Below are positions 1 to 64,000 of a DNA stretch of 64,000 bases, piece by piece. Origin of the DNA: Alphaproteobacteria bacterium. Lineage in GTDB: Bacteria; Pseudomonadota; Alphaproteobacteria; Oceanibaculales; Oceanibaculaceae. Each line of letters begins with the position of its first letter. The stretch's first letter is position 1. The stretch is taken from positions 496,001 to 560,000 of the forward strand of contig JAHJHR010000017.1 of the NCBI GenBank assembly GCA_018823745.1, given 5' to 3'. The position numbers and the translations under genes were made by a program. The notes beneath the pieces were generated by a model. It saw nothing but the letters and a program-made list of their open reading frames with translations. It was not told where the DNA came from and did not search any database.

Positions 1-67
1 GCCTCGCGCTCGTCGAATAGCGCTTTACGGCTTTGTGCCGCCGCAATGCGGATGGTATGAGACGGGT

Positions 68-1240
68 ATGACCACACTGATCACAGATTCGCAGGTGCTG
101 GCGGATTTCTGCCAGGCGCTTGCCAAAGCCGAGTATGTCACCGTCGATACCGAGTTCATGCGGGAGAAGACGTATTACCCGCAACTCTGTCTGGTGCAGC
201 TAGCCGGCCCTGACGCCGCCGCCGCCATCGACCCGATGGCCCCCGGCATGGATCTGGCCCCGCTTTTCGCGCTGATGGCCGATCCGAAAGTCCTGAAGGT
301 GTTCCACGCCGCCCGGCAGGACATCGAGATTTTCTATTTTCTCGGCAATGTCATCCCGGCACCGCTGTTCGACACGCAGGTCGCCGCCATGGTCTGCGGC
401 TTCGGCGATTCGGTGGGCTATGAGACGCTGGCGGCCAAGCTGGCAAATGCCCGGATCGACAAGAGCTTCCGTTTCTCCGACTGGTCGAACCGCCCGCTTT
501 CCGACCGGCAGCTCGACTATGCGCTGGACGATGTCACGCATCTGCGCGTCGCCTATGAGAAGCTGGCCGCCATGCTGGCGAAGAACGGCCGTGCCGAATG
601 GCTGCACGAAGAAATGGCGGTGCTGACCTCCGCCTCGACCTATGACGCCGACCCGATGGACTCCTGGCGCCGGCTGAAGCCGCGCACCAACAGCACCAAA
701 TTCCTGGCTGTGCTGCGCGAGATTGCCGCCTGGCGCGAGCTTGAAGCGCGCAAGCGCGATCTGCCGCGCAACCGCTTCCTGCGCGACGAAGCCCTGCTGG
801 AGATTGCCGCGCGGGAACCAAAGACCGCCGACGAGCTGGGCAAGGTTCGCGCCCTCTCCAAGGGCTTCGCCGAAGGCCCGATCGGCAAGCAGCTGCTGGA
901 CGCCATCGTCCGGGGTGCTGCCGTGCCGAAGGAAGACCGTCCGCAACTGCCCGAACGGGTCGATCTGCCGGCCGGGCGCGGCCCCATCGTCGATCTTCTG
1001 AAGGTGCTGCTGAAGCTGCGCTGCGAGGAAAACGACGTGGCCCAGAAGCTGGTCGCCAATACCAGCGACCTGGAAGCCATTGCCGCCGACGACAAGGCCG
1101 ATGTCGGCCCGCTGCATGGCTGGCGCTACGAGATGTTCGGCAAGGATGCGCTGGCGCTGAAGCAGGGCCGCCTGGCACTGACCGCCGACGGCAATACGGT
1201 GCGGATCGTCCCGGTGCCGGCCGTGGCCGCCGCCCAGTAG
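68..1240 (+). CDS. rnd: Ribonuclease D
   Basis: This is a 3'-5' exoribonuclease that trims tRNA and other small RNA 3' ends in the cytoplasm. All three DEDD exonuclease motifs are visible: Exo I around D27/E29 (VDTEFMRE), Exo II (HAARQD, about residue 85) and Exo III (YALDDVTHL, about 155), followed by an HRDC-like segment near 210-285. The 390-residue length is normal for the family. I chose the ATG at 68 rather than the ORF-track start at 35, because family similarity begins at MTTLITDSQ and the upstream codons are non-conserved. A TAG at 18-20 may end an upstream gene, but too little is visible to identify it. The gene converges on the exopolyphosphatase gene with only 2 bp between stops. 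Confidence 0.95.
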   Translation: MTTLITDSQVLADFCQALAKAEYVTVDTEFMREKTYYPQLCLVQLAGPDAAAAIDPMAPGMDLAPLFALMADPKVLKVFHAARQDIEIFYFLGNVIPAPLFDTQVAAMVCGFGDSVGYETLAAKLANARIDKSFRFSDWSNRPLSDRQLDYALDDVTHLRVAYEKLAAMLAKNGRAEWLHEEMAVLTSASTYDADPMDSWRRLKPRTNSTKFLAVLREIAAWRELEARKRDLPRNRFLRDEALLEIAAREPKTADELGKVRALSKGFAEGPIGKQLLDAIVRGAAVPKEDRPQLPERVDLPAGRGPIVDLLKVLLKLRCEENDVAQKLVANTSDLEAIAADDKADVGPLHGWRYEMFGKDALALKQGRLALTADGNTVRIVPVPAVAAAQ

Positions 1241-1242
1241 TC

Positions 1243-2802
1243 TCAGCCGGCCGACACCTCGGCCGGCTGGCCGAGCACAGAACCCAGCGATTCGAGACGG
1301 CGCTGAACGACATCGCCCAGCAGCGCCTCATGGGTCTCGGTCACCGTGAAGAACAGCTTGCCGGCGATCACCCGTAACGGCGTCGCGGGCAGAATGCCCG
1401 GCGCGCCGCCGGTGAAGGTGTGGGCCAGCCGCAGCGCGACGCCCAGAATCAGCGCCTGCTGTACCAGATCCTTGTCGATCAGCTGCTTCGCGGTTTCCGC
1501 CGCCTTCAGATCGACATGCCCGACATAGCGCGCCATCAGCGCCAGCGCCACGAAGCAGCGGCCGGCATGGTCGAAACCGGGGATCGGCGCGCGCAGCACC
1601 TTCCAGAAGGCATTTTCGGCGCGGTAATCGGGATGTTCCGTCCAGGCCATATCCGACAGGATGCATGCCGCATGGCGCAGCCGCCGCTGCTGCGGCGCTT
1701 CCTCGGGAAACAGCGGCGTTGTCCAGTCCAGCAATTCCTCGCCATGCGGTAGGAAGCGTCCGGAGACATCGGCAATTTCATGCGCCGCCTCGATCAGCGG
1801 ATCGAGCGCCTGAATCTCCGGCGGCAATTGATCATAGAGACAGCCCTCGCGCAGCCCATAGGCGGAAAACACCACCACCGAGGGCGCGGACATGAGGATC
1901 AGCCGCTGCAGCACCAGAGAGGCCAGGGGGATGGTGTCCAGCCGACGCTTTGAAATGCCGCTGATCGATTTCAGCCCGGACTTGCCGATCCGCTGCAACC
2001 GGCCGAGAAAGCCGGCCAGTGCCGTGCCGTCGATGCGGTATTCATGCAGGATGTGCAGCGGATATCCGGTCAGTTCCATATGCGCCTTGGCAATCGACCG
2101 CCAGGCGCCGCCCACCGCATAGAAGGGCCGCCCCTTCAACCCCGACAACCAGGGCAGGCTGGCCAGATGCGCGTCGATGGTGGAGATCAGCTTCTTGCGA
2201 TTGCCGCTATCCGCCAGCTCGCCAAGGCGCAGCGGGCCGAGCGGCAGGGTCACCTGATGGCCAACAGCGCCGAGGCGCAGATCAACCAGTTCCAGGCTGC
2301 CGCCACCCATATCGCCGACGACACCATCCGCCTGCGGCATGGCGCAGAGCACGCCCATCGCGGAGAGCCGGGCTTCTTCCTCGCCGGACAGGATCGTGAC
2401 CTTGAAACCGAGCCGCTTTTCCACCTCGGCAACGAAATCCGGGCCGTTCTCGGCATCGCGCACGGCGGCCGTGGCCAGAACGAAAAGGCTGGAAACCTCC
2501 ATGGCACGGGCAATGGCGGCAAAGCGTGCCAGATTGTCGAAGGCCGAGCGGACCCCCTCCTCCGAGAGGCGGCGATGGCCGTTCATGCCCTTGCCAAGAC
2601 CGCACAGGGCCTTTTCGTTGAACAGCGGCAGCAGCACCCGGTCATGCCGGTCATAGACCACGAGGCGGATCGAATTGGAGCCGATATCCAATACGCCGGA
2701 TCGTCCCTTCTGCGCCGCGACGCTGCGCGCGCCGGTGCCACCGACTTCCCTGGCGTCATTTGCCTGGGGCAGCGGTTCAGCGCTCGTCGGTTTTGCTTGC
2801 AT
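1243..2802 (-). CDS. ppx: Exopolyphosphatase, Ppx/GppA family
   Basis: Ppx/GppA enzymes release phosphate from the end of inorganic polyphosphate or hydrolyse pppGpp. The N-terminal ASKHA-fold phosphate loop (LDIGSNSIRLVVYD, about residue 40) and the second glycine-rich loop (GDMGGGSLELV, about 165) are both present. The 519 residues include a C-terminal HD-like helical region. The ATG at 2802 lies 21 bp after the polyphosphate kinase stop, so the two are almost certainly cotranscribed as a make-and-degrade pair. Motifs alone cannot separate Ppx from GppA activity; the neighbouring ppk favours polyphosphate as substrate. Confidence 0.93.
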   Translation of the reverse strand: MQAKPTSAEPLPQANDAREVGGTGARSVAAQKGRSGVLDIGSNSIRLVVYDRHDRVLLPLFNEKALCGLGKGMNGHRRLSEEGVRSAFDNLARFAAIARAMEVSSLFVLATAAVRDAENGPDFVAEVEKRLGFKVTILSGEEEARLSAMGVLCAMPQADGVVGDMGGGSLELVDLRLGAVGHQVTLPLGPLRLGELADSGNRKKLISTIDAHLASLPWLSGLKGRPFYAVGGAWRSIAKAHMELTGYPLHILHEYRIDGTALAGFLGRLQRIGKSGLKSISGISKRRLDTIPLASLVLQRLILMSAPSVVVFSAYGLREGCLYDQLPPEIQALDPLIEAAHEIADVSGRFLPHGEELLDWTTPLFPEEAPQQRRLRHAACILSDMAWTEHPDYRAENAFWKVLRAPIPGFDHAGRCFVALALMARYVGHVDLKAAETAKQLIDKDLVQQALILGVALRLAHTFTGGAPGILPATPLRVIAGKLFFTVTETHEALLGDVVQRRLESLGSVLGQPAEVSAG

Positions 2803-2823
2803 TACACTCCGGTCGCGTTCCGC

Positions 2824-4968
2824 TCAGGACTGGCTCATCACCAGGCGTGGCAATGGCTGCGACTTCTTAAGGGCACTGCCGCGCCCGGACAAGCTCGGAT
2901 TCGTCATGAAGTAGTGATGGGCATTGAAGGCCGTGGCACCGGGCTCGACGCGAACATAGCTTCCATCGGGCATCAGGCGCCAGCTTTGATCGGTATCCTT
3001 CAGATTGGCGATCATGATCTGGTCGAGAACCTGCTCATGCACGGTCGGGTTTTCGATCGGCACAAGGGATTCGACCCGCCGGTCCATACTGCGCTGCATC
3101 CAGTCGGCCGAAGAGATGAAGACCAGGTTTTCCGGCGAGGGCATGGTATGGCCATTGGCGAAACAGGCCACCCTTCCATGCTCCAGAAAACGACCAACGA
3201 TGCTTTTCACCCGGATATTCTCCGACAGTCCTTTCACGCCGGGCCGCAGGCAGCAGATGCCCCGGATCACCAGATCAATCTGGACGCCGGCCATGGATGC
3301 CTTGTATAGCCCGTCAATCAGACGTTCATCGACGAGCGCGTTCAGCTTTGCCCAGATTGCCGCAGGCTTACCGGCCTTGGCATTGTCGATCTCGTGCTTG
3401 ATATGCTCCAGAAGCGTGTCGCGCAGCGAATGCGGGGCAATCGACAGCTTCGACAGCTTTTCCGGACGGGCATAGCCGGTCATGAAATTGAAAATCCGCG
3501 TCGCGTCTTCGCAGAGCTGCGGATCGCAGGTGAAGAAGGAGAGATCCGTATAAACCTTGGCGGTGATCGGGTGATAATTGCCGGTGCCGAAATGGCAGTA
3601 GGAGCGCAAGCCCCCGCCTTCGCGCCGGACAACCATCGATATCTTCGCGTGGGTCTTCAGGTCCATGAATCCATAAACGACCTGACAGCCCGCTCGTTCC
3701 AGGTCACGCGCCCACTGGATATTGGCTTCCTCGTCGAAACGCGCCTTCAACTCGACCATGGCAGTGACCGACTTGCCGCTCTCGGCAGCCTCGATCAGTT
3801 CCTTGATGATCGGCGAATCTTTCGAGGTGCGGTACAGCGTCTGCTTGATCGAGATCACCGCCGGATCATGCGCCGCCTGGCGCAGGAACTGCACCACCAC
3901 GTCGAAGCTTTCGAAGGGATGGTGGACGACGATGTCCTTGTGCCGGATCGCGGCGAAGCAATCGCCGGCAAAATCGCGGATACGCTCGGGAAAACGCGCA
4001 TTGAACGGCTTGAACAGCAAATCCGCCCGCTCCGAGACAATAAGCTGCGACAGATCGTCGATGCCGATCAGCTCCTCAAGCGAGAACACATCCTGCGGAA
4101 CAACGCCAAGCTGATCGACAACAAAGCTGCGCAGATCGTCGGGGATCGCCCCATTCACGGTCAGCCGGATCACGCTGCCGCGCCGGCGGCGGCGCAGGGC
4201 GGATTCGAACAGTCGGACCAGATCCTCCGCCTCCTCCTCGATTTCCATTTCACTGTCGCGCAGCACACGGAACATGCCGTGGTCGACAAGTTCCAGCCCC
4301 GGAAACAGCTTCTGGAAGAAATGCAGGATCAATTGTTCAATCGGCAGGAACCGGATCGCCGCGCCCGGCAGACGCACGAACCGGCCGATCTGCGGCGGCA
4401 TCGGCACCAGCGCTTCCAGCTCCCGGCCATCGGCGGCGCGCAGCAGCTGCAGCACGATGGCCTTGCCGCGATTCGGCAGGAACGGAAAGGGATGGGCCGG
4501 ATCAACCGCCAGCGGGGTCAGGGTCGGGAAGACCTGCTCCATGAAATAGCGGTCCAGCCATTTCTGGTCACCGCGCGTCAGCTGCGCCCAGTCCACGACC
4601 GACACGCCCGCCTTGCGCAATTCCTCGCGCAATTGCCGCCAGCACGCCTGCTGGTCGGCGATCAGCTTGCCCGTCGCCTCGCGGATGGCCGCCAGCTGCT
4701 GGAGCGGCGTCAGCCCGTCCTGGCTCGGCGTATTCACATTGGCCCCGACCTGGCCCGACAGGCCGGCCACCCGGACCATGTAGAACTCATCCAGGTTGGA
4801 CGAGGAGATAGACAGGAAGCGCAGCCGTTCCAGCAGCGGATGCTTGGCGTTCATCGCCTCTTCCAGCACCCGCGCATTGAAGGCCAGCCAGGACAATTCG
4901 CGATTGAAGAAGCGCTTGGGCGAATGCAGGTCGATCTTCTCGACAGGCTGGGTTTCGGCTGTGGTCAC
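2824..4968 (-). CDS. ppk1: Polyphosphate kinase 1
   Basis: PPK1 reversibly transfers the ATP gamma-phosphate onto a growing polyphosphate chain. The 714-residue protein has the N-terminal helical domain, the head domain and two phospholipase-D-like C-terminal domains. The two family histidines are visible at H440 (LKTHAKI; the one autophosphorylated in E. coli PPK) and H459 (CHFGTGNY). The start is a GTG at 4968 with GAGGG placed 7 nt upstream. It is the first gene of a ppk-ppx pair and sits 119 bp downstream of the preceding SDR gene, so it may have its own promoter. Confidence 0.97.
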
Positions 4969-5087
4969 GGACAGGCCCTCTAAGCGGCGGAAGGCTACTG
5001 AAATAGCACGCGGCCGGGGCTGCTGTCATGCAGGCCCCGGCCGGAATGCATTACGGTTCGATGAAGATTGCGGTGTCCGGCGCCGGC

Positions 5088-5870
5088 TTACCCCATCGTG
5101 CCGTTATAGGCGCCGCCATCCATGACCAGGTTCTGGCCGGTGATGAAGCCGCCATGGGCGCTGCACAGGAAGGCGCAGGCCGCGCCGAATTCCTCGATCG
5201 TGCCGAAGCGGCCGGCCGGGTTTTCCTTACGGCGCCCATCCAGCACTTCATCGATGCTCTTGCCGGTCTTCTCGGCCACGCCCTTGGCGGTGGAGCGCAC
5301 GCGGTCGGTCTCGAACGGGCCGGGCAGCAGGCCGTTGATCGTGACGTTGTTCCGCACGGTCTGGCGGGCCAGGCCGGCGACGAAACCGGTCAGGCCGGCG
5401 CGCGCGCCGTTCGACATGCCAAGAATCGGGATCGGCGACTTAACCGAGGCCGAGGTGATGTTCACGATGCGCCCGAACTTGCGGGAAATCATGCCGTCCA
5501 CCGTCGCCTTGATCAGCTCGATGGGGGTCAGCATGTTGGCGTTCAGCGCCTTGTTCCAGTCATCCATCGACCAGTCGCGGAAATCGCCCGGGGGCGGGCC
5601 ACCGGCATTGTTCACCAGGATGTCGGGATCGGGACAGGCGGCCAGAACCTTGGCGCGGCCTTCCGGGGTGGTGATGTCGCCGGCAATCGCCGTGACGGTG
5701 GCGCCGCTATCCTTGCGGATTTCCTCCGCCGTGGCGTTCAGCGCCTCATCACCACGCGCCAGGATGAACAGCTCCACCCCTTCGCGTCCCAGTGCCAGGG
5801 CGCAGCCCTTGCCCAGACCCTTGCTCGACGCACAGACGATCGCCTTGCGACCGCGAATGCCCATATCCAT
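5088..5870 (-). CDS. SDR-fold oxidoreductase lacking the canonical Tyr/Lys
   Basis: A 260-residue short-chain dehydrogenase/reductase-fold protein, resembling beta-ketoacyl-ACP-reductase-like SDRs. The N-terminal dinucleotide loop is atypical (ASSKGLGKG instead of TGxxxGxG), while the NNAG motif is present (VNNAGG). Where the catalytic YxxxK should follow the ITSASV strand, the sequence reads GMSNGARAG, so neither Tyr nor Lys is in place. Known SDR subgroups share this divergence, so the protein may be folded and conserved without classical chemistry; the substrate is unknown. Its ATG lies 3 bp after the hdaA stop, which means translation is coupled to hdaA. Confidence 0.85.
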   Translation of the reverse strand: MDMGIRGRKAIVCASSKGLGKGCALALGREGVELFILARGDEALNATAEEIRKDSGATVTAIAGDITTPEGRAKVLAACPDPDILVNNAGGPPPGDFRDWSMDDWNKALNANMLTPIELIKATVDGMISRKFGRIVNITSASVKSPIPILGMSNGARAGLTGFVAGLARQTVRNNVTINGLLPGPFETDRVRSTAKGVAEKTGKSIDEVLDGRRKENPAGRFGTIEEFGAACAFLCSAHGGFITGQNLVMDGGAYNGTMG

Positions 5871-5873
5871 ACG

Positions 5874-6575
5874 CTAGTTTCCTTCCATGTCGTTTTCTTC
5901 GTCCTGCAAGGCCAGCAGCGAACGCGCCAGGGGAACGGTGATATTGCGCCGCGACGCCAGCGCCGCCCGGTCCAGCCGGTCGACGATGTCCCTGACGGCG
6001 GCGAAGGAACGCTCAATGCGGGGCAGCAGGAACTGCACAAGTTCCTGACTTACCATAAGCTGCCGGTCGGCGAACAGCTTAACCATAACGGCGGCCAGCA
6101 GCGCCTCATCCGGGACGCCCAGCCCCACCGAAGGCAGGGCCGACAGCCGGGATTTCAGGTCCGGCAGGGCAATCGCCCAGCGCGCAGGTGGCTCGGCGGC
6201 AGTAATCAGCAGGGAGCCGCCCCGCTCCCCCAGAAGATTCAGCAGATGGAACAGCCCGTGCTCATCGATCCGTGCTGTCAGATCGTCCAGCACCACGGCA
6301 TCAGCATCCCGCAGCAATTCCGGCACCGCATCGGGCATGATGGCCGCCGCATCAATGAATCGCGCCGCGCTGACCGTCTGCCAGACCGAGGCCAGATGCG
6401 TCTTGCCGCATCCGGCCGGGCCGTGGATGACAAGCGCCGCCGGCAGGCGCCCGACGCGCGGCCAGTCCGGCCATTTGTCCAGCCAGGCAACCGCCTCCTC
6501 ATTACCCTCGGCAACAAGGAAATCCTCACGGCCCAGGGCCGTGCGGTGCGGAAGATCGAAAACAAGCTGCGTCAT
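5874..6575 (-). CDS. hdaA: DnaA-related regulatory inactivator HdaA
   Basis: Hda-type AAA+ proteins bind the DNA-loaded sliding clamp and promote hydrolysis of DnaA-ATP, preventing re-initiation of replication. The 233-residue protein has a Walker A at 52-59 (GPAGCGKT), a Walker B (VVLDDL) and no DnaA DNA-binding domain IV. Its extreme N-terminus (QLVFDLP) fits the clamp-binding peptide expected of Hda proteins. I start at the ATG at 6575, because the ORF-track extension to 6680 is non-homologous and overlaps the permease gene. The gene follows the permease by 10 bp and precedes the SDR by 3 bp, so the three form one transcription unit. Confidence 0.88.
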   Translation of the reverse strand: MTQLVFDLPHRTALGREDFLVAEGNEEAVAWLDKWPDWPRVGRLPAALVIHGPAGCGKTHLASVWQTVSAARFIDAAAIMPDAVPELLRDADAVVLDDLTARIDEHGLFHLLNLLGERGGSLLITAAEPPARWAIALPDLKSRLSALPSVGLGVPDEALLAAVMVKLFADRQLMVSQELVQFLLPRIERSFAAVRDIVDRLDRAALASRRNITVPLARSLLALQDEENDMEGN

Positions 6576-6585
6576 GGCATCCAGG

Positions 6586-7686
6586 TCAGAGACTATCGTC
6601 CGAATCGCCCTGATACTCGAACCGGTCGCGGGTCCGGTTCTCATCATAAAGCGGGCTGTCGAGATATTGCTCCACAGCAAAGCGGGTCATCACCCCCAGG
6701 ACAGCGGCGACCGGCACCGCCACCAATATGCCGACAAAGCCGAACAGCGCGCCGCCGGCCAGCAATGCAAAGATCACCCAGACCGGATGCAGCCCGACCT
6801 TGTCGCCAACCATTTTGGGCGTCAGGAAATTACCTTCTATGGCCTGGCCCGCCACGAAGACACCTGCGACAAGGGCGACCTGCACCAGCGAATCGAACTG
6901 AACCAGCGCCAGCCCGATGGCCGCGATGCCACCGGCAATCGAGCCGACGAAGGGCACGAAAGAGATAATGCCGGCGAAGATGCCGATGATCAGGCCGAAA
7001 TCGAGGCCGCACAGAGTCAGCCCGACCGCATAGAAGGTGCCGAGGCAGAGGCAGACCATTGCCTGGCCGCGCACGAAACCGGCCAGCGTATCGTCGATCT
7101 CACGCGCCAGCCGACGGATGGTGTCGGCCTGCGCCCGCGGCAGCCAGCCATCGATCTTGGCGACCATGCGGTCCCAGTCGCGCAGCAGATAGAAGGCGAC
7201 GATGGGTGTGATCAGAATCAGCGAGATGATATTGGCGAAGGCCGCACCGCCGCTGATCAGGCCGCCCAGGAAGCTGGCCACCCAGCTGAGCGCCGTGCCG
7301 GAAGAACTCAGCAGCTTGGACAGGTCAGGATCGCCCTGAGCGGCAAAGCGCACGCGAAGCTCTTCGAGGATCGGCTCCAGCCGCTGGCTCAGCGTATTGA
7401 TATAGTCGGGCATCCGGTCGATCAGGATCGATATCTGCGAATGCAGCAACGGCACCAGCAGGAGCAAAATGATCAGGAAGGCGACGAAGAACAGCAGCAA
7501 CGCCACCAGGGTGCCGATGGTGCGCGACATGCCCCAGCGTTCCATCCGGTCGACCAGCGGGTCCATGAAATAGGCCAGCGCCATGCCCGCGATGAAGGGC
7601 AGCAGCACATTGCCCAGCACATAGAGCAGCAGGAACAGCAGGGCCAGGCCACCAAACCAGAAGACCAGGCGGGTTTTCAGCGTCAC
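6586..7686 (-). CDS. AI-2E family transporter (PerM/TqsA-like permease)
   Basis: A 366-residue polytopic inner-membrane protein of the AI-2E/PerM family. Paired N-terminal hydrophobic segments (LVFWFGGLALLFLLLYVLG onwards), a soluble middle region and a C-terminal block of about four membrane segments (for example SLILITPIVAFYLL and the glycine-rich GIIGIFAGIISFVPFVGS) match the family's eight-helix plan. Members export quorum signals, act as Na+/H+ antiporters or remain unassigned; nothing here fixes the substrate. Translation starts at a GTG (7686) preceded by GGAG. It is first in the permease-hdaA-SDR cluster, a frequent alphaproteobacterial arrangement. Confidence 0.88.
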   Translation of the reverse strand: MTLKTRLVFWFGGLALLFLLLYVLGNVLLPFIAGMALAYFMDPLVDRMERWGMSRTIGTLVALLLFFVAFLIILLLLVPLLHSQISILIDRMPDYINTLSQRLEPILEELRVRFAAQGDPDLSKLLSSSGTALSWVASFLGGLISGGAAFANIISLILITPIVAFYLLRDWDRMVAKIDGWLPRAQADTIRRLAREIDDTLAGFVRGQAMVCLCLGTFYAVGLTLCGLDFGLIIGIFAGIISFVPFVGSIAGGIAAIGLALVQFDSLVQVALVAGVFVAGQAIEGNFLTPKMVGDKVGLHPVWVIFALLAGGALFGFVGILVAVPVAAVLGVMTRFAVEQYLDSPLYDENRTRDRFEYQGDSDDSL

Positions 7687-7783
7687 GATTTATGCTCCGG
7701 TTTCAAAGCGCGGTTTCCCAGATTCAGAAACAGGCACCGCCGGAACCAGCGTGGTCAGGCCGCCCCCTTGCTATAGCCCCGTA

Positions 7784-8878
7784 TCAACGCATGGAGAGGC
7801 GCCAGCCGGTCTGTTCCTCCACCAGCGCCAGGCTGCGCATCTCCAGTGCGCTGCGCAACTGCTCGGTCTCGCCAGCATAAGACAGTGCCATCTCCGCCTC
7901 ACGGCGCGAAATCGCAATGACCGTCTGCTTGCGCAGAATTGGCAGGTCGGACAGGCGCTTACGGATCGTCACCCAATCGTCCAACCCGGCAAACCCGACC
8001 TTAACCGTCATGCTGTTCTGGATACCGGGCCGCACCGTGGCCAGCTGCTTCCAGTCACGGTCCAGATCGCTGGTGATGCGGGTCACGGCGCGGGCCAGCA
8101 GGGCCTCGCGCGTTTCGCCGGGATCAGCAGTCAGGGTCTCCGCGATTGCCGGGCCGGACATGGCCGTGCCCTGCCGGCTGACCTGCAGATTCACTGCCGG
8201 CTGCGCCTCCGTGCCGCCCATCCGGGCAATGGCAACCAGACTGCTGGTCGCGCCATAGCGCTGCGCCATGGCGCCCAGCGCATCGGGATCGCCGGCGATA
8301 GCCTGCTCGGCCGACAGGCCGGTCAGATCGCGCGCATCGCCCAGCGGCACCGCAACCGGCACCAGCGACTGCCCCATCGGGGCCTGTTCCCAGGCTTCAC
8401 GCCATGGATTGGGATCGTTCCACAGCGTCGCCCCGCCCTCCTCGACCAGCACCGGCACGATCAGCACCGGCGGGGCCGCCGCCGTGACCGCCGCGACATT
8501 GCGGCGCTCCAGGAAGCTTCGCACCTCAGCGGGACGGAACTGCACCACCAGATTGGCCAGATAGCGCACGCCCGAGGTGCGCTCATCACGGATCTGGAAA
8601 CCCTGCACCATGGTCTCGATCTCGCCATCGGACGCGGTGGGCGGCGTGGTCCCGGCCGGCGTCAGGCGTTGCATCAGACGCTTGAAAGCCTCACGCTGGC
8701 CTTCAGTCAGGGCCTGATCGCGTGCATCGACAGCACTTTTCGCCGTAACATCGACCGGCACGCTATCGACCAGATACAGATGACCGCCGGCCTGCGCCAG
8801 AACAGGGCCAGCGGGCAGTGCGGCAATAAAACCGGCCAGCAGGGCGACGAAGGTGAGGGCCTTCAGCGGATGTACCAT
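7784..8878 (-). CDS. DUF2066 domain-containing exported protein
   Basis: A 364-residue protein with an N-terminal signal peptide (hydrophobic stretch about 7-27, ending near VLAQA) followed by a DUF2066-type region. That region includes the family-typical opening with A-x-D-A-R-D-Q-A and RLMQRLTP. No enzymatic motif is visible and the function of the family is unknown. The protein is probably periplasmic or surface-associated. The gene diverges from purM (146 bp between the starts) and lies 97 bp upstream of the AI-2E permease gene, so it may head that operon. The DUF2066-purM divergence is common in alphaproteobacteria. Confidence 0.82.
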   Translation of the reverse strand: MVHPLKALTFVALLAGFIAALPAGPVLAQAGGHLYLVDSVPVDVTAKSAVDARDQALTEGQREAFKRLMQRLTPAGTTPPTASDGEIETMVQGFQIRDERTSGVRYLANLVVQFRPAEVRSFLERRNVAAVTAAAPPVLIVPVLVEEGGATLWNDPNPWREAWEQAPMGQSLVPVAVPLGDARDLTGLSAEQAIAGDPDALGAMAQRYGATSSLVAIARMGGTEAQPAVNLQVSRQGTAMSGPAIAETLTADPGETREALLARAVTRITSDLDRDWKQLATVRPGIQNSMTVKVGFAGLDDWVTIRKRLSDLPILRKQTVIAISRREAEMALSYAGETEQLRSALEMRSLALVEEQTGWRLSMR

Positions 8879-9024
8879 TGCAAAGCGTCCCGTAATCGTT
8901 ATTGTCGGCGCGCCCGCGCTTCAGGCCGGGCAATGTGCCATGACATATCCTGCAAAGTGGGGGCGAACATCGCCCCAGTGCAAGGGCTTATTCTCCCAGA
9001 CCGGCTGACGGTAGCGTAAACCCC

Positions 9025-10107
9025 ATGACCAAACGCAACTCCCTGACTTACCGAGACGCTGGCGTCGATATTGATGCCGGCGATGCCTTGGTCGAAGCGA
9101 TCAAGCCGCTGGCCAAATCGACGGCCCGTCGCGGCGCCGATGCGGCGCTGGGCGGGTTTGGCGCCGCCTTCGACCTGAAGGCCGCCGGCTTCATCGACCC
9201 GATCCTGATCGCCGCCACCGATGGCGTCGGCACCAAGCTGAAGGTCGCCATCGACAGCGGCCATCACGGGACGGTCGGTATCGACCTTGTCGCCATGTGC
9301 GTGAACGACCTGGTCGTACAGGGCGCCGAGCCGCTGTTCTTTCTGGATTACTACGCCAGCGGCAAGCTGGAGCCGGAGGTTGCGCGCAACGTCATCGCCG
9401 GCATTGCCGAGGGCTGCCGCCAGGCCGGCTGCGCGCTGATCGGCGGCGAGACGGCCGAGATGCCCGGCATGTATGCAAGAGGCGATTACGACCTTGCCGG
9501 CTTTGCCGTCGGCGCGGTCGAGCGCGATGCGATCCTGACCGGCGACACCGTGGCCGAGGGCGATGTGCTGCTCGGTCTGGCCTCGAACGGCGTGCATTCC
9601 AACGGCTATTCGCTGGTCCGCCGGGTCGTCGCCGATCTGGGCGTCGACTATGAATTCCCGGCCCCCTTCGACATGGACCAGACTCTGGGCGAGGCGCTGC
9701 TGGCGCCGACGCGCATCTATGTGAAATCCTGCCTTGCCGCCATCAAGGCTGCCGGTCCTAACGGGGTGAAGGCGCTGGCGCATATCACCGGCGGCGGGCT
9801 GGTGGAGAATCTGCCGCGTGTCTTCCCGAAGCATCTGGCCGCCACGCTGGATGGGTCCACCTGGGATATTCCGCCGGTCTTCACCTGGCTGGCCATGGCC
9901 GGCGGGGTCGATGCCGCCGACATGCCGCGTACCTTCAATTGCGGAATCGGCATGGTGCTGGTGGTTGCTCCCGGCGCGGTCGAAGCCGCGACGCAGGCGC
10001 TGACCGAGGCCGGCGAGACGGTGTTCCGGATCGGCCAGATCGACCCGCGCACGGAAGACCGCGCCCCCGTCACCATCCATGGGCTGGAGGCACGGTGGAA
10101 CGCCTGA
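9025..10107 (+). CDS. purM: Phosphoribosylformylglycinamidine cyclo-ligase
   Basis: PurM (AIR synthetase) closes the imidazole ring of purines, converting FGAM and ATP to AIR. The 360-residue sequence shows the family N-terminus ([16 protein letters not shown]), the glycine-rich GGFGAAFDL, the ATP-binding [10 protein letters not shown] and the conserved [16 protein letters not shown]. Length and start (ATG 9025) are standard. It overlaps purN by 13 nt; the purN ribosome-binding site lies inside its last codons. The gene diverges from the DUF2066 gene. Confidence 0.97.
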
Positions 10108-10748
10108 AGGTTGCGGTGCTGATCTCCGGTCGCGGCAGCAATCTTCAATCGCTCATCGATGCCTGCGCCGCGCCAGACTTCCCGGCCGAAATCGTTCTGG
10201 TGCTGTCGAACAAGGCCGATGCCTATGGCCTAGTCCGCGCCGCCGAGGCCGGCATCGCCACCACGGCAATCTCGCACAAGGCCTATCCTGACCGCGAAAG
10301 CTTCGACGAGGCGCTGCATGCCGAGATCGTCGCTGCCGGCGCGCAGCTGGTCTGCCTGGCCGGCTTCATGCGGCTGCTGACACCGGGATTTGTCGGCAAG
10401 TGGCACGACCGGATGATCAATATCCACCCCTCGCTGCTGCCGGCCTTCAAGGGGCTGCACAGCCATGAACGCGCCATCGAGGCTGGTTGCCGCTTCACCG
10501 GCTGCACGGTGCATTTCGTCCGCGCCGAAATGGATGACGGCCCGATCATCGTCCAGGCCGCCGTGCCCATCCTGCCCGGCGACAGCGCCAACGAACTCTC
10601 CGACCGCGTGCTGGCCGCCGAGCATCGCTGCTACCCACTGGCCCTGCGCCTGGTTGCCGAGGGCAAGGCGGTCGTGGACGGCGCTATCGTGCGCATCGCC
10701 GATGCCGCCAGCCCCCAGGACGCGCTGCTGAACCCGCTGGCGGGGTAG
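10095..10748 (+). CDS. purN: Phosphoribosylglycinamide formyltransferase
   Basis: PurN transfers a formyl group from 10-formyl-THF to GAR in purine synthesis. The 217-residue protein contains the phosphate loop (SGRGSNLQ, 11-18), the catalytic NIHPSLLP block (H111) and the distal acidic motif MDDGPI. The real start is a GTG at 10095 preceded by GGAGG at 10086-10090. The ORF-track start (9939) lies deep inside purM and gives 52 non-homologous residues. The coupling to purM is by 13-nt overlap. Downstream lies a REP-like element that may insulate the convergent SDR gene. Confidence 0.96.
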
Positions 10749-10776
10749 TCGCGCTCCGCGTCCGCCTCCCCTCTGT

Positions 10777-10862
10777 CGTCATGGTCGGACTTGATCCGAC
10801 CATCCATTGACCGAGCGACTGGCGCGGACGGCTTGACCCTCGGGTCAAGCCCGAGGGTGACG
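10777..10862. repeat. REP-like element A, copy 1 (86 bp)
   Basis: Two perfect hairpins are joined by a short spacer: ATGGTCGGA-cttga-TCCGACCAT on the left and ACCCTCGGG-tcaag-CCCGAGGGT on the right. The element opens with CGTCA and closes with TGACG. The same unit recurs at 32416, 32672 and 42545, always between genes. This copy lies between the convergent purN and SDR genes, a typical REP/BIME location. Nothing in it looks coding. Confidence 0.85.
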
Positions 10863-10884
10863 AGGAGAGAGTGGGTCCTGCTCC

Positions 10885-11643
10885 CTAGTACAGATGCTGC
10901 CCGCCGGTGACGAAGATCTCCGTACCGGTGACATAGCCGAACTGGTCGGAGCAGAGCGCGAAGACGGTCGAGGCGACATCCTCCGGCTTGCCGAGCCGGT
11001 GCATCGGGATGCGCGGCACCAGCATTTCGTATTCCGGCGACAGCATCGCGGTTTCGATCTCGCCGGGGGCCACGGCATTCACCCGCACGCCGAGCTGCGC
11101 GAAATCGGCCGCCATCTCGCGGGTCAGCGCCGACAGCGCCGCCTTCGAGGTCGAATAGGCCGACCCGGCGAAGGGGTGGATCGAATGGCCGGCGATCGAG
11201 GTGATATTCACGATCGAACCCTTGCCCTTGTGCAGGGCCGCCGCAAAGCCGCGCGCCAGGCGCAGGGGCGCGAAGCAGTTGAGCTCGAACACCTGCTGCC
11301 AGGCGTCGATATCGCCGTTCAGGCAGCCCAGCCGCTCTTTAAAATCGGTCTTGGGCGACCAGCCGGCATTGTTGATCAGCGCATGCACCGGCCCGTCATC
11401 AAGCAGCGCATTTGCCTCCTCGATGAACGCCTTCACGCTGGCAGGATCGAACAAATCGGTCGGGATATGCGCAGTCCAGAACGGGTCGCGCTTGCATTCC
11501 GCCGGCGCCTCGTCGCGGCTGCAGGTGATGATCTTCCAGCCCCGGTCGCGGAAATACCGGGCGGTGGAATGGCCGATGCCGCGGCTTGCACCGGTGACGA
11601 TGCAGGTCTTGGCGCTGTCGAGATCGAAGATCGTGTCGCTCAT
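10885..11643 (-). CDS. SDR family NAD(P)-dependent oxidoreductase
   Basis: A classical short-chain dehydrogenase of 252 residues. The cofactor loop (VTGASRGIGHS, about 17-27), NNAG motif (INNAGW), and catalytic Ser plus YSTSK motif are all in place. The C-terminal glycine motif (VTGTEIFVTGGQ) is also typical. The substrate cannot be read from the sequence. It is a single minus-strand gene between purN and the APH-like gene, with no obvious partner. Confidence 0.9.
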   Translation of the reverse strand: MSDTIFDLDSAKTCIVTGASRGIGHSTARYFRDRGWKIITCSRDEAPAECKRDPFWTAHIPTDLFDPASVKAFIEEANALLDDGPVHALINNAGWSPKTDFKERLGCLNGDIDAWQQVFELNCFAPLRLARGFAAALHKGKGSIVNITSIAGHSIHPFAGSAYSTSKAALSALTREMAADFAQLGVRVNAVAPGEIETAMLSPEYEMLVPRIPMHRLGKPEDVASTVFALCSDQFGYVTGTEIFVTGGQHLY

Positions 11644-11711
11644 GGCGGCGGAGCCTATCCTATCTGTCGGCCAATGGGGAGATACTGCGAGAGATTCTTA
11701 ACAAAACCGCC

Positions 11712-13244
11712 TTAACAATCCAGCGCCTGTTTCGCGGCGACCAGCACCGCACCGGCATCCCCGGAGGAATCCAGCCGGTGCCAGCCCTGTGGTGGCTTGA
11801 TCCCGGACAACTGGCCCCGGACCACCGCGACCGTGGCGTCGGAGGCATCGCCCTTGCGGGTGGCGACGCGCTGCTCCAGCTGCGCCGGCGGTGCTTCCAG
11901 CCACACACCGTCGAAGGGTATATCAAGCCGCCGCGCAACAGCGGCGATGCCCCGGCGCTGGCCGTCATTGCCATAGACCGCATCGGCAATCACCGACTGG
12001 CCCTGGCGGAGCACTGATTCGGCCTGGCGCTCGATTTCCTCGAAGACCCGGATCGAGACCTGCCAGTCATAGGCCTCGGCTGGCAGCCGCTCGGTCTCCG
12101 CGACGCCGAACAGGCGCTTGCGGATCACGTCGCTGCGCAGAAGTATGGCGCCGGGCGCCCGGCCGATGGACGGGGCCAGCGCCCGCGCCAGGGTTGACTT
12201 GCCGCTGCCGGAAATACCCCCCACGGCGATCAGGCGCGGTGCGGCGGGCTGAAGATAGCCCAGCGCCCGGTCGAGATAGGCCCGGGCCTCGTCGACTGGC
12301 GCGTCGGCCTTGTCGTCCGACAGGCCCTCTGCCAGACGGGCGCCGACATGGGCACGGATCACGGCCCGGCAGGCCAACATCAGGGGCAGCGCCGCCAGAC
12401 CGTCATAGCCACCGCGCAGCAGATAGCGGTTCAGCACCCGGTTGGCCTGGCTGGCAAGGCCGCGATGATCCAGATCCATCAGCAGGAAGGCGAGATCATA
12501 GAGAATGTCGATGATGGCGAAATCATCGTTGAACTCGATGGCGTCGAACAAGGTTGGCCGGCCATCGATCAGGCAGATATTGCGCAGATGCAGATCGCCA
12601 TGGCAGTGCCGTACCAGCCCCTGCGCCCGCCGCGCATCCAGCAACTCCCCTGCTTGCGCCAGCGCCGCCCGGCACAGCCGGTTCACCGTCGCCACCGTCC
12701 CGGCCTCGAACACCGTGCCGATGACGCGCTCAAGCTCTGCGGCATTGCCCTCGACATAGCGCTCAAAGGCATCCCGGCCGCCCCGGGTCTGGGAGGGCTC
12801 AGCCTTGTCATGCAGGGCGGCGACGGCATCGGCCAGCCCGTCCATCAGTTCGGGCGTGAGGCCACCGCTGGCAGCCAGCCGGTCGAACAGCGCCTCCTGC
12901 GGGAAGCGGCGCATCATCACCACCCATTCGACCGCTTCCGATTCCGCACCGCCCAGTCGCAGCCCGCCCTGCCCGTCCGGCACGACGGCCAGAAGATCGA
13001 GATAGAGATCGGGCGCGGTGCGGCGGTTCACCTCCAGTTCGGTGACGCAGGCCTTGTGGCGCTTCTCCAGCGTCGAGAAATCCATATAGGGGTACTGCGC
13101 CGGCTTCTTGATCTTGTAGGCCCGATCCCCGGCCAGGAACACATAGGCCGCATGGGTTTCCAGCCTGTCGACCGGCCCGGTTACGCCATAGGTCTCTGGA
13201 TTGCCCAGCAGGGCCAGGACATCCGACAGGGAAAATTCCGTCAT
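11712..13244 (-). CDS. APH-like kinase / AAA-type ATPase fusion protein
   Basis: A 510-residue protein joining two nucleotide-binding modules. Residues about 30-300 form an aminoglycoside/choline-kinase-like domain with the catalytic-loop motif HGDLHLRN (215-222) and the metal-binding FDAIEF block. Residues about 335-505 form a P-loop kinase-like domain with Walker A GGISGSGKST (342-351). This bifunctional architecture is a recognised but poorly characterised family; no substrate is known and it should not be read as antibiotic resistance. Its ATG overlaps the CDF transporter stop by one base (TGATG), so it is translationally coupled to that gene. Confidence 0.85.
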   Translation of the reverse strand: MTEFSLSDVLALLGNPETYGVTGPVDRLETHAAYVFLAGDRAYKIKKPAQYPYMDFSTLEKRHKACVTELEVNRRTAPDLYLDLLAVVPDGQGGLRLGGAESEAVEWVVMMRRFPQEALFDRLAASGGLTPELMDGLADAVAALHDKAEPSQTRGGRDAFERYVEGNAAELERVIGTVFEAGTVATVNRLCRAALAQAGELLDARRAQGLVRHCHGDLHLRNICLIDGRPTLFDAIEFNDDFAIIDILYDLAFLLMDLDHRGLASQANRVLNRYLLRGGYDGLAALPLMLACRAVIRAHVGARLAEGLSDDKADAPVDEARAYLDRALGYLQPAAPRLIAVGGISGSGKSTLARALAPSIGRAPGAILLRSDVIRKRLFGVAETERLPAEAYDWQVSIRVFEEIERQAESVLRQGQSVIADAVYGNDGQRRGIAAVARRLDIPFDGVWLEAPPAQLEQRVATRKGDASDATVAVVRGQLSGIKPPQGWHRLDSSGDAGAVLVAAKQALDC

Positions 13245-14155
13245 CAGGCGGGACGTGGCTTGTCGGGAATGCCGTGAGGGTCCTGATGGACAATCACCTC
13301 GGCCCCGGGGAAGGCCAGTTCGATTTCCGCCTCCACCGAATCCGCGACCTCATGGGCGCGCAGCAGCGTCATGCTGCCATCCAGTTCCAGATGCATCTGG
13401 ATGAAGCTGTGCTGCCCGCTGGACCGGGTGCGCAGATCATGCACGCCCAGCACCTCGGCCGGGCGACGGGCGATCTCCAGGATCGCCTGGCGCTGGTCAT
13501 CCGGCAATTCCCGATCCATCAGGATGTTCAGCGCGCCCCAGGCGATGCCCCCGGCTGTGCGGATCAGATAGGCCGCGATGCCCAGCGCGAAGAGCGGATC
13601 GGCCATGGTGAAGCCGAACCAGCCGCCCAGCACCAGCGAGGCGATGATCGACACATTGATCAGCAAATCGCCCCGGTAATGCAGGCTGTCGGCCTCCACC
13701 GCCAGCGAGCCGGTGCGGCGCACCGCATAGGCCTGATAGGACACCAGCGCCAGGGTCACGACAATCGAGAAGACCATGACCGCAATGCCGATGCCCTCCT
13801 GCGAGGTCGGCTGCGGGTTCACCAGCCGCCGGATCGATTCGATCACGAGGAACAGGGCCGAGCCCATTATGAATGCGCCCTGCGCCAGGGCAGCCAGGGG
13901 CTCCGCCTTGCCGTGTCCAAAGCGATGCTCCCGGTCCGGCGGCACCAGGGCCTGCCGCACGGCAAACAGGGTCACCACGGACGCGCAGGCATCAAGCGAG
14001 GAATCGACCAGGCTGGACAGCAGCGCTACCGAATCGGTCATCAGCCAGGCCGCCAGCTTGACCGTGATCAGCAGTCCCGCCGTGATGACGGCGAGCAGCG
14101 TCGCCCGCCGCATCAACTTGCCTGAAGCGTCGGTTCCGCTTTTTGTCTCAGCCAT
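13244..14155 (-). CDS. Cation diffusion facilitator (FieF-like metal exporter)
   Basis: CDF proteins export divalent metals (Zn2+, Fe2+, Mn2+, Cd2+) against protons. About six membrane segments, the first near residues 20-40, are followed by a roughly 90-residue cytoplasmic metallochaperone-like domain. The membrane zinc-site motifs are visible: SSLVDSSLDACAS in helix 2 and DSLHYRGDLLINV in helix 5 (the HxxxD pattern). I prefer the ATG at 14155, preceded by GCGGGG; the track start at 14170 is a TTG. The length is about 303 residues. Metal specificity is uncertain. It lies immediately upstream of, and coupled to, the APH-like/ATPase gene. Confidence 0.92.
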   Translation of the reverse strand: MAETKSGTDASGKLMRRATLLAVITAGLLITVKLAAWLMTDSVALLSSLVDSSLDACASVVTLFAVRQALVPPDREHRFGHGKAEPLAALAQGAFIMGSALFLVIESIRRLVNPQPTSQEGIGIAVMVFSIVVTLALVSYQAYAVRRTGSLAVEADSLHYRGDLLINVSIIASLVLGGWFGFTMADPLFALGIAAYLIRTAGGIAWGALNILMDRELPDDQRQAILEIARRPAEVLGVHDLRTRSSGQHSFIQMHLELDGSMTLLRAHEVADSVEAEIELAFPGAEVIVHQDPHGIPDKPRPA

Positions 14156-14178
14156 AAAGCCCCGCTTCAACAGAAGGA

Positions 14179-14769
14179 TTAAGGGAAAAGCTTCTCCGTG
14201 CGCCAGGCATCGCCCTCGCGCTGGAAGACCAGCCGATCATGCAGGCGGAACGGCTTGTCCTCCCAGAATTCAAAGTAATCCGGGACAATACGGAAACCCG
14301 ACCAATAGGCCGGGCGCGGAATTTCGCCGATCGGGTGTTTTGCGGCATATTTCGCCACCGCCTTTTCCAGCGCGAAGCGGCTTTCCAGCGGGCGTGACTG
14401 CTGCGAGGCCCAGGCGCCAATCTGGCTCTGGCGCGGACGGCTGTGATAATATTCATCCGCCTCGGCCTCGCTGACCGGGCTGACCGGGCCTTCGATGCGG
14501 ATTTGCCGGCGCAGCGATTTCCAGTGAAACAGCAGGGCAGCCTGCGGGTTTTCCAGCAGGTCGCGGCCCTTGCGGCTCTCGAAATTCGTGTAGAAGACGA
14601 AACCGTGTTCGTCATGCCCCTTCAGCAGGACCATGCGCAGCGACGGGCGGCCGGCGGCATCGACGGTGGCGACGGCCATCGCATTCGGGTCATTGGGCTC
14701 CTTCTGCCTAGCTTCCTCGAACCAGTTCTGGAAGCGCTGGAAGGGTTCATCGAACGGGGCCTCGGTCAT
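14179..14769 (-). CDS. pdxH: Pyridoxamine 5'-phosphate oxidase
   Basis: PdxH is an FMN enzyme that makes pyridoxal 5'-phosphate from PNP or PMP. Family landmarks are visible: [30 protein letters not shown] (FMN phosphate binding) and the closing R-W/E type tail WRTEKLFP. The roughly 196-residue length is typical. The ATG at 14769 and a GTG one codon earlier (14772) are both possible starts. PLP supports several enzymes in this window (ALA synthase and the class III aminotransferase), but there is no operon link; the nearest downstream gene is the CDF exporter, 23 bp away. Confidence 0.95.
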
Positions 14770-14983
14770 CACTCATGCCTCAATTTCGCCGCGGAAATAT
14801 CTAAGCTAGTCGGGTGCGTTACCCGGGTCCAGCCGCAGGCGGCGATGCCCCGCATGCAAAAAGAGCTTTGGGCAACGCCATCGGTCGCAGTATCTTGTGG
14901 TTACTATACCGGTTCTACCCTGATTCCCCACCAAATCTGGCCTGGGTTTCAGAAGGTCAACCGGCCTCAAAGGGTCTTCGAGC

Positions 14984-15454
14984 ATGGTTAAGAAAACAGT
15001 GATCGCCGTGGCCGCTCTCCTGGTCATGGCAGGGTGTGAAAGCAGTAATTACGGCACCAAGCAGACTGTCGGCGGCGTACTGGGCGGTGTCGGCGGCGCG
15101 GTTGCCGGCGCACAGTTCGGCAGCGGCACGGGGCGCCTTGCCACCACGGCGGCCGGCGCTTTGCTTGGCGCCTTCCTCGGTGGCGAGGTCGGGCGCGGGC
15201 TGGACGATGTCGACCGCCAGCGCGCCACCAGCGCCATGAACCAGGCGCAGGCCGCCCCGGTCGGCCAGACGATTGCCTGGAACAATCCCAGCACCGGAAA
15301 TTCCGGCAGCGTGATACCGGTTCGCGACGGCACCGCCCCGAATGGCGCGTATTGCCGTGAATTCCAGCAGACCGTCACCATCGGCGGCAAGTCGGAGCGG
15401 GCCTATGGCACCGCCTGCCGGCAGCCCGACGGCAGCTGGAAAATGGTTGAATAG
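14984..15454 (+). CDS. Glycine-zipper surface lipoprotein (17-kDa-antigen-like)
   Basis: A 156-residue putative lipoprotein. The signal sequence ends in a lipobox (LVMAGC, Cys18), so the mature protein should be lipidated on Cys18. Residues about 28-70 form a glycine-zipper 2TM segment (repeated GGxxGG / GxxxG), and the C-terminal part resembles the RT0821/17-kDa surface-antigen family, with two further cysteines (YCRE and TACR) that could pair. Such proteins are outer-membrane associated with unclear role. The gene precedes the J-domain gene by 20 bp and may be cotranscribed with it. Confidence 0.82.
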
Positions 15455-15474
15455 ACAGCGAGGCCCCGCCCAGC

Positions 15475-16455
15475 ATGCGTGATCCCTATGACGTGCTCGG
15501 CGTGAAGCCGTCCGCGTCGCCATCGGAAATAAAGGCGGCCTTCCGCAAGCTGGCAAAGAAGTTCCACCCGGACGTCAATGCCGACGACCCGGCTGTGGAG
15601 GGCAAGTTCAAGGAAATCAACACCGCCTATAATCTGGTCTCCGATCCTGATCGGCGGGCGAAGTACGACCGTGGCGATCTGGATGCCGAGGGCAATGAGC
15701 GCCGCTTCTCGCGCGGCGGTTATCGCGGCGCCCGGCAGGGCCCGCGCAGCAGTGCTGGCGGCACAGCGGGGGGCGGCACCTCGCGCGGACCCTTCGGGGG
15801 CGGCGGATCGGAGGATATCTTCGCTGAGTTCTTCCGCGCGGCCGGCATGCGCCCGGACCGGAACGCCCAGAGCGGTGGCGATTCAGGCACCCAGACCCAG
15901 AGCCGGGACAGCCACCGGGGCGCCGATGTCACCTACAAGCTCGACGTCGATTTCCTGGAAGCGACCGCCGGGGCGAAGAAGCGCGTCACCTTCCCTGACG
16001 GCAAGAGCCTTGATGTCGCAATTCCCGGCAATACCCATACCGGCCAGACCCTGCGCCTGAAAGGCCAGGGCCGGCCCGGCATTCACGGCAGCCCGGCCGG
16101 CGATGCCTTCGTCGAGGTCACGGTAAAGCCGCATCCCTATTTTGAGCGCGAGGATCTGAACATCTATCTCGACCTGCCGGTGACCCTGCAGGAAGCGGTG
16201 ATGGGGGCCTCCGTCCAGGTGCCGACGATTCACGGCCGGGTGCAGCTGAAAGTGCCGCCCAGTTCCAGCGGCGGCACAAAGTTGCGGCTGAAGGGCAAGG
16301 GCATCCGCGATGCCAAGGCAGGCATAGAGGGCGACCAGTTCGTCACCCTGCGCATTGTCCTGCCCGACCCGCCGGATCGCGAATTGACCGATTTCCTGGC
16401 CCGCTGGCAACCCAAGAACACCTATAACCCGCGCAAGATCGCGGGGATGGAATAG
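15475..16455 (+). CDS. DnaJ/CbpA-like co-chaperone
   Basis: A J-domain protein of 326 residues that should stimulate DnaK. The N-terminal J domain carries HPD at 31-33. A Gly/Ser-rich and Arg-rich linker (about 75-140) follows, then two C-terminal beta-sandwich substrate-binding domains ([17 protein letters not shown] and related repeats). No CxxCxGxG zinc-finger repeats are present, which places it with CbpA/DjlA-type class B proteins rather than DnaJ itself. The AUG is preceded by GAGG. It ends 93 bp before fabI. Confidence 0.92.
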
Positions 16456-16548
16456 TGCCCGGCATGTGGCGCTGCTTTACCCGGCTTTGCGCTTTCGTGT
16501 AGGATGCGCAGCCTTTTTAGACCGTAGATATTCGTGAGTGGGGATTTG

Positions 16549-17361
16549 ATGACGAACGCCACGCCCTTGATGGCCGGCAAGCGCGGCATTGTGATGGGGG
16601 TCGCGAATGATCGCTCGATCGCCTGGGGCATTGCACGGACTCTGGCGGCGCATGGCGCCGAAATGGCGTTCACCTATCAGGGCGATGCGCTGAAGAAGCG
16701 TGTCGAGCCACTGGCGCATTCCATTGGCTCCACGCTTCTGCTGCCCTGCGACGTAACCGATGAATCCAGCATCGACGCGACCTTCGACGCACTGAAAGAG
16801 GCCTGGGGCACGCTGGATTTCGTGGTCCATGCCGTCGCCTATTCCGACAAGGACCAGCTGAAGGGCAAGTATGTCGAGACCACGCGCGACAACTTCCTGA
16901 ATACGCTGGATATCTCCTGCTATTCCTTCACCGCCGTGGCGCAGCGCGCCACCGCCATGATGAATGATGGCGGGTCGCTGCTGACGCTGACCTATTACGG
17001 CGCCGAGCGGGTGATGCCGCATTACAACGTCATGGGCGTGGCCAAGGCCGCGCTGGAAGCCAGCATCCGCTACCTCGCCGTCGATCTGGGCGACCGGGCG
17101 ATCCGGGTGAACGGCATTTCCGCCGGGCCGATCAAGACGCTGGCGGCTTCGGGCATCGGCGATTTCCGCTATATCCTGAAATGGAACCAGTACAACTCGC
17201 CGCTGAAGCGCAATGTGACGCTGGAGGATGTTGGCGGCTCTGCGCTCTATCTGCTCAGCGAGCTGTCGACCGGCGTGACCGGCGAAATCCACCATGTCGA
17301 TTGCGGTTATCATGTCGTCGGCATGAAGGCCGTTGACGCGCCCGACATCTCCGTCGTCTGA
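16549..17361 (+). CDS. fabI: Enoyl-[acyl-carrier-protein] reductase (NADH)
   Basis: FabI reduces trans-2-enoyl-ACP in the last step of each fatty-acid elongation cycle. The 270-residue protein has the FabI-type cofactor region (GVANDRSIAWGIA, 17-29) and the catalytic Tyr-x6-Lys motif YNVMGVAK (Y159, K166). I start at ATG 16549 behind an AGTGGGG-type Shine-Dalgarno; an upstream in-frame GTG at 16534 is less likely. aroC begins 3 bp after the stop codon, so fabI, aroC and probably sppA form one plus-strand operon. Confidence 0.96.
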   Translation: MTNATPLMAGKRGIVMGVANDRSIAWGIARTLAAHGAEMAFTYQGDALKKRVEPLAHSIGSTLLLPCDVTDESSIDATFDALKEAWGTLDFVVHAVAYSDKDQLKGKYVETTRDNFLNTLDISCYSFTAVAQRATAMMNDGGSLLTLTYYGAERVMPHYNVMGVAKAALEASIRYLAVDLGDRAIRVNGISAGPIKTLAASGIGDFRYILKWNQYNSPLKRNVTLEDVGGSALYLLSELSTGVTGEIHHVDCGYHVVGMKAVDAPDISVV

Positions 17362-17364
17362 GCC

Positions 17365-18453
17365 ATGGCCGGCAACAGCTTCGGCACGGCCTTTCGCTTC
17401 ACCACCTGGGGCGAAAGCCACGGGCCGTCCATCGGCTGCGTGGTCGATGGCGTGCCGCCGCTGATTCCTCTCGACGAAGGCGATCTGCAGCACTGGCTGG
17501 ATCGCCGCCGGCCGGGGCAGTCGCGCTTCACCACCCAGCGCCAGGAACCCGATCAGGTGAAGATCGTCTCCGGCGTGTTCGAGGGCAAGACGACCGGCAC
17601 GCCCATCGGGCTGATCATCGAGAACATGGATCAGCGCTCGAAGGATTATTCCGAGATCGCCGACCAGTACCGCCCCGGCCATGCCGATTTCACCTATCAG
17701 GCGAAATACGGCATCCGCGATTATCGGGGCGGCGGCCGCTCCTCGGCGCGCGAAACCGCAATGCGGGTCGCTGCCGGCGGCGTGGCGCGCCGGATGCTGC
17801 GCCACATCCTGGGCGACAGCCTGTCGATCCGGGGGGCGCTGGTCCAGATGGGGCCGCACGGCATCGACCGGAGCGCCTGGGACTGGGCAAATGTCGAGAA
17901 TAACCCCTTCTGGTGCCCGGATGCCGCCGCGGCGACCGCCTGGGAGGGATATCTCGACGGCATCCGCAAATCCGGCTCCTCCTGCGGGGCGGTGATCGAG
18001 ATTGTCGCCAGTGGCTTCCCGGCCGGTCTGGGTGAGCCGATCTATGACAAGCTGGACAGCGACCTGGCTCGCGCCATGATGTCGATCAACGCGGTCAAGG
18101 GCGTGGAGATCGGCGCCGGTTTCGAGGCGGCATCCCTCACCGGCGAGCAGAATGCCGATGAAATGCGCATGGCCGGCAACAAGGTTGAATTCCAGTCCAA
18201 CAAGGCGGGCGGCATCCTGGGCGGCATCTCCACCGGGCAGGATATCGTCGTGCGCTTCGCGGTGAAGCCGACCAGTTCCATCCTCACCCCGCGCCAGTCG
18301 GTCGACCGCAACAACCGCGACATCGAGGTCCGCACCAAGGGCCGCCATGACCCCTGCGTCGGCATCCGCGCCGTACCGGTCGGCGAGGCCATGATGGCGC
18401 TGGTTCTGGCCGACCACGTGCTTCGCCAGCGCGGCCTCACCGGCGCGCTGTAA
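17365..18453 (+). CDS. aroC: Chorismate synthase
   Basis: AroC makes chorismate from EPSP using reduced FMN, closing the shikimate pathway. The diagnostic signatures are present: [17 protein letters not shown] at the N-terminus, [19 protein letters not shown] in the middle and [15 protein letters not shown] near the C-terminus. The 362-residue length is normal. It starts 3 bp after fabI and ends 27 bp before sppA. Confidence 0.98.
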
Positions 18454-18480
18454 CCCCCAAAAGAAAGGACATGGCCCGCC

Positions 18481-20271
18481 ATGTTCGTCTGGCTGCGCCG
18501 TCTCTTCGTTGGTGTGCTCGCCCTTCTCGGCCTTGTGGCACTGGTACTGTTTGGCACGATCTATTACGCCATCGACCAGCTGACCCCCGAACTGCCCGCG
18601 CAATGGCGCGAGACGGCGCTGCCGGAACGCATCCTGCTCGACATCACCCAGACCGGGGCGCTGGCTGAAACACGGGCCAATGACCCGGTTGCCCTGCTGA
18701 CCAGCGGCTTCGATTCGCAGCCAACCCTGGTGGAGACGCTGCAGGCCATCGACCGGGCGGCGCGCGATCATCGGGTCGGCGCGCTCTATGCCGATCTCAG
18801 CCATGCCGAGATGGGCCATGCCGCCGCCCAGGAGCTGCGCGACGCGGTGCAGCGTTTTCGGGCTGCCGGCAAGCCGGCCTATGCCTTCGCCGATACCTTT
18901 GGCGAGGCCGGATCGGCCAGTGCCGTTTACTACTTCGCCTCCGCCTTTGACGAAATCTGGCTGCAACCCTCCGGCGATGTCGGGCTGACCGGCTTCTCGA
19001 TGGAATTCCTGTTCTTCCGCGATGCGCTGGCGGCCATCGGCGTCGAGCCGCAGATGTTCCAGCGCCAGGAATACAAGGGCGTGGTGGAGATGCTGACCCG
19101 CGACGGCGTCAGCCCGCCGGTCCAGGAGAATTACGAGCGCCTCGCCCGCTCGATCTTCGATCAGATGGTCGCCGATATCGCCGCCGCGCGCAGCATAGAG
19201 CCCGCCGCCCTGCGCAGCCTGATCGACCAGGCCCCCCTGTCCTCGCAGGCCGCCCTGCAAGGCGGCCTGGTCGACCGTCTGGCCTATATCGAGGCTGTCC
19301 GCAGCGCTGCCCTGTCACGGGCCGGCGCGGACGCGGTACCGACGCCGCTGGGGCGCTATGCCCGCAGCCAGCCGGACATCCAGGGCGAGGCCAGCGACAT
19401 TGCCCTGATCACCGGCTCCGGCGCCATTGTGCGCCAGGCCGCCGGCTCCTCCTTCAGTGCCGAGACCGCCTCCAGCGGGCGTCTTGTCCAGGCCATTGAC
19501 GCCGCCATCGCTGATTCCGACATCGAGGCCATTCTGCTGCGTATCGACAGCCCCGGCGGCTCCTATGTCGCCTCGGACAGTGTCATGCATGCAGTTGGCC
19601 GGGCGCGCGCTGCCGGTAAGCCGGTCATCGCCTGGATGGGCGATGTCGCGGCCTCGGGCGGGTATTTCATTGCCATGGGGGCAGACCGCATCATCGCCCA
19701 ACCCGCCAGCATCACCGGGTCAATCGGCGTGGCCGGCGGCAAGATCGTGGTTCAGGGGTTGCTGGAAAAACTAGGCATCGGCCATGATTCCGTCTCCATC
19801 GGCCGCAATGCGCTGCTGTACTCGCCGACACAGCCGCTCAGCGACAGCGGGCTGGAGCAGTTCAACGCGCAGCTTGACCGCATCTATGCCGATTTCACCG
19901 GCAAGGCGGGCCAGGCCCGCAATCTGGACGCGGCCGCCATCGACCGGGCGGCGCGTGGCCGGGTCTGGTCCGGTGCCGATGCGCAGGCGATGGGGCTGGT
20001 CGATGATCTGGGCGGTTATCACACCGCACTGGCGGCGCTGCGCACGGCACTGTCACTGGACCCGCAGGCCGCATTGAACGTCGTCCCCTTCCCGCCGCGC
20101 AAGCGGCCGCTGGATGCGCTGATGGACAATCTGGGCGGTGATTTCTTCGGCATCCTGACGCAGCTGCAAACGCTCAGCCGGGTGATGGCCGCCCTGCAGC
20201 CGGTTCTCGACCAGGCCGCCATCACGCTCGATCCGGCCCCGCTGCACCTGCCGGCGCCGGCAGCCCGCTAG
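18481..20271 (+). CDS. sppA: Signal peptide peptidase SppA, 67-kDa type
   Basis: A membrane-anchored S49 serine protease that degrades released signal peptides. Residues about 8-28 form the single N-terminal membrane anchor. The protein has the long tandem-domain form (596 residues): the general-base Lys sits in the N-terminal half (EYKGVVEM, K199) and the nucleophile Ser in the C-terminal half (AASGGYFIA, S392), as in E. coli SppA. The gene follows aroC by 27 bp and is probably the last member of the fabI-aroC-sppA unit. Confidence 0.95.
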   Translation: MFVWLRRLFVGVLALLGLVALVLFGTIYYAIDQLTPELPAQWRETALPERILLDITQTGALAETRANDPVALLTSGFDSQPTLVETLQAIDRAARDHRVGALYADLSHAEMGHAAAQELRDAVQRFRAAGKPAYAFADTFGEAGSASAVYYFASAFDEIWLQPSGDVGLTGFSMEFLFFRDALAAIGVEPQMFQRQEYKGVVEMLTRDGVSPPVQENYERLARSIFDQMVADIAAARSIEPAALRSLIDQAPLSSQAALQGGLVDRLAYIEAVRSAALSRAGADAVPTPLGRYARSQPDIQGEASDIALITGSGAIVRQAAGSSFSAETASSGRLVQAIDAAIADSDIEAILLRIDSPGGSYVASDSVMHAVGRARAAGKPVIAWMGDVAASGGYFIAMGADRIIAQPASITGSIGVAGGKIVVQGLLEKLGIGHDSVSIGRNALLYSPTQPLSDSGLEQFNAQLDRIYADFTGKAGQARNLDAAAIDRAARGRVWSGADAQAMGLVDDLGGYHTALAALRTALSLDPQAALNVVPFPPRKRPLDALMDNLGGDFFGILTQLQTLSRVMAALQPVLDQAAITLDPAPLHLPAPAAR

Positions 20272-20340
20272 CATTCCTCGCAAAGACACGGCTTTTAGCG
20301 CATAATTGAGATTGTTTTCCCGGCGGCAGGAACGGCTCAC

Positions 20341-20736
20341 ATGCGCATCGGCGTCCTTCTGACACTTCTCCTGGTCCTGCTGACCGGGGTGCCGCAGGCT
20401 GACGCCGCCTCCAAGGGCGAAAGCCCGCAGGGCATGACCGAGCGGGTGCATTTCGTGAATGTCGGCCCCTACATGATCAATTTCTTCGCCGATGGCAAAC
20501 CGATCTATGGCCGCCTCGCGCTCACTCTGGAGGCCAAGGATCTTGCCGCCCGCTCGGCCCTGACCCAGAGCAGCCAGCGGGTCGACAGCATCATCCTGCC
20601 GCTGGCCATGGAACTCTATGCCAAGGGCCGGCCAAAGCCGGAAAACATCCGTGATTTCAAGATCAAGTCGCTACAGGCGCTGTCCCGGCAATTCCCCAAT
20701 CAGGTCCTTGCCGTCTACGTCAAGACGCTGATGTAG
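20341..20736 (+). CDS. Small exported protein, possibly FliL-like
   Basis: A 131-residue protein with a clear signal peptide (hydrophobic 4-18, cleavage near ADAA). The mature part runs strand-like (VHFVNVGPYMINFFADG, then a LALTLEAKD strand), then two helices (SQRVDSIILPLAMEL and PENIRDFKIKSLQAL), then a final strand (QVLAVYVKTLM). That order and the length resemble the periplasmic domain of FliL, but no flagellar genes are nearby and the identity is only suggested. Its 3' end overlaps the convergent tlyA gene by 17 nt. Confidence 0.65.
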   Translation: MRIGVLLTLLLVLLTGVPQADAASKGESPQGMTERVHFVNVGPYMINFFADGKPIYGRLALTLEAKDLAARSALTQSSQRVDSIILPLAMELYAKGRPKPENIRDFKIKSLQALSRQFPNQVLAVYVKTLM

Positions 20737-21484
20737 AATCGTCCCGGCAGGCGGCGACCAGGAATTCCCTGTTGCCTTCCGGCCCGAGGATTGGCGATGC
20801 ATCAATGCCCAGCACGCGCCAGCCCGGCAACCCGCCCAGCCAGGCTTCGATGCGGTCGCAGACCTCCTGGTGCAATTCCGGCTCGCGCACCACGCCCCCC
20901 TTGCCGACCCTGCCCTTGCCAACCTCGAATTGCGGCTTGATCAACGCCACCAGAAACCCGCCCGGCCGGGTCAGCGCCAGAGCCGCCGGCAGCACCACCT
21001 CCAGCCCGATGAAACTGGCATCGCAGACCACCAGATCGATGGGGTCCGGGATATCGTCGCCGGTCAAGGTTCGGGCATTGGTGCGTTCCATCACCACGAC
21101 CCGCTCATCCTGCCGCAGCTTCCAGGCCAGCTGGCCATGGCCGACATCGACGGCGTAGATTTTCACCGCCCCCCGGCTCAGCAGCACATCGGTGAAGCCG
21201 CCGGTCGAGGCCCCGACATCAAGGCAGACCATGCCCGCCGGGTCGATGGCGAAGCGGTCCAGCCCATGCACCAGCTTCAGCCCGCCGCGTGATACCCAGG
21301 GGTGGTCCTGCCCCTTCAGCTCCAGCGGTGAATCCTCGGGGATCGACAGGCCCGGCTTGTCGAGGCGTCTGGTCTCGCTATAGACCAGCCCGGCCATCAC
21401 CAGCGCCTGTGCCCGCGCCCGGCTTTCGGCCAGGCCACGGTCTACCAGCAGGATGTCGAGGCGCTGTTTGCGGATAGCGGCCAT
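20720..21484 (-). CDS. tlyA: TlyA-family RNA methyltransferase (S4 + FtsJ-like)
   Basis: A 254-residue protein with an N-terminal S4 RNA-binding domain (about 6-65, RLDILLVDRGLAESRARAQ) and an FtsJ/RrmJ-like SAM-dependent methyltransferase domain (motif I LDVGASTGGFTDVLL, about 87-101; later KPQFEVG). Family members 2'-O-methylate rRNA and were historically called hemolysins; the exact target site here is an inference. It is the last gene of the xseB-ispA-dxs-tlyA operon, beginning 21 bp after dxs, and overlaps the convergent FliL-like gene by 17 nt. Confidence 0.93.
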   Translation of the reverse strand: MAAIRKQRLDILLVDRGLAESRARAQALVMAGLVYSETRRLDKPGLSIPEDSPLELKGQDHPWVSRGGLKLVHGLDRFAIDPAGMVCLDVGASTGGFTDVLLSRGAVKIYAVDVGHGQLAWKLRQDERVVVMERTNARTLTGDDIPDPIDLVVCDASFIGLEVVLPAALALTRPGGFLVALIKPQFEVGKGRVGKGGVVREPELHQEVCDRIEAWLGGLPGWRVLGIDASPILGPEGNREFLVAACRDDSTSAS

Positions 21485-21505
21485 TCGCCGGGCTTTCCGG
21501 CCCGA

Positions 21506-23425
21506 TCAGGCCCGCGCCGGAGTGGTGCGGACTTCGCGGCCGAGAACACCCAGGGCAGTGGCGACAATGGCGGTGGAATCCAGACCGGCATCGGCATATT
21601 GCCGGGCCGGGCTGTCATGCTCGATGAAGCGGTCGGGCAGCACCAGCGGGCGAATCTTCAGCCCGCCATCCAGCAGCCCGTCATGTGCCAGCTGGTGCAG
21701 CACGAAGGAGCCAAAACCGCCGACCGAGCCTTCCTCGATGGTGATCAGCACCTCGTGCTCGCGGGCCAGGCGGCGGATCAGATCGACATCCAGCGGCTTG
21801 GCAAAGCGGGCATCGGCCACGGTGGTGGACAGGCCATAGCCGGACAGTTCCTCTGCAGCAGCCAGACATTCCGGCAGCCGCGCGCCAAGCGACAAGATGG
21901 CGACCGCCGTGCCTTCGCGGATAATGCGGCCCTTGCCGATCTCCAGCGGCACGCCGCGGGCCGGCAATTCGATGCCAACGCCCTCGCCGCGCGGATAGCG
22001 CACGGCCGAGGGCCGGTCGTCGATGGCGGCGCAGGTCGCGACCATATGCACCAGATCGGCCTCGTCAGCCGCCGCCATGATGACGAAATCCGGCAGGCAA
22101 CCGAGATAGGCGACATCGAAGCTGCCGGCATGGGTTGCCCCATCGGCGCCGACCAACCCGGCGCGGTCGATGGCGAAGCGCACCGGCAGGCGCTGGATCG
22201 CCACGTCGTGCACGACCTGGTCATAGCCCCGCTGCAGGAAGGTGGAATAGATCGCGGCGAAGGGTTTCATCCCCTCCGTCGCCATGCCGGCGGCGAAGGT
22301 TACGGCGTGCTGTTCGGCAATGCCCACATCGAAGATACGCTGCGGGAAACGCTCGGCGAATTTGTCCAGCCCGGTGCCGCCCGGCATCGCGGCGGTGATG
22401 GCGACGATGCGCTCATCCGCCTCCGCCTCCTGGATCAGCGCCTGGGCGAAGACGTTGGTATAACTGGGGGCATTGGCCTTCGCCTTGACCTGCGCGCCGG
22501 TGACGATGTCGAATTTCTGGACCGCGTGGTATTTCTCCGCACTGTCCTTGTCGAAGGGATGGCCCCTGCCCTTCTCGGTGACGACATGCAGCAGCACGGG
22601 GCCGGCTTCCGGCCGGTCGCGCAGGCTTTTCAGGATCGGCACAAGATGCGAGATATCGTGCCCGTCGACCGGGCCGATATACAGGAAGCCCAACTCCTCG
22701 AACAGCGTGCCGCCGGTCACCATGCCGCGGGCATATTCCTCGGCCCGGCGGGCGGCATTCTCAATCGGCTTGGGAAAACGGCGGGCCATCTGCTTCATCA
22801 CATCGCGCAGGCCGCGATAGGATTTCGAGGCAATCAGCCGCGACAGGTAATTGCTCATCGCCCCGGTCGGCGGCGCAATGGACATGTCATTGTCGTTCAG
22901 GATGACGATCAGCCGGCTGTCCATCGAGCCGGCATTGTTCATCGCCTCATAGGCCATGCCGGCACTCATCGAGCCATCGCCGATCACGGCGATGACGTTG
23001 TTGTTGCCGCCCTTCAGATCGCGCGCCACCGCCATGCCGAGGCCGGCGGAGATCGAGGTGGAGCTATGCGCCGCGCCGAACGGGTCATACACGCTCTCCG
23101 ACCGTCGGGTGAAGCCGCTGAGGCCGCCGCCCTGGCGCAGCGTGCGGATGCGGTCGCGCCGCCCCGTCAGGATCTTGTGCGGATAGGCCTGATGGCCGAC
23201 ATCCCAGATCAGCCGGTCATCCGGTGTGTCGAAGACATGGTGGATCGCCACTGTCAGCTCGACCACGCCCAGCCCGGCGCCGAGATGGCCGCCGGTGCGC
23301 GAGACTGCATCAATGGTCTCCCAGCGCAATTCGCCGGCAAGCTGGGTCAGCTGGTCGATATCGAAACCGCGCATATCCTTCGGAATCGCCACGGTATCAA
23401 GCAGGGGGGTGCGACTGTCGGCCAT
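21506..23425 (-). CDS. dxs: 1-deoxy-D-xylulose-5-phosphate synthase
   Basis: Dxs condenses pyruvate and glyceraldehyde-3-phosphate, the first step of the MEP isoprenoid pathway, using thiamine diphosphate. The ThDP/Mg2+ motif ([18 protein letters not shown] with the downstream NDNDMSI) and the transketolase central and C-terminal domains are intact over 639 residues. Its neighbour ispA uses the pathway's C5 products, so the operon couples precursor supply with prenyl chain building. The start is ATG 23425, 37 bp after the ispA stop. Confidence 0.97.
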
Positions 23426-23462
23426 AAGGCTTCTCGTTATTCTGCGTAAGCCGTTATTCTTA

Positions 23463-24365
23463 TCAGGAACGGCGGTTTATGACGAATCGGGCGACTTCCT
23501 TCAAAAGCGTGGCCTTGCCGTCGAAGAAATCAAGATGGCTGCCGGCCTGCTCAACCAGCATATCGGCATGCGCCCGCGCACTTTCAGCCCCCTGCACGGC
23601 GACCAGCGTCGCCTTGCCGGCTGCCTGGTCCAGGCCGGTCGGCTTGCCGGTCTCCGCACTGTCGCCCTCTACATCCAGCAGATCATCACCGATCTGGAAG
23701 GCCAGCCCCATTTCCTGCCCGTAGAATTGCAGGGCATGGCGCGCCGCCGGCCCGGCCTTGCCAAGGATCGCGCCGGCCTCGCAGCTGAAGCAGATCAGCG
23801 CCGCCGTCTTCATGCGCTGCAACCGGGTTATCTGGGCCGCATCCATATCCGGCGTCGTCTCGGCCAGAAGGTCGATCATCTGGCCGCCAACCATGCCCTG
23901 CGTGCCCGACGCCTTGGCCAGGGCCAGCACCAGATCGGCCCGCACCTTCGGGTCGGCATGGGTGTTCTCATGCGCCAGAACCTCGAAGGCGTAGGTCAGC
24001 AGGCCATCGCCGGCCAGCACCGCCGTCGCCTCGTCGAACTGCTTGTGGCAGCTGGGGCGACCCCGGCGCAGATCGCTGTCATCCATCGCCGGCAGATCGT
24101 CATGGATCAGCGAATAGGCGTGCAGAAACTCGACCGCCGCCGCGACCCGCAGTGCGCATTGGCTGCTCACCGCAAACAGCTTGGCGCTTTCCAGCACCAG
24201 GAAGGCGCGGAACCGCTTGCCGCCGCCCAGGCTGGAATAGCGCATCGCCTCGATCACCCGTGCCTCCGGCCCCTCGGGGATCGGCAGCAGGCGGTCCATC
24301 ACATGCTCAACCGCCTCGGCGGCCTCGGCCATGGCGGCCTTGATGTTCATGCCGGAGGTTCCCAC
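23463..24365 (-). CDS. ispA: Short-chain polyprenyl (farnesyl/geranyl) diphosphate synthase
   Basis: A trans-isoprenyl diphosphate synthase that extends DMAPP with IPP. The first Asp-rich motif (HDDLPAMDD, about 92-100) and the second (GDDLLD, about 230) are both present, with the typical GGKRFR lysine/arginine motif near the N-terminus. The 300-residue length and place between xseB and dxs match IspA. The start is uncertain: a GTG at 24365 has GAGGGCGGG upstream, while the ATG at 24350 (MNIKAAM) has no good ribosome-binding site. Confidence 0.94.
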
Positions 24366-24374
24366 GGCCCGCCC

Positions 24375-24626
24375 TCAGCTGGCCGCGTCGAAGGGTTCGC
24401 TGGAAACCGCGCCATCGGGGCCGAGCTTGATGCGGTCGACCTTCAGCTGCGCATCCTTCAGCTTGGCGTCGCAATGTTCCTTCAGCTTCGCGCCGCGCTC
24501 ATAGGCGTCGATGGAATCCTCCAGGCCGATCTGGCCTTGCTCCAGCTTGGAGACAATCGTCTCCAGCTCCGCCAGGGCCTGTTCGAAGCTCATCGCCTCG
24601 ATATCGGCGTGCTTGTTGTCACTCAT
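24375..24626 (-). CDS. xseB: Exodeoxyribonuclease VII small subunit
   Basis: XseB is the small helical partner of XseA in exonuclease VII, which degrades single-stranded DNA. The 83-residue protein carries the family core FEQALAELETIVSKLEQGQ and LEDSIDAYERGAKL. I start at ATG 24626 (MSDNKHADIE); the ORF-track start at 24707 adds 27 unrelated residues. It heads the xseB-ispA-dxs-tlyA operon and ends 9 bp before the ispA GTG. xseA is not in the window. Confidence 0.94.
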   Translation of the reverse strand: MSDNKHADIEAMSFEQALAELETIVSKLEQGQIGLEDSIDAYERGAKLKEHCDAKLKDAQLKVDRIKLGPDGAVSSEPFDAAS

Positions 24627-24946
24627 CGTCCTGCCTTGCTCTGACCGCCGGGATAGGGTGGCGGAGTTTAGCGACCCCGCCCGGCCGGAACAAGCGGGCT
24701 GGCTCACTATGGACAGGGAGCAGCCCGGCTTTTACCTTCCGTTCATCAATACTTGGCACACTTGATATATCGACATCGCCGTAAATGCCTCCGCTATCGC
24801 TTGCGGGGGCGCGGCCGGCGAAACATACTGGCATTACTGGCCATAAAAAAAACAAAGCGCTTTGTGGGGGCGTCCGTGGCCAAACGGGTATCAACAACAC
24901 CGAAGAATTTCGGTGAAAGCCTTGGGGCAGACGGGAAAAAGAACCG
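24627..24946. other. 320-bp intergenic region between divergent xseB and prp1
   Basis: The region must hold the promoters of the minus-strand xseB operon and the plus-strand pentapeptide gene. It is locally richer in A/T than its neighbours, with an A-tract beginning near 24844. A 14-bp perfect palindrome at 24852-24865 is the only clear element. No convincing small ORF or RNA structure is visible. Confidence 0.5.
24852..24865. promoter_or_regulatory. 14-bp perfect palindrome, candidate operator
   Basis: ACAAAGCGCTTTGT reads identically on both strands and lies about 82 bp upstream of the GTG of the first pentapeptide-repeat gene, just after an A-rich run. Position and symmetry suit binding by a dimeric regulator. 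No bound protein can be named. Confidence 0.4.
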
Positions 24947-26179
24947 GTGACACCGCAGGAAATCGCCGCGATCATCGACCAGCACGAGCGCTGGTTGACT
25001 CGACGCAAGGGGGGAGTGCGCGCCAGCCTGGCGATGCGCGATCTGTCAGGGCTCACGCTGGGCGGGGCCAATCTGCGCGGCGCCAATCTGGCGGGCGCCA
25101 ATCTGCACCGCACGGTGCTGTTCAACTGCGACATGGAAGAAGCGGATTTGTTCTGCGCCACGCTGGACCGTGCCGATCTGCGCCAGGCCAATCTGCGCAA
25201 GGTCGATATGCGGGGCTGCAGCCTGAAGCGCGCCAATCTGAACAACGCCAATCTGGAACTGGCGGATTTTCGGGGTGGAGCACTCTATGGCGCGGCAGGC
25301 ACCGATTCGGAGCGCATGCGCAACGCCAACAGCAATGGCGCGGATCTGTCCAATTCCGCGATGATGAACTGCAACCTGAAGGGTGCCACGCTGACCGGCG
25401 CCAATCTGTCAGGCGTCAATCTGAAGGGCGCCGATCTGACCGGGGCCAATCTGACCGGCGTGAACCTGTCCGAAGCCAATCTGACCGGCGCCAATCTGTC
25501 GGGGGCGAATCTGAAGGGCGCCATCGTCAACAACGCCATTCTGAAGAATGCGGTGCTGGTCGGTGCCAATCTGGAAGAAATCGACATGTCGGCGGTCGAT
25601 ATGACCGGCGCCACCCTGGCGACGGCGGATGAAGGATTGCCGCCCGATATCCGCAAGATTCTGGACGAGCATGCGCTGTGGATCAAGGGGCAGGCCGGTA
25701 AGGGCGAACGCGCCATACTGAGCGGCACGGATCTGAGCTACATGGATTTTACCGGCACCAATCTGAGCGGTGCCGAAATACGCGACGCCAAGCTGATCGG
25801 CATACGGCTGAATGGTTGCCGGCTGGTGATGTCGGACCTGTCACGCTCGGTGATGACCAATGCGGAAATCAAGCAGGCCATCCTGGACGGCACCAATCTG
25901 GTCGATACTGACCTGTCGGGTGCCAATCTGAGCGGCACCAGCCTGGGCCCGGTCGATCTGAAAGACAGCCAGGGCCGAGAGACGGGCCGCAAATGGCCGA
26001 CCAACCTCGCCGGAGCCAAGCTGCGCGGCGCCAATCTGACCGGCGCCGATCTGCGCCTCGCCAATCTGATGGATGCCGATCTGACCGATGCCATCCTGAC
26101 CGACGCCAATCTGACCGGGGCCAATCTGACGGATGCGATGCTTGATGGTGTCGATATGCAGCGCGTGGTGATGGAGTAA
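24947..26179 (+). CDS. Two-module pentapeptide-repeat protein, paralogue 1
   Basis: A 410-residue protein made mostly of A(N/D)LxG pentapeptides, which fold as a right-handed quadrilateral beta-helix. It has two modules. Each begins with a short helical cap of the form IIDxHxxW (residues 6-16, repeated as IRKILDEHALW at 235-245), then a G-rich turn with RAxL, then repeats (about 27-226 and 255-410). A break with RETGRKWPTNLAGA lies at 344-357. Signal peptide and membrane segments are absent, so it should be cytosolic. The start is GTG 24947 (MTPQEI), matching the start of paralogue 2. The function is unknown; some pentapeptide proteins mimic DNA and protect gyrase, but nothing shows that here. 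Confidence 0.88.
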   Translation: MTPQEIAAIIDQHERWLTRRKGGVRASLAMRDLSGLTLGGANLRGANLAGANLHRTVLFNCDMEEADLFCATLDRADLRQANLRKVDMRGCSLKRANLNNANLELADFRGGALYGAAGTDSERMRNANSNGADLSNSAMMNCNLKGATLTGANLSGVNLKGADLTGANLTGVNLSEANLTGANLSGANLKGAIVNNAILKNAVLVGANLEEIDMSAVDMTGATLATADEGLPPDIRKILDEHALWIKGQAGKGERAILSGTDLSYMDFTGTNLSGAEIRDAKLIGIRLNGCRLVMSDLSRSVMTNAEIKQAILDGTNLVDTDLSGANLSGTSLGPVDLKDSQGRETGRKWPTNLAGAKLRGANLTGADLRLANLMDADLTDAILTDANLTGANLTDAMLDGVDMQRVVME

Positions 26180-26193
26180 AACGCCAGCGGCAC

Positions 26194-27729
26194 TCAGCCG
26201 ACGGCAGCCGGGCGGGCGATTTCGGCGATCCGGCTGATCGGCAGGCGCACCGTGGCTGTTGTGCCCTTGCCCAGTGCACTTTCCAGAACGAATGTGCCGC
26301 CATGCAAATCGACCAGAGAGTTGACCAGCGGCAGGCCGAGGCCAGTTCCCTCGAACTGACGGCTCAGCGCTCCGTCGACCTGGCCGAAAGGCGCCAGGGC
26401 CTTGGCGATATTCTCCGGCGCGATGCCGATGCCGGTATCGCGTACGGCAACCTCCACGGCCCCGTTCTTCGCCTGGCGCGTGATGATGGTCACCGTGCCT
26501 TCCGGGCGGGTGAATTTCACCGCATTGGACAGCAGGTTGAACAGGACGTGCTTGAAGGCCCGTTCATCGACCCGGACATAGGGCAGATTAGCGTAGAACT
26601 GCCGCTCGATCTGAAGCGCACCGCGCTCCGCGCGCGGCAGGATCAGGCGCAGGCAGCTTTCGATGGTCCGGTGCATATCCACCAGCTGCTCGGTGAGATG
26701 GAACTTACCGGCCTCGATGCGTGACAGATCGAGGATATCGTTGATCGTCTCCAGCAGATGCGCGCCGCTTTCGTAGATATCCGTGGCATATTCCCGATAG
26801 CGCGGATGGCCGATGGCGCCGATGGTCTCGTTCTTGATCATCTCGGAAAAGCCGATGATGGCGTTTAGCGGCGTGCGCAGCTCATGGCTCATATTAGCCA
26901 GGAATTCCGACTTGGCCTTGCTGGCGGCCTCCGCCTGCTCCTTCGCCAGCAGCACCTGCAACTCAAAGCGCTTGCGCTCGGTGATGTCGCGCAGGAAGAC
27001 CAGTACTTCATCCGCCGTCATCATGACAATACGCGCCTCAAGGTCGCGCGCTTCGTCGCCGATATCCCATTTGAATTCGAATATCCGGGTCATGCCGGTC
27101 GACAGCGCCGCGGCGATCTCCGTCATTGCCATCTCGGCGACCGAGGCAGGCAGCGCCTCCTTTACCGGGCGGCCCATCAGATGAATCGGCGCCAGCTTCA
27201 GCACCGTATCCTTGCCTTCCTCGATGTCCAGCAGGATGCCGCTGCGGCTGATGCGCAGCACCGTGTCGGGAATGGCGCTGATCAGGGCCTCGTTCTTGCG
27301 CTCGCTCTGCAGCAGGGCGTGTTCGATGCGCTTCACATCCGTCAGGTCCAGAACTGTGCCCAGCAGATGCACCGTACCGTCCAGGGCCACGCCGACCGGC
27401 GCCAGATGAATACGCCACCAGATCCGCCCATGCGGCAGGGTGACGACCTCGTCATAGGTCTGCGGGGTCATGCGCTCAATGCAGCGTCGCAGATTACCAC
27501 GCACCACGGGTATCTCATGCGGCGCCACGAGATCGACGGGGCCAAGCCCGATGATCTCCTCGCCCGCCATGCCAACAAGTTCGGCGAACAGCGTGTTGAC
27601 CCGGCTGAATCGTATCGTGCCATCCGGCCCTGCATCCAGCAGAAACGCGCCACATAGCGAGTTAGAGAATACCCCGTCCAGCAGGGTATTTTCCGCTATT
27701 GGCGTCGATATGGGTGCGTCTTGGGTCAA
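26194..27729 (-). CDS. Soluble PAS-domain sensor histidine kinase
   Basis: A 511-residue cytoplasmic histidine kinase with no membrane segment. Two PAS domains (about 18-130 and 142-252) precede a HisKA domain with phospho-acceptor H282 (ANMSHELRTPLNAIIGFSEM) and a HATPase domain containing the N box (NLLSNAVKFT), G1 (DTGIGIAPEN) and G2 (GTGLGLPLV). No receiver domain or response regulator gene is adjacent, so it is an orphan kinase. The annotated start is a TTG (27729) with a weak ribosome-binding site, so the first residues are uncertain. It converges on pentapeptide gene 1 with 14 bp between stops. Confidence 0.9.
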   Translation of the reverse strand: MTQDAPISTPIAENTLLDGVFSNSLCGAFLLDAGPDGTIRFSRVNTLFAELVGMAGEEIIGLGPVDLVAPHEIPVVRGNLRRCIERMTPQTYDEVVTLPHGRIWWRIHLAPVGVALDGTVHLLGTVLDLTDVKRIEHALLQSERKNEALISAIPDTVLRISRSGILLDIEEGKDTVLKLAPIHLMGRPVKEALPASVAEMAMTEIAAALSTGMTRIFEFKWDIGDEARDLEARIVMMTADEVLVFLRDITERKRFELQVLLAKEQAEAASKAKSEFLANMSHELRTPLNAIIGFSEMIKNETIGAIGHPRYREYATDIYESGAHLLETINDILDLSRIEAGKFHLTEQLVDMHRTIESCLRLILPRAERGALQIERQFYANLPYVRVDERAFKHVLFNLLSNAVKFTRPEGTVTIITRQAKNGAVEVAVRDTGIGIAPENIAKALAPFGQVDGALSRQFEGTGLGLPLVNSLVDLHGGTFVLESALGKGTTATVRLPISRIAEIARPAAVG

Positions 27730-27994
27730 GGGCAGCGAATCCGGCTTTCAGAGGCCTGGGGGCAAGGGAAAACAGATCACCTCTCACCGCAGCGAAAGGC
27801 AACACACGGAGAAAAGGTCAAAAATCTGTGCCATAGGCCTCAAGGATAAGGTAATAGCTTGATAACGCTTTGGAAGGGCATCCGTGTGGATAACCGTTTT
27901 TTATCGTTTCAGACGAAGCTCATGTCCCATGATGCTGTCTCGCTCCGCAGATGCTATAAATCAATTCTGACCAATTCTGGCGGCAGGTTTCCAA

Positions 27995-28357
27995 ATGATA
28001 CCACTAAATAAGGAAAATGCGCGGAATGCGCTGCTGACGCTGGTCAGCCGTCAGTTCGACGACATCGCCGAACGTATCAGCCGGGACATCCACCAGCATG
28101 CCAATGGCAGCCCGGTGCCGGCAGCCGTGGGGTTCATGATGTATTTCCTGCGCAATGCGGATGGCGAACCGCTGAAGGACACGATCGTGAACCGATACGG
28201 CGTCACCCGGGCCCATATGGAAGAAACCACCGGCTTCCGGAAATTGCGGGATGCCTGCCAGAAGAAGCAGCTTGGTGCGCGTCTGGAAGAGCATTTCTAT
28301 GCCCATCAGCCCAACCTGACCCGGATATACAAGGTCGTGGTCGATGGCTGGTCTTAA
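27995..28357 (+). CDS. Uncharacterised 120-residue protein between the pentapeptide genes
   Basis: I do not recognise this protein. It is soluble, with no signal peptide or membrane segment, and is predominantly helical by eye (QFDDIAERISRDIHQHAN; KLRDACQKKQLGARLEEHF). It contains one central hydrophobic stretch (AAVGFMMYFL) and a strand-like C-terminus (RIYKVVVDGW). Basic and polar residues suggest a nucleic-acid or protein-binding role, but that is a guess. The ATG at 27995 follows a 265-bp gap after the kinase start. It lies 130 bp upstream of pentapeptide gene 2 on the same strand. Confidence 0.7.
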   Translation: MIPLNKENARNALLTLVSRQFDDIAERISRDIHQHANGSPVPAAVGFMMYFLRNADGEPLKDTIVNRYGVTRAHMEETTGFRKLRDACQKKQLGARLEEHFYAHQPNLTRIYKVVVDGWS

Positions 28358-28487
28358 CGCTTGATTAAAGGGTTATGCGCCTTGATGGCCCACCGCCCAC
28401 GGCATAGGATGCCGACCACGTGATCGATACTATATTCAACCTGGATCACTTCTCGATCCAAGCCTGCCCCTTAACCGCAGTATCACG

Positions 28488-29774
28488 ATGACCCCCCAGG
28501 AAATCCTGCAGATCATCCAGCGCCACGAATTCTGGCTAGAGCGCAAGCCGGGCGGGACACGCGCGAATCTGTCCGGCATGAACCTGTCGGGCTTCCATCT
28601 GGCCGATCTGAACCTGCAATCGGCGAAATTCTCCGGCGCCAATCTCAGCCGCTGCATCCTGTCGGGCGCCGATCTCAGCTATTGCGATCTGTTCTGCGTC
28701 AATCTGGATGCCGCCGACCTGCGCAGCGCCGTGCTGCATCGCGCCGATCTGCGCGGCGCGCATCTGCGCAACGCCAATTTCACCGGCGCCAATCTGAAAG
28801 AGGCTGACCTGCGCGGCGGCGCGCTGATCAGCGGCAATCCGGCCAGCCCCGCCACTATGCTGCGCGCCGATCTCAGCTTTGCCGAGCTGGATTCGGCCGT
28901 TCTGCAAAGCGCGAACATGTCGGGCGCCGATCTGTCCAACGCGACCATGGTCGAAGCCTCCCTGGAAGGCGCCCTGCTCTGCGGCGCCAATCTGTCGGGC
29001 GTCAATCTGCGCGGCGCGAAGCTGGAGGGCGCTGATCTGTCCGGCGCCAATCTGACCGGCACCAACCTGTCGGAAAGCGACCTGACCGGCGTCAACCTGA
29101 CCGGGGCGATCATTGCCAAGACGGTCATGAGCCGGGCCGAGCTGAACCGCGCGATCCTGACCAATGTCGATCTCAGCGGCGCCGATCTGACCGGGGCGCA
29201 TCTGGCCGAAACCCGCACCGCCCTGTCACGCTCGATCAAGGACATCATCCGCGACCATCTGAAATGGGTGGAAAGCGATGGCGTCGTCGGCTCCCGGGCG
29301 GAGCTGGGCAAGGCCGATCTGAGCCGACAGGATCTCACCGGCGCCAATCTGTCGGGTGCCGATCTGCGCGGCGCGGTCCTGGTCGGTGCACGGATGGCGG
29401 GCATACAGCTGGTGATGTCCGATCTGTCCGAATCCAATCTGGAAGGGGCCGATCTGGAAGGCGCTGTCCTGGACGGCATCAATCTCAGCAACGCCAATCT
29501 GTCCTCCGCACGGCTGCGTGGCGCGCAGCTCAGCGCGGTGGATATCAAGAACAACGAGGGCCGCTCGACCGGCCGGCTCTGGCCCGCCAATCTTGCCGGA
29601 GCCAACCTGTCGCGGGCTGACCTGACCAACGCGCTGCTTACCGGCGCCAATCTGGCGAAGGCCGATCTCACCGGGGCGAAGCTGCACAATACCAATCTGG
29701 TCGATGCCAATCTGCGCGACGTGACGGTTGATCCGTCGCAACTCACCCTGGCGGTCACGCTCAAGCCCGAGTGA
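28488..29774 (+). CDS. Two-module pentapeptide-repeat protein, paralogue 2
   Basis: A 428-residue full-length paralogue of the protein encoded at 24947-26179. It has the same plan: a helical cap EILQIIQRHEFW (5-16), pentapeptide module 1 (about 26-240), a second cap IKDIIRDHLKW (250-260), and module 2 (about 270-412) interrupted by RSTGRLWPANLAGA (359-372). The phrases DLFC, LVMSDLS and the GRxTGRxWPxNLAGA insert occur in both proteins at matching places, so the whole two-module form was duplicated. Cytosolic; biochemical role unknown. The start is ATG 28488 (MTPQEI). Confidence 0.9.
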   Translation: MTPQEILQIIQRHEFWLERKPGGTRANLSGMNLSGFHLADLNLQSAKFSGANLSRCILSGADLSYCDLFCVNLDAADLRSAVLHRADLRGAHLRNANFTGANLKEADLRGGALISGNPASPATMLRADLSFAELDSAVLQSANMSGADLSNATMVEASLEGALLCGANLSGVNLRGAKLEGADLSGANLTGTNLSESDLTGVNLTGAIIAKTVMSRAELNRAILTNVDLSGADLTGAHLAETRTALSRSIKDIIRDHLKWVESDGVVGSRAELGKADLSRQDLTGANLSGADLRGAVLVGARMAGIQLVMSDLSESNLEGADLEGAVLDGINLSNANLSSARLRGAQLSAVDIKNNEGRSTGRLWPANLAGANLSRADLTNALLTGANLAKADLTGAKLHNTNLVDANLRDVTVDPSQLTLAVTLKPE

Positions 29775-29841
29775 CTTGAGTTATCGGCGGAACGGCCGAT
29801 TTCTATAGCTGGTTCCGTTTCTTCCCTGCCGTGAGGTCAGC

Positions 29842-31044
29842 ATGCCCGACGACGCGACCCAACCCGCGCCTGGGTCTCTGACGGCCCGTATTGTCGCACG
29901 CATCGACGATATCGCGGCGGCGGAGTGGGATGCCTGCGCCGGACCGGATAATCCCTTCGTCAGCCATGCCTTCCTCTCCGCCTTGGAGGAGTCCGGCTCG
30001 GTCGGCCCGCAAAGCACCGGCTGGCTGCCGCAGCATGTCGCCATCAACGATTCCGATGGCCGGCTGCTGGCCTGCGCGCCAGCCTATATCAAGCTGCATT
30101 CCTATGGCGAATACGTGTTCGACCATGGCTGGGCCGACGCCTTTGAACGCGCCGGCGGGCGCTATTATCCCAAGCTGCAGATCTGCGTGCCCTTCACCCC
30201 TGCCCCCGGGCCGCGCCTGCTGGTCCGGCCCGGCGAGGATGTGGCCGGGCTGCGCCAGGCGATGATCGCAACTTTAACTGAATTCTGCGAGCAGGCGGGC
30301 CTGTCCTCCCTGCACATCACCTTCCCCAGCGAGGCCGAATACGAGCTGGCCGGCGATATCGGCCTGATCCAGCGCATCGGCCAGCAATTCCACTGGCATA
30401 ATGACGGCTATGCCAGCTTCGAGGATTTCCTGGCCGCGCTGAATTCCCGCAAGCGCAAGCAGATCCGCAAGGAACGCCGCGAGGCCCAGGCCGGCGGCGT
30501 CACACTGCGCGCCTATTCCGGCGCGGAACTGAAGCCCGAGCATTGGGATGCGTTCTACCGCTTCTACGAAAACACCAGCGACCGCAAATGGGGCTCCGCC
30601 TACCTGACCCGTGATTTCTTCCAGCTGCTGGGCGAGCGGATGGGCGACAGGGTCGTGCTGTTCCTGGGCGAGGAGGAAGGCCATGAGGGCACCGGTGCCT
30701 ATGTCTGCGGCGCGCTGAATCTGGCAGGCACCGACACGCTCTACGGCCGCAACTGGGGCTGCGAGGAGCATGTGAAATTCCTGCATTTCGAGGCCTGCTA
30801 CTACCGCGCCATCGACTGGGCCATTGAATACGGCTTCAAGCGCGTGGAGGCCGGCGCCCAGGGTCCGCACAAGATCCAGCGCGGCTATCTGCCAACCCCG
30901 ACCTATAGCGCCCACTGGATCGCCCATCCCGGCCTGCGCGACGCCGTCGACAAGGCGATGCGCCGCGAGCGCCCGGCTGTGCTGGCCGAGATCGACGCCC
31001 TGACCGCTGAATACAGCCCTTACCGGCAGGAGGGCGAGGGCTAG
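29842..31044 (+). CDS. DUF482 / FemAB-like acyltransferase
   Basis: A 400-residue protein of the PF04339 (FemAB_like, DUF482) family, related to the GNAT/Fem fold of aminoacyl or acyl transferases. Family landmarks include an N-terminal NPFVSHAFLSALEESGS block, a basic stretch LNSRKRKQIRKERREA and a distal GRNWGC / HFEACYYRAIDWAIE region. Name-based links to peptidoglycan are weak; the natural acceptor is unknown. The ATG at 29842 follows GAGGTCAGC. The gene is solitary and ends 33 bp before a REP-like element. Confidence 0.85.
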   Translation: MPDDATQPAPGSLTARIVARIDDIAAAEWDACAGPDNPFVSHAFLSALEESGSVGPQSTGWLPQHVAINDSDGRLLACAPAYIKLHSYGEYVFDHGWADAFERAGGRYYPKLQICVPFTPAPGPRLLVRPGEDVAGLRQAMIATLTEFCEQAGLSSLHITFPSEAEYELAGDIGLIQRIGQQFHWHNDGYASFEDFLAALNSRKRKQIRKERREAQAGGVTLRAYSGAELKPEHWDAFYRFYENTSDRKWGSAYLTRDFFQLLGERMGDRVVLFLGEEEGHEGTGAYVCGALNLAGTDTLYGRNWGCEEHVKFLHFEACYYRAIDWAIEYGFKRVEAGAQGPHKIQRGYLPTPTYSAHWIAHPGLRDAVDKAMRRERPAVLAEIDALTAEYSPYRQEGEG

Positions 31045-31077
31045 TTAGCACGGCAATAGTGCCCCCTTCCCCAGGCC

Positions 31078-31176
31078 GTCACCCCCGGCCTTGTGCCGGG
31101 GGTCCATGCTTCAGCTTACTGGATCATTGGTTGAGTAGGCTGCACCCTGGATTCCCGGCACAAGGCCGGGAATGAC
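31078..31176. repeat. REP-like element B, copy 1 (99 bp)
   Basis: Two outer hairpins, CCCCCGGC-cttgt-GCCGGGGG and TTCCCGGC-acaag-GCCGGGAA, bound by GTCA and TGAC. The central part contains a GCTTACTGGATCAT segment. It is an inverted copy, roughly 90% identical by hand count, of the element at 32546-32644. It lies 10 bp beyond the leucine dehydrogenase stop codon. Confidence 0.85.
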
Positions 31177-31186
31177 AGTTGTGGTA

Positions 31187-32233
31187 TCACGCAACCTGCT
31201 GCTGCTTGCGGAAGCGGCTCTCGGCGACACGGTCGGCGGCGGTGCCGGTGGGGATGCCTTCCGTCTCGGCGTGGGCGAAGATTTCCAGCAGCGTGTCGTA
31301 TATGCCCTCGACCTGCTTCAGCGCGGCGGCGCGGTCATAGTGGTCGAAGGATTCATGGTGGATGTTGATGATGCCACCGGCATTGATCGCGTAATCCGGG
31401 GCATAGAGGATGCCGCGCAGCCGCAGCACCTCGCCGTGGCGGTCCTCGGCCAGTTGATTATTGGCGGCGCCAGCGACGATGCCGGCCTGGATTTCCGGGA
31501 TCGTCTCATCGTTCAGGATGGCGCCCAGCGCGCAGGGCGCAAAGACATCGACATCGGCGGCGTGGATACGATCAGCCGGCAGGATTTCGGCGTGATAGGC
31601 TGCCGCTGTGCGGGCGACACGCGCTTCATCGATATCGGCCACCACGAGCAGGGCGCCGGCTTCATAGAGCTGGCGCGCCAGATCATGGCCGACATGGCCC
31701 AGCCCCTGCACGGCGATGCGCAGGCCGGCCAGATCGTCGCGTCCCAGCTTCGCCTTCACCGCCGCCCTTATGCCCTGGAACACGCCATAGGCGGTGACCG
31801 GCGACGGATCGCCACTGCCGCCCGCCGTTCCCGCGACATGGCGCGTGACCTGCCGGACGATCTCGATATCGGCCACGCCGGTACCGACATCCTCGGCCAC
31901 GATATAGCGCCCGCCAAGCGATTCGACGAACCGGCCAAAGGCGCGGAACAACGCCGGCGTCTTCTGGGTCCGGGACTCGCCGATGATGACCGATTTGCCA
32001 CCGCCCAGCGGCAGGCCGGCCAGCGCCGATTTATAGGTCATGCCGCGCGACAGCCGCAGCGCATCGGTCAGCGCCTCTTCCTCGCTGGCATAGGGCCACA
32101 TCCGGCACCCGCCCAGAGAGGGGCCGCGTGTCGTGTTGTGAATCGCGATGATGGCGCGCAGGCCGGTCTCCGCATCGTGGCAGAACACCACCTGCTCATG
32201 ACCATCGAAATCGGGCGCGGTGAATATCGGCAT
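31187..32233 (-). CDS. Leucine-type (Leu/Phe/Val) dehydrogenase
   Basis: An NAD-dependent amino-acid dehydrogenase of 348 residues that should interconvert a branched or aromatic amino acid and its 2-oxo acid with ammonium. The active-site block is intact: [14 protein letters not shown] (about 41-54), K68 ([10 protein letters not shown]) and catalytic K80 (PLGGGKSV). These fall at the same numbers as in bacillar leucine dehydrogenases. The Rossmann motif [13 protein letters not shown] lies near 180. The length fits Leu/Phe dehydrogenases rather than hexameric glutamate dehydrogenases. The gene stands alone between inverted 99-bp REP-like elements. Confidence 0.92.
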
Positions 32234-32415
32234 GGTATCCTCCCCTGCTGAGTAAGGAAAGAATCGCCCTGTCTTACCCCGGCTTCAACGCCTGGAAACA
32301 GATGGCAAGAAAAACGCAGCAAGATGAGGAGAAGTCAGAGTATCGCATCTGCCGGACCCGAAAAACCGGCAGTGCATTGAAATTTTATTACGCACCGTTG
32401 AGGGTCCCCTTTCTT

Positions 32416-32514
32416 CGTCATGGTCGGACTTGATCCGATCATCCATTGACCGAACGGGTTGCACGGGCGGCTGGACCCCACAGTGCCATGGGCGGGTCAA
32501 GCCCGAGGGTGACG
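32416..32514. repeat. REP-like element A, copy 2 (99 bp)
   Basis: The left hairpin is ATGGTCGGA-cttga-TCCGATCAT with one mismatch. The right half has the longer variant, with AGTGCCATGGGCGGGTCAAGC in place of the short symmetrical arm, and it ends in TGACG. It belongs to the 99-bp subclass shared with the copy at 32672. Confidence 0.8.
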
Positions 32515-32545
32515 ATGGTAGGGGGATCGCACTTCATCTCCGCCC

Positions 32546-32644
32546 GTCATTCCCGGCCTTGTGCCGGGAATCCATGGTCGAGCTTACTCGACTGATGATC
32601 CAGTAAGCGGAAGCCTGGACCCCCGGCACAAGGCCGGGGGTGAC
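32546..32644. repeat. REP-like element B, copy 2 (99 bp, inverted relative to copy 1)
   Basis: Outer hairpins TTCCCGGC-cttgt-GCCGGGAA and CCCCCGGC-acaag-GCCGGGGG. The reverse complement differs from the copy at 31078-31176 at about 9 of 99 positions. The centre contains GCTTAC and GTAAGC arms that could form a third hairpin. Confidence 0.85.
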
Positions 32645-32671
32645 GGTCTGAGGAAATGGCAATAAAGGACT

Positions 32672-32770
32672 CGTCATGGTCGGACTTGATCCGACCATCC
32701 ATTGACCGAGCGAGCCGCACAGACGGATGGACCCCCAAGTGCCATGGGCGGGTCAAGCCCGAGGGTGACG
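32672..32770. repeat. REP-like element A, copy 3 (99 bp)
   Basis: Perfect left hairpin ATGGTCGGA-cttga-TCCGACCAT and the long-variant right half ending GAGGGTGACG. It lies 29 bp from the end of the alcohol dehydrogenase gene and 27 bp from the neighbouring B element. Confidence 0.85.
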
Positions 32771-32799
32771 ATGGTGGGGGGTGGCTAGGGCTATGCCCC

Positions 32800-33978
32800 C
32801 TACCGTGCCAGTTCCCCTGCCACGGCCTGCCTGAACAGCCGGCTCAGAATGCCGGCATCCAGCTTCACGGGGTTGCCACCGGCGCTGGGGTCGGCGGCGG
32901 CGTATGTGCCGATTTCCTCGGCGCGGGCGGCATCGACGCCGATTTCTGCCAAAGTGTGGGGAATGCCGAGGTCGCGGCGGAAGGCGATCACCCAGTCCAG
33001 GAAACCGTCAAACCCGCCGGCAATGCCGAGGAAGGCGGCCAGCCGGACGATCTTCTCCTCCACCGCCGGGCGGTTGAAGGCCAGCACATAGGGCATGACC
33101 ACGGCGTTGGTCAGACCGTGATGCGTGTCATACAGCGCACCGACCGGATGGCTGATCGCATGGATGCCGCCCAGCCCCTTCTGGAACGCCGTGGCGCCCA
33201 TGCTGGCGGCGATCAACATCTGGCCACGCGCCTCGATATCCGTGCCGTCCTTGTAGGCGCGGGGCAGGTACTCCTTCACCAGCCGCATGCCTTCCACCGC
33301 CACGCCCTCGGCCAGCGGATGGAAGCCGGGGGCGCAATAGGCCTCCAGGCAATGGGTGAAGGCGTCAATGCCGGTCGCCGCCGTCAGATGCGCCGGCAGG
33401 CCGATGGTGAGTTGCGGGTCCTCGATCACCACGGCGGGCAGCATCTTCGGGTGGAAGATGATGATCTTCTGGTGGGTTTCCTCATTCACGATGACGCCGG
33501 CACGACCGACCTCCGACCCGGTGCCCGCCGTGGTCGGCACGGCGATGATCGGCGCGATGCCGTCCAGCACAGCATCCTTCCAGCCCGGCCCGTTATCGTC
33601 GAAATGCCAGACCGGCAGGCTCTGCCCGGCCATGAAGGCGATGACCTTGCCGGCATCCATGGCGCTGCCGCCGCCGATGACGACCACGCCGTCATGCTTG
33701 CCGGCGCGAAACACTTCCAGCCCGGCCTCGACATTGCCGCCGGTCGGATTCGGCTTCACCTGCGCGAATATCTCGGCGCCGAGGCCGGCCTTGCGGCAAT
33801 CCGCCAGCATGGCGGCAACCATCGACGTGCCGGCAAGGCCGGGATCGGTGACCAGCAGCGGCCGTTTCATGCCCTGTTCGGCGCAGGCGCGCGGCAGCAG
33901 GGAGATCGACCCGGTGCCGAAGCGGATCACCGTCGGGAAGCTCCAGGTGGCGCGCAGGGTATTGAAGTCGTGTGTCAT
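32800..33978 (-). CDS. Iron-containing (group III) alcohol dehydrogenase
   Basis: A 392-residue NAD(P)-dependent alcohol dehydrogenase of the Fe-ADH family. The nucleotide loop (IGGGSAMDAGKV, about 100-111) and the metal-binding stretches (GIDAFTHCLEAY; GGIHAISHPVGALYDTHHGL) with the expected Asp and three His ligands are present. The substrate is not determined. It starts 1 bp after the stop of the glutamine-synthetase-like gene, so the two work as one unit, possibly in amine or amino-alcohol catabolism (inference). Confidence 0.92.
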   Translation of the reverse strand: MTHDFNTLRATWSFPTVIRFGTGSISLLPRACAEQGMKRPLLVTDPGLAGTSMVAAMLADCRKAGLGAEIFAQVKPNPTGGNVEAGLEVFRAGKHDGVVVIGGGSAMDAGKVIAFMAGQSLPVWHFDDNGPGWKDAVLDGIAPIIAVPTTAGTGSEVGRAGVIVNEETHQKIIIFHPKMLPAVVIEDPQLTIGLPAHLTAATGIDAFTHCLEAYCAPGFHPLAEGVAVEGMRLVKEYLPRAYKDGTDIEARGQMLIAASMGATAFQKGLGGIHAISHPVGALYDTHHGLTNAVVMPYVLAFNRPAVEEKIVRLAAFLGIAGGFDGFLDWVIAFRRDLGIPHTLAEIGVDAARAEEIGTYAAADPSAGGNPVKLDAGILSRLFRQAVAGELAR

Positions 33979-33979
33979 A

Positions 33980-35347
33980 TCAGATGATCTCGAAATAGCG
34001 TTTCAGTTCCCAGTCGGAGATGTGCTTGCGGTATTGCCGCTCCTCCCATTCCCGGGTGGCGGCGAAATGCTCGACGAAGGCGTCGCCGAGCAGCGAGCGG
34101 GCTGGCTTGGACCGGCGCAGGCGCTGCGCCGCCTCCCACAGCGTCGCCGGGAAGGCGAGGCGCGCCGGGGGTTTCACGTCATAGGCATTGCCGGTGATCG
34201 GGGCTTCCGGCTCGATCTCGTTCTCGATGCCCCACAGGCCGGAGGCGAGTGCCGCCGCCTGCACGAGATACGGGTTGCCGTCGGCAGCGCCGACCCGGTA
34301 TTCGATGCGCTGGGCCTGGGGCGAGCCGCCAATGACGCGCAGGGCGCAGGTGCGGTTCTCCACGCCCCACAGCGATGCCGTCGGCGCCCAGAAGCCGGGG
34401 ATCAGCCGGGAAAAGCTGTTCACCGTCGGGGCGATCATCGCCAGCATTTCCGGCATCAGCTTCTGCTGGCCACCGAGGAAATGGCGCATGGTCGTGCTCA
34501 TGCCATGCGCGCCCTTGGCATCGTGGAAGACCGGCTTGCCCTTCTTGTCCATCAGCGACAGATGCAGATGGCCGCTCTGCCCCGGCACCTCGGACGACCA
34601 TTTCGCCATGAAGGTCGCCATCAAGCCGTTGCGCTGGGCCAGGATCTTGGTGAAGGTCTTGAACAGCGCCGCCTTGTCGGCCGCCGCCAGCCCGTCATCG
34701 ACCTTGATCGCGGCTTCCAGAACGCCGGGGCCGGTTTCGGTGTGCAGCCCTTCGATCGGAAAATCCATCGTCTCGGAGAGCGCCAGCAATTCCTGATAGA
34801 ACTCGGCATAGACGGTGGAGCGCAGCAGCGAGTAACCGAACATGCCCGGCGTGATCGGCTTCAGACCCCGATAGCCCTTCTCGCGCACGCTGTCCGGTGT
34901 CTCGTCGAACAGGAAGAATTCGTATTCGAAGCCGGCCTTTACGGTAAAGCCCATATCGGCCGCCTTGGCGAGCACCCGGCGCAGCGTGCCGCGCGGACAG
35001 ATGGCCTCCGCCGCCGCCTCGAACTCGCCCATGAAGAACAGCATGTTGTCTTCAAGCGGTATCTCGCGGCAGCTTTCCGGCAGGATGCGCACGGTGGCGT
35101 CCGGATAACCGGTGTGCCAGCCGGTATAGGCGACGTTGTCATACAGCTCGTCATGCATGTCCCAGCCAAGCACCACGTCGCAGAATCCAAAGCCACTTTC
35201 CAGCGAGGAGAAGAACTTCTCCCGCGCCATGTATTTGCCGCGCAGCAGGCCGTCCATGTCGAACACGCCGACTTTCACATGGCTGAGGCCACGCTCCTCC
35301 ACGATCTTGCGGGCATCGGCCGCATTCCTGACTTGGCTGGGCTCCAT
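33980..35347 (-). CDS. Glutamine synthetase family ligase (GlnA-like, probably gamma-glutamyl amine ligase)
   Basis: A 455-residue protein with the glutamine-synthetase fold: an N-terminal beta-grasp part (HVKVGVFDMDGLLRGK), then catalytic barrel motifs EYEFFLFDE, ETGPGVLEAAI, GQSGHLHLSL, NRTCALRV and RIEYRVGAADGNPY. The divergent N-terminus and the absence of an obvious adenylylation loop near the C-terminus separate it from housekeeping GlnA. Relatives ligate glutamate to amines such as putrescine, ethanolamine or isopropylamine. The pairing with an alcohol dehydrogenase fits use of an amino-alcohol, but the substrate is unproven. The ATG at 35347 is the first gene of the pair. Confidence 0.9.
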   Translation of the reverse strand: MEPSQVRNAADARKIVEERGLSHVKVGVFDMDGLLRGKYMAREKFFSSLESGFGFCDVVLGWDMHDELYDNVAYTGWHTGYPDATVRILPESCREIPLEDNMLFFMGEFEAAAEAICPRGTLRRVLAKAADMGFTVKAGFEYEFFLFDETPDSVREKGYRGLKPITPGMFGYSLLRSTVYAEFYQELLALSETMDFPIEGLHTETGPGVLEAAIKVDDGLAAADKAALFKTFTKILAQRNGLMATFMAKWSSEVPGQSGHLHLSLMDKKGKPVFHDAKGAHGMSTTMRHFLGGQQKLMPEMLAMIAPTVNSFSRLIPGFWAPTASLWGVENRTCALRVIGGSPQAQRIEYRVGAADGNPYLVQAAALASGLWGIENEIEPEAPITGNAYDVKPPARLAFPATLWEAAQRLRRSKPARSLLGDAFVEHFAATREWEERQYRKHISDWELKRYFEII

Positions 35348-35522
35348 CGGCTAACCTCTTTCCTGTCCGTTATTTAAGGTGTTATTGGCGATCAGACCGG
35401 AAATCATGCCGCTTGTCGAGGCGCCCGGATGACCTTGGTCTGCGCGCCCACTATACTGCCCAGAATACCACACTGCCCGGCGGGGAACAGGGTGCCGGGT
35501 GACAGCATGAGGGGGATGGAAA

Positions 35523-36095
35523 ATGCGGCACTTCTTCGGCGTCATACTCGGCATTGGCCTGCTACTCGCGGGCACGGCCGTCCACGATACAGCACAGGCG
35601 CAGGACCTCGCCAAGCCCAAGGGGCCGGTGCTGCTGACGGTGAGCGGTGCTGTGGCGAAGACCAATCGCGGCCCCTCCAATGATTTCGAGGATGGGCTGC
35701 TGAACAGCCACGGCATCGCCTTCCAGAAGGCTGCAGCCTTCGACCTGGCCATGCTGGAAGGGCTGGGGATGAAGAAGTTCAGCCTGCAATATCCCGGCTG
35801 GCCGAAACGCTACACCTTCGAAGGCCCGCTGCTGCGCGACCTGCTGGCCGCTGTCGGCGCGGAGAAGTCGAGCGTCATCCGCTTCATGGGGCTGGATGGC
35901 TATGAGCCGGAAATCCCGGTGCAGGATGCCCGCGACTATGACGTGATGCTGGCGATCAAGGTCGATGGCCGCTATCTCGGCATTGGCGACCGGGGGCCGA
36001 TCTGGCTGGTCTATCCGCGCGATGACGTGCCGGCGCTGAAGAATACGGACGATGCCAAATGGGTCTGGGCCGGCTTCCATATCGCCGTCGAGTGA
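35523..36095 (+). CDS. Exported molybdopterin-oxidoreductase-fold protein without cysteine
   Basis: A 190-residue periplasmic protein with a signal peptide (about 1-26, ending AQAQ). The mature part resembles the sulfite-oxidase/YedY-type molybdopterin-binding fold (VSGAVAKTNRGP; FEGPLLRDLLAAVGA; GYEPEIPVQDARDYDVMLA; GPIWLVYPRDD). The usual molybdenum-ligand cysteine is missing: the whole precursor contains no cysteine, so it cannot bind Mo in the standard way and may be a structural or sensing relative. ATG 35523 follows GAGGGGGATGG. It ends at a strong bidirectional terminator. Confidence 0.8.
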   Translation: MRHFFGVILGIGLLLAGTAVHDTAQAQDLAKPKGPVLLTVSGAVAKTNRGPSNDFEDGLLNSHGIAFQKAAAFDLAMLEGLGMKKFSLQYPGWPKRYTFEGPLLRDLLAAVGAEKSSVIRFMGLDGYEPEIPVQDARDYDVMLAIKVDGRYLGIGDRGPIWLVYPRDDVPALKNTDDAKWVWAGFHIAVE

Positions 36096-36107
36096 TCCCA
36101 GACATAG

Positions 36108-36139
36108 AAAAAGCCCCCGGCCTGCGCCGGGGGCTTTTT
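36108..36139. terminator. Bidirectional intrinsic terminator between moco-fold gene and typA
   Basis: A perfect 9-bp stem, GCCCCCGGC / GCCGGGGGC, with a CTGC loop is preceded by five A and followed by five T. It therefore acts in both directions, ending the plus-strand gene (stop 36095) and the minus-strand typA (stop 36160). Confidence 0.93.
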
Positions 36140-36159
36140 CATGTCCGAAGCGAAGGCGA

Positions 36160-37980
36160 TCAGCCCTCGGCAACCATCTTGGAGTGACGCTTGCGCTCGT
36201 GGATATCGAGATAGCGCTTGCGCAGACGGATCGATTCCGGCGTCACCTCGACCAGCTCGTCGTCGGAGATGTAGGCCAGCGCCTTTTCCAGCGTCATGCG
36301 GATCGGCGTGGTCAGCGTGACCGCTTCGTCCTTGCCGCTGGCGCGCATATTGGTCAACTGCTTGCCCTTCAGCGGATTCACGTCGAGGTCATTGCCCCGG
36401 CTGTGTTCGCCGATGATCATGCCGACATAGATCTTGGCACCCGGATCGATGAACATCGGGCCGCGATCTTCCAGGTTCCACAGCGCATAGGCGACGGCGG
36501 TGCCGGTTTCCATCGAGATCAGCGCGCCGGTGCGGCGGGCCGAGATGGTGCCCTTATAGGCGGCATAGGAATGGAACAGCCGGTTCATGATGCCGGTGCC
36601 ACGGGTATCGGTCATGAACTCGCCGAAATAGCCGATCAGGCCACGCGACGGGCACAGGAACACCAGGCGCTGCTTGCCACCGCCGGACGGCCGCATTTCC
36701 TGCAGCTCCGCCTTGCGCTGGGACAGCTTCTCGACGACCGAGCCGGAGAATTCCTCATCCACGTCGATGACGACTTCCTCGATCGGCTCCAGGCGCTGGC
36801 CGGTGGCCGGATCGGTCTTGAACAGCACGCGCGGGCGGCTGATCGACAGCTCGAAGCCTTCGCGGCGCATATTCTCGATCAGCACGGCCAGCTGCAATTC
36901 ACCGCGCCCGGCAACCTCGAACGCGTCCTTGCCGGCGGTTTCGGTAATGTGGATGGCGACGTTGCCTTCCGCTTCCCGCATCAGCCGATCGCGGATCATG
37001 CGCGAGGTAACCTTGTCGCCTTCCTGGCCGGCCAGCGGCGAATCATTCACCGAGAAGGTCATCGCCAGGGTCGGCGGATCAATCGGCTGGGACTGGATGG
37101 CTTCCGTCACTTCCGTGGCGCAGATCGTGTCGGCGACGGTCGCCTTCTGCAGGCCCGAGAGCGCGACGATATCGCCGGCCACGGCCTCGTCCACCGACTG
37201 GCGCTCCAGCCCGCGGAAGGCCAGAACCTTGGTGATGCGGCCGACTTCGATGACCGAGCCATCGCGGGCCAGTGCCTTCACCGGCATGTTCGCCTTCGCC
37301 ACGCCGGAGATGATGCGGCCGGTCAGCAGGCGACCCAGGAACGGGTTGGCTTCCAGCGTCGTGGCGAGGACGCGGAACGGCCCCTCCTCCACGCTCGGCT
37401 CCGGCACATGCTCCAGGATCTTGTCGAAGATCGGGCCCATGTCTTCCATCGGGCCTTCCGGATGCTCCGCCGCCCAGCCGGCCTTGGCCGAGGCGAACAG
37501 GGTCGGGAAGTCGAGCTGGTGCTCATTGGCGTCCAGGATGCTGAACAGGTCGAACATCTCGTCCTGCACTTCATAGGCGCGCTGGTCGGGCTTATCGACC
37601 TTGTTGATGACGACAATCGGCTTCAGGCCGAGCTTCAGTGCCTTGGCCAGCACGAACTTGGTCTGCGGCATCGGGCCTTCGGAGGCATCGACCAGCACAA
37701 GGACGCCGTCGACCATGGAGATGATACGCTCCACCTCGCCGCCGAAATCGGCATGGCCCGGCGTGTCGATGATGTTGATGCGGGTGTCTTTCCAGACAAC
37801 CGAGGTACATTTGGCCAGAATCGTGATGCCGCGCTCGCGCTCGATATCGTTGGAATCCATGGCCCGTTCGGCGATCTGCTGATTGTCCCGGAACGCGCCG
37901 GACTGCTTCAGGAGACAGTCGACCAGCGTGGTTTTGCCATGGTCAACGTGTGCGATAATCGCGATATTGCGCAGCTTCAT
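36160..37980 (-). CDS. typA: Translational GTPase TypA/BipA
   Basis: TypA/BipA is a ribosome-associated GTPase needed for stress growth and ribosome assembly at low temperature. The 606-residue sequence has G1 AHVDHGKTT (11-19), G3 [14 protein letters not shown] and G4 NKVDKPDQR, followed by EF-G-like domains and the TypA-specific C-terminal domain. The start is ATG 37980. It is a single gene that ends at the bidirectional terminator. Confidence 0.97.
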
Positions 37981-38164
37981 TGTGTCGGTCGCCTATAAAT
38001 GAAAAACGGCGGACCGGAGTTTCGGGCCGCGCGTGTGCCCCTATATACGCATTTTCGCAGGTGCGAACAACCCGGCTCGGCACGAAACCTTTCGGCATGA
38101 TCGTTGCGTGTGATTTTTACGGCGGCAATACTGCCGTTTCAGGCGATCAGGGATGTAGCGGAAT

Positions 38165-38341
38165 ATGGCGACAGCGGAGATGATGCGGGCAAAGCGTTTG
38201 CGCGACCGGATAGCCGGCATGCGCTATGCCATGAAGACGCAGCGCCTGACCCCGATGAAACTGGCCGAGACGGAAAAAATCATCCAGAACATGGAAAGCG
38301 CCGCCGAAGAAATCGAACGCCGCGCCAAAAAGCCGCGCTGA
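38165..38341 (+). CDS. Small basic 58-residue protein (below ORF-track cutoff)
   Basis: An ORF not listed in the track: ATG 38165 to TGA 38341. The product is 58 residues, highly charged and helical, beginning MATAEMMRAKRLRDRIAGM, with an acidic middle (KLAETEKIIQNME) and a basic tail ending ERRAKKPR. The 13-bp gap to the permease gene and the same strand suggest cotranscription. I cannot assign a family; a coiled-coil or adaptor role is possible. The track ORF at 38104 is in another frame. Confidence 0.6.
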   Translation: MATAEMMRAKRLRDRIAGMRYAMKTQRLTPMKLAETEKIIQNMESAAEEIERRAKKPR

Positions 38342-38354
38342 TATAACGGCCGGC

Positions 38355-39314
38355 ATGCAGGCATACATAATCCGGCGGCTGATCCAGGGCCTGGGCGTGC
38401 TGCTCGTCATGTCCTTCGTCATCTATGGGCTGATCGGGCTGATGCCCGGCGATCCCATCGACATGATGATCCAGGCCGACCCCAATCTGTCGACCGCCGA
38501 TGCCGCGCGGCTGCGCGCCCTGCACGGGCTGGACCGCCCCATCGTCGAACGCTACTGGACCTGGCTGGGCGCCGCCCTGGCGGGGGATTTCGGCTATTCC
38601 CGGCAATTCGCCCGCCCGGTCCTCGACGTGCTGCTGCCGCGTCTTGGCAATACGCTGCTGCTGATGGGCGTCAGCTTCGTGCTCGCCATCGCCATTGCCC
38701 TGCCGCTGGGCGTGGCCGCCGCCCGCCGGCCGCGTTCCCTGGCCGATCAGGCGATCAACCTGCTGTGCTTCGCCGGAATCTCTGTGCCGGCCTTCTGGCT
38801 GGCGCTGCTGCTGATCATGCTGTTCGCGGTGACGCTGGGCGTCCTGCCCGCCGGCGGCATGGCCCCGGCGGGGATGCAGAATCCCGGATTGCTCGACCGC
38901 CTGCCCTATCTCGTGCTGCCGGTGCTGACCCTGACGCTGGCCAGCGTTGCCGGGCTGACGCGCTTTCTGCGGGCCTCGCTGATCGAGGCGATGCGGGAGG
39001 ATTACATCCGCACGGCCCGCGCCAAGGGGGCCGGCGAAACCCGCGTGCTGTGGCGCCACGGGCTGCGCAACGCGCTGATCCCGGTGGTCACGGTGATGGC
39101 GCTTGATTTCGGCACGCTGTTTTCCGGCGCGCTGATCACCGAGACGATGTTCGCCTATGCCGGCATGGGCAAGCTGATCTACGACGCGATCATGAACAAC
39201 GACTATAATCTGGCGCTGGTCGGGCTGCTGTTCGCCACGCTGGTCACCCTGACGGCCAATCTGGCGGCAGATATCCTCTATGCCCGCCTCGACCCCCGGA
39301 TCAGCTACCGATGA
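38355..39314 (+). CDS. Peptide/nickel-type ABC permease (DppB-like)
   Basis: A 319-residue inner-membrane permease of the DppB/OppB type. The N-terminal helix (IIRRLIQGLGVLLVMSFVIYG), the periplasmic GLDRPIVERYW segment and the cytoplasmic EAA loop (DYIRTARAKGAGETRVLWRHGLRN) are all recognisable. It is followed, with ATGA overlap, by a DppC-like permease. No substrate-binding protein or ATPase gene is next to them, so the pair must use parts encoded elsewhere, or the transporter is incomplete. Confidence 0.92.
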   Translation: MQAYIIRRLIQGLGVLLVMSFVIYGLIGLMPGDPIDMMIQADPNLSTADAARLRALHGLDRPIVERYWTWLGAALAGDFGYSRQFARPVLDVLLPRLGNTLLLMGVSFVLAIAIALPLGVAAARRPRSLADQAINLLCFAGISVPAFWLALLLIMLFAVTLGVLPAGGMAPAGMQNPGLLDRLPYLVLPVLTLTLASVAGLTRFLRASLIEAMREDYIRTARAKGAGETRVLWRHGLRNALIPVVTVMALDFGTLFSGALITETMFAYAGMGKLIYDAIMNNDYNLALVGLLFATLVTLTANLAADILYARLDPRISYR

Positions 39315-40249
39315 GCGCAGCGGCAATCCCCGAGAGCGTCAGCCCGTCGCGGCTGGTCTGGCGCCGGTTCCGCCGGCACCACCTGGCGGTGGCCAGCCTG
39401 GTCCTGCTGACGCTTCTGGCGCTGGCCGCTTTGGCCGCGCCGCTGATCGAACGGGCGTTGGGGCTGGATGCGGAGGCGGTCAATCTGTTCGGGCGCTTCG
39501 CCCCGGCCTCTGCCGATCACTGGCTCGGCACGGACGAGCTGGGAAGGGATGTGCTGCTGCGCCTGCTCTATGGCGGGCGGGTATCGCTGTTTGTCGGGCT
39601 GGTGGCGGCACTGGCCGCGGCCAGCATCGGCACGGTGGTCGGCCTGGTCGCCGGCTATATCGGCGGGCGCTTCGATGCGGTGCTGATGCGTCTGGCCGAT
39701 GGCGTGCTGTCCCTGCCGATGCTGCCGCTGCTGATCGTGCTGGCCGCCCTCGACCCGGTCAAGCTGGGCCTGCCGGACGCCATCGCGCAGTCGGAAAGCC
39801 TGAGCCTCTACAGGATCATCTTCATCATTGCACTGGTCGGCTGGACAACGACGGCACGGCTGGTGCGGGGGGCAACCCTGTCGCTGCGCGAGCGCGCCTT
39901 TGTCGAGGCCGCCGTGGCGCAGGGCGCGTCCTCGCTGCGCATCATGGCGCGGCATATCCTGCCCAATGCGATATCGCCGATCCTGGTCGCAACCACCCTG
40001 TCGGTCGGCAATGTGATCCTGCTGGAGTCGGTCCTAAGCTTTCTTGGCCTCGGCATCCAGCCGCCCGTCGCCAGCTGGGGCGCCATGCTGACCAACGCCC
40101 AGGAGATGATCTGGGAGCAACCCCTTCTGGCCATCTACCCCGGCCTGCTGATCTTCCTGACGGTCATCGCCTTCAACTTCCTGGGCGACGGTCTTCAGGA
40201 CGCCTTCGACCCCCGCTCCACCGTCCCGGGGCGCGGCGGAAGCCTTTGA
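39311..40249 (+). CDS. Peptide/nickel-type ABC permease (DppC-like)
   Basis: A 312-residue permease of the DppC/OppC type, coupled to the upstream permease by a 4-nt overlap. The N-terminal cytoplasmic segment and first helix (LAVASLVLLTLLALAAL), the LGTDELGRDVLLRLLYGGRVSL signature and the EAA loop (RERAFVEAAVAQGASSLRIMARH) are typical. Its last 216 nt are antisense to the 3' end of the DedA gene; the family-conserved C-terminus (FLGDGLQDAFDPR) shows that this strand is the constrained one. Confidence 0.92.
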   Translation: MSAAAIPESVSPSRLVWRRFRRHHLAVASLVLLTLLALAALAAPLIERALGLDAEAVNLFGRFAPASADHWLGTDELGRDVLLRLLYGGRVSLFVGLVAALAAASIGTVVGLVAGYIGGRFDAVLMRLADGVLSLPMLPLLIVLAALDPVKLGLPDAIAQSESLSLYRIIFIIALVGWTTTARLVRGATLSLRERAFVEAAVAQGASSLRIMARHILPNAISPILVATTLSVGNVILLESVLSFLGLGIQPPVASWGAMLTNAQEMIWEQPLLAIYPGLLIFLTVIAFNFLGDGLQDAFDPRSTVPGRGGSL

Positions 40250-40837
40250 CGCATCGATAGCGCGCTGAATAGCGGCGGCCCGCTTGCGTCGCCGGCCGCG
40301 CAGGACGTTATAGCCCCAGAACAGCAGGCCGATGCCGGCGATCCCGCCCAGTATGTAGAATTCATACTGCTTGATCTCGTCCATGTAGCGCTCGAACACT
40401 GCCCCGAAGAAATAGCCGAGCAGCCCGACGGCAATTGCCCAGATAAAGGCGGCAAGCAGGTTCAGCGGCATGAAGCGCATCGGGCTGATACCGCTCATCC
40501 CGATCACGAAAGGGCTGACCGAGCGCACGCCATAGATGAAGCGGAAGCTGAGGATGAAGATCACATCGTATTTGTGCAGCAGCGCCATCGCCTTGGCCGA
40601 GCGGTCGCGCCAGCGCGGCCGTTTGGCGAGCAGGGCGATACCCCAGCGCCGGCCAATAAAATAATACAGCTGGTCGCCAAGGAAAGTGCCGACAAAGGCC
40701 GCCAGCATGACGAGCTTGATGTCGAGATATCCTCGATGCGCCGCGAACCCGCCCAGAACCAGGATGGTCTCGCCTTCGAAGAAGGTACCGACAAAGACCG
40801 CGAGGTAGCCGTAATCCGCGATCAGCTGGGCAAGCAT
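40034..40837 (-). CDS. DedA family membrane protein with antisense-derived C-terminal tail
   Basis: A 267-residue VTT/SNARE-associated (DedA) protein, a family linked to membrane lipid translocation and envelope homeostasis. Hallmarks are ETILVLGGFAAHRG, FVGTFLGDQLYYFIGRRWG and FRFIYGVRSVSPFVIGMSG, with four or more membrane segments. The DedA-like part ends near residue 195 (YNVLRGRRRKRAAA). The last 71 residues (GAGVEGVLKTVAQEVEGDD and onward) are encoded opposite the dppC 3' end, have no membrane or family character, and probably arose by loss of an earlier stop codon. Confidence 0.85.
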   Translation of the reverse strand: MLAQLIADYGYLAVFVGTFFEGETILVLGGFAAHRGYLDIKLVMLAAFVGTFLGDQLYYFIGRRWGIALLAKRPRWRDRSAKAMALLHKYDVIFILSFRFIYGVRSVSPFVIGMSGISPMRFMPLNLLAAFIWAIAVGLLGYFFGAVFERYMDEIKQYEFYILGGIAGIGLLFWGYNVLRGRRRKRAAAIQRAIDASKASAAPRDGGAGVEGVLKTVAQEVEGDDRQEDQQAGVDGQKGLLPDHLLGVGQHGAPAGDGRLDAEAKKA

Positions 40838-40966
40838 GGATGGGTACCTATCTTCACATCATAGCGCGCCGAAGATATCTCACCTTTCAGCATGGCGTAC
40901 AAAGCTTTCCTCTGAGAGACCGGTCGGGGATGGCACAGCTATCATCAAAACAATTAAGGAAGGATG

Positions 40967-41083
40967 ATGGCCGCAACATTTCCTGATGAAATCCCGGCAC
41001 CGGTTGCCTTCACAGCATCACCACCGATACCCTGTGAACCAGACAGCACTTATGGCTTACCCGCGACAGTGACAAGACCTTAA
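40967..41083 (+). CDS. Possible proline-rich 38-residue peptide
   Basis: A short ORF in the gap between dedA and the four-cysteine protein gene: ATG 40967 to TAA 41083, with an AGGAAGG Shine-Dalgarno just upstream (40957-40963). The product starts MAATFPDEIPAPVAF and is proline-rich, with one cysteine. The strong ribosome-binding site is the only real support; no family is recognised and codon use is not informative at this length. Confidence 0.22.
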   Translation: MAATFPDEIPAPVAFTASPPIPCEPDSTYGLPATVTRP

Positions 41084-41114
41084 AAGGGCGGATTGTTCCC
41101 GCCGTCAGGACATC

Positions 41115-41492
41115 ATGGCGACGCTTCCGCGTTTGATACTTTGCTGTTTTCTGCTGGGCGCGCTTGGAGAAGCGCAGGCGCAGACGCCCCAGTCTCCTGG
41201 AATAGGGGCGACCGGCAAGATCTGTTTCCAGCTGCGCAACCGTTCATCCCAGACGCTGTACGGACGGGTCCAGCTGCAGAGCCGCGAGCGCTTCACCTTC
41301 CGGCTGGATCGCAACCAGCAGGTCGAGTCCTGCCTGGTCGGCACGACCTATGGCGGCGACCGGATATCCGTGGTGCTGATAAACTATCTCGGCCTGCCCC
41401 TGCATACTTGCTACACAACAACCTGGCATCCCATCGATCTCAATGCACGGCGTCAGGCCGAAGGCTGGCTCTACATGGCTGATTGCCGCTGA
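41115..41492 (+). CDS. Exported 125-residue protein with four mature cysteines
   Basis: A small secreted protein. The signal peptide covers about 1-23 (LILCCFLLGALGEAQAQ) with likely cleavage after AQA. The mature part has four cysteines (ICFQ, ESCL, HTCY, ADCR), enough for two disulfides, and a strand-rich look (RFTFRLDRNQQVESCLV). No family is recognised; similar small periplasmic proteins are widespread and unstudied. It lies 24 bp upstream of the aldo/keto reductase gene on the same strand. Confidence 0.72.
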   Translation: MATLPRLILCCFLLGALGEAQAQTPQSPGIGATGKICFQLRNRSSQTLYGRVQLQSRERFTFRLDRNQQVESCLVGTTYGGDRISVVLINYLGLPLHTCYTTTWHPIDLNARRQAEGWLYMADCR

Positions 41493-41516
41493 CGCCCAAT
41501 AACCGGAGGAAAATGA

Positions 41517-42530
41517 ATGGAGTACCGTAATCTTGGCCGCAGCGGCCTCAAGGTCTCGCCGCTGTGCCTCGGCGCCATGATGTTCGGCGGCCCGACCAGC
41601 GAGGCGGATTCCGCCGCCATCATCGCCGATGCCCGCGCGCGCGGCTTCAACTTCCTGGACACCGCCGACGCCTATAACGAGGGCGAATCGGAGCGTGTCG
41701 TCGGCCGCACCATCAAGGCCGACCGCGACTGGTGGGTGCTGGCGACCAAGCTGGCCAACCCGATGGGCCCGGGCCCGAACGAGCGCGGCCTGTCACGGCG
41801 CTGGGTATTGCAGGCGGCGGAAGCCAGCCTGAAGCGCCTCGGCACCGATTACATCGATATCCTGTATCTGCACAAGGAAGACCATTCCACACCGCTGGAG
41901 GAAACCCTGCGCGCGCTGGAGACACTGGTGCGCCACGGCAAGATCCGCCATTTCGGCCTGTCGAATTACCGCTCCTGGCGGGTTGCCGAGATGTGCCGTC
42001 TGGCGGATGAGGCCGGCATCGACCGCCCGGTCGTCAGCCAGCCCTATTACAACGCCATGAACCGCATGCCGGAGGTCGAGCATCTGCCGGCCTGCAATTT
42101 TTACGGGCTGGGTGTGGTGCCCTACAGCCCGCTGGCGCGCGGCATCCTGACCGGCAAATATTTGCCGGATTCCCCGCCGCCGAACGACAGCCGCGCGGCA
42201 CGCCAGGACAAACGCATGATGCAGACCGAATGGCGGCGCGAATCCATGGTCATCGCCCAGACCCTGAAGGCTCATGCCGAGAAGAAAGGCACCACCGCCA
42301 TAGGCTTCGCCGTCAACTGGGTGCTGAACAACAAATTCGTCACCGCCAGCATCGTTGGCCCGCGCACCATGGACCACTGGCAGGCCTATGTCGAAGCGCT
42401 GTCCTACCGCTTCGACGCCGAGGACGAGGCGCTTGTCGACAGCCTGGTCCCCATTGGCCACCCCTCGACGCCGGGCTATAGCGACCCCAGCTACCCCATC
42501 GAAGGCCGGGTGGTGCGGACGGGCGAATAA
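41517..42530 (+). CDS. Aldo/keto reductase
   Basis: A 337-residue NADPH-dependent reductase of the Kv-beta-like AKR group. The (beta/alpha)8 catalytic residues are visible: Asp and Tyr in FLDTADAYNEGESE, Lys in LATKLANPMG and His in YLHKEDHSTPLEET. The C-terminal cofactor motif (TASIVGPRTMDHW) is present. The start is ATG 41517 behind GGAGGAAAATGA. The substrate is unknown. A REP-like element follows. Confidence 0.92.
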   Translation: MEYRNLGRSGLKVSPLCLGAMMFGGPTSEADSAAIIADARARGFNFLDTADAYNEGESERVVGRTIKADRDWWVLATKLANPMGPGPNERGLSRRWVLQAAEASLKRLGTDYIDILYLHKEDHSTPLEETLRALETLVRHGKIRHFGLSNYRSWRVAEMCRLADEAGIDRPVVSQPYYNAMNRMPEVEHLPACNFYGLGVVPYSPLARGILTGKYLPDSPPPNDSRAARQDKRMMQTEWRRESMVIAQTLKAHAEKKGTTAIGFAVNWVLNNKFVTASIVGPRTMDHWQAYVEALSYRFDAEDEALVDSLVPIGHPSTPGYSDPSYPIEGRVVRTGE

Positions 42531-42544
42531 CGCGCACTTTCTAT

Positions 42545-42630
42545 CGTCATGGTCGGACTTGATCCGACCATCCATTGACCGAGCGAATTGCACGGACAGA
42601 TGGACCCTCGGGTCAAGCCCGAGGGTGACG
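42545..42630. repeat. REP-like element A, copy 4 (86 bp)
   Basis: Perfect hairpins ATGGTCGGA-cttga-TCCGACCAT and ACCCTCGGG-tcaag-CCCGAGGGT between CGTCA and TGACG, nearly identical to the copy at 10777-10862. It lies between two convergent genes, which suits a role in mRNA 3'-end stability. Confidence 0.88.
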
Positions 42631-42658
42631 ATTGAGAGGGAGTGTGGAAGTTCTAACC

Positions 42659-43834
42659 TTACGCCGCCTTGCCCAGCGTGGTCTCGACCAGCTTGGCCCA
42701 GTAGCTGGCGCCGATCGGCAACACGCCGTCATTGAAGTCGTAATGCGGGTTGTGCAGCATGCAGCCGCCCTCGGTCGAGCCATTGCCGATCCAGACATAG
42801 CTGCCCGGCTTCTTCTGCAGCATGAAGGCGAAATCCTCCGACCCCATGGAGGGCATCAGATCGTCATGCACATTGCCGTCGCCAACCACCTCGGCGGCAA
42901 CGCCAGCGGCAATCTCGGTCTCGGCGGCGGTATTGATCGTCGGCGGATAGCGGCGCTCATACTTCACCGTGGCGGTCGCGCCCATGGTCTGGCAGATGCC
43001 ATCGACGATGCGGCGCATCGCCGGCTCGATCATGTCCTGCACCTCCGGGCGGAAGCTGCGCGTGGTGCCGCGCAGCACCACCTCGTCCGGCAGCACGTTA
43101 TAGGCGTCGCCACCATGGATCTGCGTGACGCTGACGACCACCGCATCCAGCGGATGGGTGTTGCGGCTGGCGATGGTCTGCAGCGCGTTCACGATCTGCG
43201 AGGCGGTAACTACCGAATCGACGCCCATATGCGGCATCGCGCCATGCGCGCCCTTGCCCTTCACGGTGATCTCGAAAATATCGAAGGACGCCATCATCGG
43301 CCCAGGCCGCACGGCAATCTTGCCGACATCGAGACCCGGCCAGTTGTGCATGCCATAGACCTGCTCGACCGGGAATTTATCGAACAGCCCCTCTTCCACC
43401 ATCACCCGGCCGCCGCCCTCATTCTCTTCCGCCGGCTGGAAGATGAAATAGACCGTACCGTCGAAATTCTTAGTCTCGGCCAGATACTTCGCCGCGCCCA
43501 GCAGCATGGTGGTGTGGCCGTCATGGCCGCAGGCATGCATCTTGCCCTCATGCTGCGACTTGTGACCGAAATCATTCTTCTCATGCACATCCAGCGCATC
43601 CATGTCGGCGCGCAGGCCGATGGCCTTGCCCGAGCCATTGCCGCCCACCAGCTTGCCGACGATGCCGGTGCCGGCCAGGCCGCGATGCACCTCAATGCCG
43701 AAAGATTCCAGCCGCTCGGCGACGAAGGCGCTGGTCTTGTGCTCCTCGAAGGCGGTTTCCGGATGGGTGTGGATATGGCGCCGCCATCCGGTCATCTCAT
43801 CCTGGAAATCGGCGATACGGTTGATGATGGGCAT
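42659..43834 (-). CDS. M20 family amidohydrolase (N-acyl amino acid / hippurate hydrolase)
   Basis: A 391-residue zinc peptidase-like enzyme of the M20D group. The metal-site motifs are intact: ADMDALDVHEKN, MHACGHDGHTTMLLG and the acidic EENEGGGRVMVEEG. Such enzymes remove acyl groups from amino acids or split dipeptides in the cytosol. As the last gene of the minus-strand peptide-uptake operon, it probably finishes breakdown of imported compounds. It starts (ATG 43834) 90 bp after the amidohydrolase gene; a remnant repeat lies in the gap. Confidence 0.92.
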   Translation of the reverse strand: MPIINRIADFQDEMTGWRRHIHTHPETAFEEHKTSAFVAERLESFGIEVHRGLAGTGIVGKLVGGNGSGKAIGLRADMDALDVHEKNDFGHKSQHEGKMHACGHDGHTTMLLGAAKYLAETKNFDGTVYFIFQPAEENEGGGRVMVEEGLFDKFPVEQVYGMHNWPGLDVGKIAVRPGPMMASFDIFEITVKGKGAHGAMPHMGVDSVVTASQIVNALQTIASRNTHPLDAVVVSVTQIHGGDAYNVLPDEVVLRGTTRSFRPEVQDMIEPAMRRIVDGICQTMGATATVKYERRYPPTINTAAETEIAAGVAAEVVGDGNVHDDLMPSMGSEDFAFMLQKKPGSYVWIGNGSTEGGCMLHNPHYDFNDGVLPIGASYWAKLVETTLGKAA

Positions 43835-43864
43835 GGGTTTGGCTCCTGAGTAGATGAATTTGCG

Positions 43865-43909
43865 CCATTGCAGACGGACCGCGCGGCCGGGTCAAGCCCG
43901 AGGGTGACG
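43865..43909. repeat. Remnant of REP-like element A
   Basis: Only the right half survives: GGGTCAAGCCCGAGGGTGACG, preceded by a degenerate CATTG... segment. It lies between two operon genes, so it does not block transcription completely. Confidence 0.6.
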
Positions 43910-43924
43910 ATACGAGAGGATGCC

Positions 43925-45148
43925 CTACTCCGCTGCCAGCCGCATCGCGCCGGCAGTGCTGCGGCGATCCACAGCGGCGATGCCGTTCTTCAGCACCATG
44001 ACATGGTTTGCGGCATCGGCGACGGCCTTGATATTGGCGAGCGGGTCACCCTTCACCAGCAGCAGATCGGCGGCCTGGCCCTCGGCGATGTGGCCGCGGT
44101 CACCCAGCTGCATCAGGTCAGCGGCGTTGCGGGTGGAGATGGTAATGGCGTCCATCGGCGTGATGCCGATATCGACCATGTATTCCAGCTCGCGGGCATT
44201 CTCGCCATGCTTATTGTAGGGCGTGCCGGCATCGGTGCCCATGGCGAGATTGCCGCCCGCCTTGTAGTACATGCGGATCGATTCCTTGTGGCGTTCCGCC
44301 ACCCGCGCCGCCTTCTCATAGGCATAGACCGGCACGCCATTATCCTTGTTGCGCACGATGTTGAAGACCGCCGCCAGCGTCGGGACGATATAGGTGCCGC
44401 GCGGCAACATCTCGTCAATGCATTGCTGGGTCAGGAAGATGCCGTGCTCGATGGAATCGATGCCGCCACGCACCGCATTGAGAATCCCCTCCTCGCCCTG
44501 GGCATGGCTGGCGCAGGTCTTGTGGAAACGATGGCCCTCGGCGATGCCGGCGGCCAGTTCCTCGGCAGAGTAATGCGCATCCTCGGGGTTCACGCCGGGC
44601 GTCATCACGCCACCAGTCGCCATGATCTTGATCAGGTCGGAGCCGGCATGCACCTGCTCACGCACTGCCTTCACCACATCGTCGACGCCGTCGGCAATCC
44701 GGCCATAGCGGTTGCCGTGGCCGCCGGTCATGCAGATCATGCGGCCGGCGGCGCGGATGGTCGGGCCCAGCTGCTTGCCGGTGTTGCAGGCGTCGCGCAC
44801 GGCGAATTCCAGATAATCCTTGCCGCCGCAATCGCGCACCGCCGTGGTGCCGCCGCGCAGCGTGATCTGCGCATGCTCCAGCGCGCGCATAGTGATCTGG
44901 TCAGGCCGGGAGGATTGCAGGAAGACGCTGGGATTGCCCTCCGCCCCCATGCACAGATGCACATGGCAGTCGATCAGGCCGGGCAGCAGCGTCATGCCCT
45001 TGGCATCAACCTTCGCACCGTCATAGCCGCTGAACTCTCCAGACGGCGCGATCCGCGCGATCTTGCCATCCTGAACCAGCAGCGCGTGATCCTTCAGCGC
45101 CTTGCCCTGTCCGTCGATGATGCTCGCGCCGGTGAAAAGTGTGGTCAT
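43925..45148 (-). CDS. Metal-dependent amidohydrolase (Xaa-Pro dipeptidase / imidazolonepropionase-like)
   Basis: A 407-residue TIM-barrel amidohydrolase. Metal ligands can be seen in LIDCHVHLCMGA (HxH), in the CASHAQGEEG and IEHGIFL strands, and in the final MGTDAGTPYNKHG (Asp). Relatives with this signature hydrolyse Xaa-Pro, Xaa-Arg or Xaa-Lys dipeptides. Its place between the peptide ABC transporter and the M20 enzyme favours a dipeptidase role (inference). The start is ATG 45148, 55 bp after the DppF-like gene. Confidence 0.9.
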   Translation of the reverse strand: MTTLFTGASIIDGQGKALKDHALLVQDGKIARIAPSGEFSGYDGAKVDAKGMTLLPGLIDCHVHLCMGAEGNPSVFLQSSRPDQITMRALEHAQITLRGGTTAVRDCGGKDYLEFAVRDACNTGKQLGPTIRAAGRMICMTGGHGNRYGRIADGVDDVVKAVREQVHAGSDLIKIMATGGVMTPGVNPEDAHYSAEELAAGIAEGHRFHKTCASHAQGEEGILNAVRGGIDSIEHGIFLTQQCIDEMLPRGTYIVPTLAAVFNIVRNKDNGVPVYAYEKAARVAERHKESIRMYYKAGGNLAMGTDAGTPYNKHGENARELEYMVDIGITPMDAITISTRNAADLMQLGDRGHIAEGQAADLLLVKGDPLANIKAVADAANHVMVLKNGIAAVDRRSTAGAMRLAAE

Positions 45149-45203
45149 GTCGATCTTCCTTCAATTGGCTCTTAGAAGCCTGAGCGATACAATCCCGCAA
45201 GGC

Positions 45204-46247
45204 CTAGACCGTGTCCGGGATGCGTCCTTCCTCGACGCCGTGGCACGCGATCTTCGCACCATCCGCCAGGGTGATCGGCTGCGGAATCTCCGCCCGGCAG
45301 CGATCATTGGCGAAGGGGCAGCGCGGATGGAACGTGCAGCCGCTGGGCGGGTTGATCGGGTTCGGCACCTCGCCCGCCACCGGCGCGCGGTCAAGACCCT
45401 TCATGTCCAGATCGGGGATCGTGTTCAGCAGCAGCTGGGTATAGGGATGGCGCGGCCGGGCGAACAGGGTCCGGGCCGGCGCCACCTCGACCAGCTTGCC
45501 GAGATACATAACGCCGACATCGTCGGACATGTGATAGACGACCGCCAGATTGTGGCTGATGAACAGATAGGTCAACCCCAGCTCGCGCTGCAATTCCTTC
45601 ATCAGATTGAGAATCTGCGCCTGCACCGAGACGTCCAGCGCCGAGGTCGGCTCGTCGCAGACCAGGAATTCCGGATTGCTGGCGAGCGCTCGGGCGATAG
45701 AGATGCGCTGGCGCTGCCCGCCGGAGAATTCATGCGGGTATTTCGCGCCATCCTTCGGTGACAGCCCGACGAAGCTGAGCAGTTCCCCGACCCGCTTCTG
45801 GGTCGCCGCCTCGCCCTTGGTGATGTCGAAGAAGCGCAGCGGCTCGGCGATGATGTCGACCACCCGCCAGCGCGGATTCAGCGAGGCGAAGGGGTCCTGG
45901 AAGATCATCTGCATCTTCCGGCGTACCGGCACCATCTCCTTGCGCGTCAGGCCGGCGATGTTCTGCCCCTCGAAGTGAAGCTCGCCATGCGTCGGCGTAT
46001 AGAGGCCGACGACCAGACGGGCCACGGTCGATTTCCCGCAGCCGGATTCACCGACCAGCGAAAAGGTCCGGCCCTTCTGGATATCGAAGGACACGCCATC
46101 AACCGCCCGCAAAATCTGACGCGGCGTACCCTCGATAACGCGGTTCAGCAAGGGCGGCGAGACATCGAAATAGCGCGCCAGCTTCCGGGCGCTCAGCACG
46201 GGCTCGTCAGCCTGCAGAGCCGGATTGGCGAGGGCGGCGTCAACCAT
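45204..46247 (-). CDS. dppF: Peptide ABC transporter ATPase (DppF-like)
   Basis: The second ATPase of a dipeptide/oligopeptide importer. Walker A (GESGCGKST), ABC signature ([10 protein letters not shown]), Walker B ([11 protein letters not shown]) and the C-terminal oligopeptide-type extension with a cysteine cluster ([16 protein letters not shown]) are present. The true start is ATG 46247 with AAGGAGG upstream; the track start at 46322 lies inside the preceding gene. The 347-residue product overlaps the DppD-like gene by 8 nt. Confidence 0.94.
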
Positions 46248-47235
46248 GGACGGCCTCCTTCTCATACAGCCAGCAGGCCACTTCCGTCTTCTCCACAGCA
46301 ATCCGTTCCGGCCGGTCGACATAGCATTTGTCGAAGGCGCGCGGGCAGCGCGGGTTGAAGGCGCAGCCCGCCGGGATATCCGTCAGGCGCGGCATCGACC
46401 CGTCGATCTGGGTCAGCTTCTCGATGTCATGGCCGATGGTCGGGATCGACCCCATCAGACCATGTGTATAGGGATGCTTGGCCTGCTTGATGACATCACG
46501 CACCGGGCCGATCTCGGCGATGCGGCCGGCATACATGACCGCGACGCGGTCTGCCGTTTCCGCAATCACACCCATATCGTGGGTTACCAGCATCACCGCC
46601 GTGCCATTGTCGCGGCAGAGCCGCTTGATCAGGGCGATGATCTGCGCCTGGATCGACACGTCCAGCGCCGTGGTCGGCTCATCGGCGATAATGAGGTCCG
46701 GCTCAGCGCAGAGAGCCAGGGCGATGACGACGCGCTGGCGCATGCCGCCGGAAAACTGATGCGGGTATTGCTCGACCCGCCGCTCCGGCGCCGGAATGCC
46801 GACATCGGAGAGCAGTTCAATGGCCCGGCGACGGGCCTGGCTGTCGGTCATGTCGGTATGGGTCTGGATCGTCTCGACCAATTGTCGACCGACCGAATAG
46901 AGCGGGTTCAAGCTGGTCAGCGGGTCCTGGAAGATCGCGCCGATCTTGCGGCCGCGGATCTTGCGCATCTCCTCATAGGGCAGATTGTCGATGCGCCGGC
47001 CGTCCAGCGAAATCGTGCCGGCGGCGATACGGCCCGGCGGTTCCAGCAGGCCGATCACGGCGGCGCCGGTCAGGGACTTGCCGGCCCCCGATTCACCGAC
47101 CACGCCCAGCACCTCGCCGGGCATGATGTCGAAGCTGATATCATCGACGGCGGTCAGCGTGCCGCGCCGGGTGGGGAATTCGATGCGGAGGTTCTTGACC
47201 TCCAGCAGCGGCTTGTTCGGGCTCTGGTTTGCCAT
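46240..47235 (-). CDS. dppD: Peptide ABC transporter ATPase (DppD-like)
   Basis: The first ATPase of the importer. Walker A (GESGAGKSL), signature (FSGGMRQRV), Walker B ([12 protein letters not shown]) and the cysteine-bearing oligopeptide-transporter tail ([16 protein letters not shown]) are visible. I choose ATG 47235 (MANQSPN), 331 residues; the track start at 47349 lies within the permease gene. It is separated from the permease by 8 bp and overlaps the second ATPase by 8 nt. Confidence 0.94.
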
Positions 47236-47243
47236 GGCGGGCC

Positions 47244-48209
47244 TTAACGGAGCTTCGGGTTGAGGGCGTCGCGCAGCCAGTCGCCCAGCAGATTCACGGC
47301 CAGCACCAGGATGACCAGCGCGGCCCCGGGGAAGATCGTCATCCACCACTCGCCGGAGAACAGGAAGTCGTTGCCGATGCGGATCAGCGTGCCCAGCGAG
47401 GGCTGGGTTGGCGGCACGCCGACGCCCAGGAAGGACAGCGTCGCCTCGGTCAGGATGGCGATGGCCAGGCTGATCGTGGCGATCACCAGCACCGGGCTCA
47501 TCACATTGGGCAGCACATGGCGCAGCATGATCAGTGCCGGATGCAGGCCGATCACGCGGGCCGCCTGGACATATTCCTTGTTCTTCTCGACCAGGCAGGA
47601 GCCGCGCACCGTGCGCGCGAACTGCACCCAGTTGGCGAAGCCGATCGACAGCACCAGCACCACCAGCGCCAGATCCTCATGGGCACCGCGCGGCAGGACC
47701 GACCGGGTGAAACCGTCGATCAGCAGCACGATCAGGATGGCCGGGAAGCTGAGCTGCACATCGGCGATGCGCATGATGATGGCGTCCGTCTTGCCGCCGA
47801 CATAGCCGGCCACCATGCCCAGCACGATGCCCATCACCATGGCCAGCAGCACCGACAGGAAGCCGACGGTCAGTGAGACGCGTGCGCCGAACATGATGGT
47901 CGACAGCACGTCGCGGCCCTGGTCATCCGTGCCCAGCGGGTAGGACGGGTCGCCCCCGGCCTCCCAGGCCGGTGGCTTGAAGGCGTCCATCAGGTTCAGC
48001 GTGATGACGTCATAGGTATTGTGCGGCGCCACCCAGGGCGCCAGGAAGGCGAGCAGGAAATAGGTCACGGTCACAAAGAAGGCGACCATGATCACCGGCG
48101 AGCGCTTGAAGCTGTAGAACACGTCGCCATCGAAGAAGCGCCGCGTGCCGTCGCTGAAGCGGAACCACAGGCTGCGGGTGACAATGATGTCGTTGGTCGA
48201 GTCTGTCAT
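47244..48209 (-). CDS. dppC: Peptide ABC transporter permease (DppC-like)
   Basis: A 321-residue inner-membrane subunit. After a cytoplasmic N-terminus come the first helix (PVIMVAFFVTVTYFLLAFLA), the GTDDQGRDVLSTIMFGARVSL signature and an EAA loop (NKEYVQAARVIGLHPALIMLRH). The C-terminus (LLGDWLRDALNPKLR) is typical. It lies 15 bp downstream of the DppB-like gene and works with it as a heterodimer. Confidence 0.94.
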   Translation of the reverse strand: MTDSTNDIIVTRSLWFRFSDGTRRFFDGDVFYSFKRSPVIMVAFFVTVTYFLLAFLAPWVAPHNTYDVITLNLMDAFKPPAWEAGGDPSYPLGTDDQGRDVLSTIMFGARVSLTVGFLSVLLAMVMGIVLGMVAGYVGGKTDAIIMRIADVQLSFPAILIVLLIDGFTRSVLPRGAHEDLALVVLVLSIGFANWVQFARTVRGSCLVEKNKEYVQAARVIGLHPALIMLRHVLPNVMSPVLVIATISLAIAILTEATLSFLGVGVPPTQPSLGTLIRIGNDFLFSGEWWMTIFPGAALVILVLAVNLLGDWLRDALNPKLR

Positions 48210-48224
48210 CGGGGCGTTCCTTCC

Positions 48225-49208
48225 TCAATGACCGCCGCCGCTGCGCTCGACGCGCAGGCGGGGATCGACGGCGTAGTACAGCAGATCGACCATCAGGTTG
48301 ATGACCACGAAGATGAAGGCGACAAGGCAGAGATAGGCGGCCATGACCGGAATATCGGCGAACTGGATCGCCTGCAGGAACAACAGCCCCATGCCCGGCC
48401 ACTGGAACACCGTCTCGGTGATGATGGCGAAGGCAATCAGCGAGCCGATCTGCAAACCGGTGATGGTGATGACCGGCACCATCGTGTTCTTCAGCGCATG
48501 GCCGAAATGTACCGCCCGGTTGGACAGGCCGCGGGCCCGCGCGAATTTGATGTAGTCGGTGCGCAGCACCTCCATCATCTCGGCCCGGACCAGGCGCATG
48601 ATCAGCGTCAGCTGGAACAGGCACAAGGTCACCGCCGGCATGATGATGGATTTCCAGCCCGACACGGTCAGGAAATTGGTCGTCCACCAGCCGATCTGCA
48701 CGGTGTCGCCCCGCCCGAAGGAAGGCAGCCAGCCGAGCCAGACGGCAAAGATAAGGATGAGCACGATGCCAATCAGGAAGGTCGGCAGCGATATGCCGAT
48801 CAGCGACAGGGTCAGCAGCACCTTGCTGCCAAAACCATGCCGGTGCAGGCCGGTGTAGACGCCGAGCGGCAGGCCGATGACGAGCGCCAGCACGGCGGCA
48901 ACGAAGACCAGTTCCAGCGTCGCCGGCAGGCGCGTCGCCAGAACGTCAGAGACCGGGCGGCTCAGCCGGTAGGAGACGCCGAAATCGCCCTGCACGGCAT
49001 TGCCCAGGAAGGCGGCGAACTGAACCGGGAACGGATCGTTCAGCCCCAGATCCTGACGCAACGCTTCGCGCTGCTCCTCTGTCGCTTCCTGGCCAAGCAT
49101 GTTGTTGACCGGGTCGCCAACGAAGTTGAACAGCGAAAATGAGATAAAGGCGACCGCCATCATGACGATGAGCGATTGCAACAGCCGACGGATGATGAAG
49201 GCGAACAT
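48225..49208 (-). CDS. dppB: Peptide ABC transporter permease (DppB-like)
   Basis: A 327-residue inner-membrane subunit with the DppB N-terminal helix (IIRRLLQSLIVMMAVAFISF), the GLNDPFPVQFAAFLG periplasmic part and the EAA loop (DYIKFARARGLSNRAVHFGH). It begins 88 bp after the binding-protein gene; a 15-bp stem with a T-run lies in that gap, so expression should be lower than that of the binding protein. Confidence 0.94.
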   Translation of the reverse strand: MFAFIIRRLLQSLIVMMAVAFISFSLFNFVGDPVNNMLGQEATEEQREALRQDLGLNDPFPVQFAAFLGNAVQGDFGVSYRLSRPVSDVLATRLPATLELVFVAAVLALVIGLPLGVYTGLHRHGFGSKVLLTLSLIGISLPTFLIGIVLILIFAVWLGWLPSFGRGDTVQIGWWTTNFLTVSGWKSIIMPAVTLCLFQLTLIMRLVRAEMMEVLRTDYIKFARARGLSNRAVHFGHALKNTMVPVITITGLQIGSLIAFAIITETVFQWPGMGLLFLQAIQFADIPVMAAYLCLVAFIFVVINLMVDLLYYAVDPRLRVERSGGGH

Positions 49209-49234
49209 GCCGCTTTCCGTACCGAATTTCGGGA

Positions 49235-49282
49235 AATGAAAAAATGGGCAGCGGCCCGGATCTCACAATCCGGGCCGCTGCC
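49235..49282 (-). terminator. Intra-operon terminator/attenuator-like hairpin after the binding-protein gene
   Basis: A perfect 15-bp inverted repeat, GGCAGCGGCCCGGAT / ATCCGGGCCGCTGCC (arms 49247-49261 and 49268-49282), has a 6-nt loop. Read on the minus strand it is followed by CATTTTTTCATTT. It fits a partial terminator or a 3'-end stabiliser between SBP and permease genes. Confidence 0.8.
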
Positions 49283-49296
49283 GCATCAATGCGGCA

Positions 49297-50880
49297 TTAC
49301 TTCAGAGTGACGTAACGCAGGTCGATGTCGTTCTGCGGGCGCTGCTTGATATCAGCGACCGTGCTGGCGACACCCCAGGCCAGCGCCTGCTGATGCAGCG
49401 GCAGATGCCCGAAATCCTCCTTATGGATTTTCATGGCTTCGCTGATCATGGCGTTGCGCTTTTCCTGGTTGGTCTCAACCCGGATCAGGTCGGTCAGTTC
49501 CTCGACGCGCGGATTGGTGTAGCGCCCCGAGTTCCAGGTGCCCTGGCCCTTGCCGTCCAGCGTGATGATGTTCTCAAGCATGTTGAGCGCATCATAGCTG
49601 CCCGGGGTCCAGCCCAGCATGTAGAAGCTGGTGTTGTTGCCCTGCTTCAGGCCGATCTTGTCGAAATGCAGCGACTTGGTCTGGGCGTTCAGCTTGATGT
49701 CGACGCCGATGCGCTTGATCATCGGCACGACGCCCAGGCAGATCGCCTCGTCGTTGACATAGCGGTCATTCGGGCAGTCCAGAGTGACCGGGAAGCCATT
49801 CGGATAACCGGCTTCCGCCAGCAGCTTCTTGGCCGCTTCCGGATCATACGGATAGCGGTCGTTCAGCGCCTTGTCGAAGCCGTTGATGCCCGGCGCGATC
49901 ATCAGCGCCGTATTGGCCGACGCCCCGCGCATCACGACGCGCTTGATCGCCTCCATGTCGATGGCCTGGTAGAAGGCCTGGCGGACGCGCTTGTCCTTGA
50001 ACGGGTTCTTGCCCGTGCCCGGCATGTCGAGCGACTCGTCGCGATGCTGGTCAAAGCCGAGGAAGATGGTGCGCAGCTCCGGCCCCTGCAGAACCTTGGC
50101 GCTGCTGGAGCTGTTGATGCGCTGCACGTCCTGCAGCGGCACCGGATACATGGCGTCGATCTCACCCGACAGCAGGGCGGCCACGCGGGTCGCGTCATTG
50201 CCGATCGGCGTGAAAACGGCCTTGGTCAGGTTATGAGTCGGCTTGCCCCACCAACCCGCATTCGCCTCGACCTCAAGCTTGGTGTCCGGTACCCAGGAGA
50301 TCAGCTTGAACGGGCCGGTGCCGTTGGTGTTCAGATTGGCATAGGTCTTGGCCGTGCTGCCGCGCTCGACGGTGACCGTGTTGTTCTTCTCCGACCACTG
50401 CTTATCCATGATGAAGAAGTTCGGCATGTTCAGCAGCAGGATCGGGTCCGGACCACCGGTAATGATCTCGATCTCGTGATCGTTGACCTTCTTGATCTCG
50501 GTGATCGTGTTGACGGCGAAGCTCATTTCCGACTGCGGCTGCTTGATGCGCTCGAAGCTGAACAGCACGTCATCGGCGGTGAAATCGCTGCCGTCATGGA
50601 ACTTCACGCCCTGGCGCAGCTTGAAACGCCAGGTGGTCGGATTGACCTGCTCCCATTCGGTCGCCAGGCCGGGATGCAAAGACAGATCCCAGCCGCGGTG
50701 AATCAGACCTTCATAGATGTTGCTCTTCATCGTGTTGGTCGGACCCTCGTTATTGATATGAGGATCGAGACCCAGAACGTCGCCGGTTGTTGCATAGCGG
50801 AAGGTCTTGGCCTCCGCTGCACCACCGAGACTGAGAGCGACGGCACCCGCCACGAGGGCCGCCCCAAAGAATTTATGCAT
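49297..50880 (-). CDS. dppA: Peptide ABC transporter substrate-binding protein (family 5, DppA-like)
   Basis: A 527-residue periplasmic binding protein with a signal peptide (about 1-24, ending GGAAEA). SBP family 5 signatures are seen: HINNEGPTNTMKSNIYEGLI, WRFKLRQGVKFHDGSDFTADDVLFSFERIKQP (shown as two adjoining motifs) and the LAEAGYPNGFPVTL block. I use ATG 50880 with AAGGGAT upstream; the ORF-track start at 51045 adds 55 unrelated residues. It is first in the operon SBP-B-C-D-F-amidohydrolase-M20. The ligand class, dipeptide or oligopeptide, is inferred from operon content. Confidence 0.93.
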   Translation of the reverse strand: MHKFFGAALVAGAVALSLGGAAEAKTFRYATTGDVLGLDPHINNEGPTNTMKSNIYEGLIHRGWDLSLHPGLATEWEQVNPTTWRFKLRQGVKFHDGSDFTADDVLFSFERIKQPQSEMSFAVNTITEIKKVNDHEIEIITGGPDPILLLNMPNFFIMDKQWSEKNNTVTVERGSTAKTYANLNTNGTGPFKLISWVPDTKLEVEANAGWWGKPTHNLTKAVFTPIGNDATRVAALLSGEIDAMYPVPLQDVQRINSSSSAKVLQGPELRTIFLGFDQHRDESLDMPGTGKNPFKDKRVRQAFYQAIDMEAIKRVVMRGASANTALMIAPGINGFDKALNDRYPYDPEAAKKLLAEAGYPNGFPVTLDCPNDRYVNDEAICLGVVPMIKRIGVDIKLNAQTKSLHFDKIGLKQGNNTSFYMLGWTPGSYDALNMLENIITLDGKGQGTWNSGRYTNPRVEELTDLIRVETNQEKRNAMISEAMKIHKEDFGHLPLHQQALAWGVASTVADIKQRPQNDIDLRYVTLK

Positions 50881-51243
50881 CCCTGCTATCCCTTCTTTTA
50901 AAGCCCCCTGCGATTTTAGCGGCTTTGCCGTTGGCAGGGGTTCTTCGACGCGAAACAAGCGAATGGCATTTTGCCAAAGTCGATCTATCGGGTGTAGCGT
51001 TGTTTTCGCTTCCGCGTCAATGCGAATCCGGCTTATTTGCGGCACGCCCGAAGGCTGTGGAGCCTAGGAATAGCGCGGGTTTCTGAGAGTTTTTCGCAAT
51101 GCGGTATGCGCATAGGACCGCAATCGCTGTGGAGCAGCCCTGCACCGGGGCAGCTTGCGCCGATTTCGGTTCCGCGCTAGTCCGACCGCGTAAGCTGTCT
51201 CTGTGCCGACCATCCTGCAGCCTTTACTGCGAGTACGACATCC
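50881..51243. other. 363-bp divergent intergenic region (dppA leader and DUF2817 promoter region)
   Basis: The region separates the minus-strand peptide operon from the plus-strand DUF2817 gene and should hold both promoters. Near the operon start it has a nested inverted repeat (50905-50940). The remainder shows no clear operator, ORF or riboswitch-like fold by eye. Confidence 0.5.
50905..50940 (-). promoter_or_regulatory. Nested stem-loop in the dppA 5' leader
   Basis: CCCCTGC (50905-50911) pairs with GCAGGGG (50934-50940), enclosing a smaller CGGC-ttt-GCCG hairpin. The structure lies 25 nt upstream of the binding-protein ATG, so it would form in the mRNA leader if the promoter lies beyond it. 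A regulatory role is possible but unproven. Confidence 0.35.
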
Positions 51244-52329
51244 ATGGACGTGATCAACTACTTCTCCCCCGATTATCAGGCCGCCCGCGCGAAATTCCTC
51301 GAAGCCGCGCATCAGGCCGGGCTGACGGTGGAAAGCCACCAGAACCCGATGAAGGGGCCGGATGGCGGCGCACTGTATACCGATGTGGCGGTCTGGGGCG
51401 ATCCGAAGGCTGATCGCGTGCTGCTGGCCAATTCCGCCACCCACGGGGCGGAGGGCTTCTGCGGCTCCGGCGCCATGGTCGGCTGGCTGCACAGCGGGGC
51501 GTGGCGGGCCGTGCCGAAGAATGTGAAGGTGGTGCTGGTCCATGCCATCAACCCCTATGGCTTCGCCTGGCTGCGCCGGGTGAATGAGGACAATGTCGAT
51601 CTGAACCGCAATTTCATCGACCATAATGCCGGCTATCCGGAAAATCCCGATTACGACGCCCTGCACCCGGTGATCTTCCCCGAAAGCTGGGGCCCGGATA
51701 GCCTGACGCGGATGCAGGCCACCTTCGATGCCTACCGGGAAAAGCATGGCGCCTTCGCCCTGCAGAAGGCGATCAGTCAGGGCCAGTATGGCCATGCCGA
51801 TGGCGTGTTCCATGGCGGCAACAAGCCGACCTGGTCGAACCTGACCTTCCGCAGGATTCTGGAGAACCACGTGCTGGGCGCCCGGCATGTCGGCTTCATC
51901 GACTACCACACCGGCCTCGGCCAGTATGGCGCCGCCGACCTGATCGCCAGCGGCGAGCGCGGCTCGCCGGAGCTGGAGCGCTGCTTCGCCTGGTATCAGA
52001 ACGGCGTCAGCTCCTCGGCACTCGGCAATTCCACCTCGCCGGCCCTGTTCGGCGTTATCAAGACCGCCGTTGTCGATATCCTCGCCGATGCGCAGGTGAC
52101 CTCAATGACCGCCGAATACGGCACCTATTCCGTACCGACCGTCATGGGCGCGGTGATCGCCGATAACTGGGTGCATCTGCGCGGCGACCTCGATTCGCCG
52201 CAGGGCAAGGAGATCAAGGCCCAGACACGCAAGGCCTTCTATCCCGACGAGGATGACTGGAAGGAGCTGGTCTATCTGCGCTCCCGCCAGATCATGTATC
52301 GCGCCATCCAGGGCCTGACGACGGCGTAG
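51244..52329 (+). CDS. DUF2817 (M14-like) hydrolase
   Basis: A 361-residue protein of the DUF2817 family, related to the zinc carboxypeptidase (M14) fold. The expected metal residues appear as ATHGAEGFCGSGAM (His and Glu, about 67-80) and a later IDYHTGLGQYG (His, about 220). The NPYGFAWLRRVNEDNVDLNRNF segment carries the M14-like N-R pair. No signal peptide is present. The substrate is unknown; amide-bond hydrolysis is likely from the fold and the adjacent divergent peptide operon. Confidence 0.85.
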   Translation: MDVINYFSPDYQAARAKFLEAAHQAGLTVESHQNPMKGPDGGALYTDVAVWGDPKADRVLLANSATHGAEGFCGSGAMVGWLHSGAWRAVPKNVKVVLVHAINPYGFAWLRRVNEDNVDLNRNFIDHNAGYPENPDYDALHPVIFPESWGPDSLTRMQATFDAYREKHGAFALQKAISQGQYGHADGVFHGGNKPTWSNLTFRRILENHVLGARHVGFIDYHTGLGQYGAADLIASGERGSPELERCFAWYQNGVSSSALGNSTSPALFGVIKTAVVDILADAQVTSMTAEYGTYSVPTVMGAVIADNWVHLRGDLDSPQGKEIKAQTRKAFYPDEDDWKELVYLRSRQIMYRAIQGLTTA

Positions 52330-52380
52330 AGGCGGCGTCTCGAAGGTGTCCTTCCTGTCCCGATCCGCTATCCTGACGGC

Positions 52381-53889
52381 ATGACACCGAACCCCACGAC
52401 CCGCGCCCCGGTGCGCGCGCCAGAGATTGACCGGCCGGGGCTGACCTGGCTGAACGTGCCGGCCCCGCTGTCTCTGAGCGGGCTGCGCGGCCGGCTGGTC
52501 ATCCTGGATTTCTGGACCTTCTGCTGCATCAACTGCATCCACATCCTGCCGACGCTGAAGCGCATCGAACGCGCCTTCCCGGATGAGGTGGTGGTGATCG
52601 GCGTGCATTCGCCGAAATTCGCCGCCGAACGCGAGCTCGACAACCTGCGTCACGCCATCGCGCGCTATGGCATTGAGCATCCGGTGGCGCATGACCCTGA
52701 TTTCGACCTCTGGCAGAACTACGCCGTCCGGGCCTGGCCAACGCTGGTCTTCGTCTCGCCGGACGGCTATGTGATCGGTCAGCATTCGGGGGAGCCCGAT
52801 CCCGAGCGCCTGCTGGAAGTGGTCGAGCAGACGCTGAAGGAATACCGCCGCGGCGGTAAGATGCAGCCCCGTGCGCTGGAGCTGACGCCGGAAATTCCCG
52901 CCGTCGCCCGCTTCTCCTTCCCCGGCAAGATCAAGCCGCTGCCGCAGGGCGAGGATGCCGACCCGATCTGGATGCTGGCCGATTCCGGGCATCACCAGAT
53001 CGTGCTGCTGGACGATGTTGGCCGCGATATCGCCCGCTTCGGCAGCGGCAAGCCCGGCTTCCATGACGGCCCGTCCGATGAGGCCCGGTTCCGCGATCCG
53101 CAGGGGCTGGCCGCTGATGATCAGGCGATCTATGTCGCCGATACCGGCAATCACGCCATCCGCCGGATCGACCGGATGACCGGGCAGGTCGCCACGCTGG
53201 CCGGCACCGGCCGGCGCGGCTATGGCCTGGAAAGCGCGGTCCCGCTGGCCGATGCGGAACTTGCCTCGCCCTGGGATCTGGCGCTGTTCGGCGACACGCT
53301 GTATTTCGCCAATGCCGGCACGCATCAGCTCGGCTATATCGACTTCGCCCGCGCCGAGGTGGTGCGCCTGGCCGGCAGCGGCGGCGAGAATATCACCGAC
53401 GGCCCGGCCGGCGAGGCTACGCTGGCCCAGCCCAGTGGGCTGGTTCTGTCACCCGATGGTGGGGCGCTGTATTTCGCCGACAGCGAAACTTCCTCGATAC
53501 GCGCCATCCGCAGCGAGGAGGACGGGCCGCGCGTGGAAACGCTGGTCGGCGCCGGGCTGTTCGAGTTCGGCCATGTGAATGGCAGTTTCGCAACCGCCCG
53601 GCTGCAGCATTGCCTCGGCCTCGACTGGTGGCCGGAAGCTGGATCGGCCGGCGGGCTGATCGTTGCCGACAGCTATAACAACGCACTGCGGGTGCTGGAT
53701 TTCGCTGACCGCAGCGTGCGCGACCTGGATGACGGCTTCGACTGCCACGACCCGGTCTGCTACCCGCTCGCCGAACCTGCCGGCGTCACGGCCGCCGGGG
53801 AGGACCGGCTGCTGGTCAGCGACACCAACAACCACCGCATCCTGGAATATCGCCCCGGCCGGCGGCGCTACCACACCTGGGCTGCGTAA
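52381..53889 (+). CDS. NHLRC2-like protein (thioredoxin domain + NHL beta-propeller)
   Basis: A 502-residue protein. Residues about 25-160 form a TlpA-like thioredoxin domain with FWTFCCINCIH, the cysteine motif seen in NHLRC2-type proteins. Residues about 170-500 form an NHL-repeat six-bladed propeller (VADTGNHAIRRID; YFADSETSSIRAI; SDTNNHRILEY). No signal peptide is visible, so it is probably cytosolic. The family's activity is unknown. It starts 51 bp after the DUF2817 stop on the same strand, so the two may be cotranscribed. Confidence 0.88.
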   Translation: MTPNPTTRAPVRAPEIDRPGLTWLNVPAPLSLSGLRGRLVILDFWTFCCINCIHILPTLKRIERAFPDEVVVIGVHSPKFAAERELDNLRHAIARYGIEHPVAHDPDFDLWQNYAVRAWPTLVFVSPDGYVIGQHSGEPDPERLLEVVEQTLKEYRRGGKMQPRALELTPEIPAVARFSFPGKIKPLPQGEDADPIWMLADSGHHQIVLLDDVGRDIARFGSGKPGFHDGPSDEARFRDPQGLAADDQAIYVADTGNHAIRRIDRMTGQVATLAGTGRRGYGLESAVPLADAELASPWDLALFGDTLYFANAGTHQLGYIDFARAEVVRLAGSGGENITDGPAGEATLAQPSGLVLSPDGGALYFADSETSSIRAIRSEEDGPRVETLVGAGLFEFGHVNGSFATARLQHCLGLDWWPEAGSAGGLIVADSYNNALRVLDFADRSVRDLDDGFDCHDPVCYPLAEPAGVTAAGEDRLLVSDTNNHRILEYRPGRRRYHTWAA

Positions 53890-53925
53890 AAGCTATCGCG
53901 TGCCCGCGCCCCGGCCTTAAAACCA

Positions 53926-53949
53926 GACCAGCCATGCAGGCGGCTGGTC
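53926..53949. terminator. Inverted repeat downstream of the NHL gene
   Basis: GACCAGCC (53926-53933) and GGCTGGTC (53942-53949) form a perfect 8-bp stem with an 8-nt loop, 36 bp after the NHL stop. There is no T-run, so it is at best a weak or Rho-assisted terminator or an mRNA 3'-end structure. Confidence 0.35.
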
Positions 53950-54067
53950 ACTCCGTCATTGACGTGCCGGGGGGGAGACAGCCTACACTTCGGAAATTAG
54001 TCAGCGGCGATGACATATTCAGGGCATCGCTGGTGTTTGCTTTTTGGCTGTTCCAGAGGATGGACCC

Positions 54068-55456
54068 ATGACCTTCGTGCCGAATTCCGCGAGCGCTCGC
54101 GACATTGCGCATCACCTGCATCCCTACACCAACCTGAAGGCGCATGAGACCGAAGGTCCGCTGGTCATCACCCGCGGCAAGGGCGTCTATGTCTATGACG
54201 AGGACGGCAAGGATTATCTGGAGGCCATGGCCGGCCTGTGGAGCGCCTCGCTCGGCTTCTCCGAGGATCGCCTCGTCGATGCCGCTGTGAAGCAGCTGAA
54301 GGAGCTGCCCTACTACCACACCTTCGCGCATAAGGCGCATCTGCCCAGCATCGACCTGGCGGAGAAGCTGAAGGCGCTGGCCCCGGTGCCGATGTCGAAG
54401 GTGATCTTCCAGAATTCCGGTTCCGAGGCGAACGACACAGTCGTGAAGCTGGTGTGGTACTACCACAACGCCATCGGCAAGCCGGAAAAGAAGAAGATCA
54501 TCAGCCGGATCAAGGGCTATCACGGCGTCACCGTGGCCTCGGCCAGCCTGACCGGCCTGCCGAACAACCACCGCGATTTCGACCTGCCGATCGCCAACAT
54601 CCTGCATGCCGATTGCCCGCACTGGTACCGGTTCGCTCAGGACGGCGAGAGCGAGGAAGATTTCGCCACCCGCCTGGCGACCAACCTCGAAAACCTGATC
54701 CTGAAGGAAGGCCCGGACACGGTCGGCGCCTTCATCGCCGAGCCGATCATGGGTGCCGGCGGCGTCATCGTGCCGCCGAAGACCTATTTCGAGAAGATCC
54801 AGGCCGTCCTGCAGAAATACGAGATCCTCTTCATCGCCGATGAGGTGATCTGCGGTTTCGGTCGGACCGGCAATTACTGGGGTAGCCAGACCTTTGACCT
54901 GAAGCCAGACATGATCTCTTGTGCCAAGGCGCTATCGGCCAGCTACCTGCCGATCTCCGCCGTGCTGGTGAACGAGAAGGTCTATCAGGCGATGGTCGTC
55001 GAATCCGAGAAGATCGGCATTTTCGGCCATGGCTACACCTATTCCGGCCATCCGGTCTGCGCCGCCGTGGCGCTTGAAGCGCTGAAAATCTATGACGAGC
55101 GCAACATCGTTGAGCATGTCCGCACTGTCGGCGCCAAGCTGCAGGCGGGCCTGCGCAAATTCCTCGACCATCCGCTGGTCGGCGAGGTGCGCGGCACCGG
55201 GCTGATCGCCGCGGTCGAGATGGTGCAGGACAAGAAGACCCGCGCCTCCTTCGATCCGAAGCTGGGTGTCGGCGCCAAGCTGGGCAAGCTGGCCCAGGCC
55301 AATGGCCTGATCGTCCGCGCCATGGGCGATTCCATCGCCTTCACCCCGCCGCTGATCATCACCGAGGCGGAAATCGACATTCTGCTGGAGCGCATGAAGC
55401 AGGCGCTGGACGAGACACTGGCCTGGATCGACGAACAGGGCCTCACGCACTCCTGA
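54068..55456 (+). CDS. Class III omega-aminotransferase
   Basis: A PLP-dependent transaminase of 462 residues that moves amino groups from omega-amines or amino acids to pyruvate or a similar acceptor. Visible features are the cofactor region NSGSEANDTVVKL (116-128), FIADEVICGFGRTG (255-268) and the Schiff-base lysine in CAKALSA (K287). I use ATG 54068 behind AGAGGATGG; the track start at 54044 has no support. The N-terminal HHLHPYTNLKAHETEGP is typical of beta-alanine/polyamine transaminases, but the substrate is not proven. A terminator follows. Confidence 0.92.
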   Translation: MTFVPNSASARDIAHHLHPYTNLKAHETEGPLVITRGKGVYVYDEDGKDYLEAMAGLWSASLGFSEDRLVDAAVKQLKELPYYHTFAHKAHLPSIDLAEKLKALAPVPMSKVIFQNSGSEANDTVVKLVWYYHNAIGKPEKKKIISRIKGYHGVTVASASLTGLPNNHRDFDLPIANILHADCPHWYRFAQDGESEEDFATRLATNLENLILKEGPDTVGAFIAEPIMGAGGVIVPPKTYFEKIQAVLQKYEILFIADEVICGFGRTGNYWGSQTFDLKPDMISCAKALSASYLPISAVLVNEKVYQAMVVESEKIGIFGHGYTYSGHPVCAAVALEALKIYDERNIVEHVRTVGAKLQAGLRKFLDHPLVGEVRGTGLIAAVEMVQDKKTRASFDPKLGVGAKLGKLAQANGLIVRAMGDSIAFTPPLIITEAEIDILLERMKQALDETLAWIDEQGLTHS

Positions 55457-55477
55457 CGTCTGCCGGAATCGTTATGG

Positions 55478-55506
55478 AAAGGCCGTCTCCCCGGAGGCGG
55501 CCTTTT
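55478..55506 (+). terminator. Intrinsic terminator after the aminotransferase gene
   Basis: AAAGGCCG-t-CTCC pairs with GGAG-g-CGGCCTTT with a CC loop, ending in TTTT. It lies 21 bp beyond the stop. The A-tract on the left lets it also serve the opposing toxin gene, whose stop is 12 bp further on. Confidence 0.88.
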
Positions 55507-55517
55507 CGTTTGGCGTA

Positions 55518-55901
55518 TCACAGGGCTGGCGATACGTCGGTCAGGGAGAAGTCGTTGCCGACATAGAGCAAGGGGCAGCCATGCTCCATAGCCATCGCAT
55601 AGGCGAAGCAATCGCCATAATTAAGGGCCGCCGGATGCATGCCCTTGCCCCATTGGCCATAGGCATCGGCGATCCGCCGGGCCGAGGCCGCTGTCACCGG
55701 CACGATCTCAAAGCCGAGACCGGAAATCAGCGCATCGACTTCCTCGCGGATATTCCGGCGGTCGGCAACGATCAGCGCTTCCGCAACCGTTCCGGCGGAA
55801 ATGAGCAGCCGGTTTGCCTGCTCTATCGCTGTCATGCACGCATCGGCCTGGGGTTCGTTCATCACGATTGCCATCAGGGCCGATGTATCGACGGCTATCA
55901 T
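55518..55901 (-). CDS. PIN-domain toxin (VapC-like)
   Basis: A 127-residue PIN-domain ribonuclease. The acidic metal ligands lie in VDTSALMAIV (D4), the E of the AEALIVADRR helix, and the NYGDCFAYAMA and GNDFSLTDV motifs near the C-terminus. VapC toxins cleave tRNA or rRNA when not neutralised. The ATG overlaps the antitoxin stop by 4 nt, the usual toxin-antitoxin coupling. Confidence 0.9.
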   Translation of the reverse strand: MIAVDTSALMAIVMNEPQADACMTAIEQANRLLISAGTVAEALIVADRRNIREEVDALISGLGFEIVPVTAASARRIADAYGQWGKGMHPAALNYGDCFAYAMAMEHGCPLLYVGNDFSLTDVSPAL

Positions 55902-56155
55902 GCCGGCAGGCCGTCATCGCCATAGAGGAAGTCCTGGCTGCGGGCGGCATCGGGGCCGGGATGCGCCTTGCCGGCGGCGCTTGCTTTTGCCTTCTCCATC
56001 AGGATTCGCCGGTGGCTGGCATTCGCTGCGACGGCAACCGGCACCAGGCGCGCCACCTCATGGCCGTGGCGTGTCAGGATGACCTCGTCGCCGGCCTCGG
56101 CCCGCTTCACCAGATCGGTAAGCTGCGCCTTCGCATCGCTGACGGAAACTCTCAT
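55898..56155 (-). CDS. Phd/YefM-type antitoxin (VapB-like partner)
   Basis: An 85-residue antitoxin with a Phd/YefM-like N-terminal DNA-binding part ([37 protein letters not shown]) and a C-terminal tail expected to wrap the toxin. Of two in-frame ATGs (56161 and 56155), the second has GAAGGA 6 nt upstream and is preferred. The gene is first in the pair. Direct repeats lie 34-54 bp upstream and probably bind this protein. Confidence 0.88.
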
Positions 56156-56188
56156 CGCCATTCCTTCGCTTCAAAGATCGCTCGATAA

Positions 56189-56209
56189 TTGGTCCAATAC
56201 CTGGTCCAA
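56189..56209 (-). promoter_or_regulatory. Tandem operator candidate upstream of the antitoxin gene
   Basis: On the minus strand the sequence reads TTGGACCA-GGTA-TTGGACCAA: two copies of TTGGACCA 12 bp apart, about one helical turn, each with near-palindromic symmetry. A possible -35 (TTGACT) precedes and an AT-rich -10-like AATTAT follows, so binding would cover the promoter. This fits the autoregulation expected of Phd-type antitoxins. Confidence 0.5.
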
Positions 56210-56310
56210 GTCAATATCCGCCGCAATGGCGCCCGCGACATTCCGCCCGGATGACGTTACGGATGCGGCTACCTATGCTATTCTCCTGTCGAAATACCGG
56301 GGTCGCAGGC

Positions 56311-57528
56311 ATGGATTATCAGCGTTTCTTCGCCGAGCGCATCGCGCAGCTGAAGGAAGAAGGCCGTTATCGGGTCTTTGCCGATCTGGAACGGGAGGCC
56401 GGGCGCTTCCCCGCCGCCCGCCAGCATGCGGGAGCCGATACAAGGCCAGTCACCGTGTGGTGTTCCAATGATTATCTCGGCATGGGCCAGCACCCGAGTG
56501 TGCTGGCGGCGATGCGCGACGCCATCGATCGCACCGGGGCCGGGGCCGGCGGCACGCGCAACATCTCCGGTACGACGCATTTTCATGTGATGCTGGAAGA
56601 AGAGTTGGCCGATCTGCATGGCAAGGAAGCCGGGCTGCTGTTCACCTCCGGCTATGTCGCCAACGAGGCGGCGCTGTCCTGCCTGGGATCGTCATTGCCC
56701 GGCTGCATCATCTTTTCCGATGCGCTGAACCATGCCTCGATGATCCAGGGAATCCGGCATTCCGGGGCAGAAAAGCGCATCTTCCGGCATAATGACGTCG
56801 CCCATCTGGAGCAGTTGCTGGCTGAGGCCGATCCCGCCCGGCCGAAGCTGGTTGCCTTCGAATCGGTCTATTCCATGGATGGCGATATCTCGCCCATATC
56901 CGAGATTCTCGACGTCTGCGAGAAATACGGCGCGCTCAGCTATCTCGACGAGGTGCATGCCGTCGGCCTGTATGGCCCGTGCGGCGCCGGTGTTGCCGAA
57001 CGCGACGGTGTGATGGACCGCGTCGATATCATCCAGGGCACGCTGGGCAAGGCTTTCGGGCTGATGGGCGGCTATATCGCCGGCTCCGCCGCGATGGTCG
57101 ATTTCGTGCGCTCGCATGCCTCGGGTTTCATCTTCACCACCTCGCTGCCGCCGGCGCTGACCGCCGGTGCGCTGGCCAGCGTGCGCTTCCTGAAGCAGCA
57201 GGGCGGCATCGCTTTGCGTTCCTTGCACCAGGAGCGCGCGGCAACGCTGCGCGCCAAGCTGCGCGCCGCCGGCCTGCCGCTGATCGAAGCGCCCAGCCAT
57301 ATCGTGCCGGTGCTGGTGGGGGATGCAGCGCGGTGCAAGCATGCCAGCGACCTGCTGCTTGAACGCCACGCGATTTATGTCCAGCCGATCAACTACCCGA
57401 CCGTGCCGCGCGGCACGGAGAGGCTGCGCCTGACCCCGACGCCACTGCATGACGATGCCGCCATGGACCGGCTGGTCAACGCCCTGAAAGATATCTGGGC
57501 GGCATTGTCGCTGAAACAGGCGGCCTGA
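56311..57528 (+). CDS. hemA: 5-aminolevulinate synthase
   Basis: ALA synthase condenses glycine and succinyl-CoA, the C4 route of tetrapyrrole synthesis found in alphaproteobacteria. The 405-residue protein carries [13 protein letters not shown] (50-62), the glycine-rich [12 protein letters not shown], the cofactor DEVHAVG block (213-219) and the PLP lysine in TLGKAFG (K247). The true start is ATG 56311 (MDYQRFF); the track's extra 20 residues are not conserved. It diverges from the toxin-antitoxin pair. Confidence 0.97.
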
Positions 57529-57552
57529 GCGTCAAAAAACTCTTTCCTTGTC

Positions 57553-57571
57553 GTTGCGAATCGTTCTTAAT
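57553..57571 (+). promoter_or_regulatory. Fur/Irr-box-like sequence upstream of the PadR-like gene
   Basis: GTTGCGAATCGTTCTTAAT resembles the TTGCGAATnATTCGCAA type of iron-responsive box, with the right arm degenerate (TTCTTAA for TTCGCAA). It lies 25 bp after hemA and 58 bp before the next start. It could link the regulator to iron or heme status, but this is a weak match. Confidence 0.3.
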
Positions 57572-57628
57572 ACTGGACAAGAACGGTCCGATATCCTATC
57601 TGTATGCTCTGGCGACAAGGACATGCCG

Positions 57629-58174
57629 ATGTACCGCGACAACTCGCTGATCCCGACCGAGGCCCTGCGCCTCGCCATGCTTGGCTTCCTGGCCGAAGGG
57701 CCGCGGCGCTATGCCGATCTGGCGGCCACGGTGCGCCGCTTCGCCAGCCGCATGGCCGGGCCGTCGCTTGATCTGCTGGCGCCCTCGCTGGAATTGCTGC
57801 GCTTCGAGGGGCTGGTGGTGCCGCTCGATGGCGAGAGCATGGAGGATAATCCCTCGCTGCGCCTGACGCCGGACGGGGAAAAGGCGCTGAACGATCTGCT
57901 GACCGCGAATATGCGCCCCACCGTGAACGATCTGAACAAGCTGGTGGTGGCGCTAAAGCTGCGCTTCCTGCATCTGCTGGACCGCGAGGACCGGCTGACC
58001 CAGATCGAGATGCTGGAAGATTTGTACCGCACCGAACGCGCGCGCCTCGTGGATCTGCGCACCAATGACGAGGAAGCCACCGCTGATGGCTTCCTGGCCG
58101 CCTGGCTGGACCAGGAAATCGCCCAGGTCGATTCCCGGCTTGCCTGGTGCCAGGGCATCCTCGCCCGCGCCTGA
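57629..58174 (+). CDS. PadR-like transcriptional regulator
   Basis: A 181-residue protein with an N-terminal winged-helix part (EALRLAMLGFLAEGPRRYADLAATVRR; LRLTPDGEKALNDLL) and a C-terminal helical part resembling the PadR dimerisation domain (LKLRFLHLLDREDRLTQIEMLEDLYRTER, seen in two adjoining helices). The ATG at 57629 has AAGGA 7 nt upstream; an in-frame ATG two codons earlier is less well spaced. It follows hemA by 100 bp on the same strand and converges on glmU with 3 bp between stops. The regulated genes are unknown. Confidence 0.75.
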   Translation: MYRDNSLIPTEALRLAMLGFLAEGPRRYADLAATVRRFASRMAGPSLDLLAPSLELLRFEGLVVPLDGESMEDNPSLRLTPDGEKALNDLLTANMRPTVNDLNKLVVALKLRFLHLLDREDRLTQIEMLEDLYRTERARLVDLRTNDEEATADGFLAAWLDQEIAQVDSRLAWCQGILARA

Positions 58175-58177
58175 CCT

Positions 58178-59554
58178 CTATTTGCCCTTTCGGGCTGCCT
58201 TCTCCGCCGCGCGGCGTTCACGGAACGCCTTGGCCCGTCCCGGCTTCTCGGCCTGCTGCCCGCGCGCGATGGCCAGCGCATCGGCGGGCACGTCGCGGGT
58301 GATGACGCTTCCGGCGGCGACAATAGCCCCTTCGCCGATGCTGACCGGAGCCACCAGAGCGGAATTCGAGCCGATGAAGGCCCCCGCGCCAATGCGGGTC
58401 TGTTCCTTGAAGAAGCCGTCATAATTGCAGGTAATGGTGCCGGCGCCGATATTGGCCCCCGCGCCGATCTCGGCATCGCCCAGATAGGCCAGGTGATTGG
58501 CCTTCGCCCCGGCGCCGATCACCGTGTTCTTCACCTCGACGAAATTGCCGATATGCGCATCGCGCCCGACCCGTGCTCCGGGGCGCAGCCGGGCATAGGG
58601 ACCGATAATGGCCCCCGCTTCCACGACAGCCCCCTCGATATGGCTGAAGGCGCGGATCTCGACCCCGTCGCCGATGGTGACACCGGGACCGAAGACGCAG
58701 AACGGGCCGATGGTGACATCGCGCCCCAGCTTCGTGTCCCAACACAGATGAACGCTGGAAGGGTCGATCAGCGTTGCCCCATTCTCCATCGCTGCTGCGC
58801 GCAGCCGCCGCTGCACCATGGCCTCGCCCTGGGCCAACCCGGCGCGGGTGTCGATGCCCATCACCTCTTCCGGCCCGGCCTCGACCACGGCGGCGCGCAG
58901 ACCGCGCTTATGGGCGGCCTCGACCAGATCGGTCAGGTAGTATTCGCCCTTGGCGTTCTGGTTCGACAGATCGCCCAGCAATTCCGGCAGCAGCGCCGCA
59001 TCGATGGCCATATAGCCGCCATTGCACAGGTCGATGGCGCGCTGCTCCGGCGTCGCCTCGGCATATTCGATAATCCTGTACAGATGCCCGGCCCCGACCA
59101 TCAGCCGGCCATAGCGCGCCGGATCGGCCGGGCGGAAGCCGACAACCACAACCGCCGCCCCCTCCTCCCGCTTCTCCAGCATGGCGCGCAGCGTCGCTTC
59201 GGAGACGAAGGGGTCTGCCCCTGCCAGGGTGAGCACTGTGCCCCTGGTGAAGCCCTCCAGCGCCGGCAGGGCGGCCATCACGGCATGGCCTGTCCCCAGT
59301 GCCGGGCTCTGCAGCTGCGTCGGATAGGGGGCGACGGCGCGGGTGACGGCCTCGCCCTCCGGCCCAACCACCACGACGACCCGCTCCGGCGACAAGGTTT
59401 CCACCGTCGCCAGCAGATGATTGATCATCGGCCGCCCGGCCAGCGGGTGCAGCACCTTGGGCAGGTCTGACTTCATGCGCGTCCCCAGCCCGGCGGCAAG
59501 GACTATTGCGGCAACCGGAATTTTCGGGGCGTATTTCGGCAAGGAGTCGGACAT
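58178..59554 (-). CDS. glmU: Bifunctional UDP-GlcNAc pyrophosphorylase / glucosamine-1-phosphate acetyltransferase
   Basis: GlmU acetylates glucosamine-1-phosphate and couples it to UTP to give UDP-GlcNAc, needed for peptidoglycan and LPS. The N-terminal uridyltransferase signature LAAGLGTRMKSDLPKVLHPLAG (about 19-40, read as two motifs) and the C-terminal left-handed beta-helix with hexapeptide repeats (GDGVEIRAFSHIEGAVV; GAGTITCNYDG) are both intact. I start at ATG 59554 (MSDSLPK); the ORF track's 177 upstream residues are antisense to gph. Length is 458. The gene diverges from gph by 81 bp; glmS is not adjacent. Confidence 0.96.
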   Translation of the reverse strand: MSDSLPKYAPKIPVAAIVLAAGLGTRMKSDLPKVLHPLAGRPMINHLLATVETLSPERVVVVVGPEGEAVTRAVAPYPTQLQSPALGTGHAVMAALPALEGFTRGTVLTLAGADPFVSEATLRAMLEKREEGAAVVVVGFRPADPARYGRLMVGAGHLYRIIEYAEATPEQRAIDLCNGGYMAIDAALLPELLGDLSNQNAKGEYYLTDLVEAAHKRGLRAAVVEAGPEEVMGIDTRAGLAQGEAMVQRRLRAAAMENGATLIDPSSVHLCWDTKLGRDVTIGPFCVFGPGVTIGDGVEIRAFSHIEGAVVEAGAIIGPYARLRPGARVGRDAHIGNFVEVKNTVIGAGAKANHLAYLGDAEIGAGANIGAGTITCNYDGFFKEQTRIGAGAFIGSNSALVAPVSIGEGAIVAAGSVITRDVPADALAIARGQQAEKPGRAKAFRERRAAEKAARKGK

Positions 59555-59635
59555 GGCACAATGATCCTGGATCGGATTGTCCAACGGTTCTAACGTTCCG
59601 CCCCCCTCGCAATCAATCACCTTGATGGCCCCCCG

Positions 59636-60313
59636 ATGGATCGCGCTCTGATCTTCGACCTCGACGGCACGCTGATCGACAGCGCCACCGATCTCGCCCA
59701 GGCCCTGAACACCCTGCTGGCGGAACGGCATCGCCCCCCCGTGACGATGGCCCAGATGAAGACTTTCATCGGCGATGGTGCGCTGAAACTGGTGGAGCGC
59801 GCCTTCCTGGCCAGCGGCGGGCCGGACCCGGTGGATACGCTGCCGGCACTGACAGCGCAGTTTGTGGCGATCTACGAATCCATCCCCGCAACGCCGGCCC
59901 AGCTCTACCCGGATGTGGCCAAGACGCTGGCCGCCTTGTCCGCCCGGGGACTGAGGCTCGGCCTGTGCACCAACAAGCCTCAGAGCGCCACCGAGGCGCT
60001 GCTGCCGCAGCTCGGTCTGGGCGGGATGTTCGATGCCGTGGTCGGCGGCGACGCGCTGCCGGTGCGCAAGCCGGACCCGGCGCATCTGCAGGAAGTGATC
60101 GACCGGCTGGGCATCGCCAATGACCGGGCGATCATGATCGGCGACAACGATAATGACGCCGCCGTGGCCCGGGGCTGCGGCCTGCCCTTCATCGCCATGC
60201 TGTACGGCTATCCCCGCGTCCCGGTCGCGGAATTAGGCGCGGCCGCCCTGCTGGAGCGCTTCGCCGAGCTGCCGGAGGCAATCAATCGGATATGGGGTGA
60301 GAGCATCGCTTGA
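59636..60313 (+). CDS. gph: Phosphoglycolate phosphatase (HAD superfamily)
   Basis: A 225-residue HAD hydrolase. The nucleophile motif DLDGTLIDS (D8/D10 region), the CTNKP motif II and the GDNDNDAAVARGCG motif IV are present, with a small alpha-helical cap between the first two. Gph removes phosphate from 2-phosphoglycolate formed during DNA repair. The assignment among HAD phosphatases is likely but not certain. The TGA stop (60311-60313) lies inside the -35 box of the tRNA-Val promoter. Confidence 0.9.
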   Translation: MDRALIFDLDGTLIDSATDLAQALNTLLAERHRPPVTMAQMKTFIGDGALKLVERAFLASGGPDPVDTLPALTAQFVAIYESIPATPAQLYPDVAKTLAALSARGLRLGLCTNKPQSATEALLPQLGLGGMFDAVVGGDALPVRKPDPAHLQEVIDRLGIANDRAIMIGDNDNDAAVARGCGLPFIAMLYGYPRVPVAELGAAALLERFAELPEAINRIWGESIA

Positions 60314-60339
60314 CAGGGCTGCCCCCGCCGCCCTATACG
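60310..60339 (+). promoter_or_regulatory. Sigma-70 promoter for tRNA-Val
   Basis: A perfect -35 box TTGACA (60310-60315) is followed after 18 bp by TATACG (60334-60339) as -10. The tRNA begins 33 bp later, which suits a start point near 60346. The -35 hexamer contains the gph stop codon. Confidence 0.7.
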
Positions 60340-60372
60340 AAGGCCCTTCGCGACAAACGCTGCGAGACGGAT

Positions 60373-60447
60373 GGGCGGTTAGCTCAGCGGGAGAGCACAC
60401 GCTTCACACGCGTGGGGTCACTGGTTCAATCCCAGTACCGCCCACCA
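60373..60447 (+). tRNA. tRNA-Val (anticodon CAC)
   Basis: A full cloverleaf can be drawn: acceptor GGGCGGT/ACCGCCC, D stem GCTC/GAGC, anticodon stem CACGC/GCGTG with loop TTCACAC (anticodon CAC at 60405-60407), variable GGGTC, and T arm ACTGG-TTCAATC-CCAGT. The 3' CCA is encoded. It reads GUG valine codons. The gene stands alone between gph and the reverse-strand MCP-Cache gene. Confidence 0.97.
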
Positions 60448-60473
60448 TTCCCTTCGGAAATTACCCTTCAGGA

Positions 60474-61568
60474 CTACATGGGCTGCTGAACGATGCAGCC
60501 ATACCAGCCGAGTCCTTCATAGGTCTCATAGCCCGGCGTGAGTGCATAGCCGACCGTATTGCCCTTCTCGTCCCGATAGAAGCCATCCCGGCGCGAACCG
60601 GCCTGGAGCGGCAGTTTCTCGGTCAGGACGCCCTTGCCGTCGGAAGCCGCCAGCACGCGGAATTCCCGGTCCAGCAGCAGCACGCGTGTCTTGGCACGCT
60701 CCTCGCCGGTCAGCCGCACGCCCTGTACGATGGCCTCGGCCTGCGGGCCCCAGTCGAAATGCACGCCCAGCACACCCAGCACCTTGCCATTGGACAGGCC
60801 GTTCTCGCGGATCGCCGTCGCATAGGTGGCAACCGGACGGTTGCCGAGATCGATTGAGGTGGCAATGTTGGCGACCGCGTAATCATCGCCGCTGCGCGTT
60901 GCCAGGCTATCCTGGAACCAGCGCTCGCGGGAGACGTCACGCCCGGTGACCGGATATTTGCCCGGCCGGCCATTGGCGATGATCTTGCCATCGGTATCGG
61001 CTATCCACAGATCAAGATAGACGGTATAGGCCGACAGGATAACACCAAGGCGCTGGCTGGCATGGGCGCAGCGATCGGCGGAGGGATCAAGGGCGCAATC
61101 GACGATGGCGCTGTCGGTGGCCCACCAGCGCACGTCGCAGGTGCGTTCGTAGAGGTTGCGGTCGATCAGTTCCACCGCGTTCAGCGCCAGATCGACCAGC
61201 CGGTGGCCACGCATATGCTCGACCAGGCTGATACCCAGCTTCTGCAGGGAATCGACGCGTTGCGCCAGTTCGCTTTCCAGGCTGTTGGAAATCGTCTCGA
61301 TCTCGTTCGAGACGCCGCGCACCTCGCCGGCGACCACGGCAAAGCCGCGCCCCATCTCGCCAGCGCGGGCCGCCTCGATCAGCGCATTCAGCGCCAGCAT
61401 CTTGGTGCGGCCGGTAATTGCCCGGATGGCGGCAACCTTTTCGCGGGTCACCATCGCAACATCGCCGGTCAGTTCGACAATGCGTTCCGGTTTTACAGTC
61501 CCCTCTTCGGGCGCCGAACTCGACCCGCTAGCCTGAAAGCTGCCCGATTGAATAGCCATGACTGTCAC
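60474..61568 (-). CDS. Soluble chemoreceptor-like protein with MCP tip N-terminal and Cache/PAS-like domain C-terminal
   Basis: A 364-residue protein with an unusual order. Residues about 40-105 carry the methyl-accepting signalling-tip signature (TKMLALNALIEAARAGEMGRGFAVVAGEVR), and residues about 130-360 form a sensory Cache-like domain (VILSAYTVYLDLWIADTDG; RDVSRERWFQ; VLGVLGVHFDW). There is no membrane segment, and the helices flanking the tip are too short for a normal receptor hairpin. Possible roles are a cytosolic array partner or a CheA-independent sensor. The start is GTG 61568 (GGGGGCGA upstream) or ATG 61559. Confidence 0.85.
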   Translation of the reverse strand: MTVMAIQSGSFQASGSSSAPEEGTVKPERIVELTGDVAMVTREKVAAIRAITGRTKMLALNALIEAARAGEMGRGFAVVAGEVRGVSNEIETISNSLESELAQRVDSLQKLGISLVEHMRGHRLVDLALNAVELIDRNLYERTCDVRWWATDSAIVDCALDPSADRCAHASQRLGVILSAYTVYLDLWIADTDGKIIANGRPGKYPVTGRDVSRERWFQDSLATRSGDDYAVANIATSIDLGNRPVATYATAIRENGLSNGKVLGVLGVHFDWGPQAEAIVQGVRLTGEERAKTRVLLLDREFRVLAASDGKGVLTEKLPLQAGSRRDGFYRDEKGNTVGYALTPGYETYEGLGWYGCIVQQPM

Positions 61569-61685
61569 AAATCGCCCCCAAGACGGTTACTTTCATTGCT
61601 CCACCCCCCTTGGGCGCCGATCCGTCTTATGAAGCCCGACGGTATTACGCTGCGCATTTTTAACGCCCTAGTTTACAATTAAACA

Positions 61686-61701
61686 GAAAAATTAATTTTT
61701 C
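61686..61701. promoter_or_regulatory. 16-bp AT-only-core palindrome in an AT-rich gap
   Basis: GAAAAATTAATTTTTC is a perfect palindrome within an AT-rich stretch (about 61655-61735) in the 276-bp gap between the MCP-Cache gene and the helical-protein gene. It could be a promoter region or a site for a nucleoid protein or dimeric regulator. Confidence 0.35.
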
Positions 61702-61844
61702 ATTGATATTTAGTCGCACATATCAGTTAAAGGTTTTGGCATAGCAGTCTGTCCCACACTCCGATAAGACTTAAGGACAGTTTCGTAAGAATTGGGGGAT
61801 GGCCTCGCCATTCCCGGCCGATGAGTTTGCGCCCAGGGGGGAGC

Positions 61845-62363
61845 ATGTCGAAAAGCTATACGAAACGCGAAGCCCAGGACATGCTGGTGGCTCTTGAGCG
61901 CCAGGCCCGAGAGATCATCATCGTTGCCCAGAAGGCGCAGAGCACCGCCACCAAGCACAGCTTCAACGTCTATCGCCAGTTCCGTGAAAGCGTCTCCGAA
62001 TTCGAGACCTTCGGCATCCTGATCGAAAACCGCCTGCGCAACCTGGATACCGGCCGCGACCCGCGGCTGGACGAACAATTCGATGCGCTGAACGTCCTGA
62101 TCTCGAAATCCGTCATCAAGGCCAGCACGCAGTTCTTTCTGGCCCTGAGCAAGAGCCCGGCCCTGCCCCTCGGATCGCGGGAGGTCTTCCTGCAGGAATT
62201 ACGCAGCCTGCACGAGGCGCGCAACAAGCTCTCCGATCCACGCTACCAGCGCATGCTGGACGAGGAGGCGCATCGCAACCTCCAGATCGCCGAGAATATC
62301 CTGACCGAAATCATTGAGCGCGCGCCCAGCCTGCTGGACTTCAACAAGCGGCAAAGCGCATAG
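61845..62363 (+). CDS. Uncharacterised helical 172-residue protein
   Basis: I do not recognise this protein. It appears all-helical and soluble, with charged heptad-like stretches (REAQDMLVALERQAREIIIVAQ; LQELRSLHEARNKLSDP; LQIAENILTEIIERAPSLLDF) that suggest a coiled-coil bundle. There is no signal peptide. ATG 61845 follows AGGGGGGAGC; the track start at 61821 has none. It diverges from the MCP-Cache gene across an AT-rich gap, and the shared intergenic region raises the possibility of a functional link. Confidence 0.72.
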   Translation: MSKSYTKREAQDMLVALERQAREIIIVAQKAQSTATKHSFNVYRQFRESVSEFETFGILIENRLRNLDTGRDPRLDEQFDALNVLISKSVIKASTQFFLALSKSPALPLGSREVFLQELRSLHEARNKLSDPRYQRMLDEEAHRNLQIAENILTEIIERAPSLLDFNKRQSA

Positions 62364-62468
62364 CGCCCCTGCCTACCGCGCCCTTGCCAGCGACAGGGCG
62401 AAGCCGCTACAGAAAACAACCGACAAAAAAAGCGCGAACAGCGCGGATCGCCTGGGAGGATCAGACGC

Positions 62469-63212
62469 ATGAGCCAGCGGCTTGCCGGCAAGAAAGCCCT
62501 TATCACCGCAGCGGGCCAGGGCATCGGCCGGGCCTCCGCCCTCTCCTTCGCGCGTGAAGGGGCGACCGTCATCGCCACCGACATCAATGCCGCAGCGCTG
62601 GACAGCCTCGCCGCCGAGATGCCAGGCATCGAGACCCGCTTGCTGGACGTGACCAATGGCGACGCCGTTGCCACTGCCGCGCACGAGATTGGCGCGGTCG
62701 ATGTGCTGTTCAGCTGCGCTGGTTTCGTCGCCGGCGGCACGATCCTGGAGTGCGACGAGAAGGATTACGACTTTTCCTTCAACCTGAACACCAAGGCGAT
62801 GTACCGCATCACCCGCGCCTTCCTGCCGGCGATGATCGATAATGGCGGCGGCTCCCTCATCCTGATGTCCTCGGTCGCTTCCTCGGCGGCCGGTGTGCCG
62901 AACCGCTTCGTCTATACCGCCAGCAAGGCGGCCGTGATCGGCATGACCAAATCCATTGCCATCGACTTCATCGCCAAGGGCATTCGCTGCAACGCGATCT
63001 GCCCGGGCACGGTGGAAACACCCTCGCTGCATGACCGGATCAACGCCTTCGACGACCCCGCCGCTGCGCGCCAGGCCTTCATTGCCCGGCAGCCCATGGG
63101 CCGGCTGGGCACGGCGGAGGAGATCGCGGCGCTGGCGCTCTATCTCGCTTCCGACGAATCCGCCTATACAACGGGTGTCGCCCATCTGATCGATGGCGGG
63201 CTCACCCTCTGA
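62469..63212 (+). CDS. SDR oxidoreductase, probably 2-keto-3-deoxy-L-fuconate dehydrogenase
   Basis: A classical SDR of 247 residues with AAGQGIGRAS (cofactor loop), SCAG, catalytic Ser and YTASK. The N-terminus (MSQRLAGKKALITAAGQGIG) and C-terminus (YTTGVAHLIDGGLTL) resemble 2-keto-3-deoxy-L-fuconate dehydrogenases of the non-phosphorylating deoxy-sugar pathway. The next gene, 36 bp downstream, is the matching FAH-family hydrolase, which strengthens the assignment. A beta-hydroxybutyrate-type activity remains the alternative. Confidence 0.85.
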   Translation: MSQRLAGKKALITAAGQGIGRASALSFAREGATVIATDINAAALDSLAAEMPGIETRLLDVTNGDAVATAAHEIGAVDVLFSCAGFVAGGTILECDEKDYDFSFNLNTKAMYRITRAFLPAMIDNGGGSLILMSSVASSAAGVPNRFVYTASKAAVIGMTKSIAIDFIAKGIRCNAICPGTVETPSLHDRINAFDDPAAARQAFIARQPMGRLGTAEEIAALALYLASDESAYTTGVAHLIDGGLTL

Positions 63213-63248
63213 CACCGACCCGATAACAAGCCCCAGAAGGAGGACATC

Positions 63249-64000
63249 ATGCGGTTGTTGCGTTATGGCGAGGCCGGACAGGAAAAACCCGGCATTCTGG
63301 ATGCGGATGGCAAGATCCGCGATCTTTCCGGCCATGTCGCCGATCTCACCGGCGATGCCATCACGCCCGAGGGGCTGAAAAAGCTGGCAGGCATCGATGT
63401 GAAGAGCCTGCCGCTGGTCAGTGGCACGCCCCGCCTCGGCTGTCCCATCGCGCAGATCGGCAAGATCATCTGCGTCGGGCTGAATTATTCCGACCATGCC
63501 GCAGAGACCGGCATGGCTGTGCCGCCCGAGCCGATCATCTTCATGAAGGCGACAACCTCGATCATCGGCCCGAACGACACCGTCATCATCCCGAAGAATT
63601 CAAAGAAGACCGACTGGGAAGTCGAGCTGGGCATCGTTATCGGCAAGAAGGCGCAATATGTCGACGAGAAGGACTCGCTCGACCATGTCGCCGGCTATTG
63701 CGTCGTGAACGACATCTCGGAGCGTGAATTCCAGATCGAGCGCAGCGGCCAGTGGGTGAAGGGCAAGAGCGCCGACACCTTCGCGCCGATCGGCCCGTGG
63801 ATGGTCACGAAGGACGAGATCGCCGACCCGCAGAACCTGAAAATGTGGCTGGATGTCGATGGCAAGCGCTATCAGGACGGCTCCACCACGACCATGGTCT
63901 ATGGCGTGAAGCATCTGGTCAGCTATATCAGCCAGTTCATGACGCTGATGCCGGGCGATGTGATCCCCACCGGCACCCCGCCGGGTGTCGGCACCGGCAT
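63249..64000 (+). CDS. Fumarylacetoacetate-hydrolase family protein, probably 2,4-diketo-3-deoxy-L-fuconate hydrolase (3' end beyond window)
   Basis: This gene is missing from the ORF track because it runs off the window. It starts at ATG 63249 behind AAGGAGGA; at least 250 codons are visible. The protein opens MRLLRYGEAGQEKPGILD and contains the FAH core: ICVGLNYSDHAAE, the metal-ligand-rich KTDWEVELGIVIGK, CVVNDISEREFQ and the closing GDVIPTGTPPGVG. FAH enzymes cleave a C-C bond in 1,3-dicarbonyl acids. With the upstream SDR it forms the end of an L-fucose/L-rhamnose-type oxidative pathway (inference). Confidence 0.9.
   Translation, partial: MRLLRYGEAGQEKPGILDADGKIRDLSGHVADLTGDAITPEGLKKLAGIDVKSLPLVSGTPRLGCPIAQIGKIICVGLNYSDHAAETGMAVPPEPIIFMKATTSIIGPNDTVIIPKNSKKTDWEVELGIVIGKKAQYVDEKDSLDHVAGYCVVNDISEREFQIERSGQWVKGKSADTFAPIGPWMVTKDEIADPQNLKMWLDVDGKRYQDGSTTTMVYGVKHLVSYISQFMTLMPGDVIPTGTPPGVGTG

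Follow-up and report, generated by a model that had tools for sequence, protein, structure and literature searches.

Organization of the locus

The window, i.e. the 64,000-nucleotide stretch of an Oceanibaculum genome analysed here, hosts two genes encoding pentapeptide-repeat proteins made of two modules, called PPR-A and PPR-B, which enclose the genes for a histidine kinase, HK, and for an uncharacterised protein, U120 (Table 1). The coordinates 24947-29774 and the sizes of PPR-A, PPR-B and U120 (410, 428 and 120 aa) given in an earlier note on this DNA were borne out. PPR-A and HK are tail to tail, 14 bp apart, and PPR-B starts 130 bp after U120. Upstream of PPR-A the minus strand carries xseB, ispA and dxs; typA is found 6.4 kb away from PPR-B. 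Gene names not resulting from the Pfam scan have been assigned by reading the sequences. Promoter and terminator scans identified sites no more frequent than in shuffles.

Table 1. Features of the PPR-A/PPR-B locus and of a second kinase-PPR pair.
Feature	Residues	Position	Strand	Basis or remark
xseB (exonuclease VII small subunit)		24375-24707	-	divergent from PPR-A; indicates where A lay ancestrally
PPR-A, two-module pentapeptide-repeat protein, GTG start	410 aa	24947-26179	+	PF00805, alignment, A clade
PPR-A first cap IIDQHERW	9-16	24971-24994	+	
PPR-A central cap ILDEHALW	238-245	25658-25681	+	
PPR-A module-2 insert GRETGRKWPTNLAGA	343-357	25973-26017	+	
HK, cytoplasmic PAS-PAS-HisKA-HATPase histidine kinase, TTG start	511 aa	26194-27729	-	domain scan
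HK/U120 intergenic region, 265 bp between divergent starts		27730-27994	.	possible shared control region; same divergent order in L040, L041
U120, uncharacterised, first gene of the U120-B pair	120 aa	27995-28357	+	profile searches
PPR-B, two-module pentapeptide-repeat protein	428 aa	28488-29774	+	PF00805, model; clade of U120-linked B proteins
PPR-B first cap IIQRHEFW	9-16	28512-28535	+	helix 3-19 in model
PPR-B central cap IIRDHLKW	253-260	29244-29267	+	inter-module linker, low model confidence
PPR-B module-2 insert GRSTGRLWPANLAGA	358-372	29559-29603	+	
FemAB-like acyltransferase (PF04339)		29842-31044	+	Pfam; 68 bp past PPR-B
Second kinase-PPR pair		L019:5188-7671 (G000:C18, ~155.2-157.7 kb)		also L156, L157, L158; conserved order uvrA-ssb-HK-PPR-gyrA

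The A-HK-U120-B-FemAB block is found in identical order in 4/4 Oceanibaculum genomes; the locus of Oceanibaculum pacificum (NZ_LPXN01000090) was matched by the U120 profile described below. Among the genomes seen, all four genes (A, HK, U120, B) occur together only in this genus, and among the loci seen the same holds for the FemAB-like gene next to B. Amino acid identity to the window proteins is 74-83% for A, 49-74% for HK, 60-81% for U120 and 84-92% for B, so that within the genus constraint is strongest on PPR-B and weakest on HK. A literature search retrieved nothing combining Oceanibaculum and pentapeptide repeats.

A family of two-module pentapeptide-repeat proteins

PPR-A and PPR-B align along their entire length with 47% identity, and are full-length paralogues, as the earlier note had proposed. 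Both are members of the pentapeptide-repeat superfamily (PF00805, E-values of 5.5e-84 and 1.2e-85 for A and B, respectively), in which tandem A(D/N)LXX repeats build a quadrilateral beta-helix. An IIxxHxxW cap had been described at the start of each module; two caps are indeed present in either protein, but the central one of PPR-A deviates in sequence (Table 1). The insert reported in the second module is carried by both.

Proteins of about 400-450 aa in which a central HxxW...GxxGxRA cap lies between two modules are defined here as the two-module cap PPR family, to which both A and B belong. The same genome encodes five more proteins of the two-cap, two-module build, and a central cap profile retrieved exactly the seven proteins, plus one weak match to a first cap. 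Full-length PPR-B relatives (E up to 1e-70) have been identified in 64 of the 385 alphaproteobacterial genomes searched, representing 46/276 genera. The two-cap plan, regarded at the outset as rare, is therefore that of a widespread alphaproteobacterial family. According to a strict pattern, 59 of 83 collected proteins feature both caps, and 79 at least one; the insert is found in 46/83 (strict) to 57/83 (loose) of them. H13, G23 and R25 in the first cap, and H257, W260, G265, G268 and R270 in the second, are near-invariant across the family. When Pseudomonadota were surveyed, the central cap profile matched sequences in 7/200 genomes, and 17 of the 18 matches fell in frames of 358-627 aa, so that the caps are not ubiquitous in unrelated single pentapeptide proteins. 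This distribution indicates that the caps define a family, being neither unique to the A/B pair nor general among pentapeptide proteins. A search of plasmids retrieved only distant two-module PPRs, in Azospirillum.

Association of U120 with PPR-B

Searches of Pfam, NCBIfam, PADLOC and PDB sequences gave no convincing match for U120, which is therefore as unrecognised in Pfam and NCBIfam as it had been on first reading; the best E-value among PDB sequences was ~1. A U120 profile identified homologues in 12/385 alphaproteobacterial genomes, which belong to 8 genera and 6 families; in a draw of 299 Pseudomonadota genomes two were positive, both already among the known ones. Plasmids contained no U120 match, and a pattern search found none in viral contigs.

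The neighbourhoods of the 12 genomes have all been inspected. In each, U120 is located directly upstream of a B-type PPR gene on the same strand, at a distance ranging from about -10 to 150 bp. The two frames overlap in L035, L037 and L041, and are separated by 2-30 bp in three other loci. The linkage is kept even where U120 identity is as low as 21-37%. No other gene immediately adjacent to the collected PPRs is spread across as many families as U120.

A maximum-likelihood tree was built from 82 two-module PPRs, including 11 full-length B proteins linked to U120 (the truncated L037 protein was excluded); these 11 form one clade, with support 95/90. No member of this clade lacks U120. Genomic linkage and phylogeny strongly suggest that U120 and PPR-B make up the obligate core of the block.

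PPR-A and the ancestral neighbourhood

In the same tree A proteins constitute a separate clade, which includes 12 sequences from five families (f1, f57, f97, f108, f123; support 100/98), and the A/B split predates these families. The paralogy pointed out in the earlier note is confirmed, but the duplication, judging from the tree, is ancient and not local. PPR-A adjoins U120-B in three of the six families (f1, f97, f108), and is present without U120 and B in a seventh, f57. Both f97 and f108 show the gene order ispA-xseB-HDAC-like-(MFP-RND)-A-U120-B. In two Oceanibaculum species, too, A is flanked by HDAC-like and xseB genes, and typA adjoins a PPR gene in f57 and f123. The recurrence of gene order across families points to long vertical inheritance.

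The histidine kinase

HK features two PAS domains followed by HisKA and HATPase_c domains, which identify it as a two-component kinase. No response regulator is encoded by the neighbours read (PPR-A, U120, PPR-B, dxs, ispA, xseB, the FemAB-like gene and two dehydrogenases), and the description of a two-PAS kinase devoid of a regulator is upheld. The DHp/ATPase core scores best against the PdhS (234 bits) and DivJ (226 bits) models, far below the equivalog cut-offs, which apply to longer proteins; the PAS domains of HK are only two in number. PdhS/DivJ-type kinases act on regulators encoded elsewhere.

Among 22 genomes, nearly full-length HK relatives with 45-51% identity (74% in O. pacificum) were found in Oceanibaculum, G122, G225 and G035. 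The kinase start is divergent from U120 in Oceanibaculum, G122 and G225, with no A at the locus in the latter two. A full-length HK relative is thus located divergently beside U120 in two families, f1 and f120. In G035 the kinase and U120 are both at contig ends with no shared sequence, and the kinase is preceded by the start of a short divergent frame; f33 is possibly a third family with this arrangement. In families f97, f108 and f123, which have U120-B, no full-length HK relative was present among the matches listed, and in f97 and f108 HK is missing from the block. Other nearly full-length matches (34-40% identity; G054, G233, G348, G150) lie in loci without two-module PPRs. In a tree of kinase cores, those of f1 and f33/f120 group together with unlinked kinases, with weak support. 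Two overlapping frames share the kinase sequence in the Oceanibaculum genome G001 (L017:10443-12000), because of either a sequencing error or gene decay or loss. HK is a recurrent but facultative neighbour of U120-B.

Other genes found close to two-module PPRs

A second kinase gene is tail to tail with a two-module PPR gene, at 8-59 bp, between ssb and gyrA in 4/4 Oceanibaculum genomes (Table 1). The genome under study contains 36 HisKA domains over cut-off in 3.97 Mb, and the finding of a kinase tail to tail with two of the seven PPRs therefore exceeds chance expectation, in a count made post hoc. In G004 and G099 as well, a kinase gene is next to a PPR gene, at 2 and 184 bp, respectively. 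An association of PPRs and kinases throughout the class was not established: kinases are immediate neighbours at 0/40 loci chosen by PPR-B similarity and at 2/8 loci of the L019-type set, against an expected number of about one (two neighbours per locus, roughly 1% kinases per genome).

Various other associations have been noticed. At L102, L103, L105, L106 and L093 (families f98, f114, f54 and f120), two or three two-module PPR genes are arranged in tandem, and U120 is absent between them. The gene for one of the seven PPRs of the genome under study (L003:81-1400) follows, after 43 bp, a gene whose product has a partial Ser/Thr kinase domain (PF00069). At four loci of family f52 (L074, L081, L091, L092) the two-module PPR gene has a phoU-like gene as its divergent neighbour. 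A small exported-looking protein is encoded tail to tail with PPR-B, at 2-11 bp, in f33 and f120 (L018:3001-3465 and L040:6036-6710; 24% identity). Unrecognised proteins of ~400-500 aa are encoded 5-113 bp from a two-module PPR in four families (L075:4660-5937, L085:4781-5980, L086:4806-6011, L099:7251-8777). They share 27-36% mutual identity, the L075 and L085 copies have no Pfam match, and they are possibly another dedicated PPR partner.

Structural models and comparison to known systems

The AlphaFold model of PPR-B, obtained from a shallow alignment, has a mean pLDDT of 79. An N-terminal helix (residues 3-19, modest confidence) is followed by a beta-helix extending to residue ~238, a low-confidence linker (240-269) including a short helix (251-257), and a second beta-helix starting at ~270, with a strand-rich insert at 345-366. 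Of the helical caps described in the earlier note, the first is supported as a helix by the model, but the central one falls in the low-confidence linker. The U120 model, built on a two-sequence input, has a mean pLDDT of 48, too low for use or for the prediction of an interface; candidate B-specific residues for an interface are only G30 and S45, and are uninformative.

The best natural match by E-value to PPR-B in Foldseek is HetL (3du1, TM 0.73 on HetL length). The Nostoc protein is similarly a right-handed quadrilateral beta-helix, but consists of a single module of ~237 residues, whereas A and B have two; the latter score 166 and 218 bits against NF047416, the HetL model, which has a cut-off of 260. 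We know of no report of a U120 or a kinase gene beside HetL. HetL acts by binding a protein partner, and by analogy PPR-B may do the same. Qnr, MfpA and AlbG share the fold of A and B, as indicated by Foldseek matches to QnrB1, MfpA and AlbG. In contrast to these proteins, A and B are twice as long, have a central HxxW linker and show here no evidence of a gyrase or drug role; their scores are below the cut-offs for Qnr (98 and 94 versus 240 bits) and MfpA (105 and 118 versus 360). A and B exceed the 125-bit cut-off of the Alr5209 family NF052603 (178 and 210 bits), a model of 113 positions, with a score summed over 5-6 repeat stretches. Alr5209 is a single module of 129 aa (PMC8145042); A and B, with two modules and 410 and 428 aa, differ from the single small module (~113-129 aa) of this family. 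In Caulobacter, YjbI is a secreted pentapeptide-repeat protein genetically linked to the two-component signalling systems UzcSR and ChvGI (PMC12864828). It resembles A and B as an alphaproteobacterial pentapeptide-repeat protein with a two-component connection, but A and B appear, from their sequences, to be cytoplasmic.

Proposed function and alternatives

The pentapeptide-repeat proteins of known action bind another protein, which is gyrase for Qnr and MfpA and, for HetL of Nostoc, the regulator HetR (PMC7476756, PMC8145042). Among candidate partners of PPR-B, U120 stands first, given that the two co-occur obligately, in a fixed gene order and with overlapping frames. The U120-PPR-B partnership is probably the functional core of the block, and physical binding of the two proteins appears, on the same genomic evidence, a reasonably good expectation. 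U120 and PPR-B would be an obligate pair, probably co-transcribed, in which U120, a putative small soluble partner, is encoded first, often in a frame overlapping that of B or at most 30 bp from it. PPR-B would provide a two-rod beta-helix scaffold for U120, with modules of ~215 and ~145 residues and an HxxW-type helical linker between them. PPR-A would be an ancient paralogue of B retained in the same neighbourhood, and HK a facultative, possibly regulatory addition. The divergent arrangement and the cytoplasmic PAS architecture make HK a plausible client or co-sensor of U120-B: where the kinase is present (f1, f120, possibly f33), U120-B would most likely sense with it or tune it, and HK output may pass through a response regulator encoded elsewhere. 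Modulation of HK by a U120-B complex is a tentative suggestion, in which our confidence is low. Still more speculative is the comprehensive reading, in which a previously unrecorded, dedicated U120-PPR-B complex would provide a divergently encoded cytoplasmic PAS kinase with a module for sensing or scaffolding, as one case of an alphaproteobacterial pairing of two-module PPRs and kinases of which ssb-HK-PPR-gyrA would be another; as a whole we hold it to be rather unlikely.

Synteny alone is able to hold neighbours together, which calls for caution on the U120-B partnership. In an old, slowly rearranging region (dxs-ispA-xseB ... typA) the four proteins could be independent bystanders, U120 and B sharing a transcript for convenience. 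The recurrence across families of the flanking xseB, ispA, HDAC-like and typA genes would fit, as would PPR-A without U120 and B in f57 and the blocks without HK in f97 and f108. The pair is however intact in f33, f120 and f123, where A or xseB does not flank it, which counts against pure bystander status; moreover, every U120 homologue found accompanies a B-clade PPR, and overlapping frames recur. The bystander reading is considered rather unlikely too. Co-directional MFP-RND operons located 62-274 bp upstream of A-U120-B in f97 and f108 (L035:1819-7583, L036:2132-7993, L039:8518-14372) raise the question whether the PPRs and U120 are envelope or drug-efflux accessories, assisting or regulating the neighbouring RND pump. 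An RND-like operon is also divergent from the tandem PPR pair at L093, and in Caulobacter YjbI has an effect on antibiotic sensitivity connected with efflux (PMC12864828). No RND match was found, however, in the fetched loci of Oceanibaculum, f33 and f123, or at U120-B of f120, and YjbI is secreted, whereas the N-termini of A and B read as a helix motif with no obvious signal peptide. An efflux role is improbable.

A modulation of gyrase or topoisomerase, of the type exerted by Qnr, MfpA and AlbG, is even less probable. The beta-helix fold is common to all these proteins, and a two-module paralogue adjoins gyrA in 4/4 Oceanibaculum genomes, but A and B themselves are not gyrA neighbours, score far under the curated Qnr and MfpA cut-offs, and have a modest net charge (about -8 and -9 over 410 and 428 residues). 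The placement of a short gene immediately before a longer one, with overlapping frames, is also reminiscent of toxin-antitoxin or anti-phage defence units. PADLOC yielded however no relevant match, the only ones being weak matches to the HATPase region of HK; U120 was matched neither in plasmids nor, by pattern, in viral contigs, and the block is syntenic and slowly evolving, not mobile. A defence function is hardly credible.

The partnership of U120 and PPR-B is the reading preferred here. The earlier note had suggested a functional cassette of four genes: the U120-B pair stands in six families and the block in 4/4 Oceanibaculum genomes, well past the one strain in which adjacency had been noticed, but there is no fixed four-gene unit, A and HK being more loosely associated, and a joint function stays conjectural. 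The unit suggested there exceeds the supported one by one or two genes.

The function of most pentapeptide-repeat proteins is not known (PMC8145042), and in 2020 the HetL-HetR complex was, to its authors' knowledge, only the second identified for a protein of this kind (PMC7476756). The databases searched here contain no record of the obligate U120-PPR-B pair, found across six families. A gene accompanying one PPR clade in every genome found to carry U120 is a concrete, testable partner, and its conservation is suggestive of a dedicated protein partnership, few of which are known in the pentapeptide-repeat family. Subfamilies with gene partners of their own can be told apart within a large alphaproteobacterial family of generic annotation, which offers a route to function.
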